Positions 1 to 64,000 of a DNA stretch of 64,000 bases are shown here, piece after piece. The stretch spans positions 62,001-126,000 of the forward strand of contig DAIDKP010000023.1 of the NCBI GenBank assembly GCA_027449965.1, read 5' to 3'. The stretch comes from Acidobacteriaceae bacterium. Its GTDB lineage: Bacteria > Acidobacteriota > Terriglobia > Terriglobales > Acidobacteriaceae. Position 1 is the first letter of the stretch, and each line of letters opens with the position of its first letter. The notes below the pieces were generated by a model. It had not been told where the DNA came from. It saw nothing but the letters and a program-made list of their open reading frames with translations, and made no database searches. Made by a program: the position numbers and the translations under genes.

Positions 1-86
1 GCGGCCATCATTGGCACGCTTCCCGCAGCGATGCAGAGGCTTGTTCCAAGCAGCGCAGCCGCGCTCCAGCGACGCACTTGACGCAT
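1..86 (-). CDS. Exported protein, N-terminus only (cut by window edge)
   Basis: An ATG at position 86 read leftward opens a frame that stays open to the window edge, about 28 codons. The product starts MRQVRRWSAAALLGTSLCIA, a basic N-terminus followed by a hydrophobic stretch and small residues, which is the pattern of a Sec signal peptide. A weak purine-rich ribosome-binding site (GAAAG) lies just upstream. It points the same way as the acetamidase-like gene to its right and may follow it in a transcription unit. The function cannot be told from this fragment. Confidence 0.5.
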   Translation of the reverse strand, partial: MRQVRRWSAAALLGTSLCIAAGSVPMMA

Positions 87-240
87 GGTTTCTTTCGACA
101 GCCGATGGGCAGAATGCAGCATGAGTGGCAAGCATGATTGTAAAGCCGACCAGCCCACGCTTCGCTACAACTTTTGCAGCGCTTCGTCAGATTATGGACA
201 GTGCGCACTCACAGTCCGCCTGCAGCCTTCTGTGCGCCAC

Positions 241-1311
241 TCACCGAAAGATATTCTTCGGGCAGATGGCGTGTACGCCCACGTTGCCATCCACAAGCTG
301 CGTAATGTCCACGTCCACAGCTACGCTGGTCAGCATATAGGCGTCATCGCGGCTCAGGTGCTTCTGCATCACCAGAAAGTCGATCATGTCGCGCACGGCG
401 AGTTGGGTTGCCGTCGTCAGGTCCGGGCTGAAACCCATCGTGATGAAGCTGGTCGGCGTCTCGGCGCGCGGCCACAGCAGATGCTGGCGTTTGTGCACGA
501 TAAAGCGGAAGGTTCCGGTCAGAAACGTCTCCATCGCCGTGATATCCACCTCACCGTTGCCCTGTCCGGCGTGGCCGTCGCCTGCTTCAAAAAGCGCTCC
601 CGGCGCATGCACCGGCAGGTACAGCGTCGTTCCGGCCACCAGCTCACGGTTATCCATGTTGCCGCCGTGCATCCATGGTGGCGCACTGTCGATGCGCCCG
701 GCAGACTCTGGCGGCGCGTCGCCCATGCTGCCAAAGAACGGGTGCAGCGGAATCTCGATTCCCGGAGCAAAGTCGGCGATCATGCGCTGGCGATCCAGCG
801 GAATGATCTTCGTGCGCCCGTAGGGAAAATCGTTGGGCAGAAATCCCCGTCCCGGGCCGAATCCATTACAGGCAAAGGGCGCGTCGATGTCGATCTTCAG
901 AATGTCCACTTCGAGCACGTCGCCCGGCTCGGCCTCGGCAATGGCCAGCGGCCCGGTCAGAATATGTCCGCCCGGTCCCCGGTCCTTCACCTCTTGATAA
1001 ATCGCCTCGTTGTACGGCGGAATATCCTTCGCCGCCACGCCTTCTTTTTCCAGCCGCTCATCCGGTCCGCAGGTTGAGAGCGTCTGCATCGTCACCGTAT
1101 CGCCGGAATGCACCGTCATCACCGGCTTCGCGTGCGCCCAGTAGTATCCCCAGGCCACGGTCTGCGGTGTCGCCAGCAACGTCTTCGCTGCGCCACTCTG
1201 TGCCTGTGCGCCTCCGGCCAATGCCGCGCCCACAGCGGTCACCATTAGCCATTGTCTCCACGCGGACCCTCGTGGTCCTGCGAACAGTTGCCACTGCCGG
1301 TTGATTTTCAT
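241..1311 (-). CDS. Secreted acetamidase/formamidase family protein
   Basis: The 356-residue product matches the FmdA/AmdA fold family, whose members hydrolyse formamide or acetamide to ammonia and the acid. Family-like segments include PGDVLEVDIL, an ACNGFGPGRGFLP stretch, a HPFFGSMG-type segment and the DGHAGQGNGEVDITA region typical of the metal-site half. An ATG at 1311 with GGGAG upstream is preferred to an in-frame ATG at 1329, which has no ribosome-binding site. The N-terminus carries a signal peptide ending near AQAQS, so the enzyme is probably periplasmic or exported, unlike the classical cytoplasmic amidases. It lies in the same orientation as the secreted amidase at 1468-3240, so both may scavenge amide nitrogen. 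The exact substrate is unknown. Confidence 0.85.
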   Translation of the reverse strand: MKINRQWQLFAGPRGSAWRQWLMVTAVGAALAGGAQAQSGAAKTLLATPQTVAWGYYWAHAKPVMTVHSGDTVTMQTLSTCGPDERLEKEGVAAKDIPPYNEAIYQEVKDRGPGGHILTGPLAIAEAEPGDVLEVDILKIDIDAPFACNGFGPGRGFLPNDFPYGRTKIIPLDRQRMIADFAPGIEIPLHPFFGSMGDAPPESAGRIDSAPPWMHGGNMDNRELVAGTTLYLPVHAPGALFEAGDGHAGQGNGEVDITAMETFLTGTFRFIVHKRQHLLWPRAETPTSFITMGFSPDLTTATQLAVRDMIDFLVMQKHLSRDDAYMLTSVAVDVDITQLVDGNVGVHAICPKNIFR

Positions 1312-1334
1312 CCTGTCTGTCTCCCTCATTGCAA

Positions 1335-1412
1335 TTCGGTGCTTCGATTTGGTGCCGCGATTTGGTGCTGCGATTCAGCCCCATGATTCGGCCCTACGAT
1401 TCAGCTCGGCCA
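1335..1412. repeat. Degenerate 13-nt tandem repeat, about 5-6 units
   Basis: Five consecutive 13-nt units occupy 1335-1399, each of the form TT(C/T)(G/A)G(T/C)nCnnnGA: TTCGGTGCTTCGA, TTTGGTGCCGCGA, TTTGGTGCTGCGA, TTCAGCCCCATGA and TTCGGCCCTACGA. A sixth, decayed unit follows. The array fills the gap between the amidase stop and the acetamidase start, so it sits in the 5' region of the acetamidase gene. A second array with the same period and consensus is at 33314-33365. Confidence 0.75.
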
Positions 1413-1467
1413 TGCACTCCAGCTCCGCATCCCGTCCGTTCTGCGGCCTGCGCGGGGCGTCTTTGTC

Positions 1468-3240
1468 TCACGGCATGTTGGGCAGCAATCCCTGCTCGAC
1501 CAGCGTCGGCGGATGGCGGTGGTGCGTGATCTGCTCATAGGCAAATGCCCAGCCCAGCAGATCGCCGTCGTGCCAGCGTCGCGCAGAGATCTCCAGGCCA
1601 AACGGCAGCCCCGAGGGATAGAATCCGCCCGGCACCACAATCGCCGGAACGCCAAGGATGTTCACCCAGCTTGTATCGCTGTGCGGACCTTCACTGATCG
1701 TGCCGGAGATGCCGCCCGTATGCGCATAACTCTGGGGCATCGTCTCGTCCGGTGGCGGCATCTGCGTCGCCGGATAGACGTATCCATCCAGGTGAAAGCG
1801 GTCGAGCGTCTGGTTATACTCGTCCAGCGATTGCTGACGCGGACGGAAGTAGTTGGCCTGCGCCGCGGGGTCCGTCTCCACCTGCATCTGGCTTTGCTTG
1901 GGTTCGTCCTTGCGCAGGCGCGTCGGATTCACGATCGTGTCGGGAATCGTATGCCCGGTCGCCTGCTCATATTCCGCTACCGAGTGGTATTGCGCCGGGC
2001 CAAAGTTCTTCAGAAAAAGATTGGTTCCTTCTTCCACATACGGCATGGTGCCCACGCGGCTGACCGTCCGCGCAAACGACGGCGGCAGAATCGCGTCGTC
2101 AAAGACGATCGTGGCTCCAGCCGCGCGCAGGCCATCCAAAGCGGCCAGGAAGGCTTTGCGCGTCGAGGCGCGCAGCGGCAGCACGGAGTCCTGCTCCTCC
2201 GCAGCCGCCACGTCGTCGGGAACCACAGCAGGAATCCCCTGAAACGGGATGCCGGAGCCTTGCAGAATGAATGCGGGCACGCCCAATCGCTTCCCGCGCA
2301 GAGCGCCCGGCTTCAGATAGCGTGTGTACGGGCCAGGCTGAGCTTTGCCCGGTGCCTCGGCCGTGCGCGGATCCAGCGGGTCAGGCTTGGGCGTGGGATC
2401 AGCCCCGGTCATCACCGTCAGCGCAATCGCCGCGTCGGTGACGGTGCGCGCGATGGGTCCGGTGTTGTCCAGCAGCCAGTCCAGCGGCGCAATGCCGGCA
2501 ATGCTCACCAGCCCGCGCGTGGGAAAGTATCCGACCACAGCGCTGGTCGCCGCGGGCATGCGGATCGAGTTGCCCGTATCCGTCCCGTTGCCCAGCACGG
2601 CATAGTTGCTGGTCACAGCCGTCACCGTGCCGCCCGAGGAGCCACCGGGGCTGAAGCGGACATCGTAGGCGTTGCCCGTGCGCCCATAAGCCGTGCTGCG
2701 GTTCGTGTCGCTGGCGGCAAAGTCAGGCATGTTCGTAATGCCGACAAAGACGGCTCCGGCGGCACGAAGTCGCGCAACCAGGGTGGAGTCGCGCGGTGCC
2801 AGCAGTTCATGGCCGGGCAGCATATAGCCGTGCCAGCCATCGGTTGTCGTCTGCCCGGCAATGCTGGTGTTGGCCTTGGTCACAATCGGCACACCCCACA
2901 GCAGTCCACGCTGGGGCCACGCCGGAAGATCGCCCGAGGCAAGCTTGCGATCCAGCGCCGCCGCCTCTTCCAGCGCCTCTTTGCGCTCCACGGTCTGCAC
3001 CGCGCGATAGATCGGGTTGTACTGCTCGATGCGCGCCAGATGCCACTGAACCACCTGCGTCACCGTAACCGCGTGAGCCGTGTACAGGCTTTCCAGTTGC
3101 GGCACCGTGATCTCAAACAGTTGGCTGTCCAGTGTGGCGGACGAGGATGGTGGCGGCCCGCCAGCCGCCATGCAGACCGGCGCCAAGGCAAACAGCGCCA
3201 CCCAACAGATACGCGTGAAGTGCAGAGTTCGAGCGAACAT
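1468..3240 (-). CDS. Secreted amidase-signature family hydrolase
   Basis: This 590-residue protein belongs to the amidase-signature family (GatA/AmiE-like), which uses a Ser-cisSer-Lys triad to cleave C-N bonds. The catalytic Lys is at about 122 (PIVTKANTS), the GGSSGG loop at 199-204 supplies the cis-Ser (about 202), and the nucleophile is Ser225 in GTDTGNSIRMPA. The family normally has DTGGS there, so Asn for the second Gly is a small deviation. A hydrophobic signal peptide of about 25 residues indicates export, so a role in tRNA amidation is unlikely; peptide amides or other amides are more plausible substrates. It ends at 1468 and lies upstream of the acetamidase-like gene in the same direction. 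Confidence 0.9.
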   Translation of the reverse strand: MFARTLHFTRICWVALFALAPVCMAAGGPPPSSSATLDSQLFEITVPQLESLYTAHAVTVTQVVQWHLARIEQYNPIYRAVQTVERKEALEEAAALDRKLASGDLPAWPQRGLLWGVPIVTKANTSIAGQTTTDGWHGYMLPGHELLAPRDSTLVARLRAAGAVFVGITNMPDFAASDTNRSTAYGRTGNAYDVRFSPGGSSGGTVTAVTSNYAVLGNGTDTGNSIRMPAATSAVVGYFPTRGLVSIAGIAPLDWLLDNTGPIARTVTDAAIALTVMTGADPTPKPDPLDPRTAEAPGKAQPGPYTRYLKPGALRGKRLGVPAFILQGSGIPFQGIPAVVPDDVAAAEEQDSVLPLRASTRKAFLAALDGLRAAGATIVFDDAILPPSFARTVSRVGTMPYVEEGTNLFLKNFGPAQYHSVAEYEQATGHTIPDTIVNPTRLRKDEPKQSQMQVETDPAAQANYFRPRQQSLDEYNQTLDRFHLDGYVYPATQMPPPDETMPQSYAHTGGISGTISEGPHSDTSWVNILGVPAIVVPGGFYPSGLPFGLEISARRWHDGDLLGWAFAYEQITHHRHPPTLVEQGLLPNMP

Positions 3241-3325
3241 GCGCTATTGTCGCGCGTTCATGCCCGGATGGAAAGAACTTTTCTCAGACCCGTCCAGTGA
3301 CGTGGCCGCGTGGAGCAGACAGCAA

Positions 3326-3356
3326 AAGGGCGGAGCCAGTTGCCTGGTCCGCCCTT
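3326..3356 (-). terminator. Hairpin terminator of the rsfS gene
   Basis: AAGGGCGGA at 3326-3334 pairs with TCCGCCCTT at 3348-3356, with an inner CCAG/CTGG stem. Read leftward the hairpin lies 24 nt after the rsfS stop and ends in TTTTG, as expected for an intrinsic terminator. Confidence 0.7.
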
Positions 3357-3380
3357 CTGCTTTGCCTGTGAAGCCTCGCT

Positions 3381-3890
3381 TCAGGGGGTTGGTTTCTTGT
3401 CCTCGCTGCTTGCCATCGACGCAGGCATCTCGGCCTCCGAGCGTGGCTTCACCAGATACTGCGGTTCGATGGCCGTGGCTGCAATGGCAACCTTGGGCGC
3501 AGCGGGCTTGGGAGCCACAACCTTCTTGGCTGGCGCAGCTTTCTTCGCTGGCGCAGCCTTCTTCGCTGGCGCAGCCTTCTTGGCGACAACCTTCTTGGCC
3601 GGCGCAGCCTTCTTCGCTGCCACCTTTTTCGCTGGAGCTTTCTTCGCTGGCGCAGCCTTTTTCGCGACAGCCTTCTTGGCCGGTGCGGCCTTCTTCGCAG
3701 CCGGCTTCTTGGCTACAGCTTTTTTCGCCGTGGCTTTCGGAGCTGCCTTTTTCGCAACGGCCTTCTTGGCAACGGCCTTCTTGGCTGGCGCCGCTTTCTT
3801 GGCTGCAACCTTCTTTGCCGGTGCAGCTTTTTTGGCCGCAGGCTTGGCGGCTGCCTTCTTCGCAGCCGGTTTCTTGGGCGATGGACTCAT
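3381..3890 (-). CDS. Possible nested histone-H1-like Ala/Lys-rich protein (internal start)
   Basis: Within the rsfS frame, an ATG at 3890 is preceded by AAGGGAG with an 8-nt spacer, as good a ribosome-binding site as any in this window. Translation from it would give a 169-residue protein beginning MSPSPKKPAAKKAAAK and made almost wholly of Ala, Lys and Pro, resembling AlgP or Hc1-type DNA-binding proteins. The start falls exactly where the RsfS linker ends and the repeat begins. It may be a separate product of the same gene, or the repeat may only be made as an RsfS fusion. The sequence alone does not decide. Confidence 0.45.
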   Translation of the reverse strand: MSPSPKKPAAKKAAAKPAAKKAAPAKKVAAKKAAPAKKAVAKKAVAKKAAPKATAKKAVAKKPAAKKAAPAKKAVAKKAAPAKKAPAKKVAAKKAAPAKKVVAKKAAPAKKAAPAKKAAPAKKVVAPKPAAPKVAIAATAIEPQYLVKPRSEAEMPASMASSEDKKPTP

Positions 3891-4337
3891 CGATGTTTCT
3901 CCCTTCACGGAATTTTGTCTGGCACCGCTTGTCTTCTTTTCCGAGCGTGTGCGCGCTGGTTTCTTCAGCAGGCTTTCCACATCCTTTCCAGTCAGTGCCT
4001 GAGCACTTTTCCGGAGCCGCTCAATGTCATAGAACGCACGCTTCTCAGAAAGGAAGACGTGAACCACTATATCCGCATAATCGAGCAGAATCCACTCCGA
4101 TTTTTGACGTCCTTCCACCGAACGCGGATACAGCCCGAATTTCCGTTTCAATTGCAGCTCGATCTCGTCGGCAATCGCCAGCACCTGACGATCATTGGAG
4201 CCGGAGGTGATCAGAAAAAAGTCGGCCAGGCCAGAGTCCATCGCATCCAGCGCAAGCACGCGTGTATCTTCCCCTTTTTTGTCTTCGCAGGCGGCGACGG
4301 CGACCAGCAGTTGCTGAAGAGTTTCCGTGTTGGACAT
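3381..4337 (-). CDS. rsfS: Ribosome silencing factor RsfS with histone-H1-like Ala/Lys tail
   Basis: Residues 1-115 of this 318-residue product are a standard RsfS/Iojap/DUF143 domain (LALDAMDSGLADFFLITSGS, DRQVLAIADEIE, EGRQKSEWILLDYADIVVHVF). RsfS binds ribosomal protein L14 and blocks subunit joining when nutrients fall. The start at 4337 is chosen because AGGAG precedes it. Family members are usually about 105-150 residues. Here a linker leads into about 150 residues of AAKKA/PAKKA repeats, like eukaryotic histone H1 tails, AlgP or bacterial H1-like proteins, ending in an acidic segment (EDKKPTP). nadD lies immediately upstream in the same direction, the usual nadD-rsfS pairing. An internal start (separate entry) could release the tail as its own protein. 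Confidence 0.9.
   Translation of the reverse strand: MSNTETLQQLLVAVAACEDKKGEDTRVLALDAMDSGLADFFLITSGSNDRQVLAIADEIELQLKRKFGLYPRSVEGRQKSEWILLDYADIVVHVFLSEKRAFYDIERLRKSAQALTGKDVESLLKKPARTRSEKKTSGARQNSVKGETSMSPSPKKPAAKKAAAKPAAKKAAPAKKVAAKKAAPAKKAVAKKAVAKKAAPKATAKKAVAKKPAAKKAAPAKKAVAKKAAPAKKAPAKKVAAKKAAPAKKVVAKKAAPAKKAAPAKKAAPAKKVVAPKPAAPKVAIAATAIEPQYLVKPRSEAEMPASMASSEDKKPTP
3899..3905 (-). promoter_or_regulatory. Internal Shine-Dalgarno site inside rsfS
   Basis: The bases read AAGGGAG on the minus strand, 8 nt before the in-frame ATG at 3890. A strong ribosome-binding site in the middle of a reading frame, placed at a domain border, suggests internal initiation. Confidence 0.5.
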
Positions 4338-4429
4338 AGGTATTTGCTTCTCCTGTGCGGCGCGCAAGCGGTGCACGATTCATGGTAGCAGGAAGCGAGC
4401 TGCGCGCAGCGGCGCAGAAACGCGTCTGT

Positions 4430-5206
4430 TCAGGTGCTCGAGGCGTAGAGTTGATGCGCTCGAATGTAGTCCCAAACCGGCACGGGCAAAAGCGCTTGAA
4501 GCCTGGGTTCATTCTCGTCCCGGTCCGCACGCGCCAGCCGCGCGCGAAGCTCCGAGGCGCTGATGTCAAAGTGGAGTCCTGCCAGAAAAATAATCTCTGC
4601 CGTGCGGTTTTCCGCGTCCTCCACGCAGAGGGTTGCAACGCGTTCCGAGTCGCTCCCCAGCCGATGAGTACGCAGCGAAGCAGGCAGCCAGCGAGGAGCA
4701 TCGGCGGCGTCACCGGCTCCCGGGCGCGATGCCACAATCAGCGTGGCCAGAAAGGGAATCTCCGCCGCGCGATGCCAGCCTGCAAATTGCTCCAGCGCAT
4801 CCGCGCCCAGTAGAAAGAACAGCTCTGCGGTAGAAGCACACTGAGCGCGCAGGCGGAGCAGCGCGTCCACGGTAAAGTTGGGTCGGCCGTCTTCACGCGG
4901 AGCATCCAGACGGCTCAGCGCAAATCGCGGCTCGTCGGCGATGGCCAGCGCCGTCATTGCCGCTCGATGCTCAAAGTTCGTGGGCGCTTCCGACTTCAGC
5001 GGCTGCCGCGCGACGGGCGCAAACAGAACCGAGTCCAGATGCAGCGTCTCCAGTGCCGCCCGCGCAATCGCCAGATGACCGTTGTGCGGAGGATCAAAAC
5101 TTCCGCCGAAGAGTGCAATGCGCGACCCGGAGCAGGGATCGTACCTGGCGGAGTGTACCGATCTTTCAACCTCAGTCGTCATTCCTTCATCGTAGCGGAG
5201 GGCCAT
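4430..5206 (-). CDS. nadD: Nicotinate-nucleotide adenylyltransferase
   Basis: NadD joins nicotinate mononucleotide and ATP to form deamido-NAD in NAD biosynthesis. The nucleotidyltransferase motif GGSFDPPHNGHLAIA lies near residue 34, and the C-terminal ISASELR is the ISSTxIR-like motif that completes the active site. The protein has 258 residues, slightly long because of an N-terminal extension. An in-frame ATG at 5182 (MTTEVERS) would also start the protein; neither has a well-spaced ribosome-binding site. rsfS follows 92 nt downstream in the same direction. The start lies only 20 nt (or 44 nt) from the divergent gene at 5227, so the two promoters must overlap the coding starts or each other. 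Confidence 0.93.
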   Translation of the reverse strand: MALRYDEGMTTEVERSVHSARYDPCSGSRIALFGGSFDPPHNGHLAIARAALETLHLDSVLFAPVARQPLKSEAPTNFEHRAAMTALAIADEPRFALSRLDAPREDGRPNFTVDALLRLRAQCASTAELFFLLGADALEQFAGWHRAAEIPFLATLIVASRPGAGDAADAPRWLPASLRTHRLGSDSERVATLCVEDAENRTAEIIFLAGLHFDISASELRARLARADRDENEPRLQALLPVPVWDYIRAHQLYASST

Positions 5207-5226
5207 GCCAGTAGAATGGGTCCACC

Positions 5227-6357
5227 ATGGAACCCGTCACACATTTCCTGACAGGCGCCTGCATTGGACGCGCAGGCTGGAATCGCAGGACGGCGTATGC
5301 CACGCTCGCTGCGACCCTCGCTGCGGAAGCGCCGGATCTCGATGTCTTCTGGGGATGGCGCGGCCCGGTCGAGGAACTGGCTCACCATCGCGGCATCACC
5401 CACACGCTGATTGCAGCGCCGGTCATGGCGGCGCTGGTCACCGGCGCGCTTTGGCTGTGGCATCGCCTGCGCGCTCTGCGTCGTCCGCACAGTGCCGCGG
5501 CGCAGCCCGCGCGCTGGGCCTGGGTATGGCTGACGGCACTCATCGCTGACCTCAGCCATCTCGCGCTCGACTGGGCAAACAACTACGGCGTCCGTCCGTT
5601 TTTCCCTTTCAATCGTCACTGGTACGCCGGCAGTCTGATTTTCATCGTAGAGCCGGCGCTTTGGCTCATGCTCGGCTTGGCTCTGCTGGTTCCAGCCATC
5701 CTCGCACTCGCAGATCGCGAGATCGGAGCCAGGCGCGAGCGCTTTCGCGGGCGAGCCTTGGCAATGGCAGCCTTGTGTGGAGTGGTGCTGCTTGGCTGCT
5801 GGCGATGGGCAGAGCAGGCCGACGCGCGCAACCGCCTGATCGCCGCCGACGTTACGCCCACGCCGCCCTTGCGCGTCGCGCTCGAGCCATACCCGTGGAA
5901 TCCCTTTCGCTGGCACGCCATTCTGGAGACGGACACAACGTGGCAGACGGCAGAGATCGATACACGCACCGGAGCCGTCGACAGCGATCCCCAAACCAAC
6001 GCGCTCTTCAAGCCGCCGATGACGCCCGCCATCGCAGCGGCCAGGCAGACCCGGCTTGGCAGGGTCTATCTGGATTGGTCGCAGTGGCCCGTGGTGCGCG
6101 ATCTGGGACCCGTGCAGATCGCCGGTGTGCCGGTCGGCGGAGCAGGTGGAGCGCAATTGCCCACCGGTCAAAGCTGGACAACGGTCGAGTTCAGCGACCT
6201 GCGCTTTGCTTACTCCTACAAAGACCTGCGGATGGCCGGCAGCGCTGAAGGTCGCCTCAGCGAGCAGCTTGCCGATTCTCCGCTGAGCGGCTGGGTCTAC
6301 GTCGTCGAGGGCAATCAACCGGCGGCCATGATTCTCGATGGGCGCGAACAGCCCTGA
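5227..6357 (+). CDS. YdjM/DUF457-type membrane metal-dependent hydrolase family protein
   Basis: The N-terminus MEPVTHFLTGACIGRAGWN, the EAPDLDVFWGW segment and HHRGITHT near residue 58 are the His/Asp signature of the YdjM/DUF457 family, annotated as membrane-bound metal-dependent hydrolases. About four hydrophobic segments follow, including WVWLTALIADLSHLALDWAN with further His/Asp, then a soluble C-terminal half of about 180 residues. The true reaction of this family is not established. It is divergent from nadD and carries a short direct repeat over its stop codon (6343-6377). Confidence 0.75.
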   Translation: MEPVTHFLTGACIGRAGWNRRTAYATLAATLAAEAPDLDVFWGWRGPVEELAHHRGITHTLIAAPVMAALVTGALWLWHRLRALRRPHSAAAQPARWAWVWLTALIADLSHLALDWANNYGVRPFFPFNRHWYAGSLIFIVEPALWLMLGLALLVPAILALADREIGARRERFRGRALAMAALCGVVLLGCWRWAEQADARNRLIAADVTPTPPLRVALEPYPWNPFRWHAILETDTTWQTAEIDTRTGAVDSDPQTNALFKPPMTPAIAAARQTRLGRVYLDWSQWPVVRDLGPVQIAGVPVGGAGGAQLPTGQSWTTVEFSDLRFAYSYKDLRMAGSAEGRLSEQLADSPLSGWVYVVEGNQPAAMILDGREQP

Positions 6358-6377
6358 GCCGACGCGAACAGCCCTGA
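6343..6377. repeat. Direct repeat GCGAACAGCCCTGAG x2, period 20
   Basis: The 15-nt sequence GCGAACAGCCCTGAG occurs at 6343-6357 and again at 6363-6377. The first copy contains the stop codon of the upstream gene, so the end of that gene appears to have been duplicated. Confidence 0.7.
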
Positions 6378-6517
6378 GTTCGCCGAGCCGCGCAAAAGCG
6401 GCAGGGATTTGTAAGCCCTGCAACAAGCCTGTTGATCCGGCCAACAGCTTTTGAGTTGACCGGAGCGCAGGCGGGTCAGAGAATAGAAACAACGCGATCG
6501 TTTCGTCTGAGGTGCGC

Positions 6518-7054
6518 ATGTTTGCTTATCTGCTTTTGCTGGCCGCTGTTCTCAGCCATCTGCTGCCCCACGCGGGCTGGTATGGATTTACAGCGGTTGG
6601 TGGATCGCTGCTCTACTTTGGCGCTCGCCGCAACTGGCTGGAGATGGCCGCACCGCTCGCGCTGCTCGCCGCCACCGACTACTATCTGACGGCGCATGTC
6701 TATGGCTATCCCTTCGTGTGGCAGGCCTATGTTGTCACCTGGGCGTGGTATCTGGGCGCCATGGCGCTTGGCTTTGCGCTCCTTCGCGAGCACGCCACAC
6801 TCGGTCGCGGAGTGGCTGCGGCACTGCTCGGCCCCACTTCCTTCTTTCTGCTGTCCAACTTCGCCGTCTGGCTCGGCGCCGAGACGTTCTATCCCAAAAC
6901 CGTCGAAGGATTGGTTGCCTGCTATGTCGCCGGGTTGCCGTTTTATGGGCGGGATCTTGTTTCCACCGCGCTGGTTCTGGTCCTCGCCTTTGCCGTTCCG
7001 GCTGCCGTCCAGCGCTGGATGGCTCATCATGCCGCCGCGCATCGAGTGGCATAA
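6518..7054 (+). CDS. DUF6580-like integral membrane protein
   Basis: The 178-residue product has about five hydrophobic segments and resembles the DUF6580 group of small membrane proteins, which look like substrate-binding (S) components of ECF transporters. Conserved-looking stretches are TAVGGSLLYFGARRNW, ATDYYLTAHVYGYPF and TSFFLLSNFAVWLG. ATG 6518 has TGAGG five bases upstream and is preferred to a GTG six bases earlier. No transporter ATPase is nearby, so the substrate cannot be inferred. A strong terminator follows at 7108. Confidence 0.7.
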   Translation: MFAYLLLLAAVLSHLLPHAGWYGFTAVGGSLLYFGARRNWLEMAAPLALLAATDYYLTAHVYGYPFVWQAYVVTWAWYLGAMALGFALLREHATLGRGVAAALLGPTSFFLLSNFAVWLGAETFYPKTVEGLVACYVAGLPFYGRDLVSTALVLVLAFAVPAAVQRWMAHHAAAHRVA

Positions 7055-7375
7055 ATCGGCTCCGATCATCCAGACACATATCCCTTCAAATCCGGCTTAA
7101 AGACCACAGCGCATCGCCATCCGGTGATGCGCTTTTTTCTTTGCCAGCGCTGACGTCTGACGGCCTGCTTTGCCGTCTGCCCACCGCATCGCCTGTGATT
7201 TACGCAATCTTCATCCGATTCGCGCCGCATTCATGTTGTTGTCATCGCGTCGTAATCTCTCGCTGCCAAATTGGGATCAGGTTTGCCCATTTCAGAGCGG
7301 ACAAGGCCGCTGAGGCCAGGGCACACCGTTCCGCACCATTGCCCCGTGGGGCGTTATCTTTGGAGGATTTGAGCG
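7055..7375. other. Intergenic stretch before the first TonB receptor
   Basis: After the terminator at 7108-7138 there are about 240 nt with no credible gene. They presumably hold the promoter and leader of the receptor gene, which starts after GGAGG at 7362-7366. I saw no clear sigma-70 promoter or regulator site. Confidence 0.5.
7108..7138 (+). terminator. Rho-independent terminator after the DUF6580 gene
   Basis: AGCGCATC at 7108-7115 pairs with GATGCGCT at 7126-7133 around a 10-nt loop and is followed by a run of T. Confidence 0.85.
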
Positions 7376-10036
7376 TTGAGACGCAATGTTCTACACACAG
7401 TTTTTCTGCTTCTCGCCTGCTTCTCGCTGACCACTCTGGTGGCCCGCGCCCAGGCCACCAGCAGCATCAACGGAACCGTCACCGACAACTCCGGCGCAGT
7501 CGTCGCCGGGGCTGACGTAACGGTGACCAATCTTGGTTCCGGCACCCAGATGCACGCCGTTTCCGATCCAAGTGGCAGCTTCACTGTCATGGGTCTCAGG
7601 CCCGGTCGCTACAAGGTCGTGGTCAATCGTCAGGGCTTTCAAACCACCACGATGGACGCGCTCTCTCTGACGGCAGGCCAGGCGCTCACGGAAACTGTGG
7701 CGATGAAAGTGGCTGCGGTCGGTGAGACGGTCAACGTCACGGCGGCCATGCCCGGCGTCACCGAACAACCTTCCCAGCAAGAGGTTTTTGAAAGCGACGA
7801 GCAGATTCGCGTTCTCGACAGCAAGCAGATGGAGGCCGTAGGTCCGCTGGCCGGCGCGGCGCAGATCGTCTCCGAGACTCCGGGCGCGAATGTTACCGGC
7901 TACGGTGATACCGGCGCGACGAAGTACACGGTCGGCATCAACGGTGTCTCGCAGGGCTGGGGTGGCTACGGCGGCTACTCCGGCGGCGGCGCGCTGGCCA
8001 TCACCTTCGATGGCGTTCCGGTCGTCGATCCAGCCACCGATCTCTGGCAGTCTCCCACCATTCCCGAGCAGTTCCTCATTCAGAACGCCAATGTCACCTA
8101 CGGCCCCGGCGATGCGGATACGCGCTGGTACAACAACATCGGCGGCATGATCGAATTCACCCCGGTGCAGCCCACTTCCAAGCCACACCTGAACGCCTCC
8201 ATGACCTACGGCAGCTTCAGCCAGAAGGATCTTGCCGTGGTCGGCACCAGCGGCATCTTTCACGGCTGGTCAGCGGTCGTCGGTGGCGGCGTCGGCGACG
8301 GCAACGACTTCCGCAGCGCGCCCGACGGCTTCCAGAACCCCGGCAAAGACCTGGCCTTCTTTGGCAAGGCCATCAAGAGCTACCAGGCCAACAGCTTTGA
8401 GATTGCCGGCTACTATGCGCATGGCGCAGGCTACCGTTCCCAGGTGATTCCCACGGCGGCCAATCCCCTCATCACCGTCGATGGCACCCCCACCGGCCAG
8501 CAGTACAGCCAGCAGACCTCCGGCTACTACAGCACGCTGCCTTATCTGAGCTATGAGAAGTACGACACCAACGAGATGGGCCTGCTCTACGGCCGTGAAC
8601 ACATCCAGCTTGACCCAACCACCAACCTCGAAAACCTCTCCTGGTACACGCACATCGCGCGCTCGCACTATCGGCAAAACGACCTCTACAACGCCGGTGC
8701 GCAGCAGGAGGAGTGGAACAGCCCCTACACGGACACGGTCGGCGACAAGCTGCTCGTCACCAAGCGGCTGCCCTACAACTACATCACCGTCGGCGGCTAC
8801 TATCTGAGCGCCCTCTACAACAGCCGCAACAACTTCTTCAACACGGCGGATGGTGGTGGCAAGCGCATCGCCAACATCGGCGGCAAGATTCGCTCCTCCT
8901 ATTTCAATCAGGATGATTTTGCCGTCCTCGCGCAGGATGAGATTCGTTTCAACTCCTACGTCAGCCTGATTCCGAGCCTGCGCTACGTCGGCTTCCGCAC
9001 CGGTTACTCGTCGGCGGTTCCCGAGGACTTCCAACTCGCGCCCAACGCCGTCCTGGCCTCGCACTGCGCCGCCACGGGCGCTTCCACGCCGGGTAACGTC
9101 AAGGTCCAAAGCTCCGAGTGCGGCGGCCTTGAGAATCGCAGCGGCGCCGAGCCGGCCGTCAATGCCACCGTGCGCGCTCTGCCCTGGCTGCAAGTCTACG
9201 GCGGCTTCATGGAAGCTCTGCGCGCGCCTCAGTTGGGCGGCGGCGGCGGCCTCTTCCAAAGCGTCGATCCGGCCAGCTATCACCTCTCCCGACAGGAGTA
9301 CTGGCAGGCTGGTTTCAAGATTCACCATGAAGGAACCGGCGTGCTCAACTCCATGCTCATCACCGGAACCTTCTATCACCAGCGCTGGGCCAATCAGGAG
9401 ATCGACACCACGCTCGCCAACGGCAACACCGTCTCGGCCAATGGAACCTCGGCGTACAAGGGTTTCAACGCCTCCTTCGACGACGATCCCATCGCGCACA
9501 TGCACGTCTTTGCCAACTTCAACGTAGAGACCTCGATCTACACCAACTACACCACGGTCGTAGCCATCAACTCCTCCACGCCGCAGCAGGATTTCAACGG
9601 CCTCCATGTGCCCTATGTGCCGAGCGCGTCTCTCAATGCAGGATTCTTCTATGACAAGAAGATCAGCCAGGATCTCCACGTCGAGCCGATGATCGCCTTC
9701 CAGTTCATCGGCTCGCAGTACATCTTCAACAACAACGGGGTGGACTCAGCCGGTAACCAGTTCCCGCAGCCCAGCAGCCAGCAGATGTCCAGCTACGGTA
9801 CGCTGAACCTCGGGATCAAGGCTCCTTACAAGCGCTTCATGGAGTTTGATATCAACGCGCAGAATGTGGCGAATTCTCGCTACAACATCTACGAATTCAT
9901 CTCCTCGGGCGGTTACTACGGCACCAACTCGGCTGGCATCTTTGGTTCCTCCGCCAATCCTCAACAGGCAGGCTACATCCTTGCCTATCCGGGCGCGCCC
10001 GTGGCGGTCTACGGCACACTCCAGTTCCATTTTTAG
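7376..10036 (+). CDS. TonB-dependent receptor with N-terminal carboxypeptidase-regulatory-like domain
   Basis: This outer-membrane active transporter has 886 residues. After a signal peptide (ending near ARAQ) comes a beta-sandwich CarboxypepD_reg-like domain at about 30-110 (SSINGTVTDNSGAVVAGADVTVTN, GLRPGRYKVVVNRQGF). A plug region follows at about 120-250 and then a beta-barrel ending in aromatic FHF, the usual outer-membrane insertion signal. The start is TTG at 7376 with GGAGG nine bases upstream. This architecture is abundant in Acidobacteriota and is associated with uptake of large carbohydrates or other polymers; the ligand here is unknown. It is flanked by terminators on both sides, so it is probably transcribed alone. 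Synonymous sites favour C, unlike the receptor at 58558. Confidence 0.9.
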   Translation: MRRNVLHTVFLLLACFSLTTLVARAQATSSINGTVTDNSGAVVAGADVTVTNLGSGTQMHAVSDPSGSFTVMGLRPGRYKVVVNRQGFQTTTMDALSLTAGQALTETVAMKVAAVGETVNVTAAMPGVTEQPSQQEVFESDEQIRVLDSKQMEAVGPLAGAAQIVSETPGANVTGYGDTGATKYTVGINGVSQGWGGYGGYSGGGALAITFDGVPVVDPATDLWQSPTIPEQFLIQNANVTYGPGDADTRWYNNIGGMIEFTPVQPTSKPHLNASMTYGSFSQKDLAVVGTSGIFHGWSAVVGGGVGDGNDFRSAPDGFQNPGKDLAFFGKAIKSYQANSFEIAGYYAHGAGYRSQVIPTAANPLITVDGTPTGQQYSQQTSGYYSTLPYLSYEKYDTNEMGLLYGREHIQLDPTTNLENLSWYTHIARSHYRQNDLYNAGAQQEEWNSPYTDTVGDKLLVTKRLPYNYITVGGYYLSALYNSRNNFFNTADGGGKRIANIGGKIRSSYFNQDDFAVLAQDEIRFNSYVSLIPSLRYVGFRTGYSSAVPEDFQLAPNAVLASHCAATGASTPGNVKVQSSECGGLENRSGAEPAVNATVRALPWLQVYGGFMEALRAPQLGGGGGLFQSVDPASYHLSRQEYWQAGFKIHHEGTGVLNSMLITGTFYHQRWANQEIDTTLANGNTVSANGTSAYKGFNASFDDDPIAHMHVFANFNVETSIYTNYTTVVAINSSTPQQDFNGLHVPYVPSASLNAGFFYDKKISQDLHVEPMIAFQFIGSQYIFNNNGVDSAGNQFPQPSSQQMSSYGTLNLGIKAPYKRFMEFDINAQNVANSRYNIYEFISSGGYYGTNSAGIFGSSANPQQAGYILAYPGAPVAVYGTLQFHF

Positions 10037-10080
10037 GGTCAGTGCAGCCGTCAAAACTCAATTTTTGAACGCAAAACCCA

Positions 10081-10116
10081 CGCATCGGGGAACCAACCAG
10101 TCCCCCGATGCGTTTT
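10081..10116 (+). terminator. Rho-independent terminator after the TonB receptor
   Basis: CGCATCGGGG at 10081-10090 pairs with CCCCGATGCG at 10103-10112, followed by TTTT. It lies 45 nt after the receptor stop. Confidence 0.85.
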
Positions 10117-10185
10117 CTGTTGCATCAAGGGAGCCGCACTGCGCAGCTTGGGTCACCGCTGCGTGGTTTGCGATACTGAATTGTC

Positions 10186-10809
10186 ATGCCAATTGAGAAT
10201 CTGCAAGAATCCGCACAGAAGATCGCCAGCCTGCTCAACGGAATTATCCAGAAGGGCGACTTCCGACTGAAGTTTCGCGCCATGGCCGGCGAGTCGGCGC
10301 TGCCAGAGACCCCACGACTGGTCGTCGAGTTTGCCGGACCGGATGCTCCGCTGCTGACTCAGCGGCGAGGGGAGCTGCTGCGCGCCCTCGAGCACCTCGG
10401 CACCCAGGCGCTGCGCCTGGAGCCGCAGGAGCAGTTTCTGCTGAGCTTCGACGCTCTCAACTTCAAAGCCATGGAAGAGCAGGAGCTTCGCCTGGCTGCG
10501 GAGACGGCCGCCGCGCGTGTGCTGGAGACCGGAATGCCGTACAGCTTTGCTCCCACGCACTCCCGCGAACGCCGCAGGCTGCACATGATCTTCCGCGAGA
10601 TCGAAGGCGTGGAGACGGCTTCACTCGGCGAGGGCAGCGAGCGCTATCTGGTCGTTTATCCCGAGGGCAAAACCCACCTGCCAGCTCCGATCCCGGCCAT
10701 GCCGCGTCGCGGCGGTGATCGTGATGCGCGCGGCGATCGCAACGGGCGCGGAGATCGCGGTGGGCGTGGCAGCCGGGATGGTCGTTCTGGCGGCTTCAAC
10801 CGCCGCTGA
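10186..10809 (+). CDS. Jag/KhpB-like R3H-domain RNA-binding protein with RGG-like tail
   Basis: Residues 1-70 resemble the KH-like half of Jag/KhpB proteins. Residues 85-165 match an R3H domain (LSFDALNFKAMEEQELRLAA, then SRERRRLHMIFREIEGVETASLGEGSERYLVVYP) including the Arg-x-x-x-His-type core and the GEGxxR end. This places it among single-stranded nucleic-acid-binding proteins. The last 40 residues are a run of Gly-Asp-Arg and Gly-Gly-Arg units like an RGG box, which often adds nonspecific RNA binding. In many bacteria jag follows yidC; here it stands alone, convergent with an acyltransferase gene 18 nt away. Confidence 0.75.
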   Translation: MPIENLQESAQKIASLLNGIIQKGDFRLKFRAMAGESALPETPRLVVEFAGPDAPLLTQRRGELLRALEHLGTQALRLEPQEQFLLSFDALNFKAMEEQELRLAAETAAARVLETGMPYSFAPTHSRERRRLHMIFREIEGVETASLGEGSERYLVVYPEGKTHLPAPIPAMPRRGGDRDARGDRNGRGDRGGRGSRDGRSGGFNRR

Positions 10810-10827
10810 TCTGGCCGCAGCCACGGC

Positions 10828-12027
10828 TCACACCTTCAGGAAGATCCGCCGACGATACATCCACCAGACCGGCAGGAAGCAGACCACCAGAAACCCCGTC
10901 GAGTAGGCGAAACAGCCAAGTCCAGGCGGAGGAATCCTGCTGAAAAGGTGGACAAAAGCCCAGCGCAGCGCATCGGAGCGCCTTCCGGCCACTGTCACCG
11001 GAATCAGCCCGACCGCCCCCGGCAGCAGCTCCGAAATCATATAGGCGGCAATGGCGTTCGAGCCAAGCACAACCCAGGCCCAGGTCCATCTTCCACGCCA
11101 TCCCTTGCACTCGATCATCCAGTAGAGCAGCGCCCACACTCCAGCCGAGATGCCCGCCGCGGCCAGCACATAGGAGCTGGTCCACAGCTTCTTGTTCAGC
11201 GGAAACCACACCGCCCACAGCATACCCAGTGCAAAGCTGAGCACCGCAGCGCCCAGCAGTCCCTCAGCCTTCTGCGCCTTGGTGTGAACCGTCCGCAGCC
11301 ATTGCCCGGCCAGCACGCCCAGCAGTGTCGTCGCCAGCGCGGGCAGGTCGCTCAGCAGTCCCTCCGGGTCGCGAACGCCCTCATACAGCCGTCCCGGGAA
11401 GATGTGCCGATCCAGCCACGCAACCAGATTGATGTTCTTGTCGAGAATGGGGAAATCGCGGCCCGGCATCCCAAATCCCGGCACCGGCACATGCGTCATC
11501 ATCAGCCAGTAGCCCACCAGCGCGGCCAACGCCACCAGCAGCTTCGTCAGCGGTCGCCGATCCCACAGATAGAACAGACCCACCAGCAGATAGCAGATCG
11601 CGATCCGCTGCAACACGCCATAGATGCGCAGCGTGGCCAGCGGAAAGTGCGGAAATCCGTTGACCACCAGCCCCAGCAGAAACAGAATCACCGCGCGCCG
11701 CAGCACCTGCACGGCCAGTTGGGCGCGCGTCGCCCCGCGCGCCAGCCGCGCCTCAAACGCAAAGACAATCGACGCTCCCACCACAAACAGAAACGTCGGA
11801 AAAACCAGATCCGTCGCCGTCATGCCGTTCCAGTCGGCATGCTTCATAAAGCTCCACGCCCAATGCCCATCTCCGTTGTTGTTCACCATGATCATGAACG
11901 CGATGGTGATGCCGCGCAGAACGTCCAGGGAAAGCAGCCGGTGAGGGGCTGCGGGCAGCACAGCGGCGGGCGCATGATGCGTAGTCTGATGCGTCTCGTG
12001 GTGAGTGGCGTGATGCGGCTCCGTCAT
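10828..12027 (-). CDS. HGSNAT-like multipass acyltransferase (DUF5009 type)
   Basis: The 399-residue membrane protein begins, after a His-rich cytoplasmic leader, with RLLSLDVLRGITIAFMIMVNN, the hallmark of bacterial homologues of heparan-alpha-glucosaminide N-acetyltransferase. About ten hydrophobic segments follow. Such proteins move acetyl groups across the membrane onto sugars, but bacterial substrates are mostly unknown. ATG 12027 has AGGAG eight bases upstream; the frame is open further upstream, but no better start is seen. The N-terminal MTEPHHATHHETHQTTHH segment might bind metal or may be a disordered leader. It is divergent from the CRTAC1 gene at 12165. Confidence 0.8.
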   Translation of the reverse strand: MTEPHHATHHETHQTTHHAPAAVLPAAPHRLLSLDVLRGITIAFMIMVNNNGDGHWAWSFMKHADWNGMTATDLVFPTFLFVVGASIVFAFEARLARGATRAQLAVQVLRRAVILFLLGLVVNGFPHFPLATLRIYGVLQRIAICYLLVGLFYLWDRRPLTKLLVALAALVGYWLMMTHVPVPGFGMPGRDFPILDKNINLVAWLDRHIFPGRLYEGVRDPEGLLSDLPALATTLLGVLAGQWLRTVHTKAQKAEGLLGAAVLSFALGMLWAVWFPLNKKLWTSSYVLAAAGISAGVWALLYWMIECKGWRGRWTWAWVVLGSNAIAAYMISELLPGAVGLIPVTVAGRRSDALRWAFVHLFSRIPPPGLGCFAYSTGFLVVCFLPVWWMYRRRIFLKV

Positions 12028-12164
12028 CCGTGCGCTCCTTTTCCGGCTCGATTTGCGATGTGCTCTCCACCGTATCCGACTTGTTTGCCATTCGGCAAGC
12101 GGATTCTCCACCGGCCATGCCCTTGCGCAGGCGCCTGCGATAGACTTTGGCTCAGAGGGTTCTG

Positions 12165-14105
12165 GTGAGCATTTTCCGTCGAAGCGTGGTGCTTGGCCTG
12201 GCGGCACTTTGGGCAGCAGAGTGTTGGCTCGGCGGAGTTGCCCAGCAGCCCACCGGCGGCATGGCTCGCCCGGCCACCAACCAGACCAGCAACTCCATGG
12301 GCAACTCCACCGGCGAGGCCGCTCCGGTCATTCTCGACGACCAGCATCGGCCCATCACCGCCGGCGGATTCGTCCCGTCCGGCCCCGTCATCTTTCAGGA
12401 CATCTCAAAGTCCTCCGGGCTGGCCAACTGGAAACACGTCATGGGCAACGCCGACAAGCAGCTCATCATCGATGCCGATGGCTCCGGCGTCGGGCTGATC
12501 GACTACGATAACGACGGCTGGCTGGATATCTACATGGTCAACGGTTCCACCTTCGACGCCATGGACGGCAAAACCACGCCGCCCCACGCCGCTCTTTTTC
12601 ACAACAATCACGACGGCACCTTCACCGATGTTGCCGCTCAGGCCGGTGTCACCAATGACCGCTGGGGGTACGGCGTCGCCATCGGCGACTTTGACAACGA
12701 TGGCTGGCCGGATATTGCCGTCACCAACTGGGGCAAAAACCGCCTCTATCACAACAATCACGACGGCACCTTCACCGATGTCGCCGAAAAGGCGGGCATT
12801 CAACTCGGCAACTGGTCCTCCGGCGTCACCTGGGGCGATTACGACGGCGACGGCAAACTCGATCTCTTCATCTCCGGCTACATCCACTTCGACCGCGCGC
12901 ATCTGCCCTACAGCGGCAATGCGGAGGTGGGTTTTGCGCAGTGCCTCTTTCGCGGCGAGGTGGGCATGTGTGGTCCGCGCGGGCTGAAAGGCGAGCCGGA
13001 TCATCTCTTCCACAACAACGGCGACGGCACCTTCACCGATGTCAGCGTCCAGGCTGGCGTCAGCGATCCGGCCCACTACTACGGTTTCACCTCCGTCTTT
13101 GTCGATCTCAACGACGATGGCAGGCCGGATCTGCTGGTGGCCAACGACTCCACGCCCAGCTATCTCTACATCAACCAGGGCCACGGCAAATTCGAGGATG
13201 ACAGCTACTCAGCCGGCTTTGCCGTCAACAAGGATGGCCGCGAAGTGGCGTCGATGGGCCTTGCCGTCGGCGACTACGACAACGATGGCCGGCTCGATCT
13301 GCTCGATACGGATTTCTCAGACGACTACAAAGTGCTCTATCACAACGATGGCCATGCCGAGTTTACGGACGTCAGCTATGCGGCGGGCATCGCCCTGCCC
13401 ACGCGCCCGTTTCTCGGCTGGGGCGATGGCTTCCTCGACTATGACAACGACGGCTGGAAGGATATCTTCATGGTCAACGGCCACGTCTATCCCGATGCCG
13501 GCGAGCGCGGCTGGGGCACCACCTACGCGGAGCGACCGCTGCTCTTTCACAATCTGCGCAACGGAAAATTCGCGCTCGCTCCCGCCGTCGAAGGCACTGG
13601 ACTCGCCGACGTCATTCCCGGTCGCGGCGCAGCCTTTGGCGACCTCTTCAACGATGGCAAAATCGACGTCGTCATCAACCCAATCGACGGCCCGGCTGTC
13701 CTGCTGCGCAACGTCAATCCGGATCATCATCACTGGGTCGAGATCAAGCTCGTCGGCGGCGCAAAAAGCCCGCGCGACGCCATCGGCGCGAAGGTCTTTC
13801 TGCGTGCCAACGCCATGCGCCAGCGCGGAGACGTCGTGAGCGGCGGCAGCTACATCTCGTCCAATGATCCGCGGCTTCACTTTGGCCTGGGCAATGCAAC
13901 CGTGGCAGGCACAGCTGAGATTCACTGGCCCTCAGGCCATGTGCAACTCGTCCGTCTGCCCGCTGTCGATCGCATCTACACCATCACGGAGAGTCGCGGC
14001 ATCACCGGCGCGCTCTGCGGCGGCCAGCCGTGCGCCACCACCGCTCATCCTCGAACAGCCCCACTGCATTCGCCCCACCCGGCGCGTACTGGAGTGCACC
14101 CATGA
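12165..14105 (+). CDS. CRTAC1 family secreted FG-GAP/ASPIC-UnbV protein (copy a)
   Basis: A 646-residue exported protein with a signal peptide and repeated FG-GAP/VCBS blades, each with a calcium-loop sequence such as DYDNDGWLDIYMVN, DFDNDGWPDIAVTN or DYDGDGKLDLFISG. These form an integrin-like seven-blade propeller. A C-terminal ASPIC/UnbV domain (HHWVEIKLVGGAKSPRDAIGAKVFL, SGGSYISSNDPRLHFGLG) follows. The function of this bacterial family is not established; adhesion or extracellular binding is inferred from the fold. GTG 12165 follows AGAGGG and is the likely start. Its TGA stop overlaps the ATG of the next gene (ATGA), so the two paralogues are translationally coupled. Confidence 0.9.
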   Translation: MSIFRRSVVLGLAALWAAECWLGGVAQQPTGGMARPATNQTSNSMGNSTGEAAPVILDDQHRPITAGGFVPSGPVIFQDISKSSGLANWKHVMGNADKQLIIDADGSGVGLIDYDNDGWLDIYMVNGSTFDAMDGKTTPPHAALFHNNHDGTFTDVAAQAGVTNDRWGYGVAIGDFDNDGWPDIAVTNWGKNRLYHNNHDGTFTDVAEKAGIQLGNWSSGVTWGDYDGDGKLDLFISGYIHFDRAHLPYSGNAEVGFAQCLFRGEVGMCGPRGLKGEPDHLFHNNGDGTFTDVSVQAGVSDPAHYYGFTSVFVDLNDDGRPDLLVANDSTPSYLYINQGHGKFEDDSYSAGFAVNKDGREVASMGLAVGDYDNDGRLDLLDTDFSDDYKVLYHNDGHAEFTDVSYAAGIALPTRPFLGWGDGFLDYDNDGWKDIFMVNGHVYPDAGERGWGTTYAERPLLFHNLRNGKFALAPAVEGTGLADVIPGRGAAFGDLFNDGKIDVVINPIDGPAVLLRNVNPDHHHWVEIKLVGGAKSPRDAIGAKVFLRANAMRQRGDVVSGGSYISSNDPRLHFGLGNATVAGTAEIHWPSGHVQLVRLPAVDRIYTITESRGITGALCGGQPCATTAHPRTAPLHSPHPARTGVHP

Positions 14106-16024
14106 ACCGGTCATCCATAAGCCGGCCAGTCATAAGCCGGATTCGCCGCACTGCGCCTGGCCGATCAGGTTCGCAGCCTTCGCTGCGCGCGTCGCTCTCG
14201 GCCGCGCTGGCCCTCGCCGTCTTCAGCCTGATGGCGCAGCCCTCCGGAGCCATCGCGCAGCAGCCCGGCGCCATGGGCGGCGCAGCCTCCGGCGCTCCGT
14301 CCAAGCCCATCCACGACGCGCAAAATCGTCCCATCACCGCCGGCGGCTTCGTCGATTCCGGCCCCATCGTCTTTCAGGATGTATCCCAATCCTCAGGCCT
14401 GGCCCAATGGAAACACGTCATGGGCACGCCCGCAAAGAACTACATCCTCGAAACCGACGGCTCCGGCGTCGGCCTCATCGACTACGACAACGACGGCTGG
14501 CTCGACATTTACATGGTCAACGGCTCCACCTATGACGCGCTCGATGGCAAAACCACGCCGCCGCACGCCGCGCTCTTTCACAACAACCACGACGGCACCT
14601 TCACCGACGTCGCAGCCAAAGCCGGCGTCACCAACGACCGCTGGGGATTCGGCGTCGCCATCGCCGACTACGACAACGACGGCTGGCCCGATATCTTCGT
14701 CGCCAACTACGGCAAGAATCGTCTCTACCACAACAACCACAACGGCACCTTCACCGACGTTGGCGAAAAGGCAGGCATCACGCTCGGCAACTGGTCCGAT
14801 GGCGTTGCCTGGGGCGATTACGACGGCGACGGCAAGCTCGATGTCTTCGTCACCGGCTATCTGCACTACGACGCGCACCATCAACCCTCCTTTGGCGATC
14901 CCAAAGTGCCCGATGCCTTCTGTCAGTTACGCGGCATGGCGGTGATGTGTGGTCCGCGCGGGCTGAAAGGCGAGCCGGACCATCTCTTTCACAACAACGG
15001 CGACGGCACCTTCACCGATGTCAGCGTCAAGGCCGGCGTCAACGATCCCGGCGGTTACTACGGATTCACCGCCATCTTTGCCGACATGGAAAACAACGGA
15101 CGGCAGGATCTGCTGGTCGCCAATGACTCCACGCCCAACTACCTCTATCACAACAAAGGCGACGGCACCTTTGAAGACGACAGCTACATCTCCGGTTTTG
15201 CCGTCAACCGCGATGGCCGCGAGATTGCCTCGATGGGGCTGGCCGTCGGCGACTACCGCAACAACGGCCTGCTCGATATTCTCGTCACCGATTTCTCCGA
15301 CGATTACAAAGTCCTCTATCGCAACGACGGCGACCTCAACTTCAGCGATGTCAGCGACGAAGTCGGCATCGCCAGCCTGCCCATCCCATTTCTCGGCTGG
15401 GGCGCAGGACTCATCGACTACGACAACGATGGCTGGAAAGATATTTTCATGGTCAACGGCCACGTCTATCCGCAGGTCGATCAGCATGACTGGGGCACCA
15501 GCTACGCTCAGCGCACACTGCTCTTTCGCAATCTGAAGGGAGAGAAATTCGAGTACATTCCGCCGGTGAAGGGAAGCGGACTGGCCGTTGTCACACCCGG
15601 TCGCGGCGCGGCCTTTGGCGATCTCTTCAACGACGGCAGGATCGATGTCGTCATCAATCCAGTCGACGGCCCGGCCGTGCTGCTGCGCAACGTCAATGAC
15701 GACCACCACCACTGGGTCGAGCTAAAGCTGGTCGGCGGCGCAAAAAGCCCGCGCGACGCCGTCGGAGCCACCATCTATCTCACCGCAAATGGAATGCGAC
15801 AGCGCGAAGATATCCTGAGCGGCGGCAGCTTCATCTCCTCCAACGATCCGCGCGCGCACTTCGGCCTCGGCGATGCAAAGGACGCAGGCACGGCGGAGAT
15901 TGATTGGCCCTCCGGCTTCAAAGAGACGGTAAAAATTCCCGCCGTCGATCGCATCTTCACCATCACGGAAGGCAAAGGCATCACCGGCGCACTGTGCAAA
16001 GGCAAGCGCTGCCGCTTTCGCTGA
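14102..16024 (+). CDS. CRTAC1 family secreted FG-GAP/ASPIC-UnbV protein (copy b)
   Basis: This 640-residue protein is a close paralogue of the preceding gene; most blade segments are identical or nearly so (SGVGLIDYDNDGWLDIYMVN, TNDRWGFGVAIADYDNDGWP, MCGPRGLKGEPDHLFHNNGD). The N-terminus differs, being longer and Arg-rich before the hydrophobic core and a cut site near AIAQQ. The gene starts at ATG 14102 with GGAG upstream and overlaps copy a by 4 nt. It ends with an ASPIC/UnbV domain and a basic KGKRCRFR tail. The pair looks like a tandem duplication that has diverged mainly in the signal region. Convergent with the universal stress gene. Confidence 0.9.
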   Translation: MNRSSISRPVISRIRRTAPGRSGSQPSLRASLSAALALAVFSLMAQPSGAIAQQPGAMGGAASGAPSKPIHDAQNRPITAGGFVDSGPIVFQDVSQSSGLAQWKHVMGTPAKNYILETDGSGVGLIDYDNDGWLDIYMVNGSTYDALDGKTTPPHAALFHNNHDGTFTDVAAKAGVTNDRWGFGVAIADYDNDGWPDIFVANYGKNRLYHNNHNGTFTDVGEKAGITLGNWSDGVAWGDYDGDGKLDVFVTGYLHYDAHHQPSFGDPKVPDAFCQLRGMAVMCGPRGLKGEPDHLFHNNGDGTFTDVSVKAGVNDPGGYYGFTAIFADMENNGRQDLLVANDSTPNYLYHNKGDGTFEDDSYISGFAVNRDGREIASMGLAVGDYRNNGLLDILVTDFSDDYKVLYRNDGDLNFSDVSDEVGIASLPIPFLGWGAGLIDYDNDGWKDIFMVNGHVYPQVDQHDWGTSYAQRTLLFRNLKGEKFEYIPPVKGSGLAVVTPGRGAAFGDLFNDGRIDVVINPVDGPAVLLRNVNDDHHHWVELKLVGGAKSPRDAVGATIYLTANGMRQREDILSGGSFISSNDPRAHFGLGDAKDAGTAEIDWPSGFKETVKIPAVDRIFTITEGKGITGALCKGKRCRFR

Positions 16025-16053
16025 GCCAGTCGCCGGAGAATCCGCCCAGCGGC

Positions 16054-16080
16054 CGGGCGCGACAAAAATCCTCGCGCCCG
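16054..16080. terminator. GC-rich hairpin between convergent genes
   Basis: CGGGCGCGA at 16054-16062 pairs perfectly with TCGCGCCCG at 16072-16080. It lies between the stop codons of two convergent genes. It lacks a clear T-run on either side, so its action as a terminator is only likely. Confidence 0.4.
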
Positions 16081-16100
16081 ACCGGCCCAGTCCGCTGCCT

Positions 16101-17093
16101 TCAGAAGATCCCCGCCAGCCACGTCGATTCTGCCAGAAAGTCCACGTTCTTCAGCGCACTTTCATCCACCGCCAGCGACTCCGCCGGAACCACGTGCTTC
16201 AGCGTCATCACCGGGCACAGCGACTCCGCCAGCACCTGATTCACCATCCCCTGACGCGTCAGCGTCGACAGCATTGAGGCTGGGTGCGCGCCCAGCACAA
16301 TCAGATCGCTTTGCCGCTGCTGCGCCTGATAGAGAATCTCGCTCGCAACGCTGCCTTCGGCAGATAGAGCGCGAACCTGAACTTCGCGCGACACCGATTT
16401 CGGCAGCAGCTTTTCCAGTTCTGCCTCCAGCGTCACCGTCGAGCAGCCCGGGTCCAGCGGCGACTCGGCACGCGGCGGAATCAGGTGCAGGATCGTCAGT
16501 TGCGCATCCAGCGCGCGGGCCACTTGAGCGGCCAGCATCACTGGCTGCAACTCGCAGTTCAAATGCGACACCGTGCACAGAATCCTGCGCAACCTGTGTC
16601 CATGCACCTTGGGATCCAGCACATTCGGCCCCACCGTAATCACCGGCACCGAAGCCGAGCGCAGCACCTCTTCGGCCACCGAGCCAAGGAAGAACTTGCC
16701 CATCCGTCCCGGCACGCGAGAGGCCATCACAATGCGATCGATCGAGTGTTTCTCCGCGTAGCTCAGAATCCGCGCCGCGGCAATGCCGGTCTCCACCACA
16801 ATCTCGCAGTCCACGCCCAGCGCGGCAGCGCGCTGGCGCAGGGGTTCCAGCACGGCCGTGGCATGGAGCGTGGCTCGTTCATAGTGCACGGAACGCAGGC
16901 CCACAGCATCCTCGGTCGCAGTCGCCAGCACATCAAAGGCGTGGAAGAGAATGAGCTTCGAGTGGTATTCCTGCGCTTCGCTCAACGCGCAGGCAAAGGC
17001 GCGCTCATCCGCATGAGACGCGGCTGCAAACAGAATACGGGCAGGGCGGACCCAGTTCGCTGGAATGGAAACGGTTCGTTCCGAAGCAGGCAT
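16101..17093 (-). CDS. Tandem-domain universal stress protein
   Basis: The 330 residues hold two UspA-like Rossmann domains. The first (about 15-155) ends in GRMGKFFLGSVAEEVLRSASVPVITV, close to the ATP-binding motif G-x2-G-x9-G-S/T of ATP-binding Usp proteins. The second (about 170-300, LGAHPASMLSTLTRQGMVNQVLAESLCPVMTL) lacks these glycines and probably does not bind nucleotide. AAAGGAGG precedes ATG 17093. Neighbouring cydB and cydA point the same way, so it could be the last gene of a low-oxygen or stress-related unit, although a 184-nt gap separates them. Confidence 0.88.
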   Translation of the reverse strand: MPASERTVSIPANWVRPARILFAAASHADERAFACALSEAQEYHSKLILFHAFDVLATATEDAVGLRSVHYERATLHATAVLEPLRQRAAALGVDCEIVVETGIAAARILSYAEKHSIDRIVMASRVPGRMGKFFLGSVAEEVLRSASVPVITVGPNVLDPKVHGHRLRRILCTVSHLNCELQPVMLAAQVARALDAQLTILHLIPPRAESPLDPGCSTVTLEAELEKLLPKSVSREVQVRALSAEGSVASEILYQAQQRQSDLIVLGAHPASMLSTLTRQGMVNQVLAESLCPVMTLKHVVPAESLAVDESALKNVDFLAESTWLAGIF

Positions 17094-17277
17094 GGCAGCC
17101 TCCTTTTGCAGGCGGCAAGCGGACGCTTTCCGTCGATACAGCTATTGTGCTCCCGATCCTGCCTGCAGTGTGTGACGGAGATCACCGAAACGCGAAAATA
17201 TCATCACCGCCCCTCGGAAAATCCAACCGAAGATGGAGCCATTCCCCTGTCAGCTTCCCGAAACAATCCCGCGCCGC

Positions 17278-18321
17278 TCAGCCATGCATCGATTCGCTTC
17301 GGACCTTGCCGCGAAACATCCAATAGGAGATCGAGAAATACAGCGCCGCCAGTCCGATGCCAAAGATCCACCACAGCAGGCCAACGTGCAGCGTGTACGG
17401 GCTGGAGATCGCATCCTCCAGTCGAATGCTCCGGTCCGCGCCCGTCGTCGCCGGCAGCAGCGTTGGAAACAGTCCCCAGCAGGCTCCCACCAGCATCAGC
17501 GCCAGATAGCCACTGGAGCACCCAAACGCTCGCAGCGCTTGCCTCTTGCGGTGGAAGATCAAGGCTCCGCTCAGGCATAGCGCCACGCCCAGCGGGATGA
17601 TGTAGGTGATCGGGTAGTGGTTGTAATTCACAAGCGTCGCCGGTTGCACCCTCATCGTCGCCGGCAAGCTCACCAGCGTCAGCACTGCCACAGATCCCCA
17701 CAGCACCGGCACAATCCGGATCACGCGTGACTCCACCGCGCCGGTCGTCTTCACGCTCAGCCACAGCGCGCCATGCATCGCCAGCGCGGCGCAGGCCAGC
17801 AGCCCACCCAGCACGGTATACCAGTCCAGCACTCCCGGATGCACGCCCGGCTGCCAGTTCGTCCACAGCGGCAGAAAAAAGTACCCATCCGCCTGCAGCG
17901 GCACTCCGCGAATCACGTTGGCCAGCGCCGCTCCCAGAAAGATCGCCAGCAGCGTGCTCGACAGTCCAAAGAGGCCATCCAGCAGCGCTCTCCACACTCC
18001 CAGTTCAATGTGATTGCGCAGCTCCAGCGTGATCCCGCGCACCATCAACAGCCACAGCACGATCATCAGCGGCAGATAGAACCCGCTGAACGCCGAGGCA
18101 TAGAGCCAGGGAAACGCAAAGTAGAGCGTGCCACCGCCGGCCAGCAGCCACACCTCATTCCCATCCCACACCGGCCCAATCGACTGCACCACCATGCGCC
18201 GCTCGCCTTCATTCTGCGCCACATACAGATGCAGGATGCCCGTGCCCAGATCAAAGCCGTCCAGCACCACATAGGCCACAATCATGCAGCCCACCAGCCA
18301 GAACCAGAGAACACCCATCAT
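17278..18321 (-). CDS. cydB: Cytochrome bd ubiquinol oxidase subunit II
   Basis: CydB is the structural membrane subunit of the cytochrome bd quinol oxidase, which reduces oxygen to water at high affinity without pumping protons. The N-terminus (FWLVGCMIVAYVVLDGFDLGTGILHLYVAQNEGERRMVVQSIGPVWDGNEVWLL) is highly characteristic. The protein has 347 residues and about nine membrane segments, a usual size. cydA lies 33 nt upstream in the same direction. No small CydX-like gene was found downstream of it. Confidence 0.95.
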   Translation of the reverse strand: MMGVLWFWLVGCMIVAYVVLDGFDLGTGILHLYVAQNEGERRMVVQSIGPVWDGNEVWLLAGGGTLYFAFPWLYASAFSGFYLPLMIVLWLLMVRGITLELRNHIELGVWRALLDGLFGLSSTLLAIFLGAALANVIRGVPLQADGYFFLPLWTNWQPGVHPGVLDWYTVLGGLLACAALAMHGALWLSVKTTGAVESRVIRIVPVLWGSVAVLTLVSLPATMRVQPATLVNYNHYPITYIIPLGVALCLSGALIFHRKRQALRAFGCSSGYLALMLVGACWGLFPTLLPATTGADRSIRLEDAISSPYTLHVGLLWWIFGIGLAALYFSISYWMFRGKVRSESMHG

Positions 18322-18354
18322 CGCCCCCTTCGTTTCTTCCGCTTCCGTTGCGGC

Positions 18355-19701
18355 TCAGTGCGCCAGCGCATTCTGTGTGGTCGAGACCGGCGTCGGCCCG
18401 TTGCTGATCTCGCGATAGATCAGCACCACAAACAGAATCGCCAGCAGCGCGTACATGCCCATGAATCCAAGCAGCGTAAACAGCGTATTGCTGGCGGAGA
18501 CGGTCGCGGAAAAGCCCAGTCCCGTGCGCATCAGCCCATACACCAGCCACGGTTGCCGACCGATCTCCGCCGTCATCCATCCTGCAGTATTTGCAATGTA
18601 GGGCAGAGGAAAACTCAGCAACAGTGCCCACAGCATCCAGCGCGATGTCCACAACTTGTCACGCCACAGCAGAAAGGCAGCCAGCATCATCACCGCTGCG
18701 AAGTACGTCCCCAGCCCGGCCATGATGTGATACGCATAAAACAGCAGCGGCAGCGTCGTCGGCCACTGGTCGCGCGGAAAAGCATCCAGCCCTGTGACTT
18801 CCGCCTTGGTCGTCCCATAGATCAGGAAGCTCAGCACACTGTTGACCACGATCGGATTATCGATCTGACCGGTATTCTCGTCCGGCTGTCCCATCAGCAC
18901 CAGCCCCGCGCCCTTTTCCGTGTGAAACAGTCCTTCCATCGCGGCAATCGATGCCGGCTGATGCCTGGCCAGATACTTCCCGTGCAGGTCGCCCGTCGGA
19001 AAGATAATCGCAATCGAGGCCAGCACACCCGCAACAATTCCCACGCGAAGATAGATCCGCGCAAAGCCATGCCATCGGTCTTCCAGCAGATAGAACGCGC
19101 CCGTCGCCGCCATCACAAACGCTCCGGTAATCACCGCCCCGCACATGTTGTGCATGTATTGCAAAATCGCCCAGGGATTCGTCAGCAGCCCCACAAAACT
19201 GGTGATCTCAAACTGCCCCCGTCCGTTGATCTGGTAGGCAACCGGATGCTGCATCCACGCGTCGGTCACAATGATGAAATAGCCCGAAAGCCACGAGCCA
19301 AGAAACACCAGCACCGCCGAAAGCCAGTGCCACACGCGCGAAAGCCGCTTCTCTCCATAGAGAAACAAGCCCAGAAACGCAGATTCCAGAAAGAACGAAA
19401 ACGTGCCTTCCATCGCCAGCGGCTGGCCGATCACGCCGCCCGTCATACGCGAAAACTGCGCCCAGTTCGTACCAAACTCAAACTCCATCGGAATTCCCGT
19501 CACCACGCCAAACACAAAATTAATGCCAAAAATGCGCGCCCAGAATCGCGCCGCCTGGTTCCAGTGCTCATCGCCGGTCCGCAGCGCAACCGTCTTCAGC
19601 ACCACAATCAGCAGCGCCAGGCCCATGGTCAGTTGAGGAAACAGATAGTGAAACGTTACGGTAAAGGCAAACTGAATTCGGTGCATCACTTCCGCGTTCA
19701 T
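18355..19701 (-). CDS. cydA: Cytochrome bd ubiquinol oxidase subunit I
   Basis: CydA carries hemes b558, b595 and d. The sequence shows the N-terminal heme-ligand region (FTVTFHYLFPQLTMGLALL, His in FHYLF), the quinol-loop region (FPTGDLHGKYLARHQP) and the conserved NTAGWMTAEIGRQPW block near the C-terminus. The start at 19701 has GAGGAA seven bases upstream and gives 448 residues. The quinol loop looks short, as in many non-enteric enzymes. The operon cydA-cydB is divergent from a radical SAM gene, and the roughly 200 nt between them must hold both promoters. Confidence 0.95.
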   Translation of the reverse strand: MNAEVMHRIQFAFTVTFHYLFPQLTMGLALLIVVLKTVALRTGDEHWNQAARFWARIFGINFVFGVVTGIPMEFEFGTNWAQFSRMTGGVIGQPLAMEGTFSFFLESAFLGLFLYGEKRLSRVWHWLSAVLVFLGSWLSGYFIIVTDAWMQHPVAYQINGRGQFEITSFVGLLTNPWAILQYMHNMCGAVITGAFVMAATGAFYLLEDRWHGFARIYLRVGIVAGVLASIAIIFPTGDLHGKYLARHQPASIAAMEGLFHTEKGAGLVLMGQPDENTGQIDNPIVVNSVLSFLIYGTTKAEVTGLDAFPRDQWPTTLPLLFYAYHIMAGLGTYFAAVMMLAAFLLWRDKLWTSRWMLWALLLSFPLPYIANTAGWMTAEIGRQPWLVYGLMRTGLGFSATVSASNTLFTLLGFMGMYALLAILFVVLIYREISNGPTPVSTTQNALAH

Positions 19702-19907
19702 GTTGGATTCCTCATCGCCGCCGCCTCGGGAAGCAACCACCAGCCCACTACGGCATCCTGTTTCCATTCTGTTCCTGTTTCTCCCGCGCGTCCATGCCCC
19801 CGCCACTTCTTGTTTCAATCTCGCGCATCACCGGGCTGGCATCGGTGACGACGGTCACAGTGAATCCGTACAAACAGGAGTTTCCTTAGGGCGTGGGGGT
19901 CATCACA

Positions 19908-21182
19908 ATGGAACCAATGCCGTTCGAACCGTCTGCCATGGAGCCAATGATTGAGTTGCCGGCTCGTGGCGCGCTCAACTACGACGAAACACCTTTTCTG
20001 GCCATCTGGGAAGTCACGCAATCCTGCGATCTGGCCTGCAAACACTGCCGCGCCGCAGCTCAGCCCGAGGCGCACCCGGAGCAGCTAACTACCGCGCAGG
20101 GCAAGGAACTGATCGATCAGATTGCCGCCATGCATGTGCCGGTTTTTGTGCTCACCGGCGGCGATCCGCTCAAGCGCGCCGACATTTTTGAACTCGTCCG
20201 CCACGCCGCCCAGCGCGGTGTCCGCATCGCACTCACGCCCAGCGCCACACCGTTGCTCACCCGCGAGGCCATCTTCCGGCTGCGCGATGCGGGCCTGGTT
20301 CGGCTCGGCATCTCCCTCGACGGCTCCTCGCCCCAGATTCACGATGTCTTTCGCGGGCTTCCCGGTGCCTGGCAACGCACCATCGATGCGATTGGCTGGG
20401 CTGCTGAAGCCGGCATTCCCATTCAGGTCCACACCACCCTCAGCCGCCACAACGCCCACGATATGGACGCCATGACCGAGCTGCTGGAGCGGCTCCAGGT
20501 CGTCATGTGGAATCTCTTTTTCCTCGTTCCCGTCGGGCGCGGACAGCTTGCCGACATGCTCAGCGGCGAGGAGTTTGAATCTATCTTCAGCCGCCTCTAT
20601 CAGCTTTCTCAGCGCGCGCCCTTTCAGATCAAGACCACCGAGGCCATGCACTATCGCCGCTATCTCCTCCAGCACAATCTGGAGGAGCGGCACGCCGCGC
20701 CCCATGCTCACCCGGTGCACGCCTATGAGCCGGGCGCACCCACCGCTTCCACCACGGCGCGCAACATGGGCTGGGCCACGCGGCGCGTCAACGATGGTCG
20801 CGGATTCGTCTTCATCTCTCACAAGGGCGAGGTCTTTCCCAGCGGATTTCTGCCCATCCACGCCGGCAGCATTCTTGACACGCCACTCGCTGAGATCTAT
20901 CGCGACGCGCCGGTCTTTCGCGCACTGCGGGACACCGATCAACTCCGCGGCAAATGCGGCGACTGTGAGTTTCGCCAGATCTGCGGCGGCTCGCGTGCCC
21001 GGGCCTACGCCGTCACAGGCGACTACCTCGCCGCGGAGCCGTGCTGCACCTATCAGCCACGCCGCGCCAGGCAATCCAGCCGCCCGGCCCATTCGCCAGC
21101 CATGCCGTCGGCTCAGCTCGCCTCCGCAGCGCCAGCCGCTCATCCAGGCACCCATCTCCTGCACGTGCTCCAATCGCGCTGA
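19908..21182 (+). CDS. Radical SAM/SPASM protein of the heme-pathway-like group
   Basis: The radical SAM cluster motif is CDLACKHCRAA (CxxxCxxC) and the C-terminal SPASM region is CGDCEFRQICGGSRARAYAVTG with a final CC pair. The best resemblance is to the TIGR04053/AhbC-AhbD/NirJ-like group, some of which modify heme precursors by decarboxylation. Its position beside the heme-containing cytochrome bd genes is in keeping with a heme-related role, but the substrate is not proven. ATG 19908 has a GGGGG run upstream; a GTG 15 bases earlier is an alternative start. The last 40 residues are low-complexity Ala/Pro/Arg. Confidence 0.85.
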   Translation: MEPMPFEPSAMEPMIELPARGALNYDETPFLAIWEVTQSCDLACKHCRAAAQPEAHPEQLTTAQGKELIDQIAAMHVPVFVLTGGDPLKRADIFELVRHAAQRGVRIALTPSATPLLTREAIFRLRDAGLVRLGISLDGSSPQIHDVFRGLPGAWQRTIDAIGWAAEAGIPIQVHTTLSRHNAHDMDAMTELLERLQVVMWNLFFLVPVGRGQLADMLSGEEFESIFSRLYQLSQRAPFQIKTTEAMHYRRYLLQHNLEERHAAPHAHPVHAYEPGAPTASTTARNMGWATRRVNDGRGFVFISHKGEVFPSGFLPIHAGSILDTPLAEIYRDAPVFRALRDTDQLRGKCGDCEFRQICGGSRARAYAVTGDYLAAEPCCTYQPRRARQSSRPAHSPAMPSAQLASAAPAAHPGTHLLHVLQSR

Positions 21183-21487
21183 GAGCGCAGCTTCGCGCGC
21201 AGGAAAATAGCCGGAAACCACCTGCAACCGCCCCGCCATCCCGTCGGGGCGGTTGCTTTCTGTTCACCTCGCACGAACCGGATTCGACACGCTCCGGACA
21301 CACCCCGCAAATTATTTGTTGCAACGACTACTCTCCCTGCTGCATCCTATCCTTGCGCTGGTTTTCACCAGGCTTTGGTTGTGACCATGGTCGCGTCCTG
21401 TTTTGTTCTTGCCGCGCCGCTCGCTCTTTCAGGCGGATGCTGCTTACCCACACTGTCTTCACTGGCTTTTGAAAGGACTCTCAACGC
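21183..21487. other. Intergenic stretch between the radical SAM gene and YceI
   Basis: Besides the terminator at 21224-21260 I see no gene, repeat or clear promoter motif. The right part presumably contains the promoter of the YceI gene. Confidence 0.5.
21224..21260 (+). terminator. Rho-independent terminator after the radical SAM gene
   Basis: GCAACCGCCCCG at 21224-21235 pairs with CGGGGCGGTTGC at 21245-21256, followed by TTTC. Confidence 0.8.
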
Positions 21488-22060
21488 ATGAAGCTCAAGA
21501 TCGCTGCTTTTGTTCTTGCCCTGGCTGCTCCCGTAGCCTTCGCTCAAACCACCACCTGGAAGTCTGACCCCGCTCACTCCGAGGTCGATTTCGCCATCAA
21601 GCACATGTCGCTCACCAACGTCCACGGACGCTTCGGCGCCGTCAACGCCACCATCACCTACGATTCGGCCAATATCGCCAAGTCCTCCGTCGCCGCCACC
21701 ATCAGCGTCACCGGCGTCGATACCGGCGAAGCAGCGCGCGATAATCACCTCAAGACCGACGCCTTCTTTGACGTTGCCAAATACGCCACCGCCACCTTCC
21801 AAAGCACCAGGGTGGAGAAGTCCGCCGACGGCCTCACCGTCACCGGCAACCTGACTCTTCGCGGCGTCACCAAGCCCGTTGTGCTCCAGGTCACCGGACC
21901 CACCGCACCCGTCACCGGCATGGACAAGAAGCAGCATGTCGGCTTCGAGGCCACAACGACGATTCACCGTCAGGACTGGGGCATCGGCACCAGCTTTCCC
22001 TCGGCCATCCTCGGTGACGACGTCAAGATCGACATCGAACTCGACGCCGCACAGCAGTAA
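21488..22060 (+). CDS. YceI family periplasmic lipid-binding protein
   Basis: A clear signal peptide (MKLKIAAFVLALAAPVAFAQ) is followed by a 170-residue YceI lipocalin-like domain (WKSDPAHSEVDFAIKHMSLTNVHGRF, SITGVDTGEAARDNHLKTDAFFDVAKY, NLTLRGVTKPVVL). YceI proteins bind polyisoprenoids or amphiphiles in the periplasm. A MarR-type regulator follows 53 nt downstream on the same strand, a common pairing. Confidence 0.93.
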   Translation: MKLKIAAFVLALAAPVAFAQTTTWKSDPAHSEVDFAIKHMSLTNVHGRFGAVNATITYDSANIAKSSVAATISVTGVDTGEAARDNHLKTDAFFDVAKYATATFQSTRVEKSADGLTVTGNLTLRGVTKPVVLQVTGPTAPVTGMDKKQHVGFEATTTIHRQDWGIGTSFPSAILGDDVKIDIELDAAQQ

Positions 22061-22113
22061 TTGCAACTTGCGCGGGAGCGATTTCGCTTCGTTCCCGCGC
22101 ATCCCCGGCACAC

Positions 22114-22740
22114 ATGACCTCGCAGCCCACCCAATCCGCATTCTCCAGCCCTCAGGCTGAGTTGTTCCTGCGCCTGCTGCGCGTCTCTGACCAGCTCAAT
22201 CGAGCCTTCCAGCTTCGTCTTCGTCCATTCCAGCTCACCCATCCGCAGTACAACGTCCTGCGCATTCTGCGCGGCGCGCCTGCCTCCGGTCTCACATGCT
22301 CGTCCATCGGCCACAGCATGATCACCGCTGAGCCGGATATCACCCGCCTGCTGGCTCGCCTGCGCCTGCGCAAACTTGTCGCGCAACATCGCGACCCCGC
22401 AGACCGCCGCGTCGTCTGGACGCGCATCACCTCACGCGGACTCGCGCTCCTCAAGGAACTTGACCCCATCGTTGAACGTGAGCCGCAGCTGCTCCTTCGC
22501 GCGCTCTCTGCCGATCAGATCCATCAACTCAATGTCCTGTTGCAGTTGCTGGGCAGCGGCTCCCAGCCAGACCATCCACCGCTGTGTCCTGGCTCAGCCA
22601 GCGCATCGTCGCCTCTGGCAACCGACAGCCTCGCTCAATCCTGTCCCGCTGCCAGCCCCACCCATCCCGACGAGGCTCCCGGCTCCGGAGTCCTCAGACG
22701 CTCCGCTCCACGCGTGACGGCACCGCGGGTTCCTCGGTAA
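22114..22740 (+). CDS. MarR family transcriptional regulator
   Basis: The 208-residue product has a winged-helix MarR domain at about 15-145 (LTHPQYNVLRILRGAPASGLTCSSIGHSM, DITRLLARLRLRKLVAQHRDPADRRVVWTRIT), including the recognition helix and the DPADRR wing. The C-terminal 60 residues are Pro/Ser-rich and unstructured. It probably regulates the preceding YceI gene or itself. Its 3' end overlaps the convergent response regulator by 47 nt. Confidence 0.88.
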   Translation: MTSQPTQSAFSSPQAELFLRLLRVSDQLNRAFQLRLRPFQLTHPQYNVLRILRGAPASGLTCSSIGHSMITAEPDITRLLARLRLRKLVAQHRDPADRRVVWTRITSRGLALLKELDPIVEREPQLLLRALSADQIHQLNVLLQLLGSGSQPDHPPLCPGSASASSPLATDSLAQSCPAASPTHPDEAPGSGVLRRSAPRVTAPRVPR

Positions 22741-23467
22741 TGATCTTGTTGTGCAGGCAATACAGTGCCAGCTCCAGCCGGTCTGAAACGCCCAGCTTGT
22801 CATAGATCTTCCGCAGATAATTCTTCACCACCTGGTCAGAAGTTCCAAGCTGATAGGCAATCTCCTTGTTCCGCTTGCCCTGCGTGATCCCGGTAATAAT
22901 CACCATCTCTTTGGCCGTCAGCTTGGCCTGCGATTTGGGATGAATCAGCGATTGCGCCTGTGACCGATACGCTTCGATCACCAGATTCACCGACTGGTTG
23001 TCGATCCACGTCTCGCCGTGGGCAATCTTCCTCACGCACTTCACCAGCAGGTCCGGCGAAATCGAGCGCGAGATCACCCCGCGCACACCCTTCCGATACA
23101 TCTCCAACATACCCTGATCATCCGACTGCGAAGCCTGCACAACAATCTTGATCTCCGGCGCAATCTTCAGCAGATTCGGAATCGCATCCACCGTTCCCGC
23201 CAGCAGTCCGGCTTCCATCAGCAGCACATCGCTTGGATATCGCTCCACTGCCGCAAACAGATTCTCCATCGTGTCAGCTTGCGCCACCACTCGCAGATCG
23301 TCCTCCAATGCAAAGATCTTCCGAATTCCCACCCGATAGATCGCCTGCGAGTCCGCCAGGATTATGCGAGTCGCATTCGGGTTCGCAACAGACTCGTCCA
23401 CTTCCAACTCTGCGGCTTCGTGCGATTTGTTGGCTGTCTTCTTTGGCCCTGTCACTTCACTCTCCAT
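22694..23467 (-). CDS. LuxR-type response regulator with degenerate receiver
   Basis: The 257-residue protein has an acidic leader, a receiver-like domain at about 33-150 and a LuxR/NarL HTH at about 180-245 (LTAKEMVIITGITQGKRNKEIAYQLGTSDQVVKNYLRKIYDKLGV). The receiver lacks key residues. The phosphoacceptor Asp is replaced by Glu85 (SDVLLMEAGLL), the acidic pair ADDH reads ADSQ at 38-41, and the conserved Lys is not present in GVISRSIS. It is therefore probably not controlled by normal phosphorylation. Its ATG directly follows the TAG stop of the PilZ gene, so the two are translationally coupled. An orphan regulator tied to cyclic-di-GMP sensing is a plausible role. Confidence 0.85.
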   Translation of the reverse strand: MESEVTGPKKTANKSHEAAELEVDESVANPNATRIILADSQAIYRVGIRKIFALEDDLRVVAQADTMENLFAAVERYPSDVLLMEAGLLAGTVDAIPNLLKIAPEIKIVVQASQSDDQGMLEMYRKGVRGVISRSISPDLLVKCVRKIAHGETWIDNQSVNLVIEAYRSQAQSLIHPKSQAKLTAKEMVIITGITQGKRNKEIAYQLGTSDQVVKNYLRKIYDKLGVSDRLELALYCLHNKIITEEPAVPSRVERSV

Positions 23468-23827
23468 CTACAGTTCCGAAAACCTGTAATTATCAATCGT
23501 CGCTGCCAACAAAAAGGCTCCGTCCCTTGCCTGACATCGCACCACGCGACCCTGGCAGGAAATACGCACATCCTTGGCAGCTCCCATCGCTTCTCCCGGC
23601 ATATTCAGTTGAAATCGAATGATCTGGCCAGGATTCATCGCCTCGCTCGTCAGCAGCGAAATTCCGCTTGCCGACACATTCTCCGTCTTTGCCGCCACAC
23701 TCTTCTCATCCCAATACACCGTCACAGGCAGATTCAACGGAAAGCGCACCGCTGCGCGGACTCCGGTTGCACTTTCCGCCTGTGCAATCTTCAACACGTC
23801 TTTGAACCAAGGCTTCATTTCGTTCAT
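23468..23827 (-). CDS. PilZ domain protein (cyclic-di-GMP-binding type)
   Basis: The roughly 119-residue product carries the PilZ motifs RAAVR (RxxxR) near residue 25 and NVSASG ((D/N)xSxxG) about 30 residues later, both needed for cyclic-di-GMP binding. The start is uncertain: ATGs at 23863, 23827 and 23818 are all in frame and none has a good ribosome-binding site. The TAG stop abuts the ATG of the response regulator. The pair suggests a cyclic-di-GMP-linked switch acting on transcription. Confidence 0.85.
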   Translation of the reverse strand: MNEMKPWFKDVLKIAQAESATGVRAAVRFPLNLPVTVYWDEKSVAAKTENVSASGISLLTSEAMNPGQIIRFQLNMPGEAMGAAKDVRISCQGRVVRCQARDGAFLLAATIDNYRFSEL

Positions 23828-24057
23828 GGTCGAGCTTCGGCGTCTCCATCCCATCCCGAACATCCCATGCTGGAACGTTCATGGCTGGAACATCCGATTC
23901 TGGAAACACTGTATCGAACCGCCTTCCTGGCTCGCTGAAACCAAAGTTTCGTCAGCCAACCCAAAGTACTGTTTCTAAGGTACCCAAAACAATCCTGCTT
24001 TTGTGCCACCCACTCACCGAAAAGATGCAAAATTCCCCATATTCTGCTCCGCTCGCC

Positions 24058-25383
24058 TCATTTCCCCCGCACGCCAAAGGCCGCCGAAGCGCCCACCCAT
24101 TCCATATCCCGATTATGATCCACGCCCATCATCGCGCCTCGACCCAGCCGCACCAGGCTCATCGCTGCCGTCATCCGGCCCCCATCCGGCCACGCATACA
24201 GAATCCGAATCTCCGCCTGCGTCATCCCGTGCGGCGTCGCAATCGTCGGCTCAAACCGCATCCGCTGCTGCACAAGATACTGCCCGCGCTCGCCCGCCGG
24301 AATCGCCTCCAGCTCCGCATCGCTTGGCGCAAAGACAATCCCCTTGCCGGCAAAGGAAAACAGCGGCTTCAGCAGCAACTCGTCATAGACCGCGCCCAAC
24401 GACCGACGCTCCGGCAGCGGCACGCCCGCCCGCTGCAACGCCGCATAACCCGGTCCAAACCCCTGTCCGTCCAGAAAATCTGACAGAAACGCCGCCGGCG
24501 GCACAGCCTCATGCGCCGGCATCGCACAGCCCCCCACCGTCCCGCTCAGATACGGCAACGCAAACTTGCTCACGCGAAAATACCAGTTCGGATGCCCGGC
24601 CCACTCCACATCCCACTCCGCCTCCAGATCAAACCGCAGCCTCACACGCTTCGCCATCATCTCGTCGGCAATCGCGCGGTTATAAATCCGCCGAATCTCG
24701 ATCTGTCGCCCCCGCGCGTCGCGGTAATACAGCTTCCGGCCTGCTGGCTCAATCTCGGCAATATCCACCACGGCAATCCCCAGCCGCTCGGCCGTCACCC
24801 GAAAATCCGGCAGCGTCTTCTGCCGCTCCGGCGTCACCTCGGCCAGCACCACCTGCTCCGGCGCGTGGCTGCCCACAATCGTCCGCCGCAGCAGATCCCA
24901 GTAGCCAGCCTCGTCCAGCCCGCTCAGATACGTTCGCAGCTCGCCCGGCCTCTCGCCGCCCAGCCCGTACGCGCGACGATATTCCTCAGCCAGCACCGCC
25001 TGATAGCCAAAGACCGACGGAAAGGCCTGCAACTCGACCAGACGCGGCACCAGTTCTCCATCCCCGTCGCGCATCCCGCCGCGCACCAGCGCAAAATCCG
25101 CCGTCATGAAATGCGGATGCGCGCTCTCGCCCGCCACGCGATACCCGGCAGGAATTGACTGCTCCGCCGCCGCCAGATACCCCGCATCGCCCAGCAACCG
25201 CTCGGTCAGCTCGCGGCCCGTCTCGGCGAGCCTGTCCAGCAGCGCCTGAGGCAAAAACACCGGCGTCTCCGCCACGCGAAACCGAATCGCCGTCCCGCAC
25301 CGCGCCTCCAGGTCCGTCAGCAGCCGGGCATAGCCCTCAGCCGTATACCGAGCATTGAACTCCCGCCGCAGACGCTCGATCAT
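24058..25383 (-). CDS. Uncharacterised protein, resembles permuted ATP-grasp enzymes
   Basis: I do not recognise a named family for this 441-residue cytoplasmic protein. The segment ELLLKPLFSFAGKGIVFAPSDAELEAI followed by QYLVQQRMRFEPTIATPHG resembles the Lys-containing nucleotide loop of ATP-grasp ligases, and ELQAFPSVFGYQA with FRVTAERLGIAVVDI recalls glutathionylspermidine-synthase-like permuted ATP-grasp proteins. It would then join a carboxylate to an amine using ATP. AGGTGAGG precedes ATG 25383. It stands alone and divergent from the repeat-peptide locus; a hairpin with a T-run (25531-25576) lies in its upstream region on its own strand. Confidence 0.6.
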   Translation of the reverse strand: MIERLRREFNARYTAEGYARLLTDLEARCGTAIRFRVAETPVFLPQALLDRLAETGRELTERLLGDAGYLAAAEQSIPAGYRVAGESAHPHFMTADFALVRGGMRDGDGELVPRLVELQAFPSVFGYQAVLAEEYRRAYGLGGERPGELRTYLSGLDEAGYWDLLRRTIVGSHAPEQVVLAEVTPERQKTLPDFRVTAERLGIAVVDIAEIEPAGRKLYYRDARGRQIEIRRIYNRAIADEMMAKRVRLRFDLEAEWDVEWAGHPNWYFRVSKFALPYLSGTVGGCAMPAHEAVPPAAFLSDFLDGQGFGPGYAALQRAGVPLPERRSLGAVYDELLLKPLFSFAGKGIVFAPSDAELEAIPAGERGQYLVQQRMRFEPTIATPHGMTQAEIRILYAWPDGGRMTAAMSLVRLGRGAMMGVDHNRDMEWVGASAAFGVRGK

Positions 25384-25530
25384 CGCCTCACCTCGTCCCC
25401 GCCCGGCCAGCCCGCTTGGGTTCCATCTGAAATCCTTCCATCCAATGGACTTGCACCCATCGCCAACCCGATCTCACAGTCAAACCGCCGCGAGCATATC
25501 ACGGAATACCCCCACCCTCATCAAAAGTGT

Positions 25531-25576
25531 AAAAAAATAACCCAAAAGCAGCACCACCGTTACCACTTTTGGGTTA
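25531..25576 (-). terminator. Perfect 11-bp hairpin with T7 tail, minus-strand terminator or attenuator
   Basis: TAACCCAAAAG at 25538-25548 and CTTTTGGGTTA at 25566-25576 form a perfect 11-bp stem with a 17-nt loop. On the minus strand the stem is followed at once by seven T (25537-25531), as in an intrinsic terminator. No supported minus-strand gene ends upstream of it, so it may act as a leader attenuator for the gene at 24058-25383, end an antisense RNA, or be an operator. Confidence 0.65.
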
Positions 25577-25633
25577 CCCTTGCCTTAGTTTGGCCCACTT
25601 GGGCTAGACAGTTTCCAGTTTTTCAATCCAGCA

Positions 25634-25655
25634 TTGATCCAAAGTTTGATCCAAA
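25634..25655 (+). repeat. Direct repeat TTGATCCAAA x2, period 12
   Basis: TTGATCCAAA occurs at 25634-25643 and 25646-25655, just upstream of the ribosome-binding site of the repeat-peptide gene. It could be a protein-binding site or part of the leader. Confidence 0.5.
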
Positions 25656-25676
25656 TTCGAATCCAGGAGAACCCCC

Positions 25677-25841
25677 ATGAAAATGACCTTCGTTCGCCTC
25701 GCCGCCGTCGCCGCCCTCACCGTTTCCGCCTCCGCCGCTTTCGCTGGCCCAATGATTCCTCCGCCGCTCCCCACCAGTGGTTTCGTAGCGTCGTCCTCGT
25801 TTGGCCCGATGATTCCTCCGCCGCTCCCGACGAGCAATTGA
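25677..25841 (+). CDS. 54-residue secreted peptide with duplicated GPMIPPPLPTS motif
   Basis: ATG 25677 is preceded by AGGAG at an 8-nt spacing. The product opens with a textbook signal peptide (MKMTFVRLAAVAALTVSASA followed by AFA, then Gly). The predicted mature part is only 31 residues: GPMIPPPLPTS, a spacer GFVASSSF, a second exact GPMIPPPLPTS, and a final Asn. The two 33-nt copies (25746-25778 and 25803-25835) differ at four bases, all at third codon positions, so the peptide motif is identical although the DNA has drifted. I recognise no family. It precedes a 7-TM gene and a membrane-anchored gene on the same strand. A secreted signal peptide or proline-rich ligand is possible but unproven. 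Confidence 0.7.
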   Translation: MKMTFVRLAAVAALTVSASAAFAGPMIPPPLPTSGFVASSSFGPMIPPPLPTSN

Positions 25842-25967
25842 TCTGGGCCATCAAAGGCGAATAGAGAATTGATTGACGCTGGCCGCGATGAAATTCGAAT
25901 ACCCGGCGAAACGAACAACACTCTTACGCTTGGTCGGCATATTTGACCTGCTTCACCTCGAAGATTT

Positions 25968-26789
25968 GTGATCAAACTGCCGATGTATAGTACATTCGAG
26001 GCAGAAGTGAACCACGAGGCTGAGCTCGTATTAGTTGGTATGGCAGCAGAATGCTGCGTTTTTCTTCTGCTTTTAATGCGTCGCGGCTGGAAAGCAGTTC
26101 CTATTTTCACGCTATACACGTTGTGGACCATCGTCAGCGACGCATCGTTCGTGTTTACAAGAGTTTATTCAAGTGGATTGAAAAACTACCTCGTAGAGAT
26201 GGCTCTCGACTCTACATTGCAACTCCTCGTTCTGGCCGAACTTGTTCGATTAATAGTGCAACCAGTGCGTACGTCGCTGCCCAAAAAATATGCGCTTGTT
26301 GTTCCTTTACTCCTGATCATCCTGGGAGCTATTTGCTGGCCACTCGCGGGCTTCAGCGTTCCGCATGGCCTCAGTTCACAAGGGTACTTATTAGTAACTC
26401 TTCAACAGACGGTTGCATTACTTCGAGTGCTCATCTTCCTCACAATGGTTGCATTCAGCCAGTTTTTCTCAATTGGCTGGCGCGATCGTGTGCTGCAAAT
26501 CGCTTCCGGACTGGGCTTTTACTCGATCCTGTCGCTGATCGTTTCCGTTCTCCACACCCATCAGGCGGTCGGACCACAGTACCACTGGCTCGATCTCGTA
26601 ACCTCCTTCGGTTACCTTGGTACATTGGCCTATTGGGTCGTCTCTTTCGCACAAAAAGAGCCGGAAGCGCGAAAAATCAGCCCACAAATGGTGCGTTTTC
26701 TGGTATCAATAGGGGGAACGGTGCAAGCTGAAAGACTCGCGCTTGAAACCGCTGTGAAGAAGAAACCGGGCAATCAGAATCACTTTTAG
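25968..26789 (+). CDS. 7-TM membrane protein of unknown function
   Basis: The 273-residue protein shows seven evenly spaced hydrophobic segments, starting with AELVLVGMAAECCVFLLLLM and ending with GYLGTLAYWVVSFA, and a basic cytoplasmic tail of about 45 residues. No catalytic or known receptor motif is seen. The start may be GTG 25968 or ATG 25983; neither has a strong ribosome-binding site. Base composition is clearly more AT-rich than neighbouring genes, which suggests different history or recent acquisition. It is followed after 11 nt by a coupled gene, and preceded by the secreted repeat peptide, so a sensor or exporter role for that peptide is a reasonable guess. Confidence 0.8.
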   Translation: MIKLPMYSTFEAEVNHEAELVLVGMAAECCVFLLLLMRRGWKAVPIFTLYTLWTIVSDASFVFTRVYSSGLKNYLVEMALDSTLQLLVLAELVRLIVQPVRTSLPKKYALVVPLLLIILGAICWPLAGFSVPHGLSSQGYLLVTLQQTVALLRVLIFLTMVAFSQFFSIGWRDRVLQIASGLGFYSILSLIVSVLHTHQAVGPQYHWLDLVTSFGYLGTLAYWVVSFAQKEPEARKISPQMVRFLVSIGGTVQAERLALETAVKKKPGNQNHF

Positions 26790-26800
26790 GGGATTTGGTA

Positions 26801-27328
26801 ATGTTGCTACCGTTACTTCAGGTCATCTTCCTCGGTGCCTTGCTCCTTTATCTCGCCAAGTGGCGAGGCAGTATGCGCCGCCGCAATATCAAAAGCTGGG
26901 ATCAGCTTTTCGCTCAGCTCCGCACCGACTGGAGCGCCCACGCCGTCTGCGACCAGTTGCTGTGGAAAGAAGGCATGAGCGCGAACCACAATGACATCTG
27001 GGAAAAGGTCAACGGACCTTTCGGCCTTTGGGTCATGTTCAAAAACGCTCGCGTGCTGCTGGAGATGGCCGACTTCGCCGCCCGCAACGCCTCGCCGGAT
27101 AACCCTGTTGATCCGCTCCTGATCGAGTCCATCCGCACCGACGCCATGCAGATTCGCCTCTGCGTCCTCATGGCCATCATGCAATACGGCCTTCAGGCCG
27201 TCTCCGCTGGCGCTCGCATCAACGCTTGGCGTGCCGCCGAAACCTACGTCATGATGACAGCTCGCCTCACGCGCATCCTCCAGGAACATGCCGCACTTCA
27301 GCTCCCCAGCTTCGTTGCTGCCATGTAA
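26801..27328 (+). CDS. Membrane-anchored protein of unknown function
   Basis: ATG 26801 lies 11 nt after the previous stop, with AGGGGA overlapping that stop codon, so translation is probably coupled. The 175-residue product has one N-terminal membrane helix (LLPLLQVIFLGALLLYLAKW), a basic patch (RGSMRRRN) that puts the rest in the cytoplasm, and a helical soluble domain with no family I recognise. It closes the unit that contains the 7-TM gene; a strong terminator follows. Confidence 0.78.
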   Translation: MLLPLLQVIFLGALLLYLAKWRGSMRRRNIKSWDQLFAQLRTDWSAHAVCDQLLWKEGMSANHNDIWEKVNGPFGLWVMFKNARVLLEMADFAARNASPDNPVDPLLIESIRTDAMQIRLCVLMAIMQYGLQAVSAGARINAWRAAETYVMMTARLTRILQEHAALQLPSFVAAM

Positions 27329-27347
27329 GCCGTCCTCCTGCGAACAT

Positions 27348-27379
27348 AAAAAAGCCCCGGCCAGTGCCGGGGCTTTTTT
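27348..27379. terminator. Strong bidirectional terminator
   Basis: AAAAAAGCCCCGG at 27348-27360 pairs with CCGGGGCTTTTTT at 27367-27379 around a 6-nt loop. The A-run and T-run make it work in both directions, serving the 7-TM operon and the convergent aldo/keto reductase. Confidence 0.9.
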
Positions 27380-27396
27380 GTGCTCTCGCGGGGCCA

Positions 27397-28377
27397 CTAG
27401 GCCACCGGATTCTCTGCCAGAAACGTCTGAATCCGAGCATACTCCTCGTTCTCGAGTCGGAAGCTCAGCGCCGGAGCTATCCCCTTCACCTGCTCCGGGC
27501 TGCGTCCGCCCACAATCGCCGCGGTAATCGCGGGATTGTGCAGCGTCCACGCCACCGCCACCACACCCGGCTCCACGCCATGCGGCTTGCCAATCTCCCG
27601 CAACAGCTCCACCAGTCGCAGGTTGCGGCTCAGGCGCGGCTCGTTGAACTCGACCGCACGTCGCCGCCAGTCATCTGCCGGCATCTGCGCCACGCGTTCG
27701 GCGGTCATGCGCCCTGTCAGCAGGCCGCTCACCATCGGTGAGTAGTTGATGACGCCGATCCCCTGCTCCAGGCAGTAGGGCAGAATCGCCTCACCCACCG
27801 CCGGGCGCAGCATCGAGTACGGTGGTTGCAGGCTCGTCACCGGCGCAATCGCCTGCACGCGTTTCAACTGCTCCACGTTGAAGTTCGAGACGCCAATCCA
27901 GCGGATCTTGCCCGCCTTCTGTTGCCGCGCCAACTCCGACCAGCCTTCCTCCATCTCCGCCTCGGGATTGGGCCAGTGAATCTGGTAGAGGTCAATCGTC
28001 TCCACGCCCAGCCGTCGCAGCGACTCGTCCAGCTCCTCGGCCACGTTCTTCGCCTTCAGCGAGCGATAGATCTTCCGCTCCCCATCCCAGCGCATCGAGC
28101 ACTTGGTAAAGATCAGCGGTTTCTCGCTCAATCCCTTCACCGCTCGGCCTACAATCACCTCCGAGTGGCCCAGCCCATACACCGCCGCCGTGTCAATCCA
28201 GTTGATCCCCGTGTCCAGCGCCGCATGAATCGCGGCAATCGAAGCCTCATCGTCCTGCGGTCCCCAGGCAAACTCCCAGTTTCCGCCGCCAATCGCCCAG
28301 GCGCCAAAGCCAATCGAGGTCAACTCCAGATCCGAGTTGCCCAGCCGTTTCTTCGCAAAAGCATTCTTTGTGGTCAT
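27397..28377 (-). CDS. Aldo/keto reductase
   Basis: The 326-residue protein has the AKR catalytic tetrad Asp62 and Tyr67 (NWIDTAAVYGLGHSE), Lys92 (IFTKC) and His134 (LYQIHWPNP), and the NADPH-loop region VGGRSPEQVKG near the C-terminus. Such enzymes reduce aldehydes and ketones or oxidise sugars with NADP(H) in the cytoplasm. The natural substrate is not apparent. AAGGAG lies 11 nt before the ATG. A 75-nt gap separates it from the aminopeptidase gene upstream in the same direction. Confidence 0.92.
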   Translation of the reverse strand: MTTKNAFAKKRLGNSDLELTSIGFGAWAIGGGNWEFAWGPQDDEASIAAIHAALDTGINWIDTAAVYGLGHSEVIVGRAVKGLSEKPLIFTKCSMRWDGERKIYRSLKAKNVAEELDESLRRLGVETIDLYQIHWPNPEAEMEEGWSELARQQKAGKIRWIGVSNFNVEQLKRVQAIAPVTSLQPPYSMLRPAVGEAILPYCLEQGIGVINYSPMVSGLLTGRMTAERVAQMPADDWRRRAVEFNEPRLSRNLRLVELLREIGKPHGVEPGVVAVAWTLHNPAITAAIVGGRSPEQVKGIAPALSFRLENEEYARIQTFLAENPVA

Positions 28378-28452
28378 ACCAGTTCGATGCTCCTTGTCTC
28401 ATTTTGTTGCAGATTCCGCAGCAGATTCTCTCGGAAAATCCTTGCCCGCGCG

Positions 28453-29502
28453 CTACCCTTCAATCAGAAAGCGCCCTTCGCGCATCATCTGCTCTTCGCC
28501 CGCCTCGGACTCCACCCAGATATTGAATCCCAGCCCCACCACATCGATATGCGTGCCGCTCGTCCACGGCGCGCCCGTATGCTCGCCATAAGGATTGCCA
28601 AACGCAATGTGGATGCCCGGAAACTTCTCATCCTGCAGGATATTGCCAATCACCCGCTCCACGCCCACATTCGTTCCAATCGCAAACTCCCCCACGCGAT
28701 TCGAGTTCTCATCGGTGGCGATATACGCCCGAAAATCCGCTTCCAGCTCCCGGTTGGCGCTCGTGCAGCTCACCACACGGTTTTCGGCAATCTCGATCGT
28801 GAGCGGCGCATCTGCCAGCAGCCCATAGCGCGCACAAAGCCAGTCGCCCACCACTCCATCCACCACAAACCGCCCGTTTACCTCGCCCGGCGTCGTAAAG
28901 CATTCACCACCCGGCAGATTTCCCCACTTGTCCCGGCTGATGATCCCGCTCGTCTTCAGCCAGCGGTACTCCGGATTCAGCTCCGCCACAATCGCCGTCC
29001 CCGCCGCCGTCGTCGCGCGAATGCGTCGCGCTCGCGTCACCCGCTCCATCACACGCTGCGACAGCCGATCCACGCGCGCATAGTCGGCCCGCATCCCCTG
29101 GCACATAATCTCCGGCGTAATATTCACCATGTGCGCGTGGCGCATCCGCCGCCGATTCACCACATCGGTCATCTGCATCCGGCTCTTCAGCTCGTTGCGC
29201 TGCACCGTGACGGCAAAGATCGACACATCCGACGTCTCCATATCGGTCAGCACGGCCGCTGGCATCTCCACCAGCGGACGCGGTGCCATATCCTCCAGCA
29301 GAAACGCGTTCCAGCGGCAGCCCACACGGTCCAGCGCCTCAGCCAGGGAAGCCGCAATCGTCTCCGTCACGCGGTCATGGATCAGCGTCACTTTTTCGTC
29401 CGCTTCCACGCGCAGGCAGGTCTCAATCGCCTGTCGCGCACCCGGCGCAAAGGCCTCTGGAAACTCTGTCTGACGCAACCGCGCCGCCTGTTCGTTTGCC
29501 AT
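28453..29502 (-). CDS. M29-like aminopeptidase family protein
   Basis: The 349-residue protein resembles the leucyl aminopeptidase/aminopeptidase T family (COG2309, M29-like), two-metal enzymes that trim N-terminal residues. Metal-ligand candidates are Glu in GNLPGGECFTTP, Glu in RVGEFAIGTN, His in GIHIAFGNPYG and His in SGTHIDVVG. It lies in the same direction as the downstream aldo/keto reductase. The N-terminal half is more divergent than the C-terminal metal-binding half. Confidence 0.8.
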   Translation of the reverse strand: MANEQAARLRQTEFPEAFAPGARQAIETCLRVEADEKVTLIHDRVTETIAASLAEALDRVGCRWNAFLLEDMAPRPLVEMPAAVLTDMETSDVSIFAVTVQRNELKSRMQMTDVVNRRRMRHAHMVNITPEIMCQGMRADYARVDRLSQRVMERVTRARRIRATTAAGTAIVAELNPEYRWLKTSGIISRDKWGNLPGGECFTTPGEVNGRFVVDGVVGDWLCARYGLLADAPLTIEIAENRVVSCTSANRELEADFRAYIATDENSNRVGEFAIGTNVGVERVIGNILQDEKFPGIHIAFGNPYGEHTGAPWTSGTHIDVVGLGFNIWVESEAGEEQMMREGRFLIEG

Positions 29503-29678
29503 CCCTGTCTCTTTTCGTCTTTCCGCGCCTGCCCTGCGTCTCAGTCTTCTGATTTTACTTGCCTGTATACAAATTCTGAAGCCTGCGTCCGATTTCGAGC
29601 TACAATTCCAGTCATCTCCGAAACTGCTCTTTTTCGCGTCGCACGATCCAACGCCAACCGCTCCCGAGGAGACCTGCT

Positions 29679-30461
29679 TTGACCGAACCCATTCAACCGT
29701 TTTCGAACTCGCCGATTTCCGGCTCGCCCTGTGCCGACGAAGCTGTTCTGTCCCCGCTCGCCTGCACCACCGGCGTCTTTTACCGCCCCACGCGCGTCTT
29801 TGAGTCGCTCACGCGCCGACCCTCCTGGTGGATGCCGTTTCTCGTCACCATGGTCGTCATCGGCCTCTTTTACTTTGCCGTCACCGCCAAAGTCGGCTGG
29901 CATCAGGTCTATGAAAACAACCTGCGCCTCGCTCCCAAACAGGCCCAGCAGATGGAAAACCTCACGCCTGAACAGCGCGCCAGCTCCGAAAAAGTCGCCG
30001 TCGGCTTCACTCAGGGCATCTGGCTCGGCATGCCTCTGCTCACCCTGCTTTTCGCGGCCATCGAGGCCGCCATCCTCCTCGGCACCATCAACTTCGTCTT
30101 CGGCGGTCGCGCCACCTTCTGGCAGGTCTACGCCGTCACCTGGTACGCCGGCCTGCCCGGCCTGCTCAAGTTCCTGCTCGCCATCCTCGCTCTCTTCGTC
30201 GGCCTCGATCCAGAGAGCTTCCAGATCAACAATCCGGCAGGCACCAACCTTGGCTACTATCTCAGCCCCACCGACACACCCAAAGCCTTCTACACCCTCG
30301 CCTCACAAGTCGATCTCCTCATGCTCTGGACACTCGTCCTCATGGGCATCGGCCTCGCCGTCGTCGCCCGCACCAAACGCAGCGCCGGCCTCATGGCTGT
30401 CTTTGCCTGGTGGATCGTCATCGTGCTCCTCAGCGTCGGAGCCACCGCTGCGTTCTCCTGA
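29679..30461 (+). CDS. YIP1 family membrane protein (copy a)
   Basis: The 260-residue protein has a short soluble leader and about five membrane helices. The RPTRVFESLTRRPSWWMPFLVTM segment and a later GGRATFWQVYAVTWYAG are typical of the bacterial Yip1 domain. The start is TTG 29679 with GAGGAGA eight bases upstream. Function in bacteria is unknown. A paralogue follows after 65 nt, with the same TEP N-terminal start, pointing to tandem duplication. Confidence 0.82.
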   Translation: MTEPIQPFSNSPISGSPCADEAVLSPLACTTGVFYRPTRVFESLTRRPSWWMPFLVTMVVIGLFYFAVTAKVGWHQVYENNLRLAPKQAQQMENLTPEQRASSEKVAVGFTQGIWLGMPLLTLLFAAIEAAILLGTINFVFGGRATFWQVYAVTWYAGLPGLLKFLLAILALFVGLDPESFQINNPAGTNLGYYLSPTDTPKAFYTLASQVDLLMLWTLVLMGIGLAVVARTKRSAGLMAVFAWWIVIVLLSVGATAAFS

Positions 30462-30526
30462 TTCCGTGCCCATTCCGCAGCCATGCGACTCGCCCATGCA
30501 GAATCAACCAGCACAGGAGGCCAGCG

Positions 30527-31360
30527 GTGACCGAACCGGAAGACTTCGCCCAACCATCCACTCCAGCCACTCCACACGACGCTGCCACGCTCGCCCCGTC
30601 GGTCATCGCGGCCCCTGCTCTGCTGCCGCTCTCGCCGCTGGCCTGTGCCGTGGGAGTGTTCTATCGCCCCACGCGCGTCTTCCGGTCGCTGGCAGAGCAA
30701 CCCACCTGGTGGGTGCCGCTCCTGCTCATGCTTGCGCTCACTACGCTTTTCTACTTCGGCACATGGTCCCGGATCAATGTGTCTCAGCTCATGCAGAGCG
30801 CGCAGCAGCATCCCAATCCGCAGGTGTGGCAGTTCAACAGCATGCCACCCGCCCAGCGTGCGCAAGCGGAGAAGTTCCTCACGCGCGGCGTTCGTTACTC
30901 GTGGATTCTCGGACCGCTGCTCAGCCTGCTCTATCTCGGAATCGAGTCCGTATTCCTGTTTTCTCTCTGCCGCCTCGCCTTTCGCGCAGAAGTGAGTCTC
31001 CGGCAAGTGAATGCCGTCGTCTGGCACTCCAGCCTGCCGAGACTGCTCCCGTTTCTGCCGCTGGCTCTCAAGCCGTTCCTCGGCCACACATTCGCCGCGC
31101 TCCAGTTCAAGAACATGAGCTATGCCGATCTCGCGTACTACTTCAACCCGGCCACCACGCCCCGGTTTCTCTACGCCGTCGCCAGCGTCATCGACTTTTT
31201 CACGCTCTGGACGTTTCTCCTGCTCGCCGTCGGTCTCGTCGTCGTCGCCCGCACCAAACGCATCCACAGCGCAGTCGCCGCGCTCATCTGGTGGCTTGGC
31301 CGCTGGATCGCGTTGATCGTCCTATTCCTGCTGGCGAGCCTGGCTGTGATGGCGATCTGA
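30527..31360 (+). CDS. YIP1 family membrane protein (copy b)
   Basis: The 277-residue paralogue shares the layout of copy a: a TEP-start leader, LACAVGVFYRPTRVFRSLAEQPTWWVPLLLM, and five membrane helices ending in LVVVARTKR. GTG 30527 has AGGAGG at 30515-30520, six bases upstream, and mirrors the start of copy a, so the open frame further upstream is not used. It probably forms an operon with copy a, closed by the terminator at 31422. Confidence 0.82.
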   Translation: MTEPEDFAQPSTPATPHDAATLAPSVIAAPALLPLSPLACAVGVFYRPTRVFRSLAEQPTWWVPLLLMLALTTLFYFGTWSRINVSQLMQSAQQHPNPQVWQFNSMPPAQRAQAEKFLTRGVRYSWILGPLLSLLYLGIESVFLFSLCRLAFRAEVSLRQVNAVVWHSSLPRLLPFLPLALKPFLGHTFAALQFKNMSYADLAYYFNPATTPRFLYAVASVIDFFTLWTFLLLAVGLVVVARTKRIHSAVAALIWWLGRWIALIVLFLLASLAVMAI

Positions 31361-31368
31361 GCCGGGCC

Positions 31369-31416
31369 ATCGACCAGGTTATCGACCAGTTGATCGACCG
31401 CGCTATCGACACAAAA
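31369..31416. repeat. 12-nt tandem repeat, four units beginning ATCGAC
   Basis: Units are ATCGACCAGGTT, ATCGACCAGTTG, ATCGACCGCGCT and ATCGACACAAAA. They lie directly after the stop of YIP1 copy b and before its terminator. Confidence 0.7.
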
Positions 31417-31421
31417 ACGCG

Positions 31422-31457
31422 CGGGCCGGAAGCGAATTCCCGGCCCGTCTGTTTTTT
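31422..31457. terminator. Terminator between YIP1 and fabF (convergent)
   Basis: CGGGCCGG at 31422-31429 pairs with CCGGCCCG at 31440-31447; TTTTTT follows shortly on the plus strand, and an A-run before the stem gives a T-run on the minus strand. It probably ends both convergent transcripts. Confidence 0.75.
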
Positions 31458-31474
31458 CCGTCAGTTCGCAATCG

Positions 31475-32722
31475 CTATTCCGTCCAGCGGCGCATCACCA
31501 GCGAAGCGTTGATGCCGCCAAAGCCAAATGAATTCGACAGCGCCACGTCGATCTTCGCGTCGATGGCCTTGTTCGCCACGTAATCCAGCACGCAATCCTC
31601 GCCCGGCGTGCCCAGGTTAATCGTCGGCGGCAGCTTCTGCTTCAGCAGCGCCATCGCCGTGATCCCGGCTTCCAGTCCGCCAGCCGCACCCAGCAGGTGC
31701 CCGGTCATCGACTTCGTGCTGCTCACCTTCAGCCGATGGCTCGTCGCATGATCGCCAAAGACCAGCTCAATCGCGCGCGACTCATTGCCATCGCCAGCCG
31801 GCGTCGAGGTCGCATGGGCATTCACATAGCCCACCTCGTGCGGAGCAATGCCGGCATCCTTCAGCGCCGCTCGCATACTGCGCTGCGCGCCCGCGCCTTC
31901 AGGAGCGATTCCGGTCATGTGATAGGCATCCGCGCTCATCCCATAGCCGAGAATCTCACCCAGAATCTTCGCTCCGCGTGCCCGCGCAAACTCCAGCTCT
32001 TCCAGAATCAGAATTCCCGCGCCCTCGCCCAGCACAAAACCGTCGCGATCCTTGTCAAACGGCCTGCTTGCCGTCTTCGGATCGTCGTTCCGTGTGGACA
32101 GCGCGCGCATCGCGGCAAATCCGCCCAGCGACAGCGGCGTCACTGCGGCCTCGGAGCCTCCGGCGATCATCACATCGGCTTCGCCGTGCTGGATCATGTG
32201 GAACGAGTCGCCAATCGAGTTGGCTGACGTGGCGCATGCCGTCGCCGTCGCCGAGATCGGGCCTTTGGCGTTGTATCGGATGCTCACATGACCGGCCGCC
32301 ATGTTCACAATCGCCGCCGGAATGAAGAACGGCGAGATCTTGCGCGGCCCGTTCGCCAGCAGCGTCGCATGTTCCCGCTCAATCACCTCAAAGCCGCCGA
32401 TCCCCGAGCCAATGAAGACGCCCACGCGTTCTTCGATCTCCGGTGTCACCACCAGACCCGACTGCTTCATCGCCTCTTCGGTCGCCGCAATCGCTAGATG
32501 GATAAACCGACCCATCTTCCGCGATTCCTTCTTGTCCACAAAGGCCAGCGGGTCAAAGTTCTTCACCTCGGCGGCAAATGTCACCGGAAACTCGCTTGCG
32601 TCAAAGGAGGCAATCGTCTCCACGCCGCTCGTTCCAGCCACAAGCTGCTCCCACACCGCGTCCGTCGTATTCCCGACGCCGCTGATCAGTCCCACTCCGG
32701 TGATGACGACCCGTCGCTTCAC
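31475..32722 (-). CDS. fabF: 3-oxoacyl-ACP synthase II
   Basis: FabF condenses acyl-ACP with malonyl-ACP in fatty-acid elongation. The Cys-His-His triad is visible: Cys163 in TATACATSANSIG, His303 in NAHATSTPAGD and His342 in STKSMTGHLLGAAGGLEA. Length (415) is standard. The GTG start lies three bases after the acpP stop, so acpP-fabF is an operon. A convergent terminator closes it. Confidence 0.96.
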   Translation of the reverse strand: MKRRVVITGVGLISGVGNTTDAVWEQLVAGTSGVETIASFDASEFPVTFAAEVKNFDPLAFVDKKESRKMGRFIHLAIAATEEAMKQSGLVVTPEIEERVGVFIGSGIGGFEVIEREHATLLANGPRKISPFFIPAAIVNMAAGHVSIRYNAKGPISATATACATSANSIGDSFHMIQHGEADVMIAGGSEAAVTPLSLGGFAAMRALSTRNDDPKTASRPFDKDRDGFVLGEGAGILILEELEFARARGAKILGEILGYGMSADAYHMTGIAPEGAGAQRSMRAALKDAGIAPHEVGYVNAHATSTPAGDGNESRAIELVFGDHATSHRLKVSSTKSMTGHLLGAAGGLEAGITAMALLKQKLPPTINLGTPGEDCVLDYVANKAIDAKIDVALSNSFGFGGINASLVMRRWTE

Positions 32723-32725
32723 GCG

Positions 32726-32968
32726 CTACTTGCCTGCCTTTGCGTTCTTGTCAATGTACTCGACCGCGTCCTTCACGGTCTTGATCTTCTCAGCGTCCTC
32801 ATCCGGAATCTCCAGATCAAACGCCTCTTCAAACTGCATCACCAGCTCTACCACGTCCAGCGAATCCGCGCCCAGATCTTCCTGAAAGCTTGCGCCCGGC
32901 GTCACTTCCGCTTCGTCCACCTGAAGCTGTTCCACAATAATCTGCTTCACTTTCTCTTCCACTGCCAT
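32726..32968 (-). CDS. acpP: Acyl carrier protein
   Basis: The 80-residue acidic protein has the phosphopantetheine site at Ser36 in [12 protein letters not shown] and the usual four-helix layout. It carries growing acyl chains for fatty-acid synthesis. AAGGAG precedes its ATG, and fabF follows immediately. A perfect 11-bp inverted repeat (33153-33181) lies about 185 nt upstream. Confidence 0.96.
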
Positions 32969-33152
32969 TTGGCGTCTCCTTGTATTTCAGCCTGTGTATT
33001 GAAACCGAATATCCTGTTCTGCCGCTTCCAAACTTCGTGCGCGTCCTCGCCGACGTTTGCCCTCTGCCGCGAAACTTGTCCCGCATCCGGCATCGACTCG
33101 AATCGCAGCCTACCATATTTGCGCTGCTTCGCGCGGTGCTCGGGCAAAGGGA

Positions 33153-33181
33153 GTGTGTCAAAAAACCAGCTTTTGACACAC
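33153..33181. repeat. Perfect 11-bp inverted repeat upstream of acpP
   Basis: GTGTGTCAAAA at 33153-33163 and TTTTGACACAC at 33171-33181 flank a 7-nt spacer. It contains TTGACA-like boxes on both strands and may be an operator or a promoter element for acpP. Confidence 0.65.
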
Positions 33182-33313
33182 AGAACCACCTTCGAGTCTA
33201 TCGGTCCTCACCGCGCTCTGTAAAGAGACCGCACGTGCCTTGTTCCCGCCATTTTCCGGCTGCTTCACGCCGCCCCTGCCTGCCTTCCGCTTGGCTTAGA
33301 ATGGGGGCTTGGA

Positions 33314-33365
33314 TTCGGTCCCTGAATTTGGTCCCTGAATTCGGCCCCTGAATTTAGTCTTCGGA
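33314..33365. repeat. 13-nt tandem repeat array, 3-4 units
   Basis: Units TTCGGTCCCTGAA, TTTGGTCCCTGAA and TTCGGCCCCTGAA, then a decayed TTTAGTCTTCGGA, share period and consensus with the array at 1335-1412. It sits in the leader region of rmuC. Confidence 0.75.
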
Positions 33366-33430
33366 TCGGACCCGCCGCAAGGTCCATCCAAAGCGTCCGT
33401 TCATCGGGTGCATTCGCGCCGGAGGCATGC

Positions 33431-34933
33431 ATGTTCACTCTCATCGTCGGCATCATCTGCTCGATGCTTGCCCTTTTGCTGGGCTACGCACTCGGACAGC
33501 GCGCCCGCAACACCGCAAGCACCGCCGCGCTTGAAGCCACACAGGCCGCTGCCAAAGCCGCATCGGATGCCGAACTCGCCCGCCTCAACGCCGCGCTCAC
33601 CACCGCTCTGGCTGAAAAATCCGCCGCACAAACTCAATACGCAGCCGCCAAAACCCTCGCCGAAGAACGCACCCGCTCCCTGGAATCCGTGCAGGCAGAA
33701 CGCGACCGCCTCGCCGCCACACTCACCACCACCCTCGCCGAAAAATCCGCCACCGAAACCACGCAGGCCGCCGAGATCAGCCGCCTTCGTCAGGCACTTG
33801 AATCCGAGCGCTCCAAAACCGGCGAAAACCTCCAGCTTCTCCAAAACGCACAGCAAGCGCTCGCCGCGCAGTTTCAGGCACTCGCCGGCAAAGTCCTCGA
33901 CGAACGCGCAAAAACCTACTCCGAATCCAGCCGCAAGGAACTCGCCGATCTGCTCCAGCCTCTGCGCGAACAGCTCACCGGCTTTCGCTCCAAAGTCGAA
34001 GAATCCCAGCTTCACTCCGCTGAAAGCGTCGCCGGCCTCCGCGAACTCATCGCCTCGCTCTCCACCATGAACCAGCAGCTCGCCAGTGAAGCCAGCGCCC
34101 TCAGCGAAGCTCTCCGCGGTTCCGCCAAAGCCCAGGGCGACTGGGGTGAGTTCATCCTCCTCGATCTGCTCGAAAAAGCCGGCCTCCGCCAGGGCCATCA
34201 GTTCACCTTCCAGCAGAGCTTCGCCGAGTCCCACTCCCACGACAAATCCCGCACCGACGTCATCCTCCGTCTGCCCGGAAACCGTCACCTCGTCGTCGAC
34301 TCCAAAGTCTCCCTCGTCGCCTGGACCGACTATTCCAGCGCCACCGAAGAAGCCGCGCGCGCGGCCGCCCTCAAAGCGCACCTCGCCAGCGTCCGCGCTC
34401 ACGTCAAAGGCCTTGCAGCCAAAAAATACCACGATCTGCCCGGCCTCGCCTCGCCCGATTTCGTCGTCCTCTTCATTCCCATCGAACCAGCAGCGCTGCT
34501 CGCGCTCCAGTCCGACCCCGATCTCTGGCAGGATGCTTATCGCTCGAACATCCTCATCGCCGGGCCCACCACGCTGCTCTTCGTCATCCGCATCGTCGAC
34601 AACCTCTGGCAGCAGGAGCAGCAGGCGAAGAACGTCCGCGATATCGCCGACCAGGGCGCAAAGCTCTACGAAAAATTCGTGGGCTTCGTCGAAAATATGC
34701 AGAAGCTGGGTCAGCGCCTCAGTCAGGCACGCGACAGCTACGACGAAGCTTTTGGCAAACTCAGCACAGGCCGCGACAATCTGGTCCGGCAGGTGGAAAA
34801 ACTCCAGCAGCTCGGCGTCAAACCCTCCAGGACGCTCTCACCCCAGATCGTCGCCCACGCCCTCGAATCCGACTCCGCCAACCCCGCGCCACTGCTTGAT
34901 TTTGCCGCCAGCGAAGATCCCGCAGGCGAGTAG
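33431..34933 (+). CDS. rmuC: DNA recombination protein RmuC
   Basis: RmuC limits recombination at inverted repeats and is thought to act as a nuclease-like partner at DNA structures. The 500-residue protein has an N-terminal membrane anchor (FTLIVGIICSMLALLLGYALG), a coiled coil from about 25 to 190, and the RmuC domain at about 210-450 (GDWGEFILLDLLEKAGLRQGHQF, RTDVILRLPGNRHLVVDSKVSLVAW, VVLFIPIEPAALLAL). GGAGG lies five bases before ATG 33431. Synonymous sites are strongly C-rich. Confidence 0.95.
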   Translation: MFTLIVGIICSMLALLLGYALGQRARNTASTAALEATQAAAKAASDAELARLNAALTTALAEKSAAQTQYAAAKTLAEERTRSLESVQAERDRLAATLTTTLAEKSATETTQAAEISRLRQALESERSKTGENLQLLQNAQQALAAQFQALAGKVLDERAKTYSESSRKELADLLQPLREQLTGFRSKVEESQLHSAESVAGLRELIASLSTMNQQLASEASALSEALRGSAKAQGDWGEFILLDLLEKAGLRQGHQFTFQQSFAESHSHDKSRTDVILRLPGNRHLVVDSKVSLVAWTDYSSATEEAARAAALKAHLASVRAHVKGLAAKKYHDLPGLASPDFVVLFIPIEPAALLALQSDPDLWQDAYRSNILIAGPTTLLFVIRIVDNLWQQEQQAKNVRDIADQGAKLYEKFVGFVENMQKLGQRLSQARDSYDEAFGKLSTGRDNLVRQVEKLQQLGVKPSRTLSPQIVAHALESDSANPAPLLDFAASEDPAGE

Positions 34934-34988
34934 CGCGCTGCTTCAGCTCAACACTCCAAACTCACCACCCGCACTCGCCACTTCGGAT

Positions 34989-35765
34989 TCACCATTCCAG
35001 CCCCACCACCACCGGCATCGCCTCCACGTTTTTGTGCGGAGCCAGGCTCGAATTTTCATCCAGATTTTCAAAGCGTGCTTCCACAAACAGGCGGCTACGG
35101 AAGCGGAACTGCCGCATAAAGCCGATCGCTCCGTCGATCGCCGGCTGATTGCTGGAGTAGTGGTAGATCGCCGTGCCCGATCCCGTCGCCGCAATGCAAC
35201 CCTCCGGACAGATGCACAGCAGATAGCAGTTGGCACTCGTCGCTGAGCCGGAAAACGTCGTCAGAATCCGAGAATATCCTCCCCCTCCGCTCACATATCC
35301 GCTGTATCTTCCATGCTTCCAGTAGGTGTAGGCAAGGTTGAGCGTAGAAACCCAAAGCTGATAATGGCCGCTCGGAAACAGTTCAAATCGCAGAACGCTG
35401 TCTCCAACTCCGGCCCTCCCATATTGGCCATCCACCCGCAGGCTCAGCCTTCGCGACAAACGATATCCAACAGAACCGCCGACATTCCAGCCGGTATTCA
35501 TAATGCCGCTCGTACCACCCACCGGCGCAAGCAACCCCCCGTCGGCGCGCAGCTCCAGACGATGCAGCGGCTGGGCGGCATCGCTCTTCTGCGCCAGCAC
35601 GGCAGGCAGCACCATGACACTCAAACCCAGCACCAGCGCAACCCTTAGCCAGCGCATTCCCGGCACACCCGCTGCATTCACGCCAGCCACGCACATGCCA
35701 GTCACATTGTCCCCGCGCATCCCGCTCCCCTTATTCATTCGCTTCTGTACGTTCGCTTCACGCAC
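34989..35765 (-). CDS. Outer-membrane beta-barrel protein
   Basis: The product has a long N-terminal leader, then a hydrophobic signal segment (ALVLGLSVMVLPAVLAQ). About 200 residues of alternating polar and aromatic strands follow (NVGGSVGYRLSRRLSLRVDGQYGR, RSRLFVEARFENLD), ending in EW, as in small OmpA/OmpW-like barrels. Several ATGs could start it; MRWLRVALV near 35655 would give a normal signal peptide. A Cys-rich loop (CYLLCICPEGC) is unusual for an outer-membrane strand protein and may form surface disulfides. The ligand or role is unknown. Confidence 0.72.
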   Translation of the reverse strand: MREANVQKRMNKGSGMRGDNVTGMCVAGVNAAGVPGMRWLRVALVLGLSVMVLPAVLAQKSDAAQPLHRLELRADGGLLAPVGGTSGIMNTGWNVGGSVGYRLSRRLSLRVDGQYGRAGVGDSVLRFELFPSGHYQLWVSTLNLAYTYWKHGRYSGYVSGGGGYSRILTTFSGSATSANCYLLCICPEGCIAATGSGTAIYHYSSNQPAIDGAIGFMRQFRFRSRLFVEARFENLDENSSLAPHKNVEAMPVVVGLEW

Positions 35766-35784
35766 CTTGCTCCGCCCACCATCC

Positions 35785-37116
35785 TCAATCCGTATCCGGA
35801 GTCATATTCGATGGCCGCTTGTGCAGAAAGTGTTCGGTTGGAATCGGCTGTGGAACCAGCGCAAAGGCCTTCGGCGGCTGGCTGAAATCAAAGCAGTCAT
35901 CCAGATTCGCGGCTCGGCTGTCCGCCGCTCCCAGCGTCGGCAGGCCAAAAATCGTCTCAATGAACTTCGCCACGCTCGCGCTCTCATACTGCACATGCGA
36001 TACGTATCCATGTTTCGCATACGGCGAGATCACCATCATCGGCACACGCACACCCAATCCCCACACATCCAGTTGCGGCGGCGGCATGTGATCATAAAAT
36101 CCACCCCAGTCATCCCAGTAAATAACAATCGCCGTTGAGTCCCAGAACTGGCTGTTGCCAATCGCATTCACCACCGACGCCACCCACGACGGACCCGCCG
36201 AGCTTCCGCTGCCCGGATGATCGGAGTCCTCAAAGTCAGGAACCACCCACGTCACGGGCGCCAGATGCCCGTTCTGCACATCGCTCAACACCGTCGTCTC
36301 CGGCGCCACCACCTTCGTCGCCCAGTCCGCTCCATAGCGAATCTGGGAGTACGAATCGTACGACGACCAGACCTCTCCCAGATTGCCGCCAATCGCCGGA
36401 GCGTAAAACCTCCAGTCCAGACCCTTCGCATCCAGTTCGCTTCCCAGCGTCGGGTCGTCGTAACAGGGAAAGATTCCCGGCCCTGCCGTGCGGTTCGGCA
36501 ACATCAGCGGAACCGTCACCCCGCTCGCTGCATCGCATCCCCACGGCAAGCCGGTGGGAAGATTCACAATTCTCGAACGCGCCGCCACCAGAAACAGGTG
36601 CGCATCATAGCTGGAATCAATCTGCGAGGTATAAAAATTGTCTGCCAGCGTGTACTGGCTGGCCATCGTGAAGTACGGCACAATCTCCGAGTGCTCCACG
36701 TAGCTGAACTCGGCATTGGCAGGAATCACCGTCGGGCAACTCACTCCATCCAATGCGGAAAAGCAGCTCGATTGTGGGCCACCATCCTGATCAAACCCAT
36801 TCATCTGACCCATATTCCAGTCGGTTACAAAATCGTTCAACTCATGGCCAAGGTCATAGCCGCCTTCCAGCGGCAATGGCTGCAACGGAATCGTCCCACC
36901 ATTCGACAGCTTCGCCACCGTCGCTGTATTCGCTCCCGGAAACCCATAAAACAGATTGTCGAAGCTGCGGTTTTCCTGCACAATCACCACCACATGCTTG
37001 ATGTAGTTCGATGCCTGAGGAGTCGCCGCCGGAGCGCCCGAGCCGCCGCATCCCGTCCCACACACGCTCATCACTCCCGCCGCCGCCACCAGCGCCCACC
37101 GCAAATTTTCCCGCAC
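35785..37116 (-). CDS. Secreted phosphoesterase (phospholipase C/acid phosphatase family)
   Basis: The 443-residue protein has a signal peptide with a Cys (CGTGCGG) that may be a lipoprotein site, then the family signature VVVIVQENRSFDNLFYGFPG. A later DFEDSDHPGSGS and YWDDWGGFYDHM segment carries the metal-binding acids and His. This is the PF04185 phosphoesterase group, which includes phospholipases C and acid phosphatases. The substrate is unknown. It starts at GTG 37116 with GGGGAGG upstream, and is divergent from the Old Yellow Enzyme gene. A 19-nt gap leads to the barrel gene downstream, so they may be cotranscribed. Confidence 0.87.
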   Translation of the reverse strand: MRENLRWALVAAAGVMSVCGTGCGGSGAPAATPQASNYIKHVVVIVQENRSFDNLFYGFPGANTATVAKLSNGGTIPLQPLPLEGGYDLGHELNDFVTDWNMGQMNGFDQDGGPQSSCFSALDGVSCPTVIPANAEFSYVEHSEIVPYFTMASQYTLADNFYTSQIDSSYDAHLFLVAARSRIVNLPTGLPWGCDAASGVTVPLMLPNRTAGPGIFPCYDDPTLGSELDAKGLDWRFYAPAIGGNLGEVWSSYDSYSQIRYGADWATKVVAPETTVLSDVQNGHLAPVTWVVPDFEDSDHPGSGSSAGPSWVASVVNAIGNSQFWDSTAIVIYWDDWGGFYDHMPPPQLDVWGLGVRVPMMVISPYAKHGYVSHVQYESASVAKFIETIFGLPTLGAADSRAANLDDCFDFSQPPKAFALVPQPIPTEHFLHKRPSNMTPDTD

Positions 37117-37434
37117 GAATGCTCACGCCTCCCCTTCTTTCGTTACCCGGGCGCACTGCCACTCGCCCAGACAAGCCTTCCATCTCCAACCGTCTGTCTG
37201 TACACAATGAATTGGCTTCCCGCTTCGTCAGACGCCATACACGGCCCTGAGTTGAGAGCCGATGAAAAAGTTGATGACAAAAAGATGAACGCCGCCTGCC
37301 TTTGCTTTTCTGGTTGTCATTCCCGAAGGGAATCTGCTGTTCGTCGCCAACCCCACACCCCCGAGCCGCGACCTACGGGAACCTCGCGCGATGCATGGAA
37401 TGCCTTGCGACCTTCGGCGTCGGTCGCTCATCTC
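37117..37434. other. Divergent intergenic region, holds a palindromic repeat-like element
   Basis: The 318 nt between the phosphoesterase and the Old Yellow Enzyme starts contain both promoters. At 37319-37333 is ATTCCC-GAA-GGGAAT within the context TGTCATTCCCGAAGGGAATC, which resembles a short element scattered in acidobacterial intergenic DNA. No small gene is supported. Confidence 0.45.
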
Positions 37435-37440
37435 ATGGCT

Positions 37441-38622
37441 ATGACCGATTTGAATCACGCAACCTCATCCAACGCCCCGCTCTTCGACCCACTCTCGCTC
37501 GGCGACCTCACGCTGGCTCATCGCGTTGTCCTTGCGCCGCTCACCCGCATGCGCTCCACGCAGCCCGGCGACGTGCCCAACGCGCTCAATGCGCTCTATT
37601 ATGCCCAGCGCGCCACGCCAGGCGGTCTGCTGATTTCAGAGGCCACGCAGATCTCGCTTGAAGGCAAAGGCTATCCCGCCACCCCCGGCATCTACTCCCC
37701 GGAGCAGGTCGCTGGCTGGCGCATCGTCACTGACGCCGTCCACGCCAAAGGCGGATTTCTCTTCGCCCAGCTTTGGCACGTCGGACGCATCAGCCACAGC
37801 TCGCACCACCCCCAGCAGGGACTGCCCGTCTCGGCCTCGGCCATTGCTCCCACCGACGGCAAAGTCCTCACTGCCAGCTTCCAGCAGGCCGACTTTGAGA
37901 CGCCTCGCGCACTTGCCGTCGAAGAGCTGCCGCGCATCGTCGCCGAATATGTCCACGCCGCTCGCTGCGCACAGCAGGCCGGCTTCGATGGCATCGAGCT
38001 GCACTCGGCCAACGGCTATCTCCTCGACCAGTTCCTTGAGGACGGCGTCAACCATCGCACCGACGCCTACGGCGGCTCCATCGAAAACCGCGCCCGCCTC
38101 CTGCTCCAGGTTGTCGATGCCGTCATCGCCGTCTGGGGTGCCGGGCGCGTCGGCGTGCGTCTCTCGCCCTGGGGCAAGTTCAACTCCATGAGCGACTCCA
38201 ACCCGCTCGCACTCTTCACCCATGTTCTGGAGCAGCTTGCCGCACGCGGCATCGCCTACGCCCACCTCGTCGAGCCGCGCGCCAACGGCGGCTCCGATGG
38301 CGCGCTCGACGCCTCCGCGCCCGATGCCTCGGCCAGCTTCCGCAAAGCCTTCCCCGGAACCCTCATCGCCGCCGGCGGCTTCCTCGGCGAAACCGCCAGC
38401 CACACCGTCGCCTCCGGCCACGCCGACGCCATCGCCTTCGGTCGCTGGTTCATCTCCAACCCCGATCTGCCGCACCGCCTGCGTATCGGTGCGCCACTCC
38501 AACGCTACGATCGCTCCACCTTCTACGGCGGAACAGAAAAGGGCTACACGGACTATCCCACGCTGGAAGAATCCGCCACGAAAAACACCACCGAAGAGAC
38601 TGCCGCAACCGTCACTGCTTGA
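37441..38622 (+). CDS. Old Yellow Enzyme family ene-reductase (NemA-like)
   Basis: This FMN enzyme of 393 residues reduces activated C=C bonds or nitro groups with NAD(P)H. Motifs include VVLAPLTRMRS, the FMN region WHVGRISH, the catalytic His/Asn pair in ELHSANGYLLDQFLEDGVNHRTDAYGG, and AFGRWFISNPDLP near the end. ATG 37435 or 37441 may start it; no clear ribosome-binding site is seen. A terminator follows at 38680. The closest named relative is N-ethylmaleimide reductase, but the natural substrate is not known. Confidence 0.92.
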   Translation: MTDLNHATSSNAPLFDPLSLGDLTLAHRVVLAPLTRMRSTQPGDVPNALNALYYAQRATPGGLLISEATQISLEGKGYPATPGIYSPEQVAGWRIVTDAVHAKGGFLFAQLWHVGRISHSSHHPQQGLPVSASAIAPTDGKVLTASFQQADFETPRALAVEELPRIVAEYVHAARCAQQAGFDGIELHSANGYLLDQFLEDGVNHRTDAYGGSIENRARLLLQVVDAVIAVWGAGRVGVRLSPWGKFNSMSDSNPLALFTHVLEQLAARGIAYAHLVEPRANGGSDGALDASAPDASASFRKAFPGTLIAAGGFLGETASHTVASGHADAIAFGRWFISNPDLPHRLRIGAPLQRYDRSTFYGGTEKGYTDYPTLEESATKNTTEETAATVTA

Positions 38623-39046
38623 CTTCAAACCTGAAGCTGCATGGAATTCTTTTGTTCTGTGATACGCTTCATCCCATTCGGGGTCAGTCCACGCGCTACG
38701 TGCCTTGACTGACCCCTTTTAACACTGACTCTTTTGATTTGCCCGCAGCGCGCGTATCCAGTGTCGCCTGCCGGGTGCTCCATCCACGTCGCGAAGTTTG
38801 CGGCATGGAGGGGGGAATCAACCAACGCGCCAACCACCGCGCACGCAATTTCGCGAAATTCGCACAAGATTAATTGAATCAACGAGATACAAAAAATGAA
38901 AATTCGCGAAAAATGAACAAATCCATAATAATCAACAAGATATCTAGAAACACCCTACCCCCCCCGGGGGGATACAGGCAGGCATGAGCCGCAGCCTCCA
39001 CCACAAGTGGGCGGTTGCTTCTCGTAAAATATTCTAAAATAAAGGT
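38623..39046. other. Convergent AT-rich intergenic region with C8G6 palindrome
   Basis: This 424-nt gap lies between two converging genes. After the terminator at 38680-38720, about 38860-38950 is much more AT-rich than anything nearby, with two TTCGCGAA-like palindromes. At 38958-38971 is C8 followed by G6, containing a perfect 12-bp palindrome. I see no credible gene in either strand. Confidence 0.6.
38680..38720 (+). terminator. Terminator after the Old Yellow Enzyme gene
   Basis: GGGGTCAGTC at 38680-38689 pairs with GACTGACCCC at 38707-38716, with a 17-nt loop and a TTTT tail, 57 nt after the stop. Confidence 0.72.
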
Positions 39047-40903
39047 TTAGTTTGCCTTTGTCGCGGTTTTTGCGGCCTCTGCCGTTCCCGTCCCTTCGGT
39101 CAGCGTCAGGATGCGGTCCACGCCCGGCACGGCAAAGGTCTCCACGCTCCCGTCCGGCCAGTGAACTTCGAGCCTGTCCACCGTCGTCGCCTGTCCCAAC
39201 CCGAAGTGCGGTCGCTGGTCGTTTGACGAGAGATAGCTGCCGCCGCTCAGCACGTCCTCGCGCTGCCGCATCCCGCCCGCCGTCAGATAGACGACCGCAC
39301 CCACCGCGTCGCGCGGACTTTTGCCCGTGCCGGCGAGTTTCATTTCCAGCCAATGGTTGTGATCCTGGCTCACGTTGCGCAGCAGCACCGGATGCCCGTC
39401 CATCACGTTGATGACCACATCCATTTTGCCGTCGTTGAAGAGATCGCCGACGGCCATGCCGCGCCCGGCAATCACGTCCGCCAGTCCCGTTCCTTCCACC
39501 GCAGGAACCGGCTCGAATCGCTTGCCCGCGATGTTGTGGAAGAGCATCGGACGCTCTTTCCAGCTTGTGCCCCAGTTGTATTTGTCGGCCTGCGGAAAGA
39601 CGTGGCCATCGCTCATCATCAGGTCTTTCCATCCGTCGTTGTCGTAGTCAAAAAACGCATCGCCCCAGCTCAGGAACGGCACGGTGATCTCGCCCAGTCC
39701 CGTCTGGTCGCTGATGTCGGTCAGGTTCGCGTCGCCCTCGTTGTGATAGAGCGGCTTGTAGTCGTCGGAAAACGTCGTATTGAAAACATCCAGCAACCCA
39801 TTGTTCTGGTAGTCGCCGACGGCAATGCCCATCGAAGCTGTTTCGCGTCCGGCCTGATCCAGCGCATAGCCCGAGGCGTAGCTCACATCGTCAAACGTCC
39901 CATCGCCCTTGTTCAGGTAGAGATAGTTCGGCGTCGAATCGTTGCCCACCAGCAGGTCCGGCTTGCCGTCGTTGTTGATGTCGGCAAAGACCGCGCCCAG
40001 CCCGTAGTACTTCGCCGGATCGGAGACGCCAGCCTTCACGCTCACGTCGGTAAACGTCCCATCGCCGTTGTTGTGAAAGAGATGATCCGGCTCGCCCTCC
40101 AGTCCGCGCGGGCCGCAGGCCACCTGTTCGCCGCGAAAGGTGCAGAAGGCGTTCTGGTCCGAGCTTTGCGGCAGATGATTCCAGTCCCAGTGCAGATACC
40201 CGGCCACAAACAGGTCCAGCCGACCATCGCCATCGTAGTCGCCCCAGGTCGCGCCCGACGACCAGTTGCCCAGCGTCACGCCGGCCTTTTCCGCCACGTC
40301 GGTAAAGGTGCCGTCATGATTGTTGTGATAGAGCCGGTTCTTGCCAAAGTTCGAGACGAAGAGGTCCGGCCAGCCATCGTTGTCATAGTCGGCCACGGCC
40401 ACGCCAAATCCCCAGCGATCATTGGTCACGCCGGCCTTCGCCGCCACGTCGGTAAAGGTGCCGTCGTGGTTGTTGTGAAACAGCGCGGCGTGGGGCGGCG
40501 TCGCCTTGCCCGTCAGCGCGTCCACGGTCGAGCCGTTCACGACGTAGATATCCAGCCAGCCGTCGTTGTCGTAGTCGATCAGCCCGACGCCGGAGCCTTT
40601 TGTCTCAATGATGTAGGCCTTCTGCGGCGTCCCCATCGTGTGGGTCCAGTGCGTCAGTCCGGCTTTTTCGGAGTCATCCTCAAAGATGACCGGCCCGCTG
40701 GTTACAAATCCGCTGGCTGTAATGGGCTTGCTGTTGGGCTTGCTGCGGGGCTGGCTGTGATCCGTCTGCTCTCTGGCCGTCGCCTCTGCCGTGCTTTTGT
40801 CGGCACCCGGGGCGCCTTGTGCCAAAGCGCAGGGCACGCACACGGCAGCAAACAGCAGGACCATCGATGGAAGCACGGTAGGAGCAAAGGCTTGAAAACG
40901 CAT
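39047..40903 (-). CDS. CRTAC1 family secreted FG-GAP/ASPIC-UnbV protein (copy c)
   Basis: This 618-residue exported protein has a signal peptide (ending near ALAQG), FG-GAP blades with calcium loops (DYDNDGWLDIYVVN, DYDNDGWPDLFVSN, DYDGDGRLDLFVAG) and a C-terminal ASPIC/UnbV domain (SGGSYLSSNDQRPHFGLGQATTV). It is closely related to copies a and b. It lies downstream of a two-component system and a small secreted protein, all reading leftward with short gaps, so the kinase at 42209 may control it. Confidence 0.9.
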   Translation of the reverse strand: MRFQAFAPTVLPSMVLLFAAVCVPCALAQGAPGADKSTAEATAREQTDHSQPRSKPNSKPITASGFVTSGPVIFEDDSEKAGLTHWTHTMGTPQKAYIIETKGSGVGLIDYDNDGWLDIYVVNGSTVDALTGKATPPHAALFHNNHDGTFTDVAAKAGVTNDRWGFGVAVADYDNDGWPDLFVSNFGKNRLYHNNHDGTFTDVAEKAGVTLGNWSSGATWGDYDGDGRLDLFVAGYLHWDWNHLPQSSDQNAFCTFRGEQVACGPRGLEGEPDHLFHNNGDGTFTDVSVKAGVSDPAKYYGLGAVFADINNDGKPDLLVGNDSTPNYLYLNKGDGTFDDVSYASGYALDQAGRETASMGIAVGDYQNNGLLDVFNTTFSDDYKPLYHNEGDANLTDISDQTGLGEITVPFLSWGDAFFDYDNDGWKDLMMSDGHVFPQADKYNWGTSWKERPMLFHNIAGKRFEPVPAVEGTGLADVIAGRGMAVGDLFNDGKMDVVINVMDGHPVLLRNVSQDHNHWLEMKLAGTGKSPRDAVGAVVYLTAGGMRQREDVLSGGSYLSSNDQRPHFGLGQATTVDRLEVHWPDGSVETFAVPGVDRILTLTEGTGTAEAAKTATKAN

Positions 40904-41014
40904 GGTGCTCAGTATACGGATCGACCCGGTCGCCGGTATCGAACTTTCGATGGAGGCCGCTCAATCGATTTCCTGGCAGCGAAGTCGCCGTCAGCGCGGT
41001 GCCTCATGCCTGCC

Positions 41015-41551
41015 TCACTCCCCGGTCGGCAGCGCGCACTCCACGGCAAATCGGCCAATCTGCAACCATGCCTTGTCACTGTGCTCCGGCACCCAGATCC
41101 GCAGCGACTCCACGCGTGTGCCCGGCGGCATTCGATGCGCCACCAAGTTGCCCAGCAGCTTGCCCGTCACCGCCTCGTGCAGATGAATCCGCAGATTGTC
41201 GCCATCGCGTTCCCAGCCAAAGATATACTGGCCGGGCGCAAGCGCAATCTCACCCATGTGGATCGGAACCTGAACGCGCAGGTAGTGCGAATACTTGCCG
41301 TCCGCCGAATAACCGGCGGTAATCAGCACCACGCCCGCAACATAATGTCCCGCGCCGTCGGTGATGCCGCTGGCCGTGCGCATCTCGGTTTCGATGTGCT
41401 CTTTTTCCACCGGCGCGCGCAGAGGCAGCACCGCGCTCAGTTCCGCACTTGTGGCCGAACGCCACACCGTGTGACTGTGCGCCGCAGCGCTCAGCGGCAA
41501 CAGGTTCAGGGGCAGCGCGCCCAGCAGAATGGCCAACCGCAGACGTTTCAC
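41015..41551 (-). CDS. Secreted protein of unknown function
   Basis: The 178-residue product has a signal peptide (RLAILLGALPLNLLPLSAAAH) and a mostly beta mature part with an EKEHIETEMR segment and a C-terminal DKAWLQIGRFAVECALP. No family is recognised. Its GTG start overlaps the TGA stop of the response regulator by four bases (GTGA), so translation is coupled. The link to a sensor kinase and a CRTAC1 gene suggests an envelope-associated accessory role. Confidence 0.78.
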   Translation of the reverse strand: MKRLRLAILLGALPLNLLPLSAAAHSHTVWRSATSAELSAVLPLRAPVEKEHIETEMRTASGITDGAGHYVAGVVLITAGYSADGKYSHYLRVQVPIHMGEIALAPGQYIFGWERDGDNLRIHLHEAVTGKLLGNLVAHRMPPGTRVESLRIWVPEHSDKAWLQIGRFAVECALPTGE

Positions 41552-42195
41552 CGGCGAAGATCTCCCGTCGTATCCAGTTGTACCAGCCCGCGCTGGATCG
41601 CCGCCGTCGCCGCCTGGGTTCGATCCGAGACGCCGAGCTTGCCCAGCAGACTGTTGATGTGCGTCTTCACGGTCGCTTCGCCAATCTCCAGCTCCACGCC
41701 AATCTCCTTGTTGCTTTTGCCGCGCACAATCTGCTCCAGCACATCCTGCTCGCGATGCGTCAGCTCTTCGGCACCCATGCGCTCGGCCAGCTTCTGCGCA
41801 ATCACCGAAGGAATGCAGGATTTGCCTGCATGTACCTGGCGAATCGTCGTGACCAGCACCTCGGCCGTCATGCCTTTCAGCAGATAGGCGCGCGCCCCGG
41901 CCTGCAAGGCGCGATAGATATCCTCATCGCCGTCAAAGGTCGTCAGCACGATGAACCGCGCATACGGGTTGTGCCGCCGGATCATCTGAATCACTTCCAC
42001 GCCGCTGCGCTTCGGCAGCCGCAGGTCAATCAGCGTAATATCCGGTTTCAGGCTGTTCCACTGCACCACGGCGGCTTCGCCATCGGCGGCCTCGCCCATC
42101 ACCTGCATCCCGTCCACCACGCTCAGCAGCGCGGCCAGCCCCTGCCGCACCACGTGGTGGTCTTCCACAATCAAAATGCGAATCGCCTGCGACAC
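41548..42195 (-). CDS. NarL/FixJ-type response regulator
   Basis: The 215-residue regulator has an intact receiver (VEDHHVVRQG, phosphoacceptor Asp57 in TLIDLRLPKRSG) and a LuxR HTH at about 150-205 (LTHREQDVLEQIVRGKSNKEIGVELEIGEATVKTHINSLLGKLGV). It starts 13 nt after the stop of the sensor kinase, its evident partner. Likely targets are the downstream secreted protein and CRTAC1 gene. Confidence 0.94.
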   Translation of the reverse strand: MSQAIRILIVEDHHVVRQGLAALLSVVDGMQVMGEAADGEAAVVQWNSLKPDITLIDLRLPKRSGVEVIQMIRRHNPYARFIVLTTFDGDEDIYRALQAGARAYLLKGMTAEVLVTTIRQVHAGKSCIPSVIAQKLAERMGAEELTHREQDVLEQIVRGKSNKEIGVELEIGEATVKTHINSLLGKLGVSDRTQAATAAIQRGLVQLDTTGDLRR

Positions 42196-42208
42196 TCTCG
42201 ATCTCCTC

Positions 42209-45200
42209 TCAGGATTCCTTCTCGCGTTGGTCGTCGCCTTCCGGCACGATCATCCGAACCGTCGTGCCTGCTCCCGGCTGGCTCGTGATCTCGAGGATCG
42301 CGCCCACCAGCTCCGCCCGTTCCCTCATCCCGGTCAGTCCATAGTGCCCGGCCGGTGACTCCGGAGCGGATGATTGCAGCATAGTCGGAAAGCCGACACC
42401 ATTATCGGTGACGGTGAGCACAACTGTGCGATCATCGTACTCCAGCCGCAGCGCCAGTCGCGTGGCGTGGGCATGTTTGTGCACATTCTGAATCGCCTCC
42501 TGCGCCACACGCAACAGCTCTTCTTCGGTCTTCGGCTCCAGTTGCCGCGTGGCGCCGTGGATATCGACGGTCGCCTTCAGCTCGGCTGCGACAGTCTTTT
42601 CCACCAGCCTTCGCAGTCGCACCGGGAGCGTCTGTTCGCTGGCATCGTGGGAGCGCAGCGCCCAGATGGAGCGCCGCGCATCTTCCAGTCCGTCGCGCAC
42701 AAGCTGCTGCAGGCGCTGCAACTGGCTGCCGGCTGCCTCCAGCCGCTCGCGACGCAGTAACTCGCCCAGCACCTCCAGTTGCACCGAGACGCCGACGTAG
42801 CCCTGCGCCAGTGTGTCGTGAATCTCGCGCGCAATGCGGTTGCGCTCTGCCATCACCACATCAAAGCGCCGCCGCGCCAGGTAGAGTCTCCAGCGCACCA
42901 TCAGCAGCACCAGCACGCCCACCAGCACCGCCAGCAGCAGATAGAACCAGATCGTCTGATAGAAGTGAGGGCGCAGAACGAAGGCGATCTCCGTCTCCGT
43001 CCAGGGATGACCATTGCCCGGCTCACCCAGATACGCGCGCACCTGAAAGCGATATCGACCCTGCGGAATGTTGGTATAGTAGGCGGTGCGCCGCGTTCCG
43101 GCCACTGTCCAGCCGCGGTCAAAACCCTCCAGCCGATACTCGTACTGCACGCGCTGCGGCATGGCAAAGCTCAACCCTGCGTAGTCAAACTCAAAGCGCA
43201 GATGGCCTGCGGGAATCACCTCCGTGCGACCGGCGCGAATCTGCTGTGGCCGATCATCGACCGTGAAGCGCTCGACGACCACCGGCGGCGGAGGCGGCAG
43301 CGGGCCAAAGTGATTCGGGTCCAGATAGACGATGCCGCGCGGCGTCGTAAACCAGAGGCGGCCATCGTGGCTGCGCAGAATGGTGGGATGGCTGTCGCTG
43401 CTGGTCTGGCGGCTTCGCAGGCCATCGCTGGGGGTGAAGTGGTCGATGGTCAGCGGCGTATCGTCGGCTACGCTGTTCGTCATTCTCGCCGCCAGCGCGG
43501 CAGCCGCCAGCCGATAGATGCCATCCTCGGCGGTCATCCACAGCGCACCTGTCTCATCGACCGTCAAGCCGTGAATCGTCGCCGGCAGTTGCCGCGCAAG
43601 ATCCGCGGGAACGGCGAGAAACCGACTGCCATTCCACAGGCTCAGACCGTGGTCCTGCGTGCCAATCCACAGCCATTCGTGATCGCCGGCCAGCGCCGTA
43701 ATCACGTCACCGGAGAGTCCGTCGGCGGTGGTGTAGCTGTGAATGGCGCCCTCCACCCTGCATCCGCCCGGCGCGGTTCGCACCCTGGCCAATCCATGCA
43801 AGGTGGCCACCCAAAGCGTACCGCTGGTCGTCTCCGTCATGGCGCCGATCAGATCGCTGCCCAGGCCGTTCACGGTGATCCAGGTCTGGATGGGATCATT
43901 GCGTTCCGAGGGGTCCAGACAGGAAAGTCCGTGGCGTGTGCCGATCCAAAGCATCTGAGAGTGGCTGACGTAGAGCGAGCGGATGAAGTCATCTGGCAGA
44001 TTGTCTGCTGCCGTAATGGTCGTGAGCGTGTGGCCGCGCAGATGGCTCAGCCCGTCCGGCGTGCCAACCCAGACTGATCCGTCGTGCGCCGTGGCCAGAG
44101 CCAGAATGACGTTGCTGGGCAGGCCGTTGGCTGTGGTCAGGACGTGGCTGTGCTCCAGACTGTGGTCTGCCTGTGTGCCGGGCTGCAACTCCGGCATCAG
44201 CGCCGGAATATGATTCAGTCCGGACTCGCGCGTGCCCACCCAAAGCGAGTGGTCTGCGGCCTCCACAATGGCCGTGGTGTCGGCAGCGCTCAGCCCGTTG
44301 CTTTCATCCAGAAAGTGAAATCGAGCATCCCGCAGAATATAGAGTCCGCCCGTCTCTGTGCCCAGCCACAGCGAGCCTTCGCGATCCTCCAGAATGCTGC
44401 GAATGGCCTCGCTGGCAATCAGGTTGGAAGCGGGCATACGATCCAGATTGCCGCGAAACCAGCGCGCCAGCCCGTGGTTGGTGCCGATCCAAAGCGCGCC
44501 GGAGCGATCTGCAAAAAGCGTTGCAATGCGCGTGCCCGGCAGCTCTGCGCCGCAGCGATACCGCGCCAGCACGCGAGCGCTGCCGTTGAGCAGGACCAGC
44601 TCATCGGAGCCGACAACGGCGACGGTGCCGTCGGCCAGCGGCGCCAGGCGTTGCGCGCCGTCGCGGGGCAGCGCCGGGCCAGCGGCGACAGTGCTGATCT
44701 GGTTCCGGGCAATGCGAAGCAGAGCATGGGCTGTGCTCACCAGAATCGTGTCGTCGGTGCCGTCCGTGCTTTCTGCATGCGCCAGCACGGGCGGCGTGGT
44801 GGAGGTCAGGATGCGCTGCCAGACCCCGCTTTGCTCGGCACCGTTTTGCCAGCGCCACAGAGCTTTGGTGGTTGCGACCCACAGCGCGTCGCCGGCTGAC
44901 TGCGCCAGCATGGAGGTGATGCTCTCTGCTGCGCCGGGCGGTGAAGATCGCTGGAAGCTTTCGCCGTCACGCGTGCTGGCCAGGCCACCGTCGGTCCATG
45001 CCCAGAGTGTTCCATCCGCCGTGCTGGCCAGGCCGCGAATCTGCGCGCTGGGCAGCCCTTGCTGGGTGCTGAAGCGTCGGGCGCGGCCATCGCGCCACAG
45101 CACCACGCCGTCGCTGGTGCCGATCCACAGGCCACGCATGGCGCTGTTGTGCTCCGACGGCGGAAAGGCAAGCAAAGCGTGAATCTCCGCATCGGGAAAC

Positions 45201-45610
45201 TGCGCGGTGGTGGCGTGATTGAGCAGCAGGAAGCTGCTGCCGTCGAAACGCGCCAGGCCAAGCTCGGTTCCAGCCCACAGAAAGCCCTCGGGCGACTGAT
45301 ACAGATCGGTGATCGTGTTCTGCGGCAGGCCGTTTTCGATGGTCCAGTTTTGCCAGCCCAGATTGCCGAGCGGAGTGCCGGGTTGCAATGCGCCACAGGC
45401 TGTGCTGAGCGCGATCAGCCAGAGGCAGGGCCAAAAGCCAGGCCGGAAGCGCCAACCGCCGCGGAGCCATGAACCAGGCCAGCCAGGCGCCCGGCTTGTT
45501 CGGCGACACGTTTTCGGCTCTGCGGGCATCCACAGCAGTCGATCATGCGTTCCCCGGTGGAAGCAAATGGAATCGAAGCGAGCGAAGCCGGGACGCGCAT
45601 CGTCTGGCAT
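42209..45610 (-). CDS. Two-component sensor kinase with periplasmic beta-propellers
   Basis: After a signal/anchor near residues 57-78 come about 14 Reg_prop propeller repeats (forms such as NLGWQNWTIENGLPQNTITDLYQSPEGFLWAGT), a YYY-type beta-sandwich, one membrane helix (FYQTIWFYLLLAVLVGVLVLLMV), and a HisKA_3 domain with His931 (NRIAREIHDTLAQGY). A HATPase (TVTDNGVGFP, GHYGLTGMRERAELVG) follows. This plan resembles Bacteroidetes and acidobacterial sensors of polysaccharide breakdown products. The gene may instead start at ATG 45529. It is cotranscribed with the response regulator, 13 nt downstream. Confidence 0.93.
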   Translation of the reverse strand: MPDDARPGFARFDSICFHRGTHDRLLWMPAEPKTCRRTSRAPGWPGSWLRGGWRFRPGFWPCLWLIALSTACGALQPGTPLGNLGWQNWTIENGLPQNTITDLYQSPEGFLWAGTELGLARFDGSSFLLLNHATTAQFPDAEIHALLAFPPSEHNSAMRGLWIGTSDGVVLWRDGRARRFSTQQGLPSAQIRGLASTADGTLWAWTDGGLASTRDGESFQRSSPPGAAESITSMLAQSAGDALWVATTKALWRWQNGAEQSGVWQRILTSTTPPVLAHAESTDGTDDTILVSTAHALLRIARNQISTVAAGPALPRDGAQRLAPLADGTVAVVGSDELVLLNGSARVLARYRCGAELPGTRIATLFADRSGALWIGTNHGLARWFRGNLDRMPASNLIASEAIRSILEDREGSLWLGTETGGLYILRDARFHFLDESNGLSAADTTAIVEAADHSLWVGTRESGLNHIPALMPELQPGTQADHSLEHSHVLTTANGLPSNVILALATAHDGSVWVGTPDGLSHLRGHTLTTITAADNLPDDFIRSLYVSHSQMLWIGTRHGLSCLDPSERNDPIQTWITVNGLGSDLIGAMTETTSGTLWVATLHGLARVRTAPGGCRVEGAIHSYTTADGLSGDVITALAGDHEWLWIGTQDHGLSLWNGSRFLAVPADLARQLPATIHGLTVDETGALWMTAEDGIYRLAAAALAARMTNSVADDTPLTIDHFTPSDGLRSRQTSSDSHPTILRSHDGRLWFTTPRGIVYLDPNHFGPLPPPPPVVVERFTVDDRPQQIRAGRTEVIPAGHLRFEFDYAGLSFAMPQRVQYEYRLEGFDRGWTVAGTRRTAYYTNIPQGRYRFQVRAYLGEPGNGHPWTETEIAFVLRPHFYQTIWFYLLLAVLVGVLVLLMVRWRLYLARRRFDVVMAERNRIAREIHDTLAQGYVGVSVQLEVLGELLRRERLEAAGSQLQRLQQLVRDGLEDARRSIWALRSHDASEQTLPVRLRRLVEKTVAAELKATVDIHGATRQLEPKTEEELLRVAQEAIQNVHKHAHATRLALRLEYDDRTVVLTVTDNGVGFPTMLQSSAPESPAGHYGLTGMRERAELVGAILEITSQPGAGTTVRMIVPEGDDQREKES

Positions 45611-45730
45611 CGATCAGCGGTGCTGCGGCGACGCGTTGCTCCGGTTTACGGCCCCATCCAACGGTGCAGACGAGCCTCGTTCCAAAGGGTCATGAAAATC
45701 GTTGATCGGCGCGGTAGCTTAAGGGCATTG

Positions 45731-45814
45731 GTTATCTCCAGGCGGCGGCGGACTCTGTGCCGCCGCCTTTTTTGTGCGCCGCCACCGCGTTACACTGAGC
45801 ATGGGAGATGACTC
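45731..45814 (+). promoter_or_regulatory. Possible attenuator/anti-SD leader of the CDGSH gene
   Basis: GTTATCTCC at 45731-45739 can pair over nine bases (one G-U) with GGAGATGAC at 45804-45812, which includes the ribosome-binding site of the CDGSH gene. A strong terminator hairpin (45741-45773) lies between the two arms. Mutually linked structures of this kind are typical of regulated leaders, but a nine-base match may also arise by chance. Confidence 0.35.
45741..45773 (+). terminator. Strong terminator in front of the CDGSH gene, no plus-strand gene before it
   Basis: GGCGGCGGC at 45741-45749 pairs with GCCGCCGCC at 45759-45767 and is followed by six T. The nearest gene to the left runs the other way, so this terminator must serve either a leader RNA of the gene at 45815 or an unannotated small RNA. 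Confidence 0.8.
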
Positions 45815-46243
45815 ATGAGCGAAACACACGAAGTTGCATCCAATGTTGGATTCACCGCGCCGAATGGCCCATTTATCACCACCGGCGATCTGCACATTGA
45901 GACGCTCGATGGGCAGAAGCTGAGCCAGCCGAAGGCGTCGTTCTGCCGCTGCGGCGCTTCCGCCAAAAAGCCCTTCTGCGACGGCACGCACCGCACGTCG
46001 GGGTTCGTCGATGCGGGCGAAGCACAGCCTGCGGCTACCATCGAAGCGCCTGCGCCCGCCGGTCCGCTGCATGTGACGATGGTTCCCGATGGTCCGCTCA
46101 TCGCGGCGGGTCCGTTGACCGTGCAGAACGCGCAGAAGCAGACGATCGCCAACCAGACCCAGACTGCGCTTTGCCGCTGCGGCGCTTCGGCCAGCAAGCC
46201 GTACTGTGATGGCAGCCACAACAAGGTCGGATTCAAAGGCTGA
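45815..46243 (+). CDS. Double CDGSH-type iron-sulfur protein
   Basis: Two mitoNEET-like [2Fe-2S] sites are visible: C44-x-C46-x8-C55-x3-H59 (FCRCGASAKKPFCDGTH) and C120-x-C122-x8-C131-x3-H135 (LCRCGASASKPYCDGSH). The 142-residue protein has no signal peptide. CDGSH proteins bind labile redox-sensitive 2Fe-2S clusters and take part in redox or iron handling. GGGAG precedes the ATG by seven bases. Confidence 0.9.
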   Translation: MSETHEVASNVGFTAPNGPFITTGDLHIETLDGQKLSQPKASFCRCGASAKKPFCDGTHRTSGFVDAGEAQPAATIEAPAPAGPLHVTMVPDGPLIAAGPLTVQNAQKQTIANQTQTALCRCGASASKPYCDGSHNKVGFKG

Positions 46244-46291
46244 ACGCCGGACGGGAAATCCGGACGGCTAGAGGTGAGCGGGAAAACGGTC

Positions 46292-47074
46292 ATGCCGGAA
46301 GTGCATCTGCCTGAGACGACACTGGCGTATGAGCTGGACGAGAATGCATCTCTGCCTGTGCTGGTGCTGGCGCATTCGCTGGGCGTGACGCGTGCGATGT
46401 GGGATGCGCTGCTGCCGACTCTTCGTCAGCGGTGGCGCATTCTGCGCTTGGATCTGCGCGGGCATGGGGAGTCTGCGCAGCCGGATGGGCCGCTGAGCGT
46501 GGAAGCGCTGGGCCGGGATGTGTTGCAACTGGCCGAGCGGCTGGAGATCGGCACGTTTTCCTTTGGCGGCGTCTCGCTGGGCGGGCTGGTTGGGCAGTGG
46601 CTGGGCATTCACGCTGCGCCGCGGATCGAACACCTGTTCCTGGCCAATACGGCGATGAAGTTTGGCGAAGCCGCGGCCTGGAATGCGCGCATTGCGCTGG
46701 TGCGGGAGCAGGGTCTGGCTCCGGTGGTTGCGGGCACGCTGGAGCGCTGGTTTACGGCGGAGTTTCGCACGGCTCATCCGCAGCCGGTGGCAGAGATTCG
46801 AGCGATGCTGGAGCGTTGTAACCCGGAAGGTTACGTGGCCTGTTGCGCGGCGGTGCGCGATGCGGATTTTCGGAGTTCCGCGAGCAGGATTCGCGTACGC
46901 ACGCTGGTCATTGCTGGCTCCAGCGATCCGGTTTCTTCTGCGTCGGAGAGCCAGGCGCTGGCCGAGCAGATTCCCGGAGCGGAGTACGCGGAGCTTCCGG
47001 TGGCGCATCTGGGCTGTGTGGAGCGGCCGGAAGAGTTTGCCGCGGCGATGCGGATGTTTGCCGTCAGAAACTGA
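46292..47074 (+). CDS. Alpha/beta hydrolase (3-oxoadipate enol-lactonase-like)
   Basis: The 260-residue protein has the oxyanion region LAHSLGVTRAMWD, the nucleophile elbow GGVSLGG (Ser95), an Asp in IAGSSDPVS and the catalytic His in PVAHLGCVERPEEF. The overall order resembles PcaD enol-lactonase, but no other beta-ketoadipate genes are near, so the substrate is open. ATG 46292 is chosen; a GTG at 46274 directly behind GAGG is an alternative. It follows the CDGSH gene by 48 nt. Confidence 0.88.
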   Translation: MPEVHLPETTLAYELDENASLPVLVLAHSLGVTRAMWDALLPTLRQRWRILRLDLRGHGESAQPDGPLSVEALGRDVLQLAERLEIGTFSFGGVSLGGLVGQWLGIHAAPRIEHLFLANTAMKFGEAAAWNARIALVREQGLAPVVAGTLERWFTAEFRTAHPQPVAEIRAMLERCNPEGYVACCAAVRDADFRSSASRIRVRTLVIAGSSDPVSSASESQALAEQIPGAEYAELPVAHLGCVERPEEFAAAMRMFAVRN

Positions 47075-47232
47075 CGCGGCGGCGTGCCGCATTGTCAGAT
47101 GCATTCACGCTTCGATAGGATGATTGTGCTGCCGCGTACCGCAAAGCTATGGCTGCGTTTGAGTGAGCACTGCTTGTCAACAGGCTTGCAGGCTCCGGAA
47201 CGTAGCCCAGGTGAGTGGCGTGGGTGATTTGG

Positions 47233-49602
47233 ATGAGCCGTCCTGCAAACCGGGGTTTCGCGATACTGCTGGTACTGGTTGTCAGCATGGGGCTGCAACG
47301 CAGTGGCTGGAGTGTGGGCCAACCGAATGCAGCGGCCTACGCCACCTCCAGCGCAGCAACTTCTGCCGCTCGCAGCGCCTACGATCAGAAAATTCGCTCG
47401 ACGTACAGTTTTCCCTTTGGCAAGGGGCAGATTGCTCTGCCAGGCAATGCGACCGTGGAGGGGAACCAGTTTCTTCCACCCGGCGAGTTTCCCAGCGCGG
47501 CCTACTGCGGACACTGCCATCAGCAGGCTTATCGCCAGTGGCGACAGTCGCTGCATTCCAATGCCTTCCGCGACCCGTTTTATCGAGGCAGCGTCAACAT
47601 TTTGCTGCACACCAAAGGACCGGAGTATGCGCGGCACTGCGACAGTTGCCACGATCCCGTCGGAGTGCTGGGCGGATCGCTGAATCCCGTGGCGACGATG
47701 GATCGGCCGTTTGAGCGGGACGGGGTGACGTGCATGGTCTGCCACTCGATTCAGGCCGTCTCTTCGCGCGAGGGCAACGGCAGCTTTGTGCTGGCGGTGC
47801 CTGCGGTGATGGTCGATGAGCAGGGGCGGCGGATTCCCGGCATTGTGCCGGATGCGCAGATTCTGGCGCATCTGGATCGTCACTCCAAAGCCGTGATGCA
47901 GCCGCTCTATCATCAGGCGGAGTACTGCGCAGCCTGCCACAAGGCGAGCCTGCCGCCCATGCTGAACGACTACAAGTGGCTGCGGGCCTTCAGCGCGTTT
48001 GATGAGTGGCAGCAGTCGAAGTTCTCACACCAGAATCCACTCACCTTTTACACGGCGGAGGAGAAAAGCTGCCAGAACTGCCACATGGCGCGCGCGGCGG
48101 CGGATGCGCACGAGCCAGGCGCAAAGGATGGAAGCTTCGCCTCGCATCGATGGACAGCGGGCAACACGGCTGTGCCGTTTTACTATGACGATGACGCGCA
48201 GCTACAGAAGACGATCGCGTTTCTGCGCAGCAGAAATTATCTGAATGTGGACATTCTGGGATTGCGGATTCATGAGGCGGATTTTGATTCCGGCGCCATG
48301 AGCGGCGGAAAAAGCGGCGCGGTCGCTGCGCAGTCCAGCAGCGAGGATGAATCAGAAGACGCGATGCACCTGATTGCACCGCTGGGCACGCGGTCTTTCA
48401 TGCTTCCGCCCGGTCGCGTTGTCGATGCTTGGGTGGTGATTCAAAGCACGGGCATTGGCCATTCGCTGATTCCCGAGGTGCGCGATCTCTATCAGGCGTG
48501 GGTGGAGTTTACGGTGACCGATAGCCGAGGGCAGACGTTGTTTCACAGTGGCTATCTGCGTCCGGATGGGTCGCTCGAGCGGGGCGCGCACAGCTTTACC
48601 AATCGGCCTGTGGATGTGACGGGCGAGTTTGTGGACAACCACAAGGTCTGGGCGATTCACTCCAACGCCTATGACAACACAATCCAGTCGGGCAGCTCCG
48701 CGCTGGTGCGCTATCGGTTTCTGATTCCGGCAGGACTGACAGGCGCGCTGCGAATGACGGCGCGCGTCGATTATCGCCATCTGCGCCAGTCGTATCTGAA
48801 CCATGTGCTGGGCAAGGATCATCCGGCGTATCCGGTGGTGGTGCTGGCGGGTGAGACGCGCACGGTCGAGGTGGGTGAAAACCGGCCTGCTGCACCCGAT
48901 GCCATGGAAAATCAGACTGCCAACCCGGAGTGGATGCGGTGGAACAATCTGGGCATTGCGCTGCTGGACCAGCTTCAGTATCCGCAGGCGGAGTTTGCCT
49001 TTCAGCGGGTGCTCGCGCTGCGGCCCGACTACAAGGACGGATGGGTGAATCTGGGCCTGACCTACATCGACTGGGAGCGCTATGACAAGGCGCGGATGCC
49101 GCTCGAAAAGGCGCTCAGCCTGCACGCCAACGACGCGCGGGCGCTCTATTATCTGGCGTTGGTGGAGCGTCGGCAGCGCCACACGCAGCGGGAGGTTGCG
49201 GATCTGCAGGCGGTGGTGGCGCAGTATCCGCAGAGTCGCGACGCGCGGCGTGAGCTGGGCATCTCCTACTATCAGCAGCATCGGCCGGCAGATGCGATTG
49301 CCCAGTTTCGCGCCTTGCAGGCGATCGATCCGGATGATCTGGCGGCGCACTACAATCTGTCGATTCTCTATCGTCGCACCGGGCATAAGAACCTGGCGCG
49401 GCACGAGGCGGACGAGTATACGATCAAGCGCATTGATCCCGGCGCGCCCACCTATTCGCTGGATTATCTGCGGAAGCATCCGGAGATTTCGATCGAAAGC
49501 GATCCCTGGCACGTTCATGCAGCCGGAGCGCTGTCGATGCCGACGGCTCTTCATGCGGCGCAGAGTTGTTCGCCGCCTGCATCGGGTGGCCAGAACCCAT
49601 AA
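47233..49602 (+). CDS. Exported pentaheme cytochrome c with C-terminal TPRs
   Basis: A signal segment (GFAILLVLVVSMGLQRSGW) leads to a periplasmic region with five c-type heme motifs CxxCH: CGHCH (92-96), CDSCH (136-140), CMVCH (167-171), CAACH (232-236) and CQNCH (280-284). The order and spacing resemble cytochrome c554/NrfA-like multiheme proteins. A beta-rich middle domain follows, and from about residue 580 to 740 TPR repeats (NNLGIALLDQLQYPQAEFAFQRVLALRP). The product, 789 residues, probably moves electrons in the periplasm and uses the TPRs to dock a partner. The next gene, starting 16 nt on, is a Tat-exported CRTAC1 protein, the likely partner. Confidence 0.92.
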   Translation: MSRPANRGFAILLVLVVSMGLQRSGWSVGQPNAAAYATSSAATSAARSAYDQKIRSTYSFPFGKGQIALPGNATVEGNQFLPPGEFPSAAYCGHCHQQAYRQWRQSLHSNAFRDPFYRGSVNILLHTKGPEYARHCDSCHDPVGVLGGSLNPVATMDRPFERDGVTCMVCHSIQAVSSREGNGSFVLAVPAVMVDEQGRRIPGIVPDAQILAHLDRHSKAVMQPLYHQAEYCAACHKASLPPMLNDYKWLRAFSAFDEWQQSKFSHQNPLTFYTAEEKSCQNCHMARAAADAHEPGAKDGSFASHRWTAGNTAVPFYYDDDAQLQKTIAFLRSRNYLNVDILGLRIHEADFDSGAMSGGKSGAVAAQSSSEDESEDAMHLIAPLGTRSFMLPPGRVVDAWVVIQSTGIGHSLIPEVRDLYQAWVEFTVTDSRGQTLFHSGYLRPDGSLERGAHSFTNRPVDVTGEFVDNHKVWAIHSNAYDNTIQSGSSALVRYRFLIPAGLTGALRMTARVDYRHLRQSYLNHVLGKDHPAYPVVVLAGETRTVEVGENRPAAPDAMENQTANPEWMRWNNLGIALLDQLQYPQAEFAFQRVLALRPDYKDGWVNLGLTYIDWERYDKARMPLEKALSLHANDARALYYLALVERRQRHTQREVADLQAVVAQYPQSRDARRELGISYYQQHRPADAIAQFRALQAIDPDDLAAHYNLSILYRRTGHKNLARHEADEYTIKRIDPGAPTYSLDYLRKHPEISIESDPWHVHAAGALSMPTALHAAQSCSPPASGGQNP

Positions 49603-49618
49603 GGATACGGAGCATTGC

Positions 49619-51538
49619 ATGTTGAAACCGTTGGATCGTCGCCGTTTTCTGAAGTCGCTCAGCCGCACGGCGCTGGTGCTTTCGCTGGAGGATATTCTGG
49701 CAGTTGCGATGCCGCAGAATCCTGCCGGAGCGGGGCAAAGCACGGGTGCTGGCGCGGGTCCGATCAAGATCGGTCCGCAGGAGCGCAGCTATGATGCGGC
49801 TGCTGCACCACCGCCGCCGGGGCCGAAGTCACCCATCGAAGGCACACCGCTCGGCGTCAGCTTTGTGGATGTTGCGGTGCAGTCCGGGCTGAATGCGAAG
49901 ACGATCTATGGCGGCGAGCTGCACAACAAATATCTGCTGGAGACGACCGGCTGCGGCGTGGCGTTTTACGACTACGATCACGATGGCTGGATTGATCTTT
50001 TCTTCGTGAACGGATGGCGGCTGGAAGGATTTCCCAAAGGACAGGAGCCGCATTGTCGGCTCTTCAAGAACAACCGCGACGGCACGTTCACGGATGTTTC
50101 GGCTGGCTCCGGGCTGGAGCTGAAGACGGGATGGGGCCAGGCGTGCTGCGTGGGCGACTATGACAACGACGGTCTGGACGATCTGTTTGTGACCTACTAT
50201 GGTCAGAACGCGCTCTATCGCAATCATGGCGATGGCAAGTTTACCGACGTGACCGAAGAGGCTGGGCTGATTCAACCCGGGCCGAAGATTCGCTGGAATA
50301 CGGGCTGCACCTTTGTCGATTATGACAAGGATGGTCATCTCGATCTGTTTGTGGCGAACTACGTGGACCTGGACCTGAAGACGGCTCCGCTGCCGCAGGA
50401 TGGGCCATGCACATACAAGGGGGTTCTGGTGGCGTGTGGACCGCCGGGGCTGCCGGGCGGGAAAAACATTCTCTACCATAACGACGGCAAGGGAAGGTTT
50501 ACCGATGTGAGCGAGAAGGCCGGGATATGGACGGCGATTGGCACCTATGGGCTGAGCGTGGCGGCGTCCGATCTGGATGGCGATGGATGGCCGGATATCT
50601 ATGTGGCCAACGATTCGGCACCTGCGACGCTCTATCAAAACCAGAAGGACGGGACGTTTCGCGATATTGCTGTCGAGTCTGGCGCGGCGCTGTCGGCAGA
50701 GGCCAAACCACAGGCGGGCATGGGCGTCTCGATTGGAGACTATAACCGCGACGGCAGCTTTGACGTGGTGAAGACCAACTTTGCCGGAGACACGGACTCG
50801 CTGTATACCAACCTGGGCGATGCCAATTTTGAAGATCGCACCTATCCCGGCGGGCTGGGGGTGAATACGCGTTTGCTGGGCTGGGGCGTGGGATTTTTTG
50901 ACATGGACAACGACGGCTGGCCGGACATTCTGATGTCCAATGGGCATGTCTATCCAGAAGTGGATCTGACGAAATCGGATCTTCGCTATGCCGAGCACAA
51001 GTATCTCTATCGCAATCTGCGGAACGGACGTTTTGAAGAGGTGACGAATCAGGGTGGTCCGGGGATTCTGGAGAATGCGCCGGCGCGTGGCTGCGCCTTT
51101 GGCGACTACAACAACGACGGAGTGGTGGATGTGGTGGTGAACTGCATCAACTGGCGTCCGCAACTGCTGCGCTGCGATTCGACGCTCCGACGCAACTGGA
51201 TCAAGATTGGCCTGGTGGGAACGAAGACGAACCGCTCGGGCATTGGCAGCAAGGTGATCGTGACGGCGCAGACCGATCCCAAAGCCGAGCGCCCGCTGGT
51301 GCAGATGGATGAGCTGCGCAGCGGCGGAAGCTACTTTTCGCAGAACGATCCGCGGCTGCACTTTGGGCTGGACCAGGCGACGAAGGTGACGCAGGTGCAG
51401 GTGCGCTGGTTGAGCGGGCAGGTCGATCACTTCCGCGATCTGGACGTGAATCGCCTGTACGTGTTGCAGGAGGGTGGAACGATTCTGCGGTCGGAGGCGC
51501 TGACACCGGCGCGTTCGTCGACGGGGAGCAGAAGTTGA
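49619..51538 (+). CDS. Tat-exported CRTAC1 family FG-GAP/ASPIC-UnbV protein (copy d)
   Basis: The 639-residue protein begins with a Tat-type signal (DRRRFLKSLSRTALVLSL), unlike the Sec signals of copies a-c, so it may fold with a cofactor before export. FG-GAP blades (DYDHDGWIDLFFVN, DYDNDGLDDLFVTY, DLDGDGWPDIYVAN) and an ASPIC/UnbV domain (SGGSYFSQNDPRLHFGLDQATKV) follow. GGAG precedes ATG 49619. It is coupled to the multiheme cytochrome upstream and overlaps the next gene by four bases (TTGA). Confidence 0.92.
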   Translation: MLKPLDRRRFLKSLSRTALVLSLEDILAVAMPQNPAGAGQSTGAGAGPIKIGPQERSYDAAAAPPPPGPKSPIEGTPLGVSFVDVAVQSGLNAKTIYGGELHNKYLLETTGCGVAFYDYDHDGWIDLFFVNGWRLEGFPKGQEPHCRLFKNNRDGTFTDVSAGSGLELKTGWGQACCVGDYDNDGLDDLFVTYYGQNALYRNHGDGKFTDVTEEAGLIQPGPKIRWNTGCTFVDYDKDGHLDLFVANYVDLDLKTAPLPQDGPCTYKGVLVACGPPGLPGGKNILYHNDGKGRFTDVSEKAGIWTAIGTYGLSVAASDLDGDGWPDIYVANDSAPATLYQNQKDGTFRDIAVESGAALSAEAKPQAGMGVSIGDYNRDGSFDVVKTNFAGDTDSLYTNLGDANFEDRTYPGGLGVNTRLLGWGVGFFDMDNDGWPDILMSNGHVYPEVDLTKSDLRYAEHKYLYRNLRNGRFEEVTNQGGPGILENAPARGCAFGDYNNDGVVDVVVNCINWRPQLLRCDSTLRRNWIKIGLVGTKTNRSGIGSKVIVTAQTDPKAERPLVQMDELRSGGSYFSQNDPRLHFGLDQATKVTQVQVRWLSGQVDHFRDLDVNRLYVLQEGGTILRSEALTPARSSTGSRS

Positions 51539-52053
51539 AGCGCGCGCTGACTGTTGCGCTTGCGCTGATGGCGCTGCCACTGGCTGCGGCGCGCGACGGC
51601 AATGCAGCACCAACGCAAACAGCCCCGACGGCGGCAGCCTGTCCGTGGCTGGCGCTGGGCACCGCATCGCATCTGCTGGAGGTTTCCGCAGTGGCACAGG
51701 TGCAAAGTGCGGAGGATGGCAGCGGAAGCTGCGTCTTTGTGCCGACGGAGTTGAAGCCGGGGAAGGCCGCGTCACCGCAGCTGAGGCTGACCGTTTCGAT
51801 GGCTGCGCAACCGCCATGCAAAGGCCACGGAAAGCCGTTGAGCGGCATCGGCAACCAGGCCGAGGCGTGTGAAAACTCACACGCGCACATCTTCACCGTG
51901 ACGGGACGAGTGCGCGAGCGCTGGTTCCGTCTGGAGGGAGTGAATCTGCCGCCGGAGAGCGTGCGCGCAGTTGCGCCCGAGTGGAAGAACGAGCCGACGC
52001 TGCCCACGCCGCTGGAAGTGGCTGCCGAGCAGGTGGCAAGCAATCTTTACTGA
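51535..52053 (+). CDS. Secreted protein of unknown function
   Basis: The 172-residue product has a signal peptide (ALTVALALMALPLAAARDGNA) and a mature part with four Cys in two pairs (AACPWLALG, GSGSCVFVP, AAQPPCKGHG, AEACENSHAH) that may form disulfides. No family is recognised. The TTG start overlaps the CRTAC1 stop by four bases. It resembles the arrangement near copy c, where a small secreted gene also lies beside a CRTAC1 gene. It is convergent with, and overlaps by seven bases, the siroheme gene. Confidence 0.75.
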   Translation: MKRALTVALALMALPLAAARDGNAAPTQTAPTAAACPWLALGTASHLLEVSAVAQVQSAEDGSGSCVFVPTELKPGKAASPQLRLTVSMAAQPPCKGHGKPLSGIGNQAEACENSHAHIFTVTGRVRERWFRLEGVNLPPESVRAVAPEWKNEPTLPTPLEVAAEQVASNLY

Positions 52054-52697
52054 GGCGGATGGGATGACGGCGAAGACTGCGCCAGGGGTGCGATCTGTTG
52101 CAGTAAAGTGTGTACCGGGCAGTTCTGCGGTTCGCAGGTTTCACGCTGCGCCAGCAGGTGCAGCGCTTGCTTGCGCTCTTCGGAAGCAGGAAATCGGCTG
52201 AGGATATGCAGGCGCGTCTCGCCCAGTGAGTCCAGCCAGGTTCCGGCATCTTCATCGAGCAGCGCGTCGATCTCCGCGCGCAGACGCTGCGCCAGAGCGG
52301 GACTTTTGCCTGCGGTGGAGATGGCGATCTGGAGATCGTTGCGACGCACGACGGAAGGGTAGAAAAAATCGCAATCGGGTGGATCATCGACCGAGTTGCA
52401 GAGGATGTTACGCGCGCGGGCCTCTTCGGCAACGCGATGGTTGATGGGCTGACGATCCGTGGCCGTGATGACGAGAAAAACGCCGTCGAGGTCGGCGGTT
52501 TCAAACTCTCGCGCGATCCAGCGGAAGTGCTGCTGGGCAGCGGACTCGGCCAGTTCTGCGGATGCCTCCGGCGCGACGACGGTGACGATGGCTCCGGCGC
52601 GCAGAAGACTGTCGATCTTGGGAGCGGCGATGGTGCCGGCGCCGACGACGAGGCAGGGGCGCTGCTGGAGCTTGAGAAAGATGGGGAACATTTCCAT
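52047..52697 (-). CDS. Precorrin-2 dehydrogenase/sirohydrochlorin ferrochelatase
   Basis: The 216-residue protein has the NAD-binding VVGAGTIAAPKIDSLL and the conserved segment CNSVDDPPDCDFFYPSVVRRNDLQIAISTAGKSPALAQRLR of the Met8/CysG-N family. It oxidises precorrin-2 and inserts iron, the last two steps to siroheme, the cofactor of sulfite and nitrite reductases. GAGGAGA precedes ATG 52697. The methyltransferase gene 34 nt upstream makes its substrate. Confidence 0.92.
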   Translation of the reverse strand: MEMFPIFLKLQQRPCLVVGAGTIAAPKIDSLLRAGAIVTVVAPEASAELAESAAQQHFRWIAREFETADLDGVFLVITATDRQPINHRVAEEARARNILCNSVDDPPDCDFFYPSVVRRNDLQIAISTAGKSPALAQRLRAEIDALLDEDAGTWLDSLGETRLHILSRFPASEERKQALHLLAQRETCEPQNCPVHTLLQQIAPLAQSSPSSHPPQ

Positions 52698-52731
52698 GAA
52701 TACTCTCCTCGGGGAGGATGCGTCCTGCGCG

Positions 52732-53457
52732 TTACGTGGCGTTTGCAGGGGCGGCTGCGTGCGCGGCGGATTGACCGATCAGCAGGATGGTGGGCGGCGG
52801 CAGCGGCGCACTCTCGGCCAGCGCAGCCAGGGTGGTTCGGCAAATCTGCTGGCCGGACTGTCCGGCGCAGGAGACGAGAACGATGGGCGTGGCAGGCGGC
52901 CATCCTGCATCGAGCAGTTGCCGCTGCGTGTGAGGATAATCCGCGCCGGGCATGTAGCGGGCGAGCGTGGTGGCCTGATGAGGGCCTTTGTCGGCGCGAT
53001 CGGTGGCATGATGGCCGGACTCGAGAATCAGACGGGACGCGCCGCCACGGTCCGTGAGAGAAAATCCCGCGGATGCGGCAGCGGCAAAGACGGCGCTGAT
53101 GCCGGGCAGAATGCGAAAGGGCACACGGGCTGCAACGAGCGCGCGAATCTCTTCACCTGCGCGGCCAAAGACCAGCGGATCGCCGCTTTTGAGTCGGAGG
53201 ACGCTGCTTCCGGCGCGCGCATACTGCACCATGAGCTGGTTGATCTGCTGCTGGGTGATTTTCTTGGCTCCGCAGCGCTTGCCAACGTTCACCACCTCTG
53301 CCTCGGCGCGTGCGAGGGCGAGAATGGCGGGGTTCACCAGGTCATCGTGCAGCACGACCTGCGCCTGCTGAAGAAGCGCGGATGCGGCCACGGTCAGCAG
53401 GTCAGGATCGCCTGGGCCGGCGCCGACAAGATAGACTGTTCCCGATTCCGCCTTCAT
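52732..53457 (-). CDS. cobA: Uroporphyrinogen-III C-methyltransferase
   Basis: The 241-residue SUMT has the SAM-binding VGAGPGDPDLLTVAASALL and the characteristic RLKSGDPLVFGRAGEEIRALVAARVPFRILPGISA. It methylates uroporphyrinogen III twice to precorrin-2, which the next gene turns into siroheme. GGAGG lies just before the ATG. No other cobalamin gene is present, so siroheme is the likely end product. Confidence 0.94.
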   Translation of the reverse strand: MKAESGTVYLVGAGPGDPDLLTVAASALLQQAQVVLHDDLVNPAILALARAEAEVVNVGKRCGAKKITQQQINQLMVQYARAGSSVLRLKSGDPLVFGRAGEEIRALVAARVPFRILPGISAVFAAAASAGFSLTDRGGASRLILESGHHATDRADKGPHQATTLARYMPGADYPHTQRQLLDAGWPPATPIVLVSCAGQSGQQICRTTLAALAESAPLPPPTILLIGQSAAHAAAPANAT

Positions 53458-53517
53458 CTTCGGATATCCTCCTGCTGCTTGGGTGTTGCCTGCGCAGCGC
53501 GCCAGTTTCCGGCGAAG

Positions 53518-54492
53518 TCAGTGTGCGGCTGGCTGCCGGGCCACGATGCGAATCAGCTTCGCCGGCTCGACGCTGGTGAGTTGAAAGTCCTGACAACGGG
53601 CGGGAACGGCGAGCAGTGAGTTGGCGGGCCATGGAATGGTCTGCTGGTCCGCAGTCTGGACGGAGACTGGATGCGCGCCGACGAAGAGATAGCTTAAAGC
53701 GGGCGAGTCACCGGCGCTGCCAAGCTGTGTGTGTGTGAGGCTTCCATGCAGCGTATGCTGCTCGATGCGGAAATATTTGCTGTCCAGCAGAAGCGTGCGA
53801 TCGTGCTCGATGACAGGCGGAATCTTGCCGGCCTGAGTGTGCAGGCGCAGGGCTTCGAGCGACTCCTGAATGTGAAGCGGTCGCGGCCTGCCGTAGTCGT
53901 AGAGGCGATAGGTGAGATCGCAGTTCTGCTGCGTCTCCAGCAGCACGGAGCCGGGCCAGATGGCGTGCACCGTTCCGGCATCGACGAAGATCATGTCGCC
54001 GGTGGAGACGGGCAGCACGTCGAGCCAGTTCTCCAGCGTGTGGTCGTGCAGGCTGGCTTCGATGGCAGCGAGCGAGGCACCGGGCTTCAGCCCGCAGGCG
54101 ACCTGCGCGTCGGGCGCGGCCTTGAGCGCGTACCAGCACTCGGTTTTGCCGCGCGGAAAGCCTTTGCGCTGGGCCATGGCGTCGTCGGGATGCACCTGGA
54201 CGCTGAGTTTTTCCTGAGCAAAGAGGATCTTGATGAGCAGCGGGGAATCGGCAGAGCCGGAAACATCGCCCATCATCAGCGGAGCGTGCTCTGCAAAGAT
54301 GTGGCGAAGCGGCTGACCGGCAAGCGGACCGCTGTGCGCAGGACATTCGTCGCCGCTGAGCCAGGCTTCGCCGATGGCCTCGCCGATGGCCAGATCCGGA
54401 TACCAGTCACGGAGATCATGCGTGCCCCAGACTCGGGCGACAAACCGGGGTTCCAGTGCAAACGGGGGGAGGGTCTGTGGCAGAGTGTTCAC
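53518..54492 (-). CDS. manA: Mannose-6-phosphate isomerase, class I
   Basis: The cupin-fold zinc enzyme interconverts mannose-6-phosphate and fructose-6-phosphate. Zinc-ligand motifs are SVQVHPDDAMAQ (Gln/His), KTECWYAL (Glu) and VDAGTVHAIWPG (His). Length 324 is normal for the short bacterial form. GTG 54492 is the start, with no clear ribosome-binding site. An inverted repeat at 54521-54550 lies 29 nt upstream. Confidence 0.93.
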   Translation of the reverse strand: MNTLPQTLPPFALEPRFVARVWGTHDLRDWYPDLAIGEAIGEAWLSGDECPAHSGPLAGQPLRHIFAEHAPLMMGDVSGSADSPLLIKILFAQEKLSVQVHPDDAMAQRKGFPRGKTECWYALKAAPDAQVACGLKPGASLAAIEASLHDHTLENWLDVLPVSTGDMIFVDAGTVHAIWPGSVLLETQQNCDLTYRLYDYGRPRPLHIQESLEALRLHTQAGKIPPVIEHDRTLLLDSKYFRIEQHTLHGSLTHTQLGSAGDSPALSYLFVGAHPVSVQTADQQTIPWPANSLLAVPARCQDFQLTSVEPAKLIRIVARQPAAH

Positions 54493-54520
54493 ACGACTAT
54501 CTTAAATCGCATCTTCTGCG

Positions 54521-54550
54521 GAGAAGCGATGGAAACAGGGATCGCTTCTC
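54521..54550. repeat. 10-bp inverted repeat upstream of manA
   Basis: GAGAAGCGAT at 54521-54530 and ATCGCTTCTC at 54541-54550 form a perfect stem with a 10-nt loop, in the leader of manA. It has no T-run; it may be an operator or a processing hairpin. Confidence 0.55.
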
Positions 54551-54554
54551 AGCC

Positions 54555-54580
54555 GTGCGCGAGTCCAGTGCGCGAGTCCA
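54555..54580. repeat. Exact 13-nt tandem duplication
   Basis: GTGCGCGAGTCCA occurs twice without a gap (54555-54567 and 54568-54580) in the intergenic region upstream of manA. The period equals that of the arrays at 1335 and 33314 although the sequence differs. Confidence 0.7.
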
Positions 54581-54658
54581 GCCCGGATGGCGGTGAGGTA
54601 GGTCGCCAGGGTTGCGACGCGTGGGGAAGAGGGGTATGACGGGGTGCAGAGGATTGCT

Positions 54659-55591
54659 TCAGCGGTGCGCTCCACCACCACCGCCACCGCCGTGCATGCC
54701 GCCGCCGACGTGGACACCGCCGCCACCAAAGCCCGGACGGCCCACTCCGCCGAAGCGACCACGGCCACCGTAATATCCACCCCGGCCATAGAAGCCGCCG
54801 CCGTAAAAGCCGCCATAGAAACCGCCATACCAAGGTGGGAAGAAGCCAAAGCCAAACGGACTCCAGAGCGGTCCCATGCCAATGTAGGTGAAGTCGTAGC
54901 CGTAGGGATCCCAGAACCATCCAGGCTCAAAGCCGGGCATATCGCCATATTCCTGGGCGAGTTCGTTGTTGGCTTCGGCCAGATACTGCGAGCGCAGGGT
55001 GCTCCAGTGATAGAGATCGTCCTGGGCCGCGGTGGGGTTGAAGTCCTTGGGCTTGGAGGTCATGCTGCCGGTGAGAGCCAGTTCATGATGTGCCTTGATC
55101 AGGTTGTATTTATCGTCGCCCAGGTTGACGGCGGCTTTGCCCTTGAACACCATCGCCTGAGGGTGCGCGGCATCGAACTCGTAGTAGCCGGTGTTGAGCA
55201 TCTGGGTGCGCACGCCGCCGACGAGGATTTCAAGGTCGTTTTCCGGGTGAATCTCGTCGACTTCGACGGCGACTTTGCCCTGCACGAGTGCAACCTGAGT
55301 TTGCAGCAGGCGTGGCGAAACCATGCGAATCGCGCTGTTGTCGTCGGTGCGCAGGAAGACGCCCGGAGTGAGAAGAACTTCCGCACGGCCATCGCCGGTG
55401 GTCAGCATCTGCCCCGTTTTCAGCACGGCGTTGCCGACATCGGACTGCTTGAGCAGTTTGCCCTGAAGATAGGCCGTTCCTTCGATGTAATTGATGGTGC
55501 CGACGCGAGCGATATCACCATTCTGCGGGTTCTGTGCCCATGCGGACAACCCAATTCCAACCAGTGCAACTGCAATCCATCGAGTTCTCAT
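54659..55591 (-). CDS. Secreted FecR-domain protein with Gly/Tyr-rich tail
   Basis: The 310-residue protein has a signal peptide (ALVGIGLSAWAQ) and a FecR-like domain at about 25-130 (VGTINYIEGTAYLQGKLLKQSDVGNAVLKTGQMLTTGDGRAEVLLTPG). A charged helical stretch is followed by a final 80-residue tail of Gly, Tyr and Phe (FYGGFYGGGFYGRGGYYGG). The FecR domain here is extracytoplasmic and not linked to a sigma factor, as in many acidobacterial surface proteins. GGAGGTG precedes ATG 55591 by seven bases. The tail may be disordered or adhesive. Confidence 0.8.
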   Translation of the reverse strand: MRTRWIAVALVGIGLSAWAQNPQNGDIARVGTINYIEGTAYLQGKLLKQSDVGNAVLKTGQMLTTGDGRAEVLLTPGVFLRTDDNSAIRMVSPRLLQTQVALVQGKVAVEVDEIHPENDLEILVGGVRTQMLNTGYYEFDAAHPQAMVFKGKAAVNLGDDKYNLIKAHHELALTGSMTSKPKDFNPTAAQDDLYHWSTLRSQYLAEANNELAQEYGDMPGFEPGWFWDPYGYDFTYIGMGPLWSPFGFGFFPPWYGGFYGGFYGGGFYGRGGYYGGRGRFGGVGRPGFGGGGVHVGGGMHGGGGGGGAHR

Positions 55592-55705
55592 CACAACTCA
55601 CCTCCAACTTGTGTTTGACCCGAAGTGCGCAACAAAGTTGCCGCTTGTCGGGATGGAGCGGCGCGTTGTCTCGCAAGACGGTACGCGCGTGCTGATCGAC
55701 CGGCG

Positions 55706-57160
55706 TTATCCGGCCAGGGAATAGGAGTCGGCTGTCCGTGTGGCGCGAGTGGGAAGCTGGAGAGTCAGTTGTGTTCCTCCGGTTTCGCGGTTGCATCCGA
55801 CCACTTCTCCGCCGTGAGCGGTGACCACGGCATGGACAAAGGCCAGTCCAAGTCCGTGTCCTTGCGATGCGGCGCCTTTGGCGTGTTTTTCAAAGAGGCG
55901 CGATTGAACTTCAGGCGGATATCCGGGTCCGTTATCGCGAATCCGGAGGCGCACGTGGTCTTGATCCTGTTGCAGGGCGATCCAGATCGTTGTATCGGGC
56001 GGCAGATGACGAATGGCATTGTCGAGCAGATTGGCCAACATGCGATGAAAGAGTCCGGCATCGGCGTCGAGAAATATCTCGGAATCCTCTTCGATGTGGA
56101 GAGTGATGCGATGCTCCATCAGGCTTGGCTCGTACAGCTCGGTCATCGACTGGATCAGCGCATTGAGGCTGAAGCGCGTGCGGTGCATACGCAGCGCGCC
56201 GGCCTTGGCCTCGGCAACATCAAGCGAGGTGGTGAGCAGGTTGGACAGTCGATCAAGTTCTTCGATTGCGGAGGCGACATTCTCCTCGCTTTGTTCTTGA
56301 TTGTCGGCCATGAGCGCCGTCTCCAGCTTGCCGCGGACGGCGGTGAGCGGACTGCGCAGATCGTGTGCGAGCGAGTCGCTCATGGTGTGCAGCTGGCTGA
56401 CGGCGCGTGCGATGCGATCGAGCATCCGATTCATGGTGGCGGCAAGCTGCGCCACTTCGTCGTTGCCTGAGTTGGCGGGAACGCGGCTTTGCAGATTGTC
56501 CTCGTCGATGGCGGCTGCGGTTTCCGTGATGCCCTGCACGCGACGAAGCAGCCGCCGCGAAGAGACAAAGGTAATGGCAAATCCAAGCAGAACGATAGCG
56601 ATAAAGATGACCAGAAACCAGGTGCGAAGGCGCCCAAGCACCTGACGATCATTGCGCTCCGACATGCCGAGATAGATGCGGCTGCCATCGTCGGCCAGAT
56701 ACTGGACGACGCGATAGGGGACCGGAAATTGCGCGATGGGCAGATTGACCGGAGCCTCTGGCGTGAAATGACTGTGTTGAATGGCGCGCAGAAAGATGTC
56801 GCCGTCGCCGGGACCAACCCAGAGCTTGAGCGTGTTGTCGGCATCGGTTTCCAGAAAAAAGACGGCGCGCGTGGGGTCGCCCACTGGCCCGCGGCCTACG
56901 GGCACTTCCTTGGTGGCCAGCTCGGCGATCTCGTCCACGATGCGGTCGTAAAGGGCGCCGCGCGGCGTCTTTTCCGCCACGTCGGTGAGCACGCTGACTT
57001 CACCGGTCAGCCAGGCATCGCTGCGCCGCTGAATCTCCTGCGCGACATAGTGATGAAGCAGCAGAAAAGCGATGGTGGTGCCGAGCGCAAAGACAATGGT
57101 GCTGCCGAGTGAGATGCGCCAGGCCGCGGTCACGCCGGTTTTAGTTGTCGTTGAGAACAT
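55706..57160 (-). CDS. Membrane sensor histidine kinase
   Basis: The 484-residue kinase has two membrane helices (about 20-38 and 181-199) around a periplasmic sensor, a HAMP (RRVQGITETAAAIDEDNLQSRV), a HisKA with His266 (SDSLAHDLRSPLTAVRGKLE) and a HATPase (NLLDNAIRHL, DNGPGYP, GHGLGLAFVHAVVTAHGG). ATG 57160 lies inside the 3' end of the response regulator gene, overlapping it by 20 nt, which signals tight coupling. The stimulus is unknown; no membrane-stress or metal genes lie beside it. Confidence 0.94.
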   Translation of the reverse strand: MFSTTTKTGVTAAWRISLGSTIVFALGTTIAFLLLHHYVAQEIQRRSDAWLTGEVSVLTDVAEKTPRGALYDRIVDEIAELATKEVPVGRGPVGDPTRAVFFLETDADNTLKLWVGPGDGDIFLRAIQHSHFTPEAPVNLPIAQFPVPYRVVQYLADDGSRIYLGMSERNDRQVLGRLRTWFLVIFIAIVLLGFAITFVSSRRLLRRVQGITETAAAIDEDNLQSRVPANSGNDEVAQLAATMNRMLDRIARAVSQLHTMSDSLAHDLRSPLTAVRGKLETALMADNQEQSEENVASAIEELDRLSNLLTTSLDVAEAKAGALRMHRTRFSLNALIQSMTELYEPSLMEHRITLHIEEDSEIFLDADAGLFHRMLANLLDNAIRHLPPDTTIWIALQQDQDHVRLRIRDNGPGYPPEVQSRLFEKHAKGAASQGHGLGLAFVHAVVTAHGGEVVGCNRETGGTQLTLQLPTRATRTADSYSLAG

Positions 57161-57821
57161 AGCCCATACCACGAATGGTGCGTAGCAGAGGGCGTTCGCC
57201 GCGCCGCTCCATCTTATTCCGCAGTCGATAGATGTGTACATCGACGACGTTGGTTTCTGGCTCAATGCGCATGCCCCAGACCTGATCGAGGATCATGGAG
57301 CGCGTGACCATGCGCCCGGCGTTGCGGCAGAGGAACTCCAGCAGCGCGAACTCGCGGGTGGTCAGGTCGAGCACCTGGTCGCCACGCGTCGCTTCACGCC
57401 GCAGCAGGTCCATCTTCAGGTCTTTCACTTGGAGCACGGTCTTCGTCTCGGGTGGTTGCGTTTCGGTGCGGCGCATCAGATTGCGCAGCCGCGCCAGCAG
57501 TTCGGTGATGGCATAGGGCTTGGTCAGGTAATCGTCGCCGCCGGTTTCGAGTCCCAGGACGCGTTCATCGACAGAGCGCTTGGCGGAGAGAATCAGCACC
57601 GGCGCATTGAGTCCACCGGCTTTCAATCGCTGGATGAGCGAGAGGCCATCGCCATCGGGCAGCATCAGATCGATGATGGCACCATCGATCTCTACGCTCT
57701 GAATGGCCAGCTCGGCTTGCGCGGCACTGTCGGCAAGTACGGGATGATAGCTGTTTTCCTCCAGCGACCGTCGCAGAAACTCCCGATTGGTTGTGTCGTC
57801 TTCGACAACAAGTATTCTCAT
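57141..57821 (-). CDS. OmpR-family response regulator
   Basis: The 226-residue regulator has an intact receiver with phosphoacceptor Asp51 (GAIIDLMLPDGDG), Lys in DDYLTKPYA, and a winged-helix DNA-binding domain (LTTREFALLEFLCRNAGRMVTRSMILDQVWG, NVVDVHIYRLRNKMER). It is the partner of the overlapping kinase. Its possible targets include the TonB receptor beginning 737 nt away on the opposite strand. Confidence 0.95.
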   Translation of the reverse strand: MRILVVEDDTTNREFLRRSLEENSYHPVLADSAAQAELAIQSVEIDGAIIDLMLPDGDGLSLIQRLKAGGLNAPVLILSAKRSVDERVLGLETGGDDYLTKPYAITELLARLRNLMRRTETQPPETKTVLQVKDLKMDLLRREATRGDQVLDLTTREFALLEFLCRNAGRMVTRSMILDQVWGMRIEPETNVVDVHIYRLRNKMERRGERPLLRTIRGMGYVLNDN

Positions 57822-58557
57822 CCGTGCTCCGTCCTGAATGACTACTCCGTGAATTGTAAGCCTGTGAGCGTGGCCCTGCGATGTGCGCCGAGATTTAGAC
57901 GCGCGCCACGTCCAGACGCAACCCGCCGCACGGACGCAAGGACGAAAATGTATCGAGTCGATGTGGCGAACGGGGAAGGCTGCGGAAGATGCTGCGGGTT
58001 GTCTGGGCGGTCCTGGCTGGGCGATGTTTCTCCGCGATGATTCCTGATCTCAACTTCCGGTTTCGAAGTGTTCTTCCGAACGGCCTCCGTTCTCGCATCG
58101 TGGGAGCAGCGAGCCTCATCGCACAGGTTGGAAGTCTTTGCGTAGCGGCCCGCAAGCGGGATGTTCTCAACAGGATTGCGGGAAAACCGAAGTCCTTTTC
58201 GCGCGATCATTGAACGATGGCTGTGCGGAGTTATGAAAGAATTCTGTTGACGGGAAGCAAACATTCGTTACAATTGTATAAATTTAATCAGTATTTCCCC
58301 CTGTAGTTCTCGATCCTCTGATGTACGTTTTGCTATCGCTGCTGGGCGACCGGGGCAGTCCTAATTCATGCTGCTTACCGAAGAACATCTGTATCACGGT
58401 TCTCTGATTCTTGGAACTTTCTCGTCGTTCCTGTGATGTGCTCCGTGCATCCTCAGGGTAGGGTTTCACTTTCTATCAACTCCGTCGTCGGCTGTATACA
58501 TTGCAGAGATTTCCTGTTGCCGCCAACGGCTGCTCTATGAATTATTGAGGAGGATGA
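57822..58557. other. Long divergent intergenic region before the large TonB receptor
   Basis: The 736 nt between the response regulator and the receptor gene hold no supported gene. A promoter candidate at 58247-58274 and a roughly 280-nt AT-richer leader occupy the right half. The left half gives no signal I can name beyond the expected promoter of the regulator. Confidence 0.6.
58247..58274 (+). promoter_or_regulatory. Sigma-70-like promoter of the TonB receptor gene
   Basis: TTGACG at 58247-58252 and TACAAT at 58269-58274 match five of six bases each of the -35 and -10 consensus, separated by 16 nt. It would produce a leader of about 275 nt before the receptor ATG. Confidence 0.6.
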
Positions 58558-61500
58558 ATGCGCGCAGTAAGTGTTCCTCGTGTGTGGAATCGGTATTTGG
58601 CAATTCTTCTGGCGGTTGTGTTGCTGGTAGCTGCTCCTGCCTTTGCGCAGGTATATCGCGGCGGCATCAACGGCACGGTCACGGACGCGACCGGAGCGGC
58701 GGTGGCAGGGGCAAAGGTAACGGCCACAGAGGTGGCGACCGCTACGGTGCTGCAGACGGTTTCTTCGGCGGCAGGCGAGTTTTCGTTCAACGATCTTCCG
58801 CAGGGTACGTATACCGTGAAGGCCGAAGCACAGGGCTTTGATATCAAGCAAGTAAACGGTGTGCAGGTGCTGACCGGTAGGGTATACACGCTACCGATCA
58901 AGCTGAGCGTTGCCCAGGCGGCCACAACCGTGGAGGTGGCAGCCAATGCGCTTTCACTGGACACGACGAGCGAGGTGCAGACGACGGCGATCGAAGGAAA
59001 ATCGCTGCAGGATGTACCACTGAACGGACGCGACTTTACGCAATTGATGGGGAGCTCGGTGGCGTTTGCCGGATATAACAACTCTGGCTCTGTGAACGGC
59101 ATGCGCAACAACCAGCTTAACTACACGATTGACGGCACGGACAACAACGATCTGTACCTGAACGTGAACGCGGTGAATCAGGGTAGCATCAGCGGAATTG
59201 CGGGCGTGGTGTATCCGGTGGAGGCGCTGGACGAGTATTCGCTGCAGACGACGGGGAACAGCGAATCGGGCCGCAGCCCGGGCGGGAACCTGAATATTTC
59301 CACCAAGTCGGGAACGAACGAGTTTCACGGCGATGGGTACTACTACAACCGCAACGAGGCGCTGGCTGTGGTTTCGCCTTTTGCGAATCCGGCAGCGCAT
59401 GAACTGCCGCTGCGCAACCAGAACTATGGTGGTTCGCTGGGCGGGCCAATTATCAAGGACAAGACATTTTTCTTCCTGACGTATGAGGAGCAGAAGTTCC
59501 TGATTGGTTTGTCAAACACCACAACGGAACCTTCCCCGGCCTATCAGACTCTGGCGCTGGCTGAGTTGAAGAAATACAACGTGATGCCGAGCCAGGTATC
59601 AGAAAATATTCTGAGCCAGCTTTGGGAGCCAAATCTGATTGCCGGTCTTGCAGCGGCGCCGGGCAACTACTCCAGCAATGCACCGGAGAATGGCTACAGC
59701 CACAACCTGGTTGTTCACTTGGACCAGAACTTCAACGAGAAGAATCATCTCTCGGCGATCTGGTACTGGGGGCAAGGGTATGCGGATGCGCCTGCCGGAT
59801 CGCTGTTGCCGAACTACTTCCAGGAAGTGCCGTCGCATAACGAGAACTTCAACTTGACCTGGAACTACATCCTGCGCCCGAATCTGACGAACGAGGTGAC
59901 GGCCGGAGCGAACTTCTTTACACAGGGCTTTGCCGATGCGGTGCACACACAGCAACTGCTGCCGCTTGTGGGACTGAATACGGGTGCGGCGATTACCGGC
60001 GCGCCACTGATTCAGATCAACGGATTTGACTCAATTGGTGTGACGCCAACCTCGGGCCGCAACGACATTATGGGCCAGCTGAGCGACATTCTGACTTGGA
60101 CGGTGGGCAAGCACCAGATTCGCGCAGGCGTGGATTATCGTCGCGCGTATATCGACCTCTACTACAACTTTGGTGGTCGTGGCGCCTTCGGCTTCGGCAC
60201 GGGCGGCGTGCTCGGGCCGTGGTCGGCGGATACGACGGTCACCGATCCAAACGTGCAGAATCTGGCTGACTTCATGGCCGGTTATGCGAATCATCCGAGC
60301 ATGATTCTGGGCATTCAGGAGCGCTTCATCTACACCCATACCGGCTCGCTCTACGTACAGGACGCATGGCAGGCGACATCGAAGCTGAACGTGAACCTCG
60401 GATTGCGTTACGACTATCAGCAGCCGTTCTACACCAATCCTGCGAACAGCTCGATCTTTGACCCGAACAACGGTGGACTGCTGGTGGCGGGCACGGGAGG
60501 CAATGCGCCAACCTACCCCTACAACAGCAACAAGCTGGACTTCTCGCCGCGCCTGGGCCTGGCGTATCAGTTGACGAACAAAACGGTGATTCGCGCGAAC
60601 TACGGCATCTACTTTGATCAGCCGGCGGGTCAGGCTTTCTATGGCAACCTGGGCGTGTCGAACGGTGGCGCGAACGGCGTGAATAACAACCCTGCAGGAA
60701 GTGAACCAAACTATTCGATCGTTCTGCCTTCGCCGAATCCTCTGGCTCCGGTGTGGCAGTATGACCAGTCGACGCCGATCTTCACGCCGGCGCTGGGTAC
60801 GCCCACGGGAAGTAATGTGGCGTCGGTCTACTCGGTTACGCGAAACTTCAAGACGCCCTATGCGGAGCTGTTCGGGCTGAACGTGGAGCAGAGCCTGGGC
60901 TCGGCGTGGCAGTTGACGGTGGGTTATGTGGGGTCGGTGAGCCGTCATAACCTGGTGCTGGTAGACGCGAACCAGTCGGCATTGGTTCCGGGAATCCAGT
61001 TGGATCAGGTGACTACGCCGACGACGGTGAACGGTACGACGTACGGTCCGGTGACGGTGAACGGAAACACGTTCAGTGCGCAACAGGCCTCCCGTCCGTA
61101 TTTCAGCAAGTTTCCCAATATCGGCATCGTGAACCAGATCGACTCGACATCTGCTGCGAGCTTCAATGCGCTGCAGGTGACGCTGCAGAGCAGCCTGTGG
61201 CATGGACTGACAAGCCAATTTGCTTATTCCTGGAGCCATAACATCGACAACGCCAGCGGCTTCTACACGGCTCCGCAAAACTCGTTCAATCTGAACGGGG
61301 ACCGGGGCAATGCAAGCCAGGATATCCGGAACCACTTCTCGGCGTATCTGAACTACGCGATTCCCGGCTCTCACCGTGGACCGCAGTATCTGACGCATGG
61401 CTGGGAGGTGAACGGCATCTTCAAATTTCAAGGTGGCGAGCCGATCAACGTGGTCACAGGAGCGGACAACAGCGGCACGACGGAGTTCCAGGATCGCGCG

Positions 61501-61887
61501 ACGATTACTGGAGCACCGATCACGAGCAACCACTCGGTGCAGCAGTACTCGTTTGCGCAGTACCTGAACCAGAGCAGCTTTGTGGTGCCGGGTCTTGGAA
61601 CCTATGGCAACATGAGCCGCGACGAGATCTACGGACCGGGCTTTGAGGATGTGGATCTGTCGCTGCTTAAGAATGTTCCTTTGTACAAGGAACGCGTGAG
61701 CGCGCAGTTCCGTGTGGAGATGTTCAACGTCTTCAACCGGGTGAACTTGGCGCAACCGCTCAGCAACATGGGCTACGGTGGTCTGTTTGGGGCCAGCGTA
61801 ACCACGATTGGAACCTCCTATGGCGCGCCGGGTATCGGATCCGGCGAGCCGTATAACACACAGTTGGCGATGAAGATCATTTTTTGA
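58558..61887 (+). CDS. Large Oar-like TonB-dependent receptor
   Basis: The 1109-residue receptor has a signal peptide (ILLAVVLLVAAPAFAQ), a carboxypeptidase-regulatory-like domain at about 35-115 (INGTVTDATGAAVAGAKVTATE, LPQGTYTVKAEAQGFDIKQ), a plug (LQDVPLNGRDFTQLMGSSVAF, NYTIDGTDNNDLYLN) and a beta-barrel with a C-terminal Phe. It belongs to the Oar-type receptors expanded in Acidobacteriota. GAGGAGG lies directly before ATG 58558. Next comes a terminator and then a fucosidase, so fucose-bearing glycans are a reasonable but unproven ligand. Synonymous sites are G-rich, unlike the receptor at 7376. Confidence 0.93.
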   Translation: MRAVSVPRVWNRYLAILLAVVLLVAAPAFAQVYRGGINGTVTDATGAAVAGAKVTATEVATATVLQTVSSAAGEFSFNDLPQGTYTVKAEAQGFDIKQVNGVQVLTGRVYTLPIKLSVAQAATTVEVAANALSLDTTSEVQTTAIEGKSLQDVPLNGRDFTQLMGSSVAFAGYNNSGSVNGMRNNQLNYTIDGTDNNDLYLNVNAVNQGSISGIAGVVYPVEALDEYSLQTTGNSESGRSPGGNLNISTKSGTNEFHGDGYYYNRNEALAVVSPFANPAAHELPLRNQNYGGSLGGPIIKDKTFFFLTYEEQKFLIGLSNTTTEPSPAYQTLALAELKKYNVMPSQVSENILSQLWEPNLIAGLAAAPGNYSSNAPENGYSHNLVVHLDQNFNEKNHLSAIWYWGQGYADAPAGSLLPNYFQEVPSHNENFNLTWNYILRPNLTNEVTAGANFFTQGFADAVHTQQLLPLVGLNTGAAITGAPLIQINGFDSIGVTPTSGRNDIMGQLSDILTWTVGKHQIRAGVDYRRAYIDLYYNFGGRGAFGFGTGGVLGPWSADTTVTDPNVQNLADFMAGYANHPSMILGIQERFIYTHTGSLYVQDAWQATSKLNVNLGLRYDYQQPFYTNPANSSIFDPNNGGLLVAGTGGNAPTYPYNSNKLDFSPRLGLAYQLTNKTVIRANYGIYFDQPAGQAFYGNLGVSNGGANGVNNNPAGSEPNYSIVLPSPNPLAPVWQYDQSTPIFTPALGTPTGSNVASVYSVTRNFKTPYAELFGLNVEQSLGSAWQLTVGYVGSVSRHNLVLVDANQSALVPGIQLDQVTTPTTVNGTTYGPVTVNGNTFSAQQASRPYFSKFPNIGIVNQIDSTSAASFNALQVTLQSSLWHGLTSQFAYSWSHNIDNASGFYTAPQNSFNLNGDRGNASQDIRNHFSAYLNYAIPGSHRGPQYLTHGWEVNGIFKFQGGEPINVVTGADNSGTTEFQDRATITGAPITSNHSVQQYSFAQYLNQSSFVVPGLGTYGNMSRDEIYGPGFEDVDLSLLKNVPLYKERVSAQFRVEMFNVFNRVNLAQPLSNMGYGGLFGASVTTIGTSYGAPGIGSGEPYNTQLAMKIIF

Positions 61888-61909
61888 TCGCAGCGAATCG
61901 AGAAGCCGC

Positions 61910-61945
61910 GAAGCCGACCCGGAGACGGGTCGGCTTCGTTTTTTT
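61910..61945 (+). terminator. Strong terminator after the TonB receptor
   Basis: GAAGCCGACCC at 61910-61920 pairs with GGGTCGGCTTC at 61927-61937 around a 6-nt loop; G and seven T follow. Confidence 0.92.
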
Positions 61946-62085
61946 CGCGGTTATGGGGCTGTCAATAATACCGTTTACTGAATCGTTGACACGGGTGGAC
62001 GGGGGTGAATATAGTGGGCGCACGCGGCGCGGACGCTGGAGTGTGCCGTCTGGATGGCGCGGAGTTTGAGCGAGGAGCGGGAACG

Positions 62086-63921
62086 ATGAGCGGACAGGCG
62101 ACGGGCGGGATGGACAGGCGGGATTTTTGCCGGATGGTGGCGGCGGTGGTAGCGCTGGAACTGGCTCCGGTGGGTGGGTTTGCGCGGGCGACTGCGGAGG
62201 AGACGCAGGCGGCGATTGAGCGGGCGATGAACAGCCTGAAGGTGGATTATGCGGCCTATTGCGCGACGCCGGAGATGGAGCGGGAGTTTTTTGCGCTGGT
62301 GAAGGCCGAGCTGGCGCGCGAGAAGCTGGATGAGACGGACTGGAAGCCGACGGGGTGGGGCGACAATCCGAAGCTGCCGGTCGAGGGCGGATCGTGGGAT
62401 GGGGTGCCGATGATTGCTCCGGTGGCGGGGCTGAGCGGGGAGGGTCCGTTCCAGCCGACGTGGGAGTCTCTGATGGAGTATGAGGCGCCGGAGTGGTATC
62501 GGGATGCGAAGTTTGGGATGTGGGCGCACTGGTCGCCGCAGTGTGTGCCGGAGGACGGCGACTGGTATGCGCGGAATATGTATGTCGAAGGCTCGCGGCA
62601 GTACAAGTTTCACCTGGAGAATTATGGGCATCCGTCGAAGTTCGGGTACAAGGACCTGTGCGCGCAGTGGACGCTGCGGAACTGGGAGCCGGAAGAGCTG
62701 ATGGAGCGCTACAAGCGCGCGGGGGCGAAGTTCTTTCTGTGCATTGCGAACCATCATGACGGGTTTGATTGCTGGGACTCGAAGCATCAGCCGTGGAATG
62801 CGGTGAGCTACGGGCCGCGGCGGAATGTGGTGGGGACCTGGGCCCAGACGGCGCGTGCGCAGGGGCTAAGGTTTGGGGTGACGGTGCATCAGGCGCGGAA
62901 CTGGTGGTGGTTTCAGCCGTCGCATGGAGCGGACAAGACGGGGCCTTATGCTGGGGTTCCCTATGACGGAAGGATGACGGCGGCCGATGGCAAGGGGCAG
63001 TGGTGGGAGGGTCTGGACCCGCAGCGGCTCTATGGGGTCAAGCATCCGGAGAATGCGCTGCCAGCGGCCAGCTTTGCGAAGAATTTCTATGACCGGACGC
63101 GGGATTTGATCGACCAGCATGAGCCGGACCTGCTGTATTTTGATAATGCTCTGTTTCCTCTGGGGTGGGCGGGGATGAATGTGGGTGCGTACTACTACAA
63201 CCAGAGCCTGAAGCGGAATGGCAGCGTGCAGGGGGTTCTGACCATCAAGAATGTTCCGGATGAGCACGCGAAGTCGGTGGTGGTGGATATTGAGCGCGGG
63301 CTGACGGATGGGATCCGGGAGTATCCGTGGCAGTCGGAGACGTGCATCGGGGAGTGGCATTATCGGCGGAGTTTGTATGACCAGGCGGGCGAGTATGGAG
63401 GGTATCTGCCGCCGGATGCGGTGATTCACTGGATGATTGATACGGTGAGCAAGAACGGGACGTTTGTGCTGAATGTGCCGGGAAAGCCAGATGGGACGAT
63501 TGATCGGAAGGAAAAGGCTGTGGTGGACGGGATTACCGCGTGGATGGAGGCCAATGGAGAGGCAATCTATGCGACGCGGCCGTGGAAGGTGTTTGGCGAA
63601 GGGCCGAATATGATCAAGGCGGGATCGTTTCAGGGGGACAGCATACGGAAGCTGAATGCCCAGGACATTCGCTTCACGCGGAGCAAGGATGGGCGGACGG
63701 TCTATGCGATGGCGCTGGGCTGGCCGAAGGGCGAGTTTGTGATTGCCGGGCTGGGCACGGCGGCTGCTGCTGCGCCGGGAAAGATCGGCGCGGTGGAGAT
63801 GCTGGGTACGGGACGGGCGGTGAGCTGGACGCAGCAGGCGGATGGGCTGCATGTGACGCTGCCGACGGAGTATCGTCCGCAGGCGGATTATGCGGTGGCG
63901 CTGCGGGTGCGGCTCGCGTAG
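62086..63921 (+). CDS. Exported GH29 alpha-L-fucosidase
   Basis: The 611-residue enzyme matches glycoside hydrolase family 29, which removes alpha-L-fucose by a retaining mechanism. Recognised segments are APEWYRDAKFGMWAHWSPQ, AKFFLCIANHHDGFDCWDSKH, and EPDLLYFDNALFP, the last with the predicted nucleophile Asp in FDN, where many members have a Gly or Met after it. A Tat-like signal (MDRRDFCRMVAAVVALELAPV) lies at the N-terminus, followed by an extra helical segment of about 100 residues before the barrel. GAGGAGCGGGAACG precedes ATG 62086. The preceding receptor ends in a terminator, so it probably has its own promoter. Codon third positions are very G-rich. Confidence 0.9.
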   Translation: MSGQATGGMDRRDFCRMVAAVVALELAPVGGFARATAEETQAAIERAMNSLKVDYAAYCATPEMEREFFALVKAELAREKLDETDWKPTGWGDNPKLPVEGGSWDGVPMIAPVAGLSGEGPFQPTWESLMEYEAPEWYRDAKFGMWAHWSPQCVPEDGDWYARNMYVEGSRQYKFHLENYGHPSKFGYKDLCAQWTLRNWEPEELMERYKRAGAKFFLCIANHHDGFDCWDSKHQPWNAVSYGPRRNVVGTWAQTARAQGLRFGVTVHQARNWWWFQPSHGADKTGPYAGVPYDGRMTAADGKGQWWEGLDPQRLYGVKHPENALPAASFAKNFYDRTRDLIDQHEPDLLYFDNALFPLGWAGMNVGAYYYNQSLKRNGSVQGVLTIKNVPDEHAKSVVVDIERGLTDGIREYPWQSETCIGEWHYRRSLYDQAGEYGGYLPPDAVIHWMIDTVSKNGTFVLNVPGKPDGTIDRKEKAVVDGITAWMEANGEAIYATRPWKVFGEGPNMIKAGSFQGDSIRKLNAQDIRFTRSKDGRTVYAMALGWPKGEFVIAGLGTAAAAAPGKIGAVEMLGTGRAVSWTQQADGLHVTLPTEYRPQADYAVALRVRLA

Positions 63922-64000
63922 TTTGGTCGGTGCGGACGCACGAGATTTGCCGAGCGCAGGCTGGAGTGAAGGAGCTGGCCTCCGAGGGTGAGCAGGACGA

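Follow-up and report, generated by a model that had tools for sequence, protein, structure and literature searches.

What is the role of a secreted bacterial peptide that is present in two exact copies on one precursor and encoded beside a seven-helix membrane protein? The window, i.e., the whole 64,000-nt stretch of an Acidobacteriaceae contig that was analysed, raised this question with three genes on the plus strand, encoding the peptide precursor, a seven-transmembrane (7-TM) protein and a membrane-anchored protein, p175. The first-pass annotation had called them an unrecognised cassette. This description was supported: the gene order recurs in other genomes, and no known family was matched.

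Structure of the Cassette

The gene of the secreted multi-copy peptide precursor (54 aa) is located at 25677-25841 on the plus strand, as indicated by the ORF, by its orthologues (L144/L084, L145, L147 and L148) and by the coding-strand test described below. Its ribosome-binding site AGGAG (25665-25669) is followed by the ATG 7 nt further on. The precursor begins with a 23-residue signal-type N-terminus ending in AFA (MKMTFVRLAAVAALTVSASAAFA, 25677-25745), after which the cut is predicted. Signal peptides were called by motif rules alone, and the orthologues had a similar N-terminus. Copy 1 of the peptide GPMIPPPLPTS (25746-25778) begins at the predicted signal peptidase cut and is followed by the spacer GFVASSSF (25779-25802) and copy 2 (25803-25835), with only N between copy 2 and the stop. 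The signal peptide, ribosome-binding site and two copies reported earlier were thus all seen in the sequence and its ORFs. A recount of the two 33-nt copies again gave 4/33 differing nucleotides, 4/4 of them at third codon positions.

The conserved element GTTACCACTTTTGGGTTACCCTTGCCTTAGTTTGGC (25559-25595, plus strand) lies upstream of the peptide gene and may be a promoter or regulator site; a near-identical string precedes the peptide genes of L084, L145 and L147. The shorter motif TTAC-N0-4-TTTTG occurred in 14/94 peptide-gene upstream regions versus 2/415 control regions. No sigma-70-type promoter was found within 25380-27460.

The 7-TM protein (260 aa, 26007-26789, plus strand) is a candidate peptide receptor, judging from its AlphaFold2 model, charge-based topology and relatives. 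Its ORF is open from an alternative upstream start, GTG 25968; the homologous region begins at GTG 26007, with GAGG 5 nt ahead of this codon. The gap of 126 nt previously given between the peptide and 7-TM genes holds from GTG 25968, but it is 165 nt from the homology-backed GTG 26007. The model (mean pLDDT 89.6) showed seven long helices and a C-terminal helix. Topology was assigned from the charge distribution, and the protein is predicted to be N-out/C-in with the C-terminal helix as helix 8. The AT-richness noted for the 7-TM region was confirmed, with a GC content of 0.48-0.51 from 25750 to 26749 against 0.52-0.68 in the rest of 22000-31000.

The gene of p175 (26801-27328, plus strand), a candidate transducer on the basis of its AlphaFold2 model and family relatives, starts with an ATG at 26801, 11 nt past the 7-TM stop. 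The two genes are near each other and probably coupled, as had been proposed, but they do not overlap. The p175 model was composed entirely of helices (mean pLDDT 82.4), and the protein is predicted to have an N-terminal membrane helix and a conserved all-helical cytoplasmic part. The set is closed by a strong rho-independent-type terminator hairpin (27345-27382, plus strand). The hairpin folds at -35.4 kcal/mol (z -7.5) in agreement with the first-pass annotation, though it was absent from the output of a simple terminator scan.

Conservation of the Gene Order

Relatives of the 7-TM protein were found in 114/200 genomes of the family (E ≤ 1e-3), with several distinct cassette loci per genome. 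Of 161 7-TM genes, 18 were removed for an upstream region shorter than 450 nt and 12 as the second member of a tandem 7-TM pair (one of these 12 had a peptide match), leaving 131. A strict secreted Pro-rich peptide ORF was located upstream of 94/131 of these distinct genes versus 7/382 control regions (antisense 2/143, downstream 2/123, further upstream 3/116). The Fisher p value of 9e-63 ignores kinship between loci; the loci come partly from related genomes, and p values assuming independence are too small. With Pro-rich tandem arrays included, a strict peptide ORF or an array preceded 105/131 of the distinct genes, so the peptide is kept in relatives that have the 7-TM gene. The other 26/131 genes had neither, which was counted against a signalling role. 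A relaxed reading found peptide-like ORFs at several of these 26 loci, and those at L105, L109 and L114 were without Pro.

p175 relatives were present in 52/200 family genomes, mostly directly 3′ of the 7-TM gene. A 7-TM gene was near p175 in 56/80 loci. The other 24/80 loci were also counted against signalling; five of them have less than 700 nt upstream, and one other carries an array. Anchored proteins beside remote 7-TM genes matched the p175 profile (hhalign probability 95.8%, E 7e-9; 5/20 candidate downstream proteins were omitted from A6). No p175 relative was found on plasmids in 72,556 records. The peptide/7-TM/p175 gene order is conserved in Acidobacteriaceae, the peptide itself differing at almost every locus, and probable peptide/7-TM pairs also occur outside the family.

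Selection on the Peptide Arrays

A total of 65 tandem arrays were found, of which 63 were counted; L120 and L130 were left out since the script had picked the wrong frame. Third codon positions held 561/800 differences between copies, and the tandem peptide is under protein-level selection. The first-pass annotation had left the strand of the repeat ambiguous and considered that the minus strand might be coded. This was settled in favour of the plus strand: changes silent in one frame only numbered 83 for the plus frame versus 22 for the in-register antisense frame (p = 1.6e-9, 63 arrays), which rules out antisense coding.

The arrays contained 2 to 16 copies (median 5), and 61 different core strings were counted among the 63. 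The expected variation in the number of GPMIPPPLPTS repeats was therefore observed for copy number, but the motif also changes between loci. The 63 cores contained 31% Pro, 34 K/R and 24 D/E, and Cys was absent. Only two dibasic pairs were present in 5850 aa of the 63 array regions, a further point counted against signalling. In several precursors, the predicted signal peptidase cut coincides with the start of copy 1, which there has an X-Pro N-terminus. Dosage is also reached by another route, in which the whole gene of a 39-59 aa precursor is repeated in tandem (6 to 7 copies in L226, 5 in L282, 4 in L253, 3 in L225 and 3 in L129). The two routes indicate that a unit of about 15-30 residues matters, not a long repeat protein.

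Evolution of the Peptide and the 7-TM Protein

Four close genomes had orthologues with their own repeats at the corresponding site, flanked by the same genes, which rules out a chance repeat. The five syntenic peptides were GPMIPPPLPTS (window), GPGIPFPDPTTG, GPGIPAPLPQSKG, GPGIPSPLPTTKG and GPAIPFPDPTTG, with nearly all copies altered together. The 7-TM protein evolves fast: its identity to that of the window was 55-68% in the syntenic orthologues against 72-95% for the neighbours (aldo/keto reductase 90-95%, p175 83-91%, upstream gene 72-85%). Peptide similarity and 7-TM similarity, with p175 similarity removed, were not significantly correlated (Spearman-type partial r 0.057, permutation p 0.16) in 60/63 arrays, three having no usable partner.

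Across the family, the mean column entropy of the 7-TM protein was 2.92 in outer loops and 1.36 in inner loops (p 6e-6), and 2.18 versus 1.51 in the outer and inner helix halves (p 1e-6). According to the predicted topology, the cytoplasmic side holds 25/29 of the most conserved sites. Conservation on the cytoplasmic face and variability on the outer face lead us to favour a sensor rather than an exporter. TM4 opposes this trend, which was counted against a receptor, and within the five close orthologues alone the outer-half surplus of variable sites was not significant (p 0.15).

Database and Literature Searches

The cassette proteins of the window had no match above cut-off in Pfam, NCBIfam or PADLOC; in the anti-phage defence models of PADLOC, the peptide and p175 were unmatched, and the 7-TM protein reached a TIR-effector model at E 0.065 only. 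The 61 7-TM members matched three unrelated Pfam families, one member each, and no NCBIfam family, and a single one of 56 p175 members gave the only Pfam match. Neither the 7-TM nor the p175 profile matched PDB sequences at E ≤ 1. Foldseek returned no significant match for the 7-TM protein: among the 50 matches listed, the best E was 0.19, TM was 0.22-0.48 and none reached E 0.001, and nearly all were GPCRs or rhodopsins (5azd and 7zn0 among them), GPCRs being the majority. The fold search with p175 gave nothing significant, with fumarase helices at the top of the list. The peptide changes too rapidly for a plain sequence search, whose hits in 41/200 genomes of the family (E ≤ 0.1) were mainly noise.

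The scanned window neighbours were YceI, MarR-like, a LuxR-type regulator, PilZ, M29 peptidase, Yip1, aldo/keto reductase and two genes without a Pfam match. The LuxR-type regulator is outside the cassette, at a distance of about 2 kb and on the opposite strand. None of the cassette proteins has a kinase, a cyclase or any further output domain attached, which was also counted against signalling. Full-text literature searches yielded no account of such a cassette or of peptide signalling in Acidobacteriota.

Possible Functions of the Cassette

We give about an even chance to the cassette being a multi-copy peptide signal with a 7-TM receptor and an anchored transducer, similar to the fungal alpha-factor and P-factor systems. 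We infer its processing, binding and signalling, the transducer role of p175 and the biological role as follows. The precursor would be exported by Sec, and signal peptidase would free the start of copy 1, which in the window is GPMIPPPLPTS. A protease may then cut the spacers to yield several identical Pro-rich peptides of 10-20 residues. These peptides, in the periplasm or outside the cell, would act on the 7-TM protein of the inner membrane through its outer half; the conserved cytoplasmic face of this protein may relay its state to the membrane-anchored helical p175, which would act on some target inside the cell. Fast diversification of the peptide and of the 7-TM outer half would give a private channel to each species and each paralogous locus.

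The peptides may instead be bacteriocin-type products that target competing relatives, with the 7-TM protein as self-immunity protein, which we consider unlikely. Hypervariable secreted peptides adjoining a fast-evolving membrane protein, at several different loci per genome, fit this explanation, and toxin-immunity arms races likewise yield hypervariable co-encoded pairs. Pore formers are commonly cationic or amphipathic, but the cores are neutral and Pro-rich, and the scanned window neighbours included neither a dedicated ABC exporter nor a leader peptidase. Moreover, immunity needs no selected identical copies, no conserved inner face and no conserved third gene.

It is quite improbable that the peptide is held in the envelope for self-monitoring, the 7-TM protein reading its amount or cleavage as a measure of secretion capacity, protease activity or envelope state. 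The hosts are presumably diderm, so Sec would put the peptide in the periplasm, the compartment that the 7-TM protein is predicted to face with its outer side. X-Pro N-termini and Pro-rich sequences resist many peptidases, and those of the cores would withstand them as well. However, a private, fast-changing peptide with copies altering jointly ill fits a housekeeping sensor.

A function of the 7-TM protein, with p175, in processing or exporting a peptide whose target is elsewhere seems very doubtful. Constant adjacency equally suits a maturation or export partner, and conserved polar or charged residues within or close to the membrane (such as E78, Q152 and Q164) could be catalytic. The substrate side should then be conserved, yet the outer side is the most variable; the precursor has a Sec-type signal of its own, and the protein has no likeness to transporter or protease families (Pfam, NCBIfam) or PDB sequences. 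A structural or surface protein with an unrelated 7-TM neighbour is strongly disfavoured: Pro-rich low-complexity repeats are common in surface proteins and the arrays reach 16 copies, but the 7-TM association spans remote lineages, extends to the probable pairs outside the family and includes loci where a short peptide is present as a single copy or as duplicated whole genes.

Comparison with Known Systems

The receptor reading was compared with known systems. Fungal factors are processed by Kex2. The cassette resembles P-factor/Mam2 of S. pombe and alpha-factor/Ste2 of S. cerevisiae in its Sec-type precursor, tandem copies, changing copy number, fast-changing peptide and 7-TM partner. Unlike these systems, it is bacterial, its peptide gene adjoins the 7-TM gene, its arrays are nearly without dibasic (Kex2-type) sites, its 7-TM protein has no detectable sequence relation to GPCRs (PDB, Pfam) and weak fold likeness, and a third gene of unknown family stands where the G protein would be. 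For S. pombe, a survey of 150 wild strains (PMC6342294) gives a range of 4 to 8 P-factor repeats and describes P-factor and Mam2 as diverse.

The cassette shares with Agr and ComQXPA a hypervariable secreted peptide encoded beside a membrane sensor (here a candidate). These are Gram-positive peptide quorum-sensing systems; the cassette differs in lacking a histidine kinase and an AgrB- or ComQ-type processing gene, in its tandem multi-copy precursor and in a 7-TM protein outside all Pfam and NCBIfam families. Multi-core RiPP precursors such as those of cyanobactins also hold several cores, but the cassette has a Sec-type signal peptide in place of a recognition leader, and no modifying enzyme was found among the scanned window neighbours. 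Seven helices, an N-out/C-in orientation and a membrane-anchored partner next door are reminiscent of GPCRs and of microbial and sensory rhodopsins with their transducer. However, the 7-TM protein had no significant structural or sequence match to them, and p175 matched no solved structure.

Significance for Acidobacteriota

The Acidobacteriota cassette of a fast-changing secreted peptide, a 7-TM protein and an anchored partner has apparently not been described before. Acidobacteriota are among the commonest soil phyla. The cassette is present in the cultured strains Acidicapsa dinghuensis (L149, repeat GPGTVPVDPSTIK), Occallatibacter savannae (L193) and Paracidobacterium acidisoli (L222). Dozens of peptide sequences are in hand, each with a candidate receptor, and specificity is directly testable. 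Should the function be another one, three protein families nameless in the databases and a selected hypervariable multi-copy peptide would still have to be explained. If the receptor reading is true, the cassette would be a case of a bacterial peptide signal that derives from a precursor with multiple tandem copies and is sensed by a 7-TM protein. We speculate, at slightly less than an even chance, that Acidobacteriota as a whole use a lineage-diversified peptide language of alpha-factor-like peptides, private 7-TM receptors and an anchored transducer, with several channels per genome and no sequence relation to known bacterial quorum-sensing families.

Organization of the Cassette

The three genes of the cassette lie on the same strand. 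The first, at 25677–25841 on the plus strand, is a peptide precursor ORF of 54 residues preceded by a good ribosome-binding site. Its N-terminus is of the signal type and ends in AFA, and the sequence GPMIPPPLPTS occurs in it twice without a change, along with one spacer. The DNA of the two copies differs at 4 of 33 bases, at third positions in every case. The ORFs of a 7-TM protein (26007–26789, alternative start 25968) and of p175, the third protein (26801–27328), follow, and a strong hairpin terminator at 27345–27382 (folding z −7.5) ends the cassette. The flanking genes are both in the opposite orientation; the upstream one encodes a 441-aa protein that has no Pfam match, and the downstream one an aldo/keto reductase. 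None of the three cassette proteins scored above the cut-off in Pfam and NCBIfam.

The string GTTACCACTTTTGGGTTACYCTTGCCTTAGTTTGGC, within which GTTAC is directly repeated with a period of 14, precedes the peptide gene at 25559–25595 and is conserved upstream of the peptide genes of L084, L145, and L147. It may be a regulator site that these genes share. On the minus strand at 22697–23863, about 2 kb from the cassette, the genes of a LuxR-type response regulator and of a PilZ protein are adjacent. The window's genome (G000) carries two more remote 7-TM genes, L264 (G000:C29) and L292 (G000:C24); one has an upstream 46-aa secreted peptide ending in QFPYPILPQNSK, and none was seen by eye at the other.

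Syntenic Orthologues and Peptide Arrays

The cassette is flanked by the same two genes in the window and at L144, L145, L147, and L148. Identity to the window was 90–95% for the aldo/keto reductase, 83–91% for p175, 72–85% for the upstream gene, and 55–68% for the 7-TM protein. The dN of the 7-TM gene was 0.26–0.40 versus 0.05–0.12 for p175, with dS near saturation and the ratios therefore rough. The signal peptides are similar across the five loci and the repeated cores are different: GPMIPPPLPTS in the window (two copies by eye), GPGIPFPDPTTG in L144 (six), GPGIPAPLPQSKG in L145 (five), GPGIPSPLPTTKG in L147 (two), and GPAIPFPDPTTG in L148 (five). The first copy is a variant in both L144 and L148.

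The 63 arrays of tandem copies hold 2 to 16 copies each (median 5), and differences between copies fell at codon positions 1/2/3 in 126/113/561 cases. In a first pass over 65 arrays, 68% of changes were silent in the plus frame, 61% in the in-register antisense frame, and 11–15% in the other four. Over the 63 arrays, changes silent in just one of the two leading frames numbered 83 for plus and 22 for antisense. The plus strand is the coding strand, and the peptide is under selection. The third-position excess and the silent changes in the plus frame indicate that the copies are old enough for their DNA to have diverged while the peptide was kept identical within a genome. Between loci the peptide is not conserved, with 61 distinct core strings among the 63 arrays.

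Related Loci and Association of the Peptide with the 7-TM Gene

Relatives of the 7-TM protein and of p175 were found in 114 and 52 of 200 genomes of the same family, respectively (E ≤ 1e-3). A plain search of these genomes with the peptide sequence was nearly useless, because the peptide upstream of 7-TM genes is present but different in sequence. A p175 scan of 84,980 species genomes left 80 loci, all titled as Acidobacteria. A 7-TM gene was within reach at 56 of them, and many loci had arrays, such as GPGTVPVDPSTIK (four copies) in Acidicapsa dinghuensis, FIPGIPSPKPIPANP (five copies) in Occallatibacter savannae, and AMIPSTPAPVPPPS in Paracidobacterium acidisoli. No 7-TM match was present at the other 24, one of which (L167) has an array; L162, L184, L188, L190, L192, and others have p175 but no 7-TM gene or array that could be recognised within 2.6 kb. 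In L089/L073 (G083:C44), p175 is interrupted by an in-frame TGA.

The association was measured with a strict detector requiring a start codon, a ribosome-binding site, a basic N-terminus, a hydrophobic stretch, a cleavage motif, and a mature part with a Pro content of at least 10%. Among 131 distinct 7-TM genes with at least 450 nt upstream, second genes of tandem pairs excluded, it found a peptide upstream of 94, and in control windows at 2/143 (antisense), 2/123 (downstream), and 3/116 (further upstream). Counting known arrays missed by the strict rule, the number was 105 of 131. In several draft contigs (L090/L091 on G183:C122 and C76, L092, L093, L098, and L106), the break falls within an array or shortly upstream of one, so some misses are truncations, and short-read assemblies probably hide many arrays.

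Remote 7-TM genes (20–27% identity) mostly have instead a short secreted peptide that is single-copy or duplicated as a whole gene. Whole-gene tandem copies number six to seven in L226, each for a nearly identical 40-aa precursor, five in L282, four in L253, and three in L225 and L129. A single-copy subtype (L116, L117, L129, L132, L136, L272, and L273) has a GTDPxP-like core and, after it, a hydrophobic C-terminal stretch whose last residues are GL or similar. In one clade (L105, L109, and L114), the 7-TM gene is preceded by a short signal-type ORF that is almost Pro-free, e.g., ending in EIWRWIMSL, and is perhaps another ligand type. More than one 7-TM match occurred at 11 of the 80 loci of the p175 scan. 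Two different 7-TM genes stand in a row between peptide and p175 at L168 (1987–3517), L161, L164, L169, L174, L179, L181, L187, and L194, as though two proteins made up the receptor.

Spread in the Phylum

Of 347 genomes in the phylum, 46 matched the remote profile. They are 37 of the 38 that were listed for the window's family and another 9 from outside that family. Judged by eye under a relaxed rule and without control windows, 6 of 13 loci outside the family had, upstream, a plausible secreted peptide that contains Pro: L265 (GPWPFPDDSAGGNIAA, three copies), L268 (GTGPIPPPAR, four), L286 (DGMTGIPP, three), L291 (GGSGIPPV, two and a variant), and L284 and L285 (a single peptide each). By the same inspection, no upstream peptide was seen at L266/L293, L267, L269, L287, L288, L289, and L290.

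The 7-TM Protein and p175

In the AlphaFold2 model (mean pLDDT 89.6), the 7-TM protein has seven long helices and one further helix at the C-terminus, and the distribution of positive charges predicts an outside N-terminus. Across 53 relatives, the outer side was variable (mean entropy 2.92 in loops and 2.18 in helix halves) and the inner side conserved (1.36 in loops and 1.51 in helix halves); 25 of the 29 most conserved sites lie inside. TM4 runs opposite to this trend, and the contrast was not significant when restricted to the five close orthologues (p = 0.15). A Foldseek search with the model listed mostly GPCRs and some rhodopsins, none significant.

The p175 protein is predicted to be all-helical with an N-terminal membrane helix, and it had no match in the PDB by sequence or by fold. 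Its profile matched 34 of 299 genomes of the class, every one in the window's family. At 20 of 40 loci with a remote 7-TM gene but without a p175 match, filtering found an anchored candidate ORF. Fifteen of these 20 were aligned and matched the profile of p175 by hhalign (probability 95.8%, E 7e-9), so the third gene has a longer history than plain searching reveals.

Possible Function and Known Systems

With about even confidence, we favour a system in which the multi-copy peptide would be a signal, the 7-TM protein would read it, and p175 would pass it on. The analysis establishes the cassette itself, its coding strand, the selection acting on the peptide, and how variation is distributed; processing, binding, signalling, and role are inferred. 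In the single direct coevolution test, which removed p175 similarity, peptide and 7-TM similarity were not significantly correlated (r = 0.057, p = 0.16), in a comparison of low power whose cross-genus cores are short and diverged; this result gives the signal reading no help. The cassette may also encode a bacteriocin with its immunity, serve periplasmic self-monitoring, or act as an exporter.

Full-text searches limited to open-access papers turned up no description of a comparable system. If the peptide is a signal, the cassette would work like the fungal tandem-pheromone systems without being a member of them: unlike in those systems, dibasic sites are nearly absent from the Acidobacteria arrays (2 in 5850 aa), and the 7-TM protein has no GPCR homology. 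In S. pombe, P-factor repeats number 4 to 8, and there is diversity both in P-factor and in the Mam2 receptor (PMC6342294). In its evolution, this system is a close parallel to the cassette.
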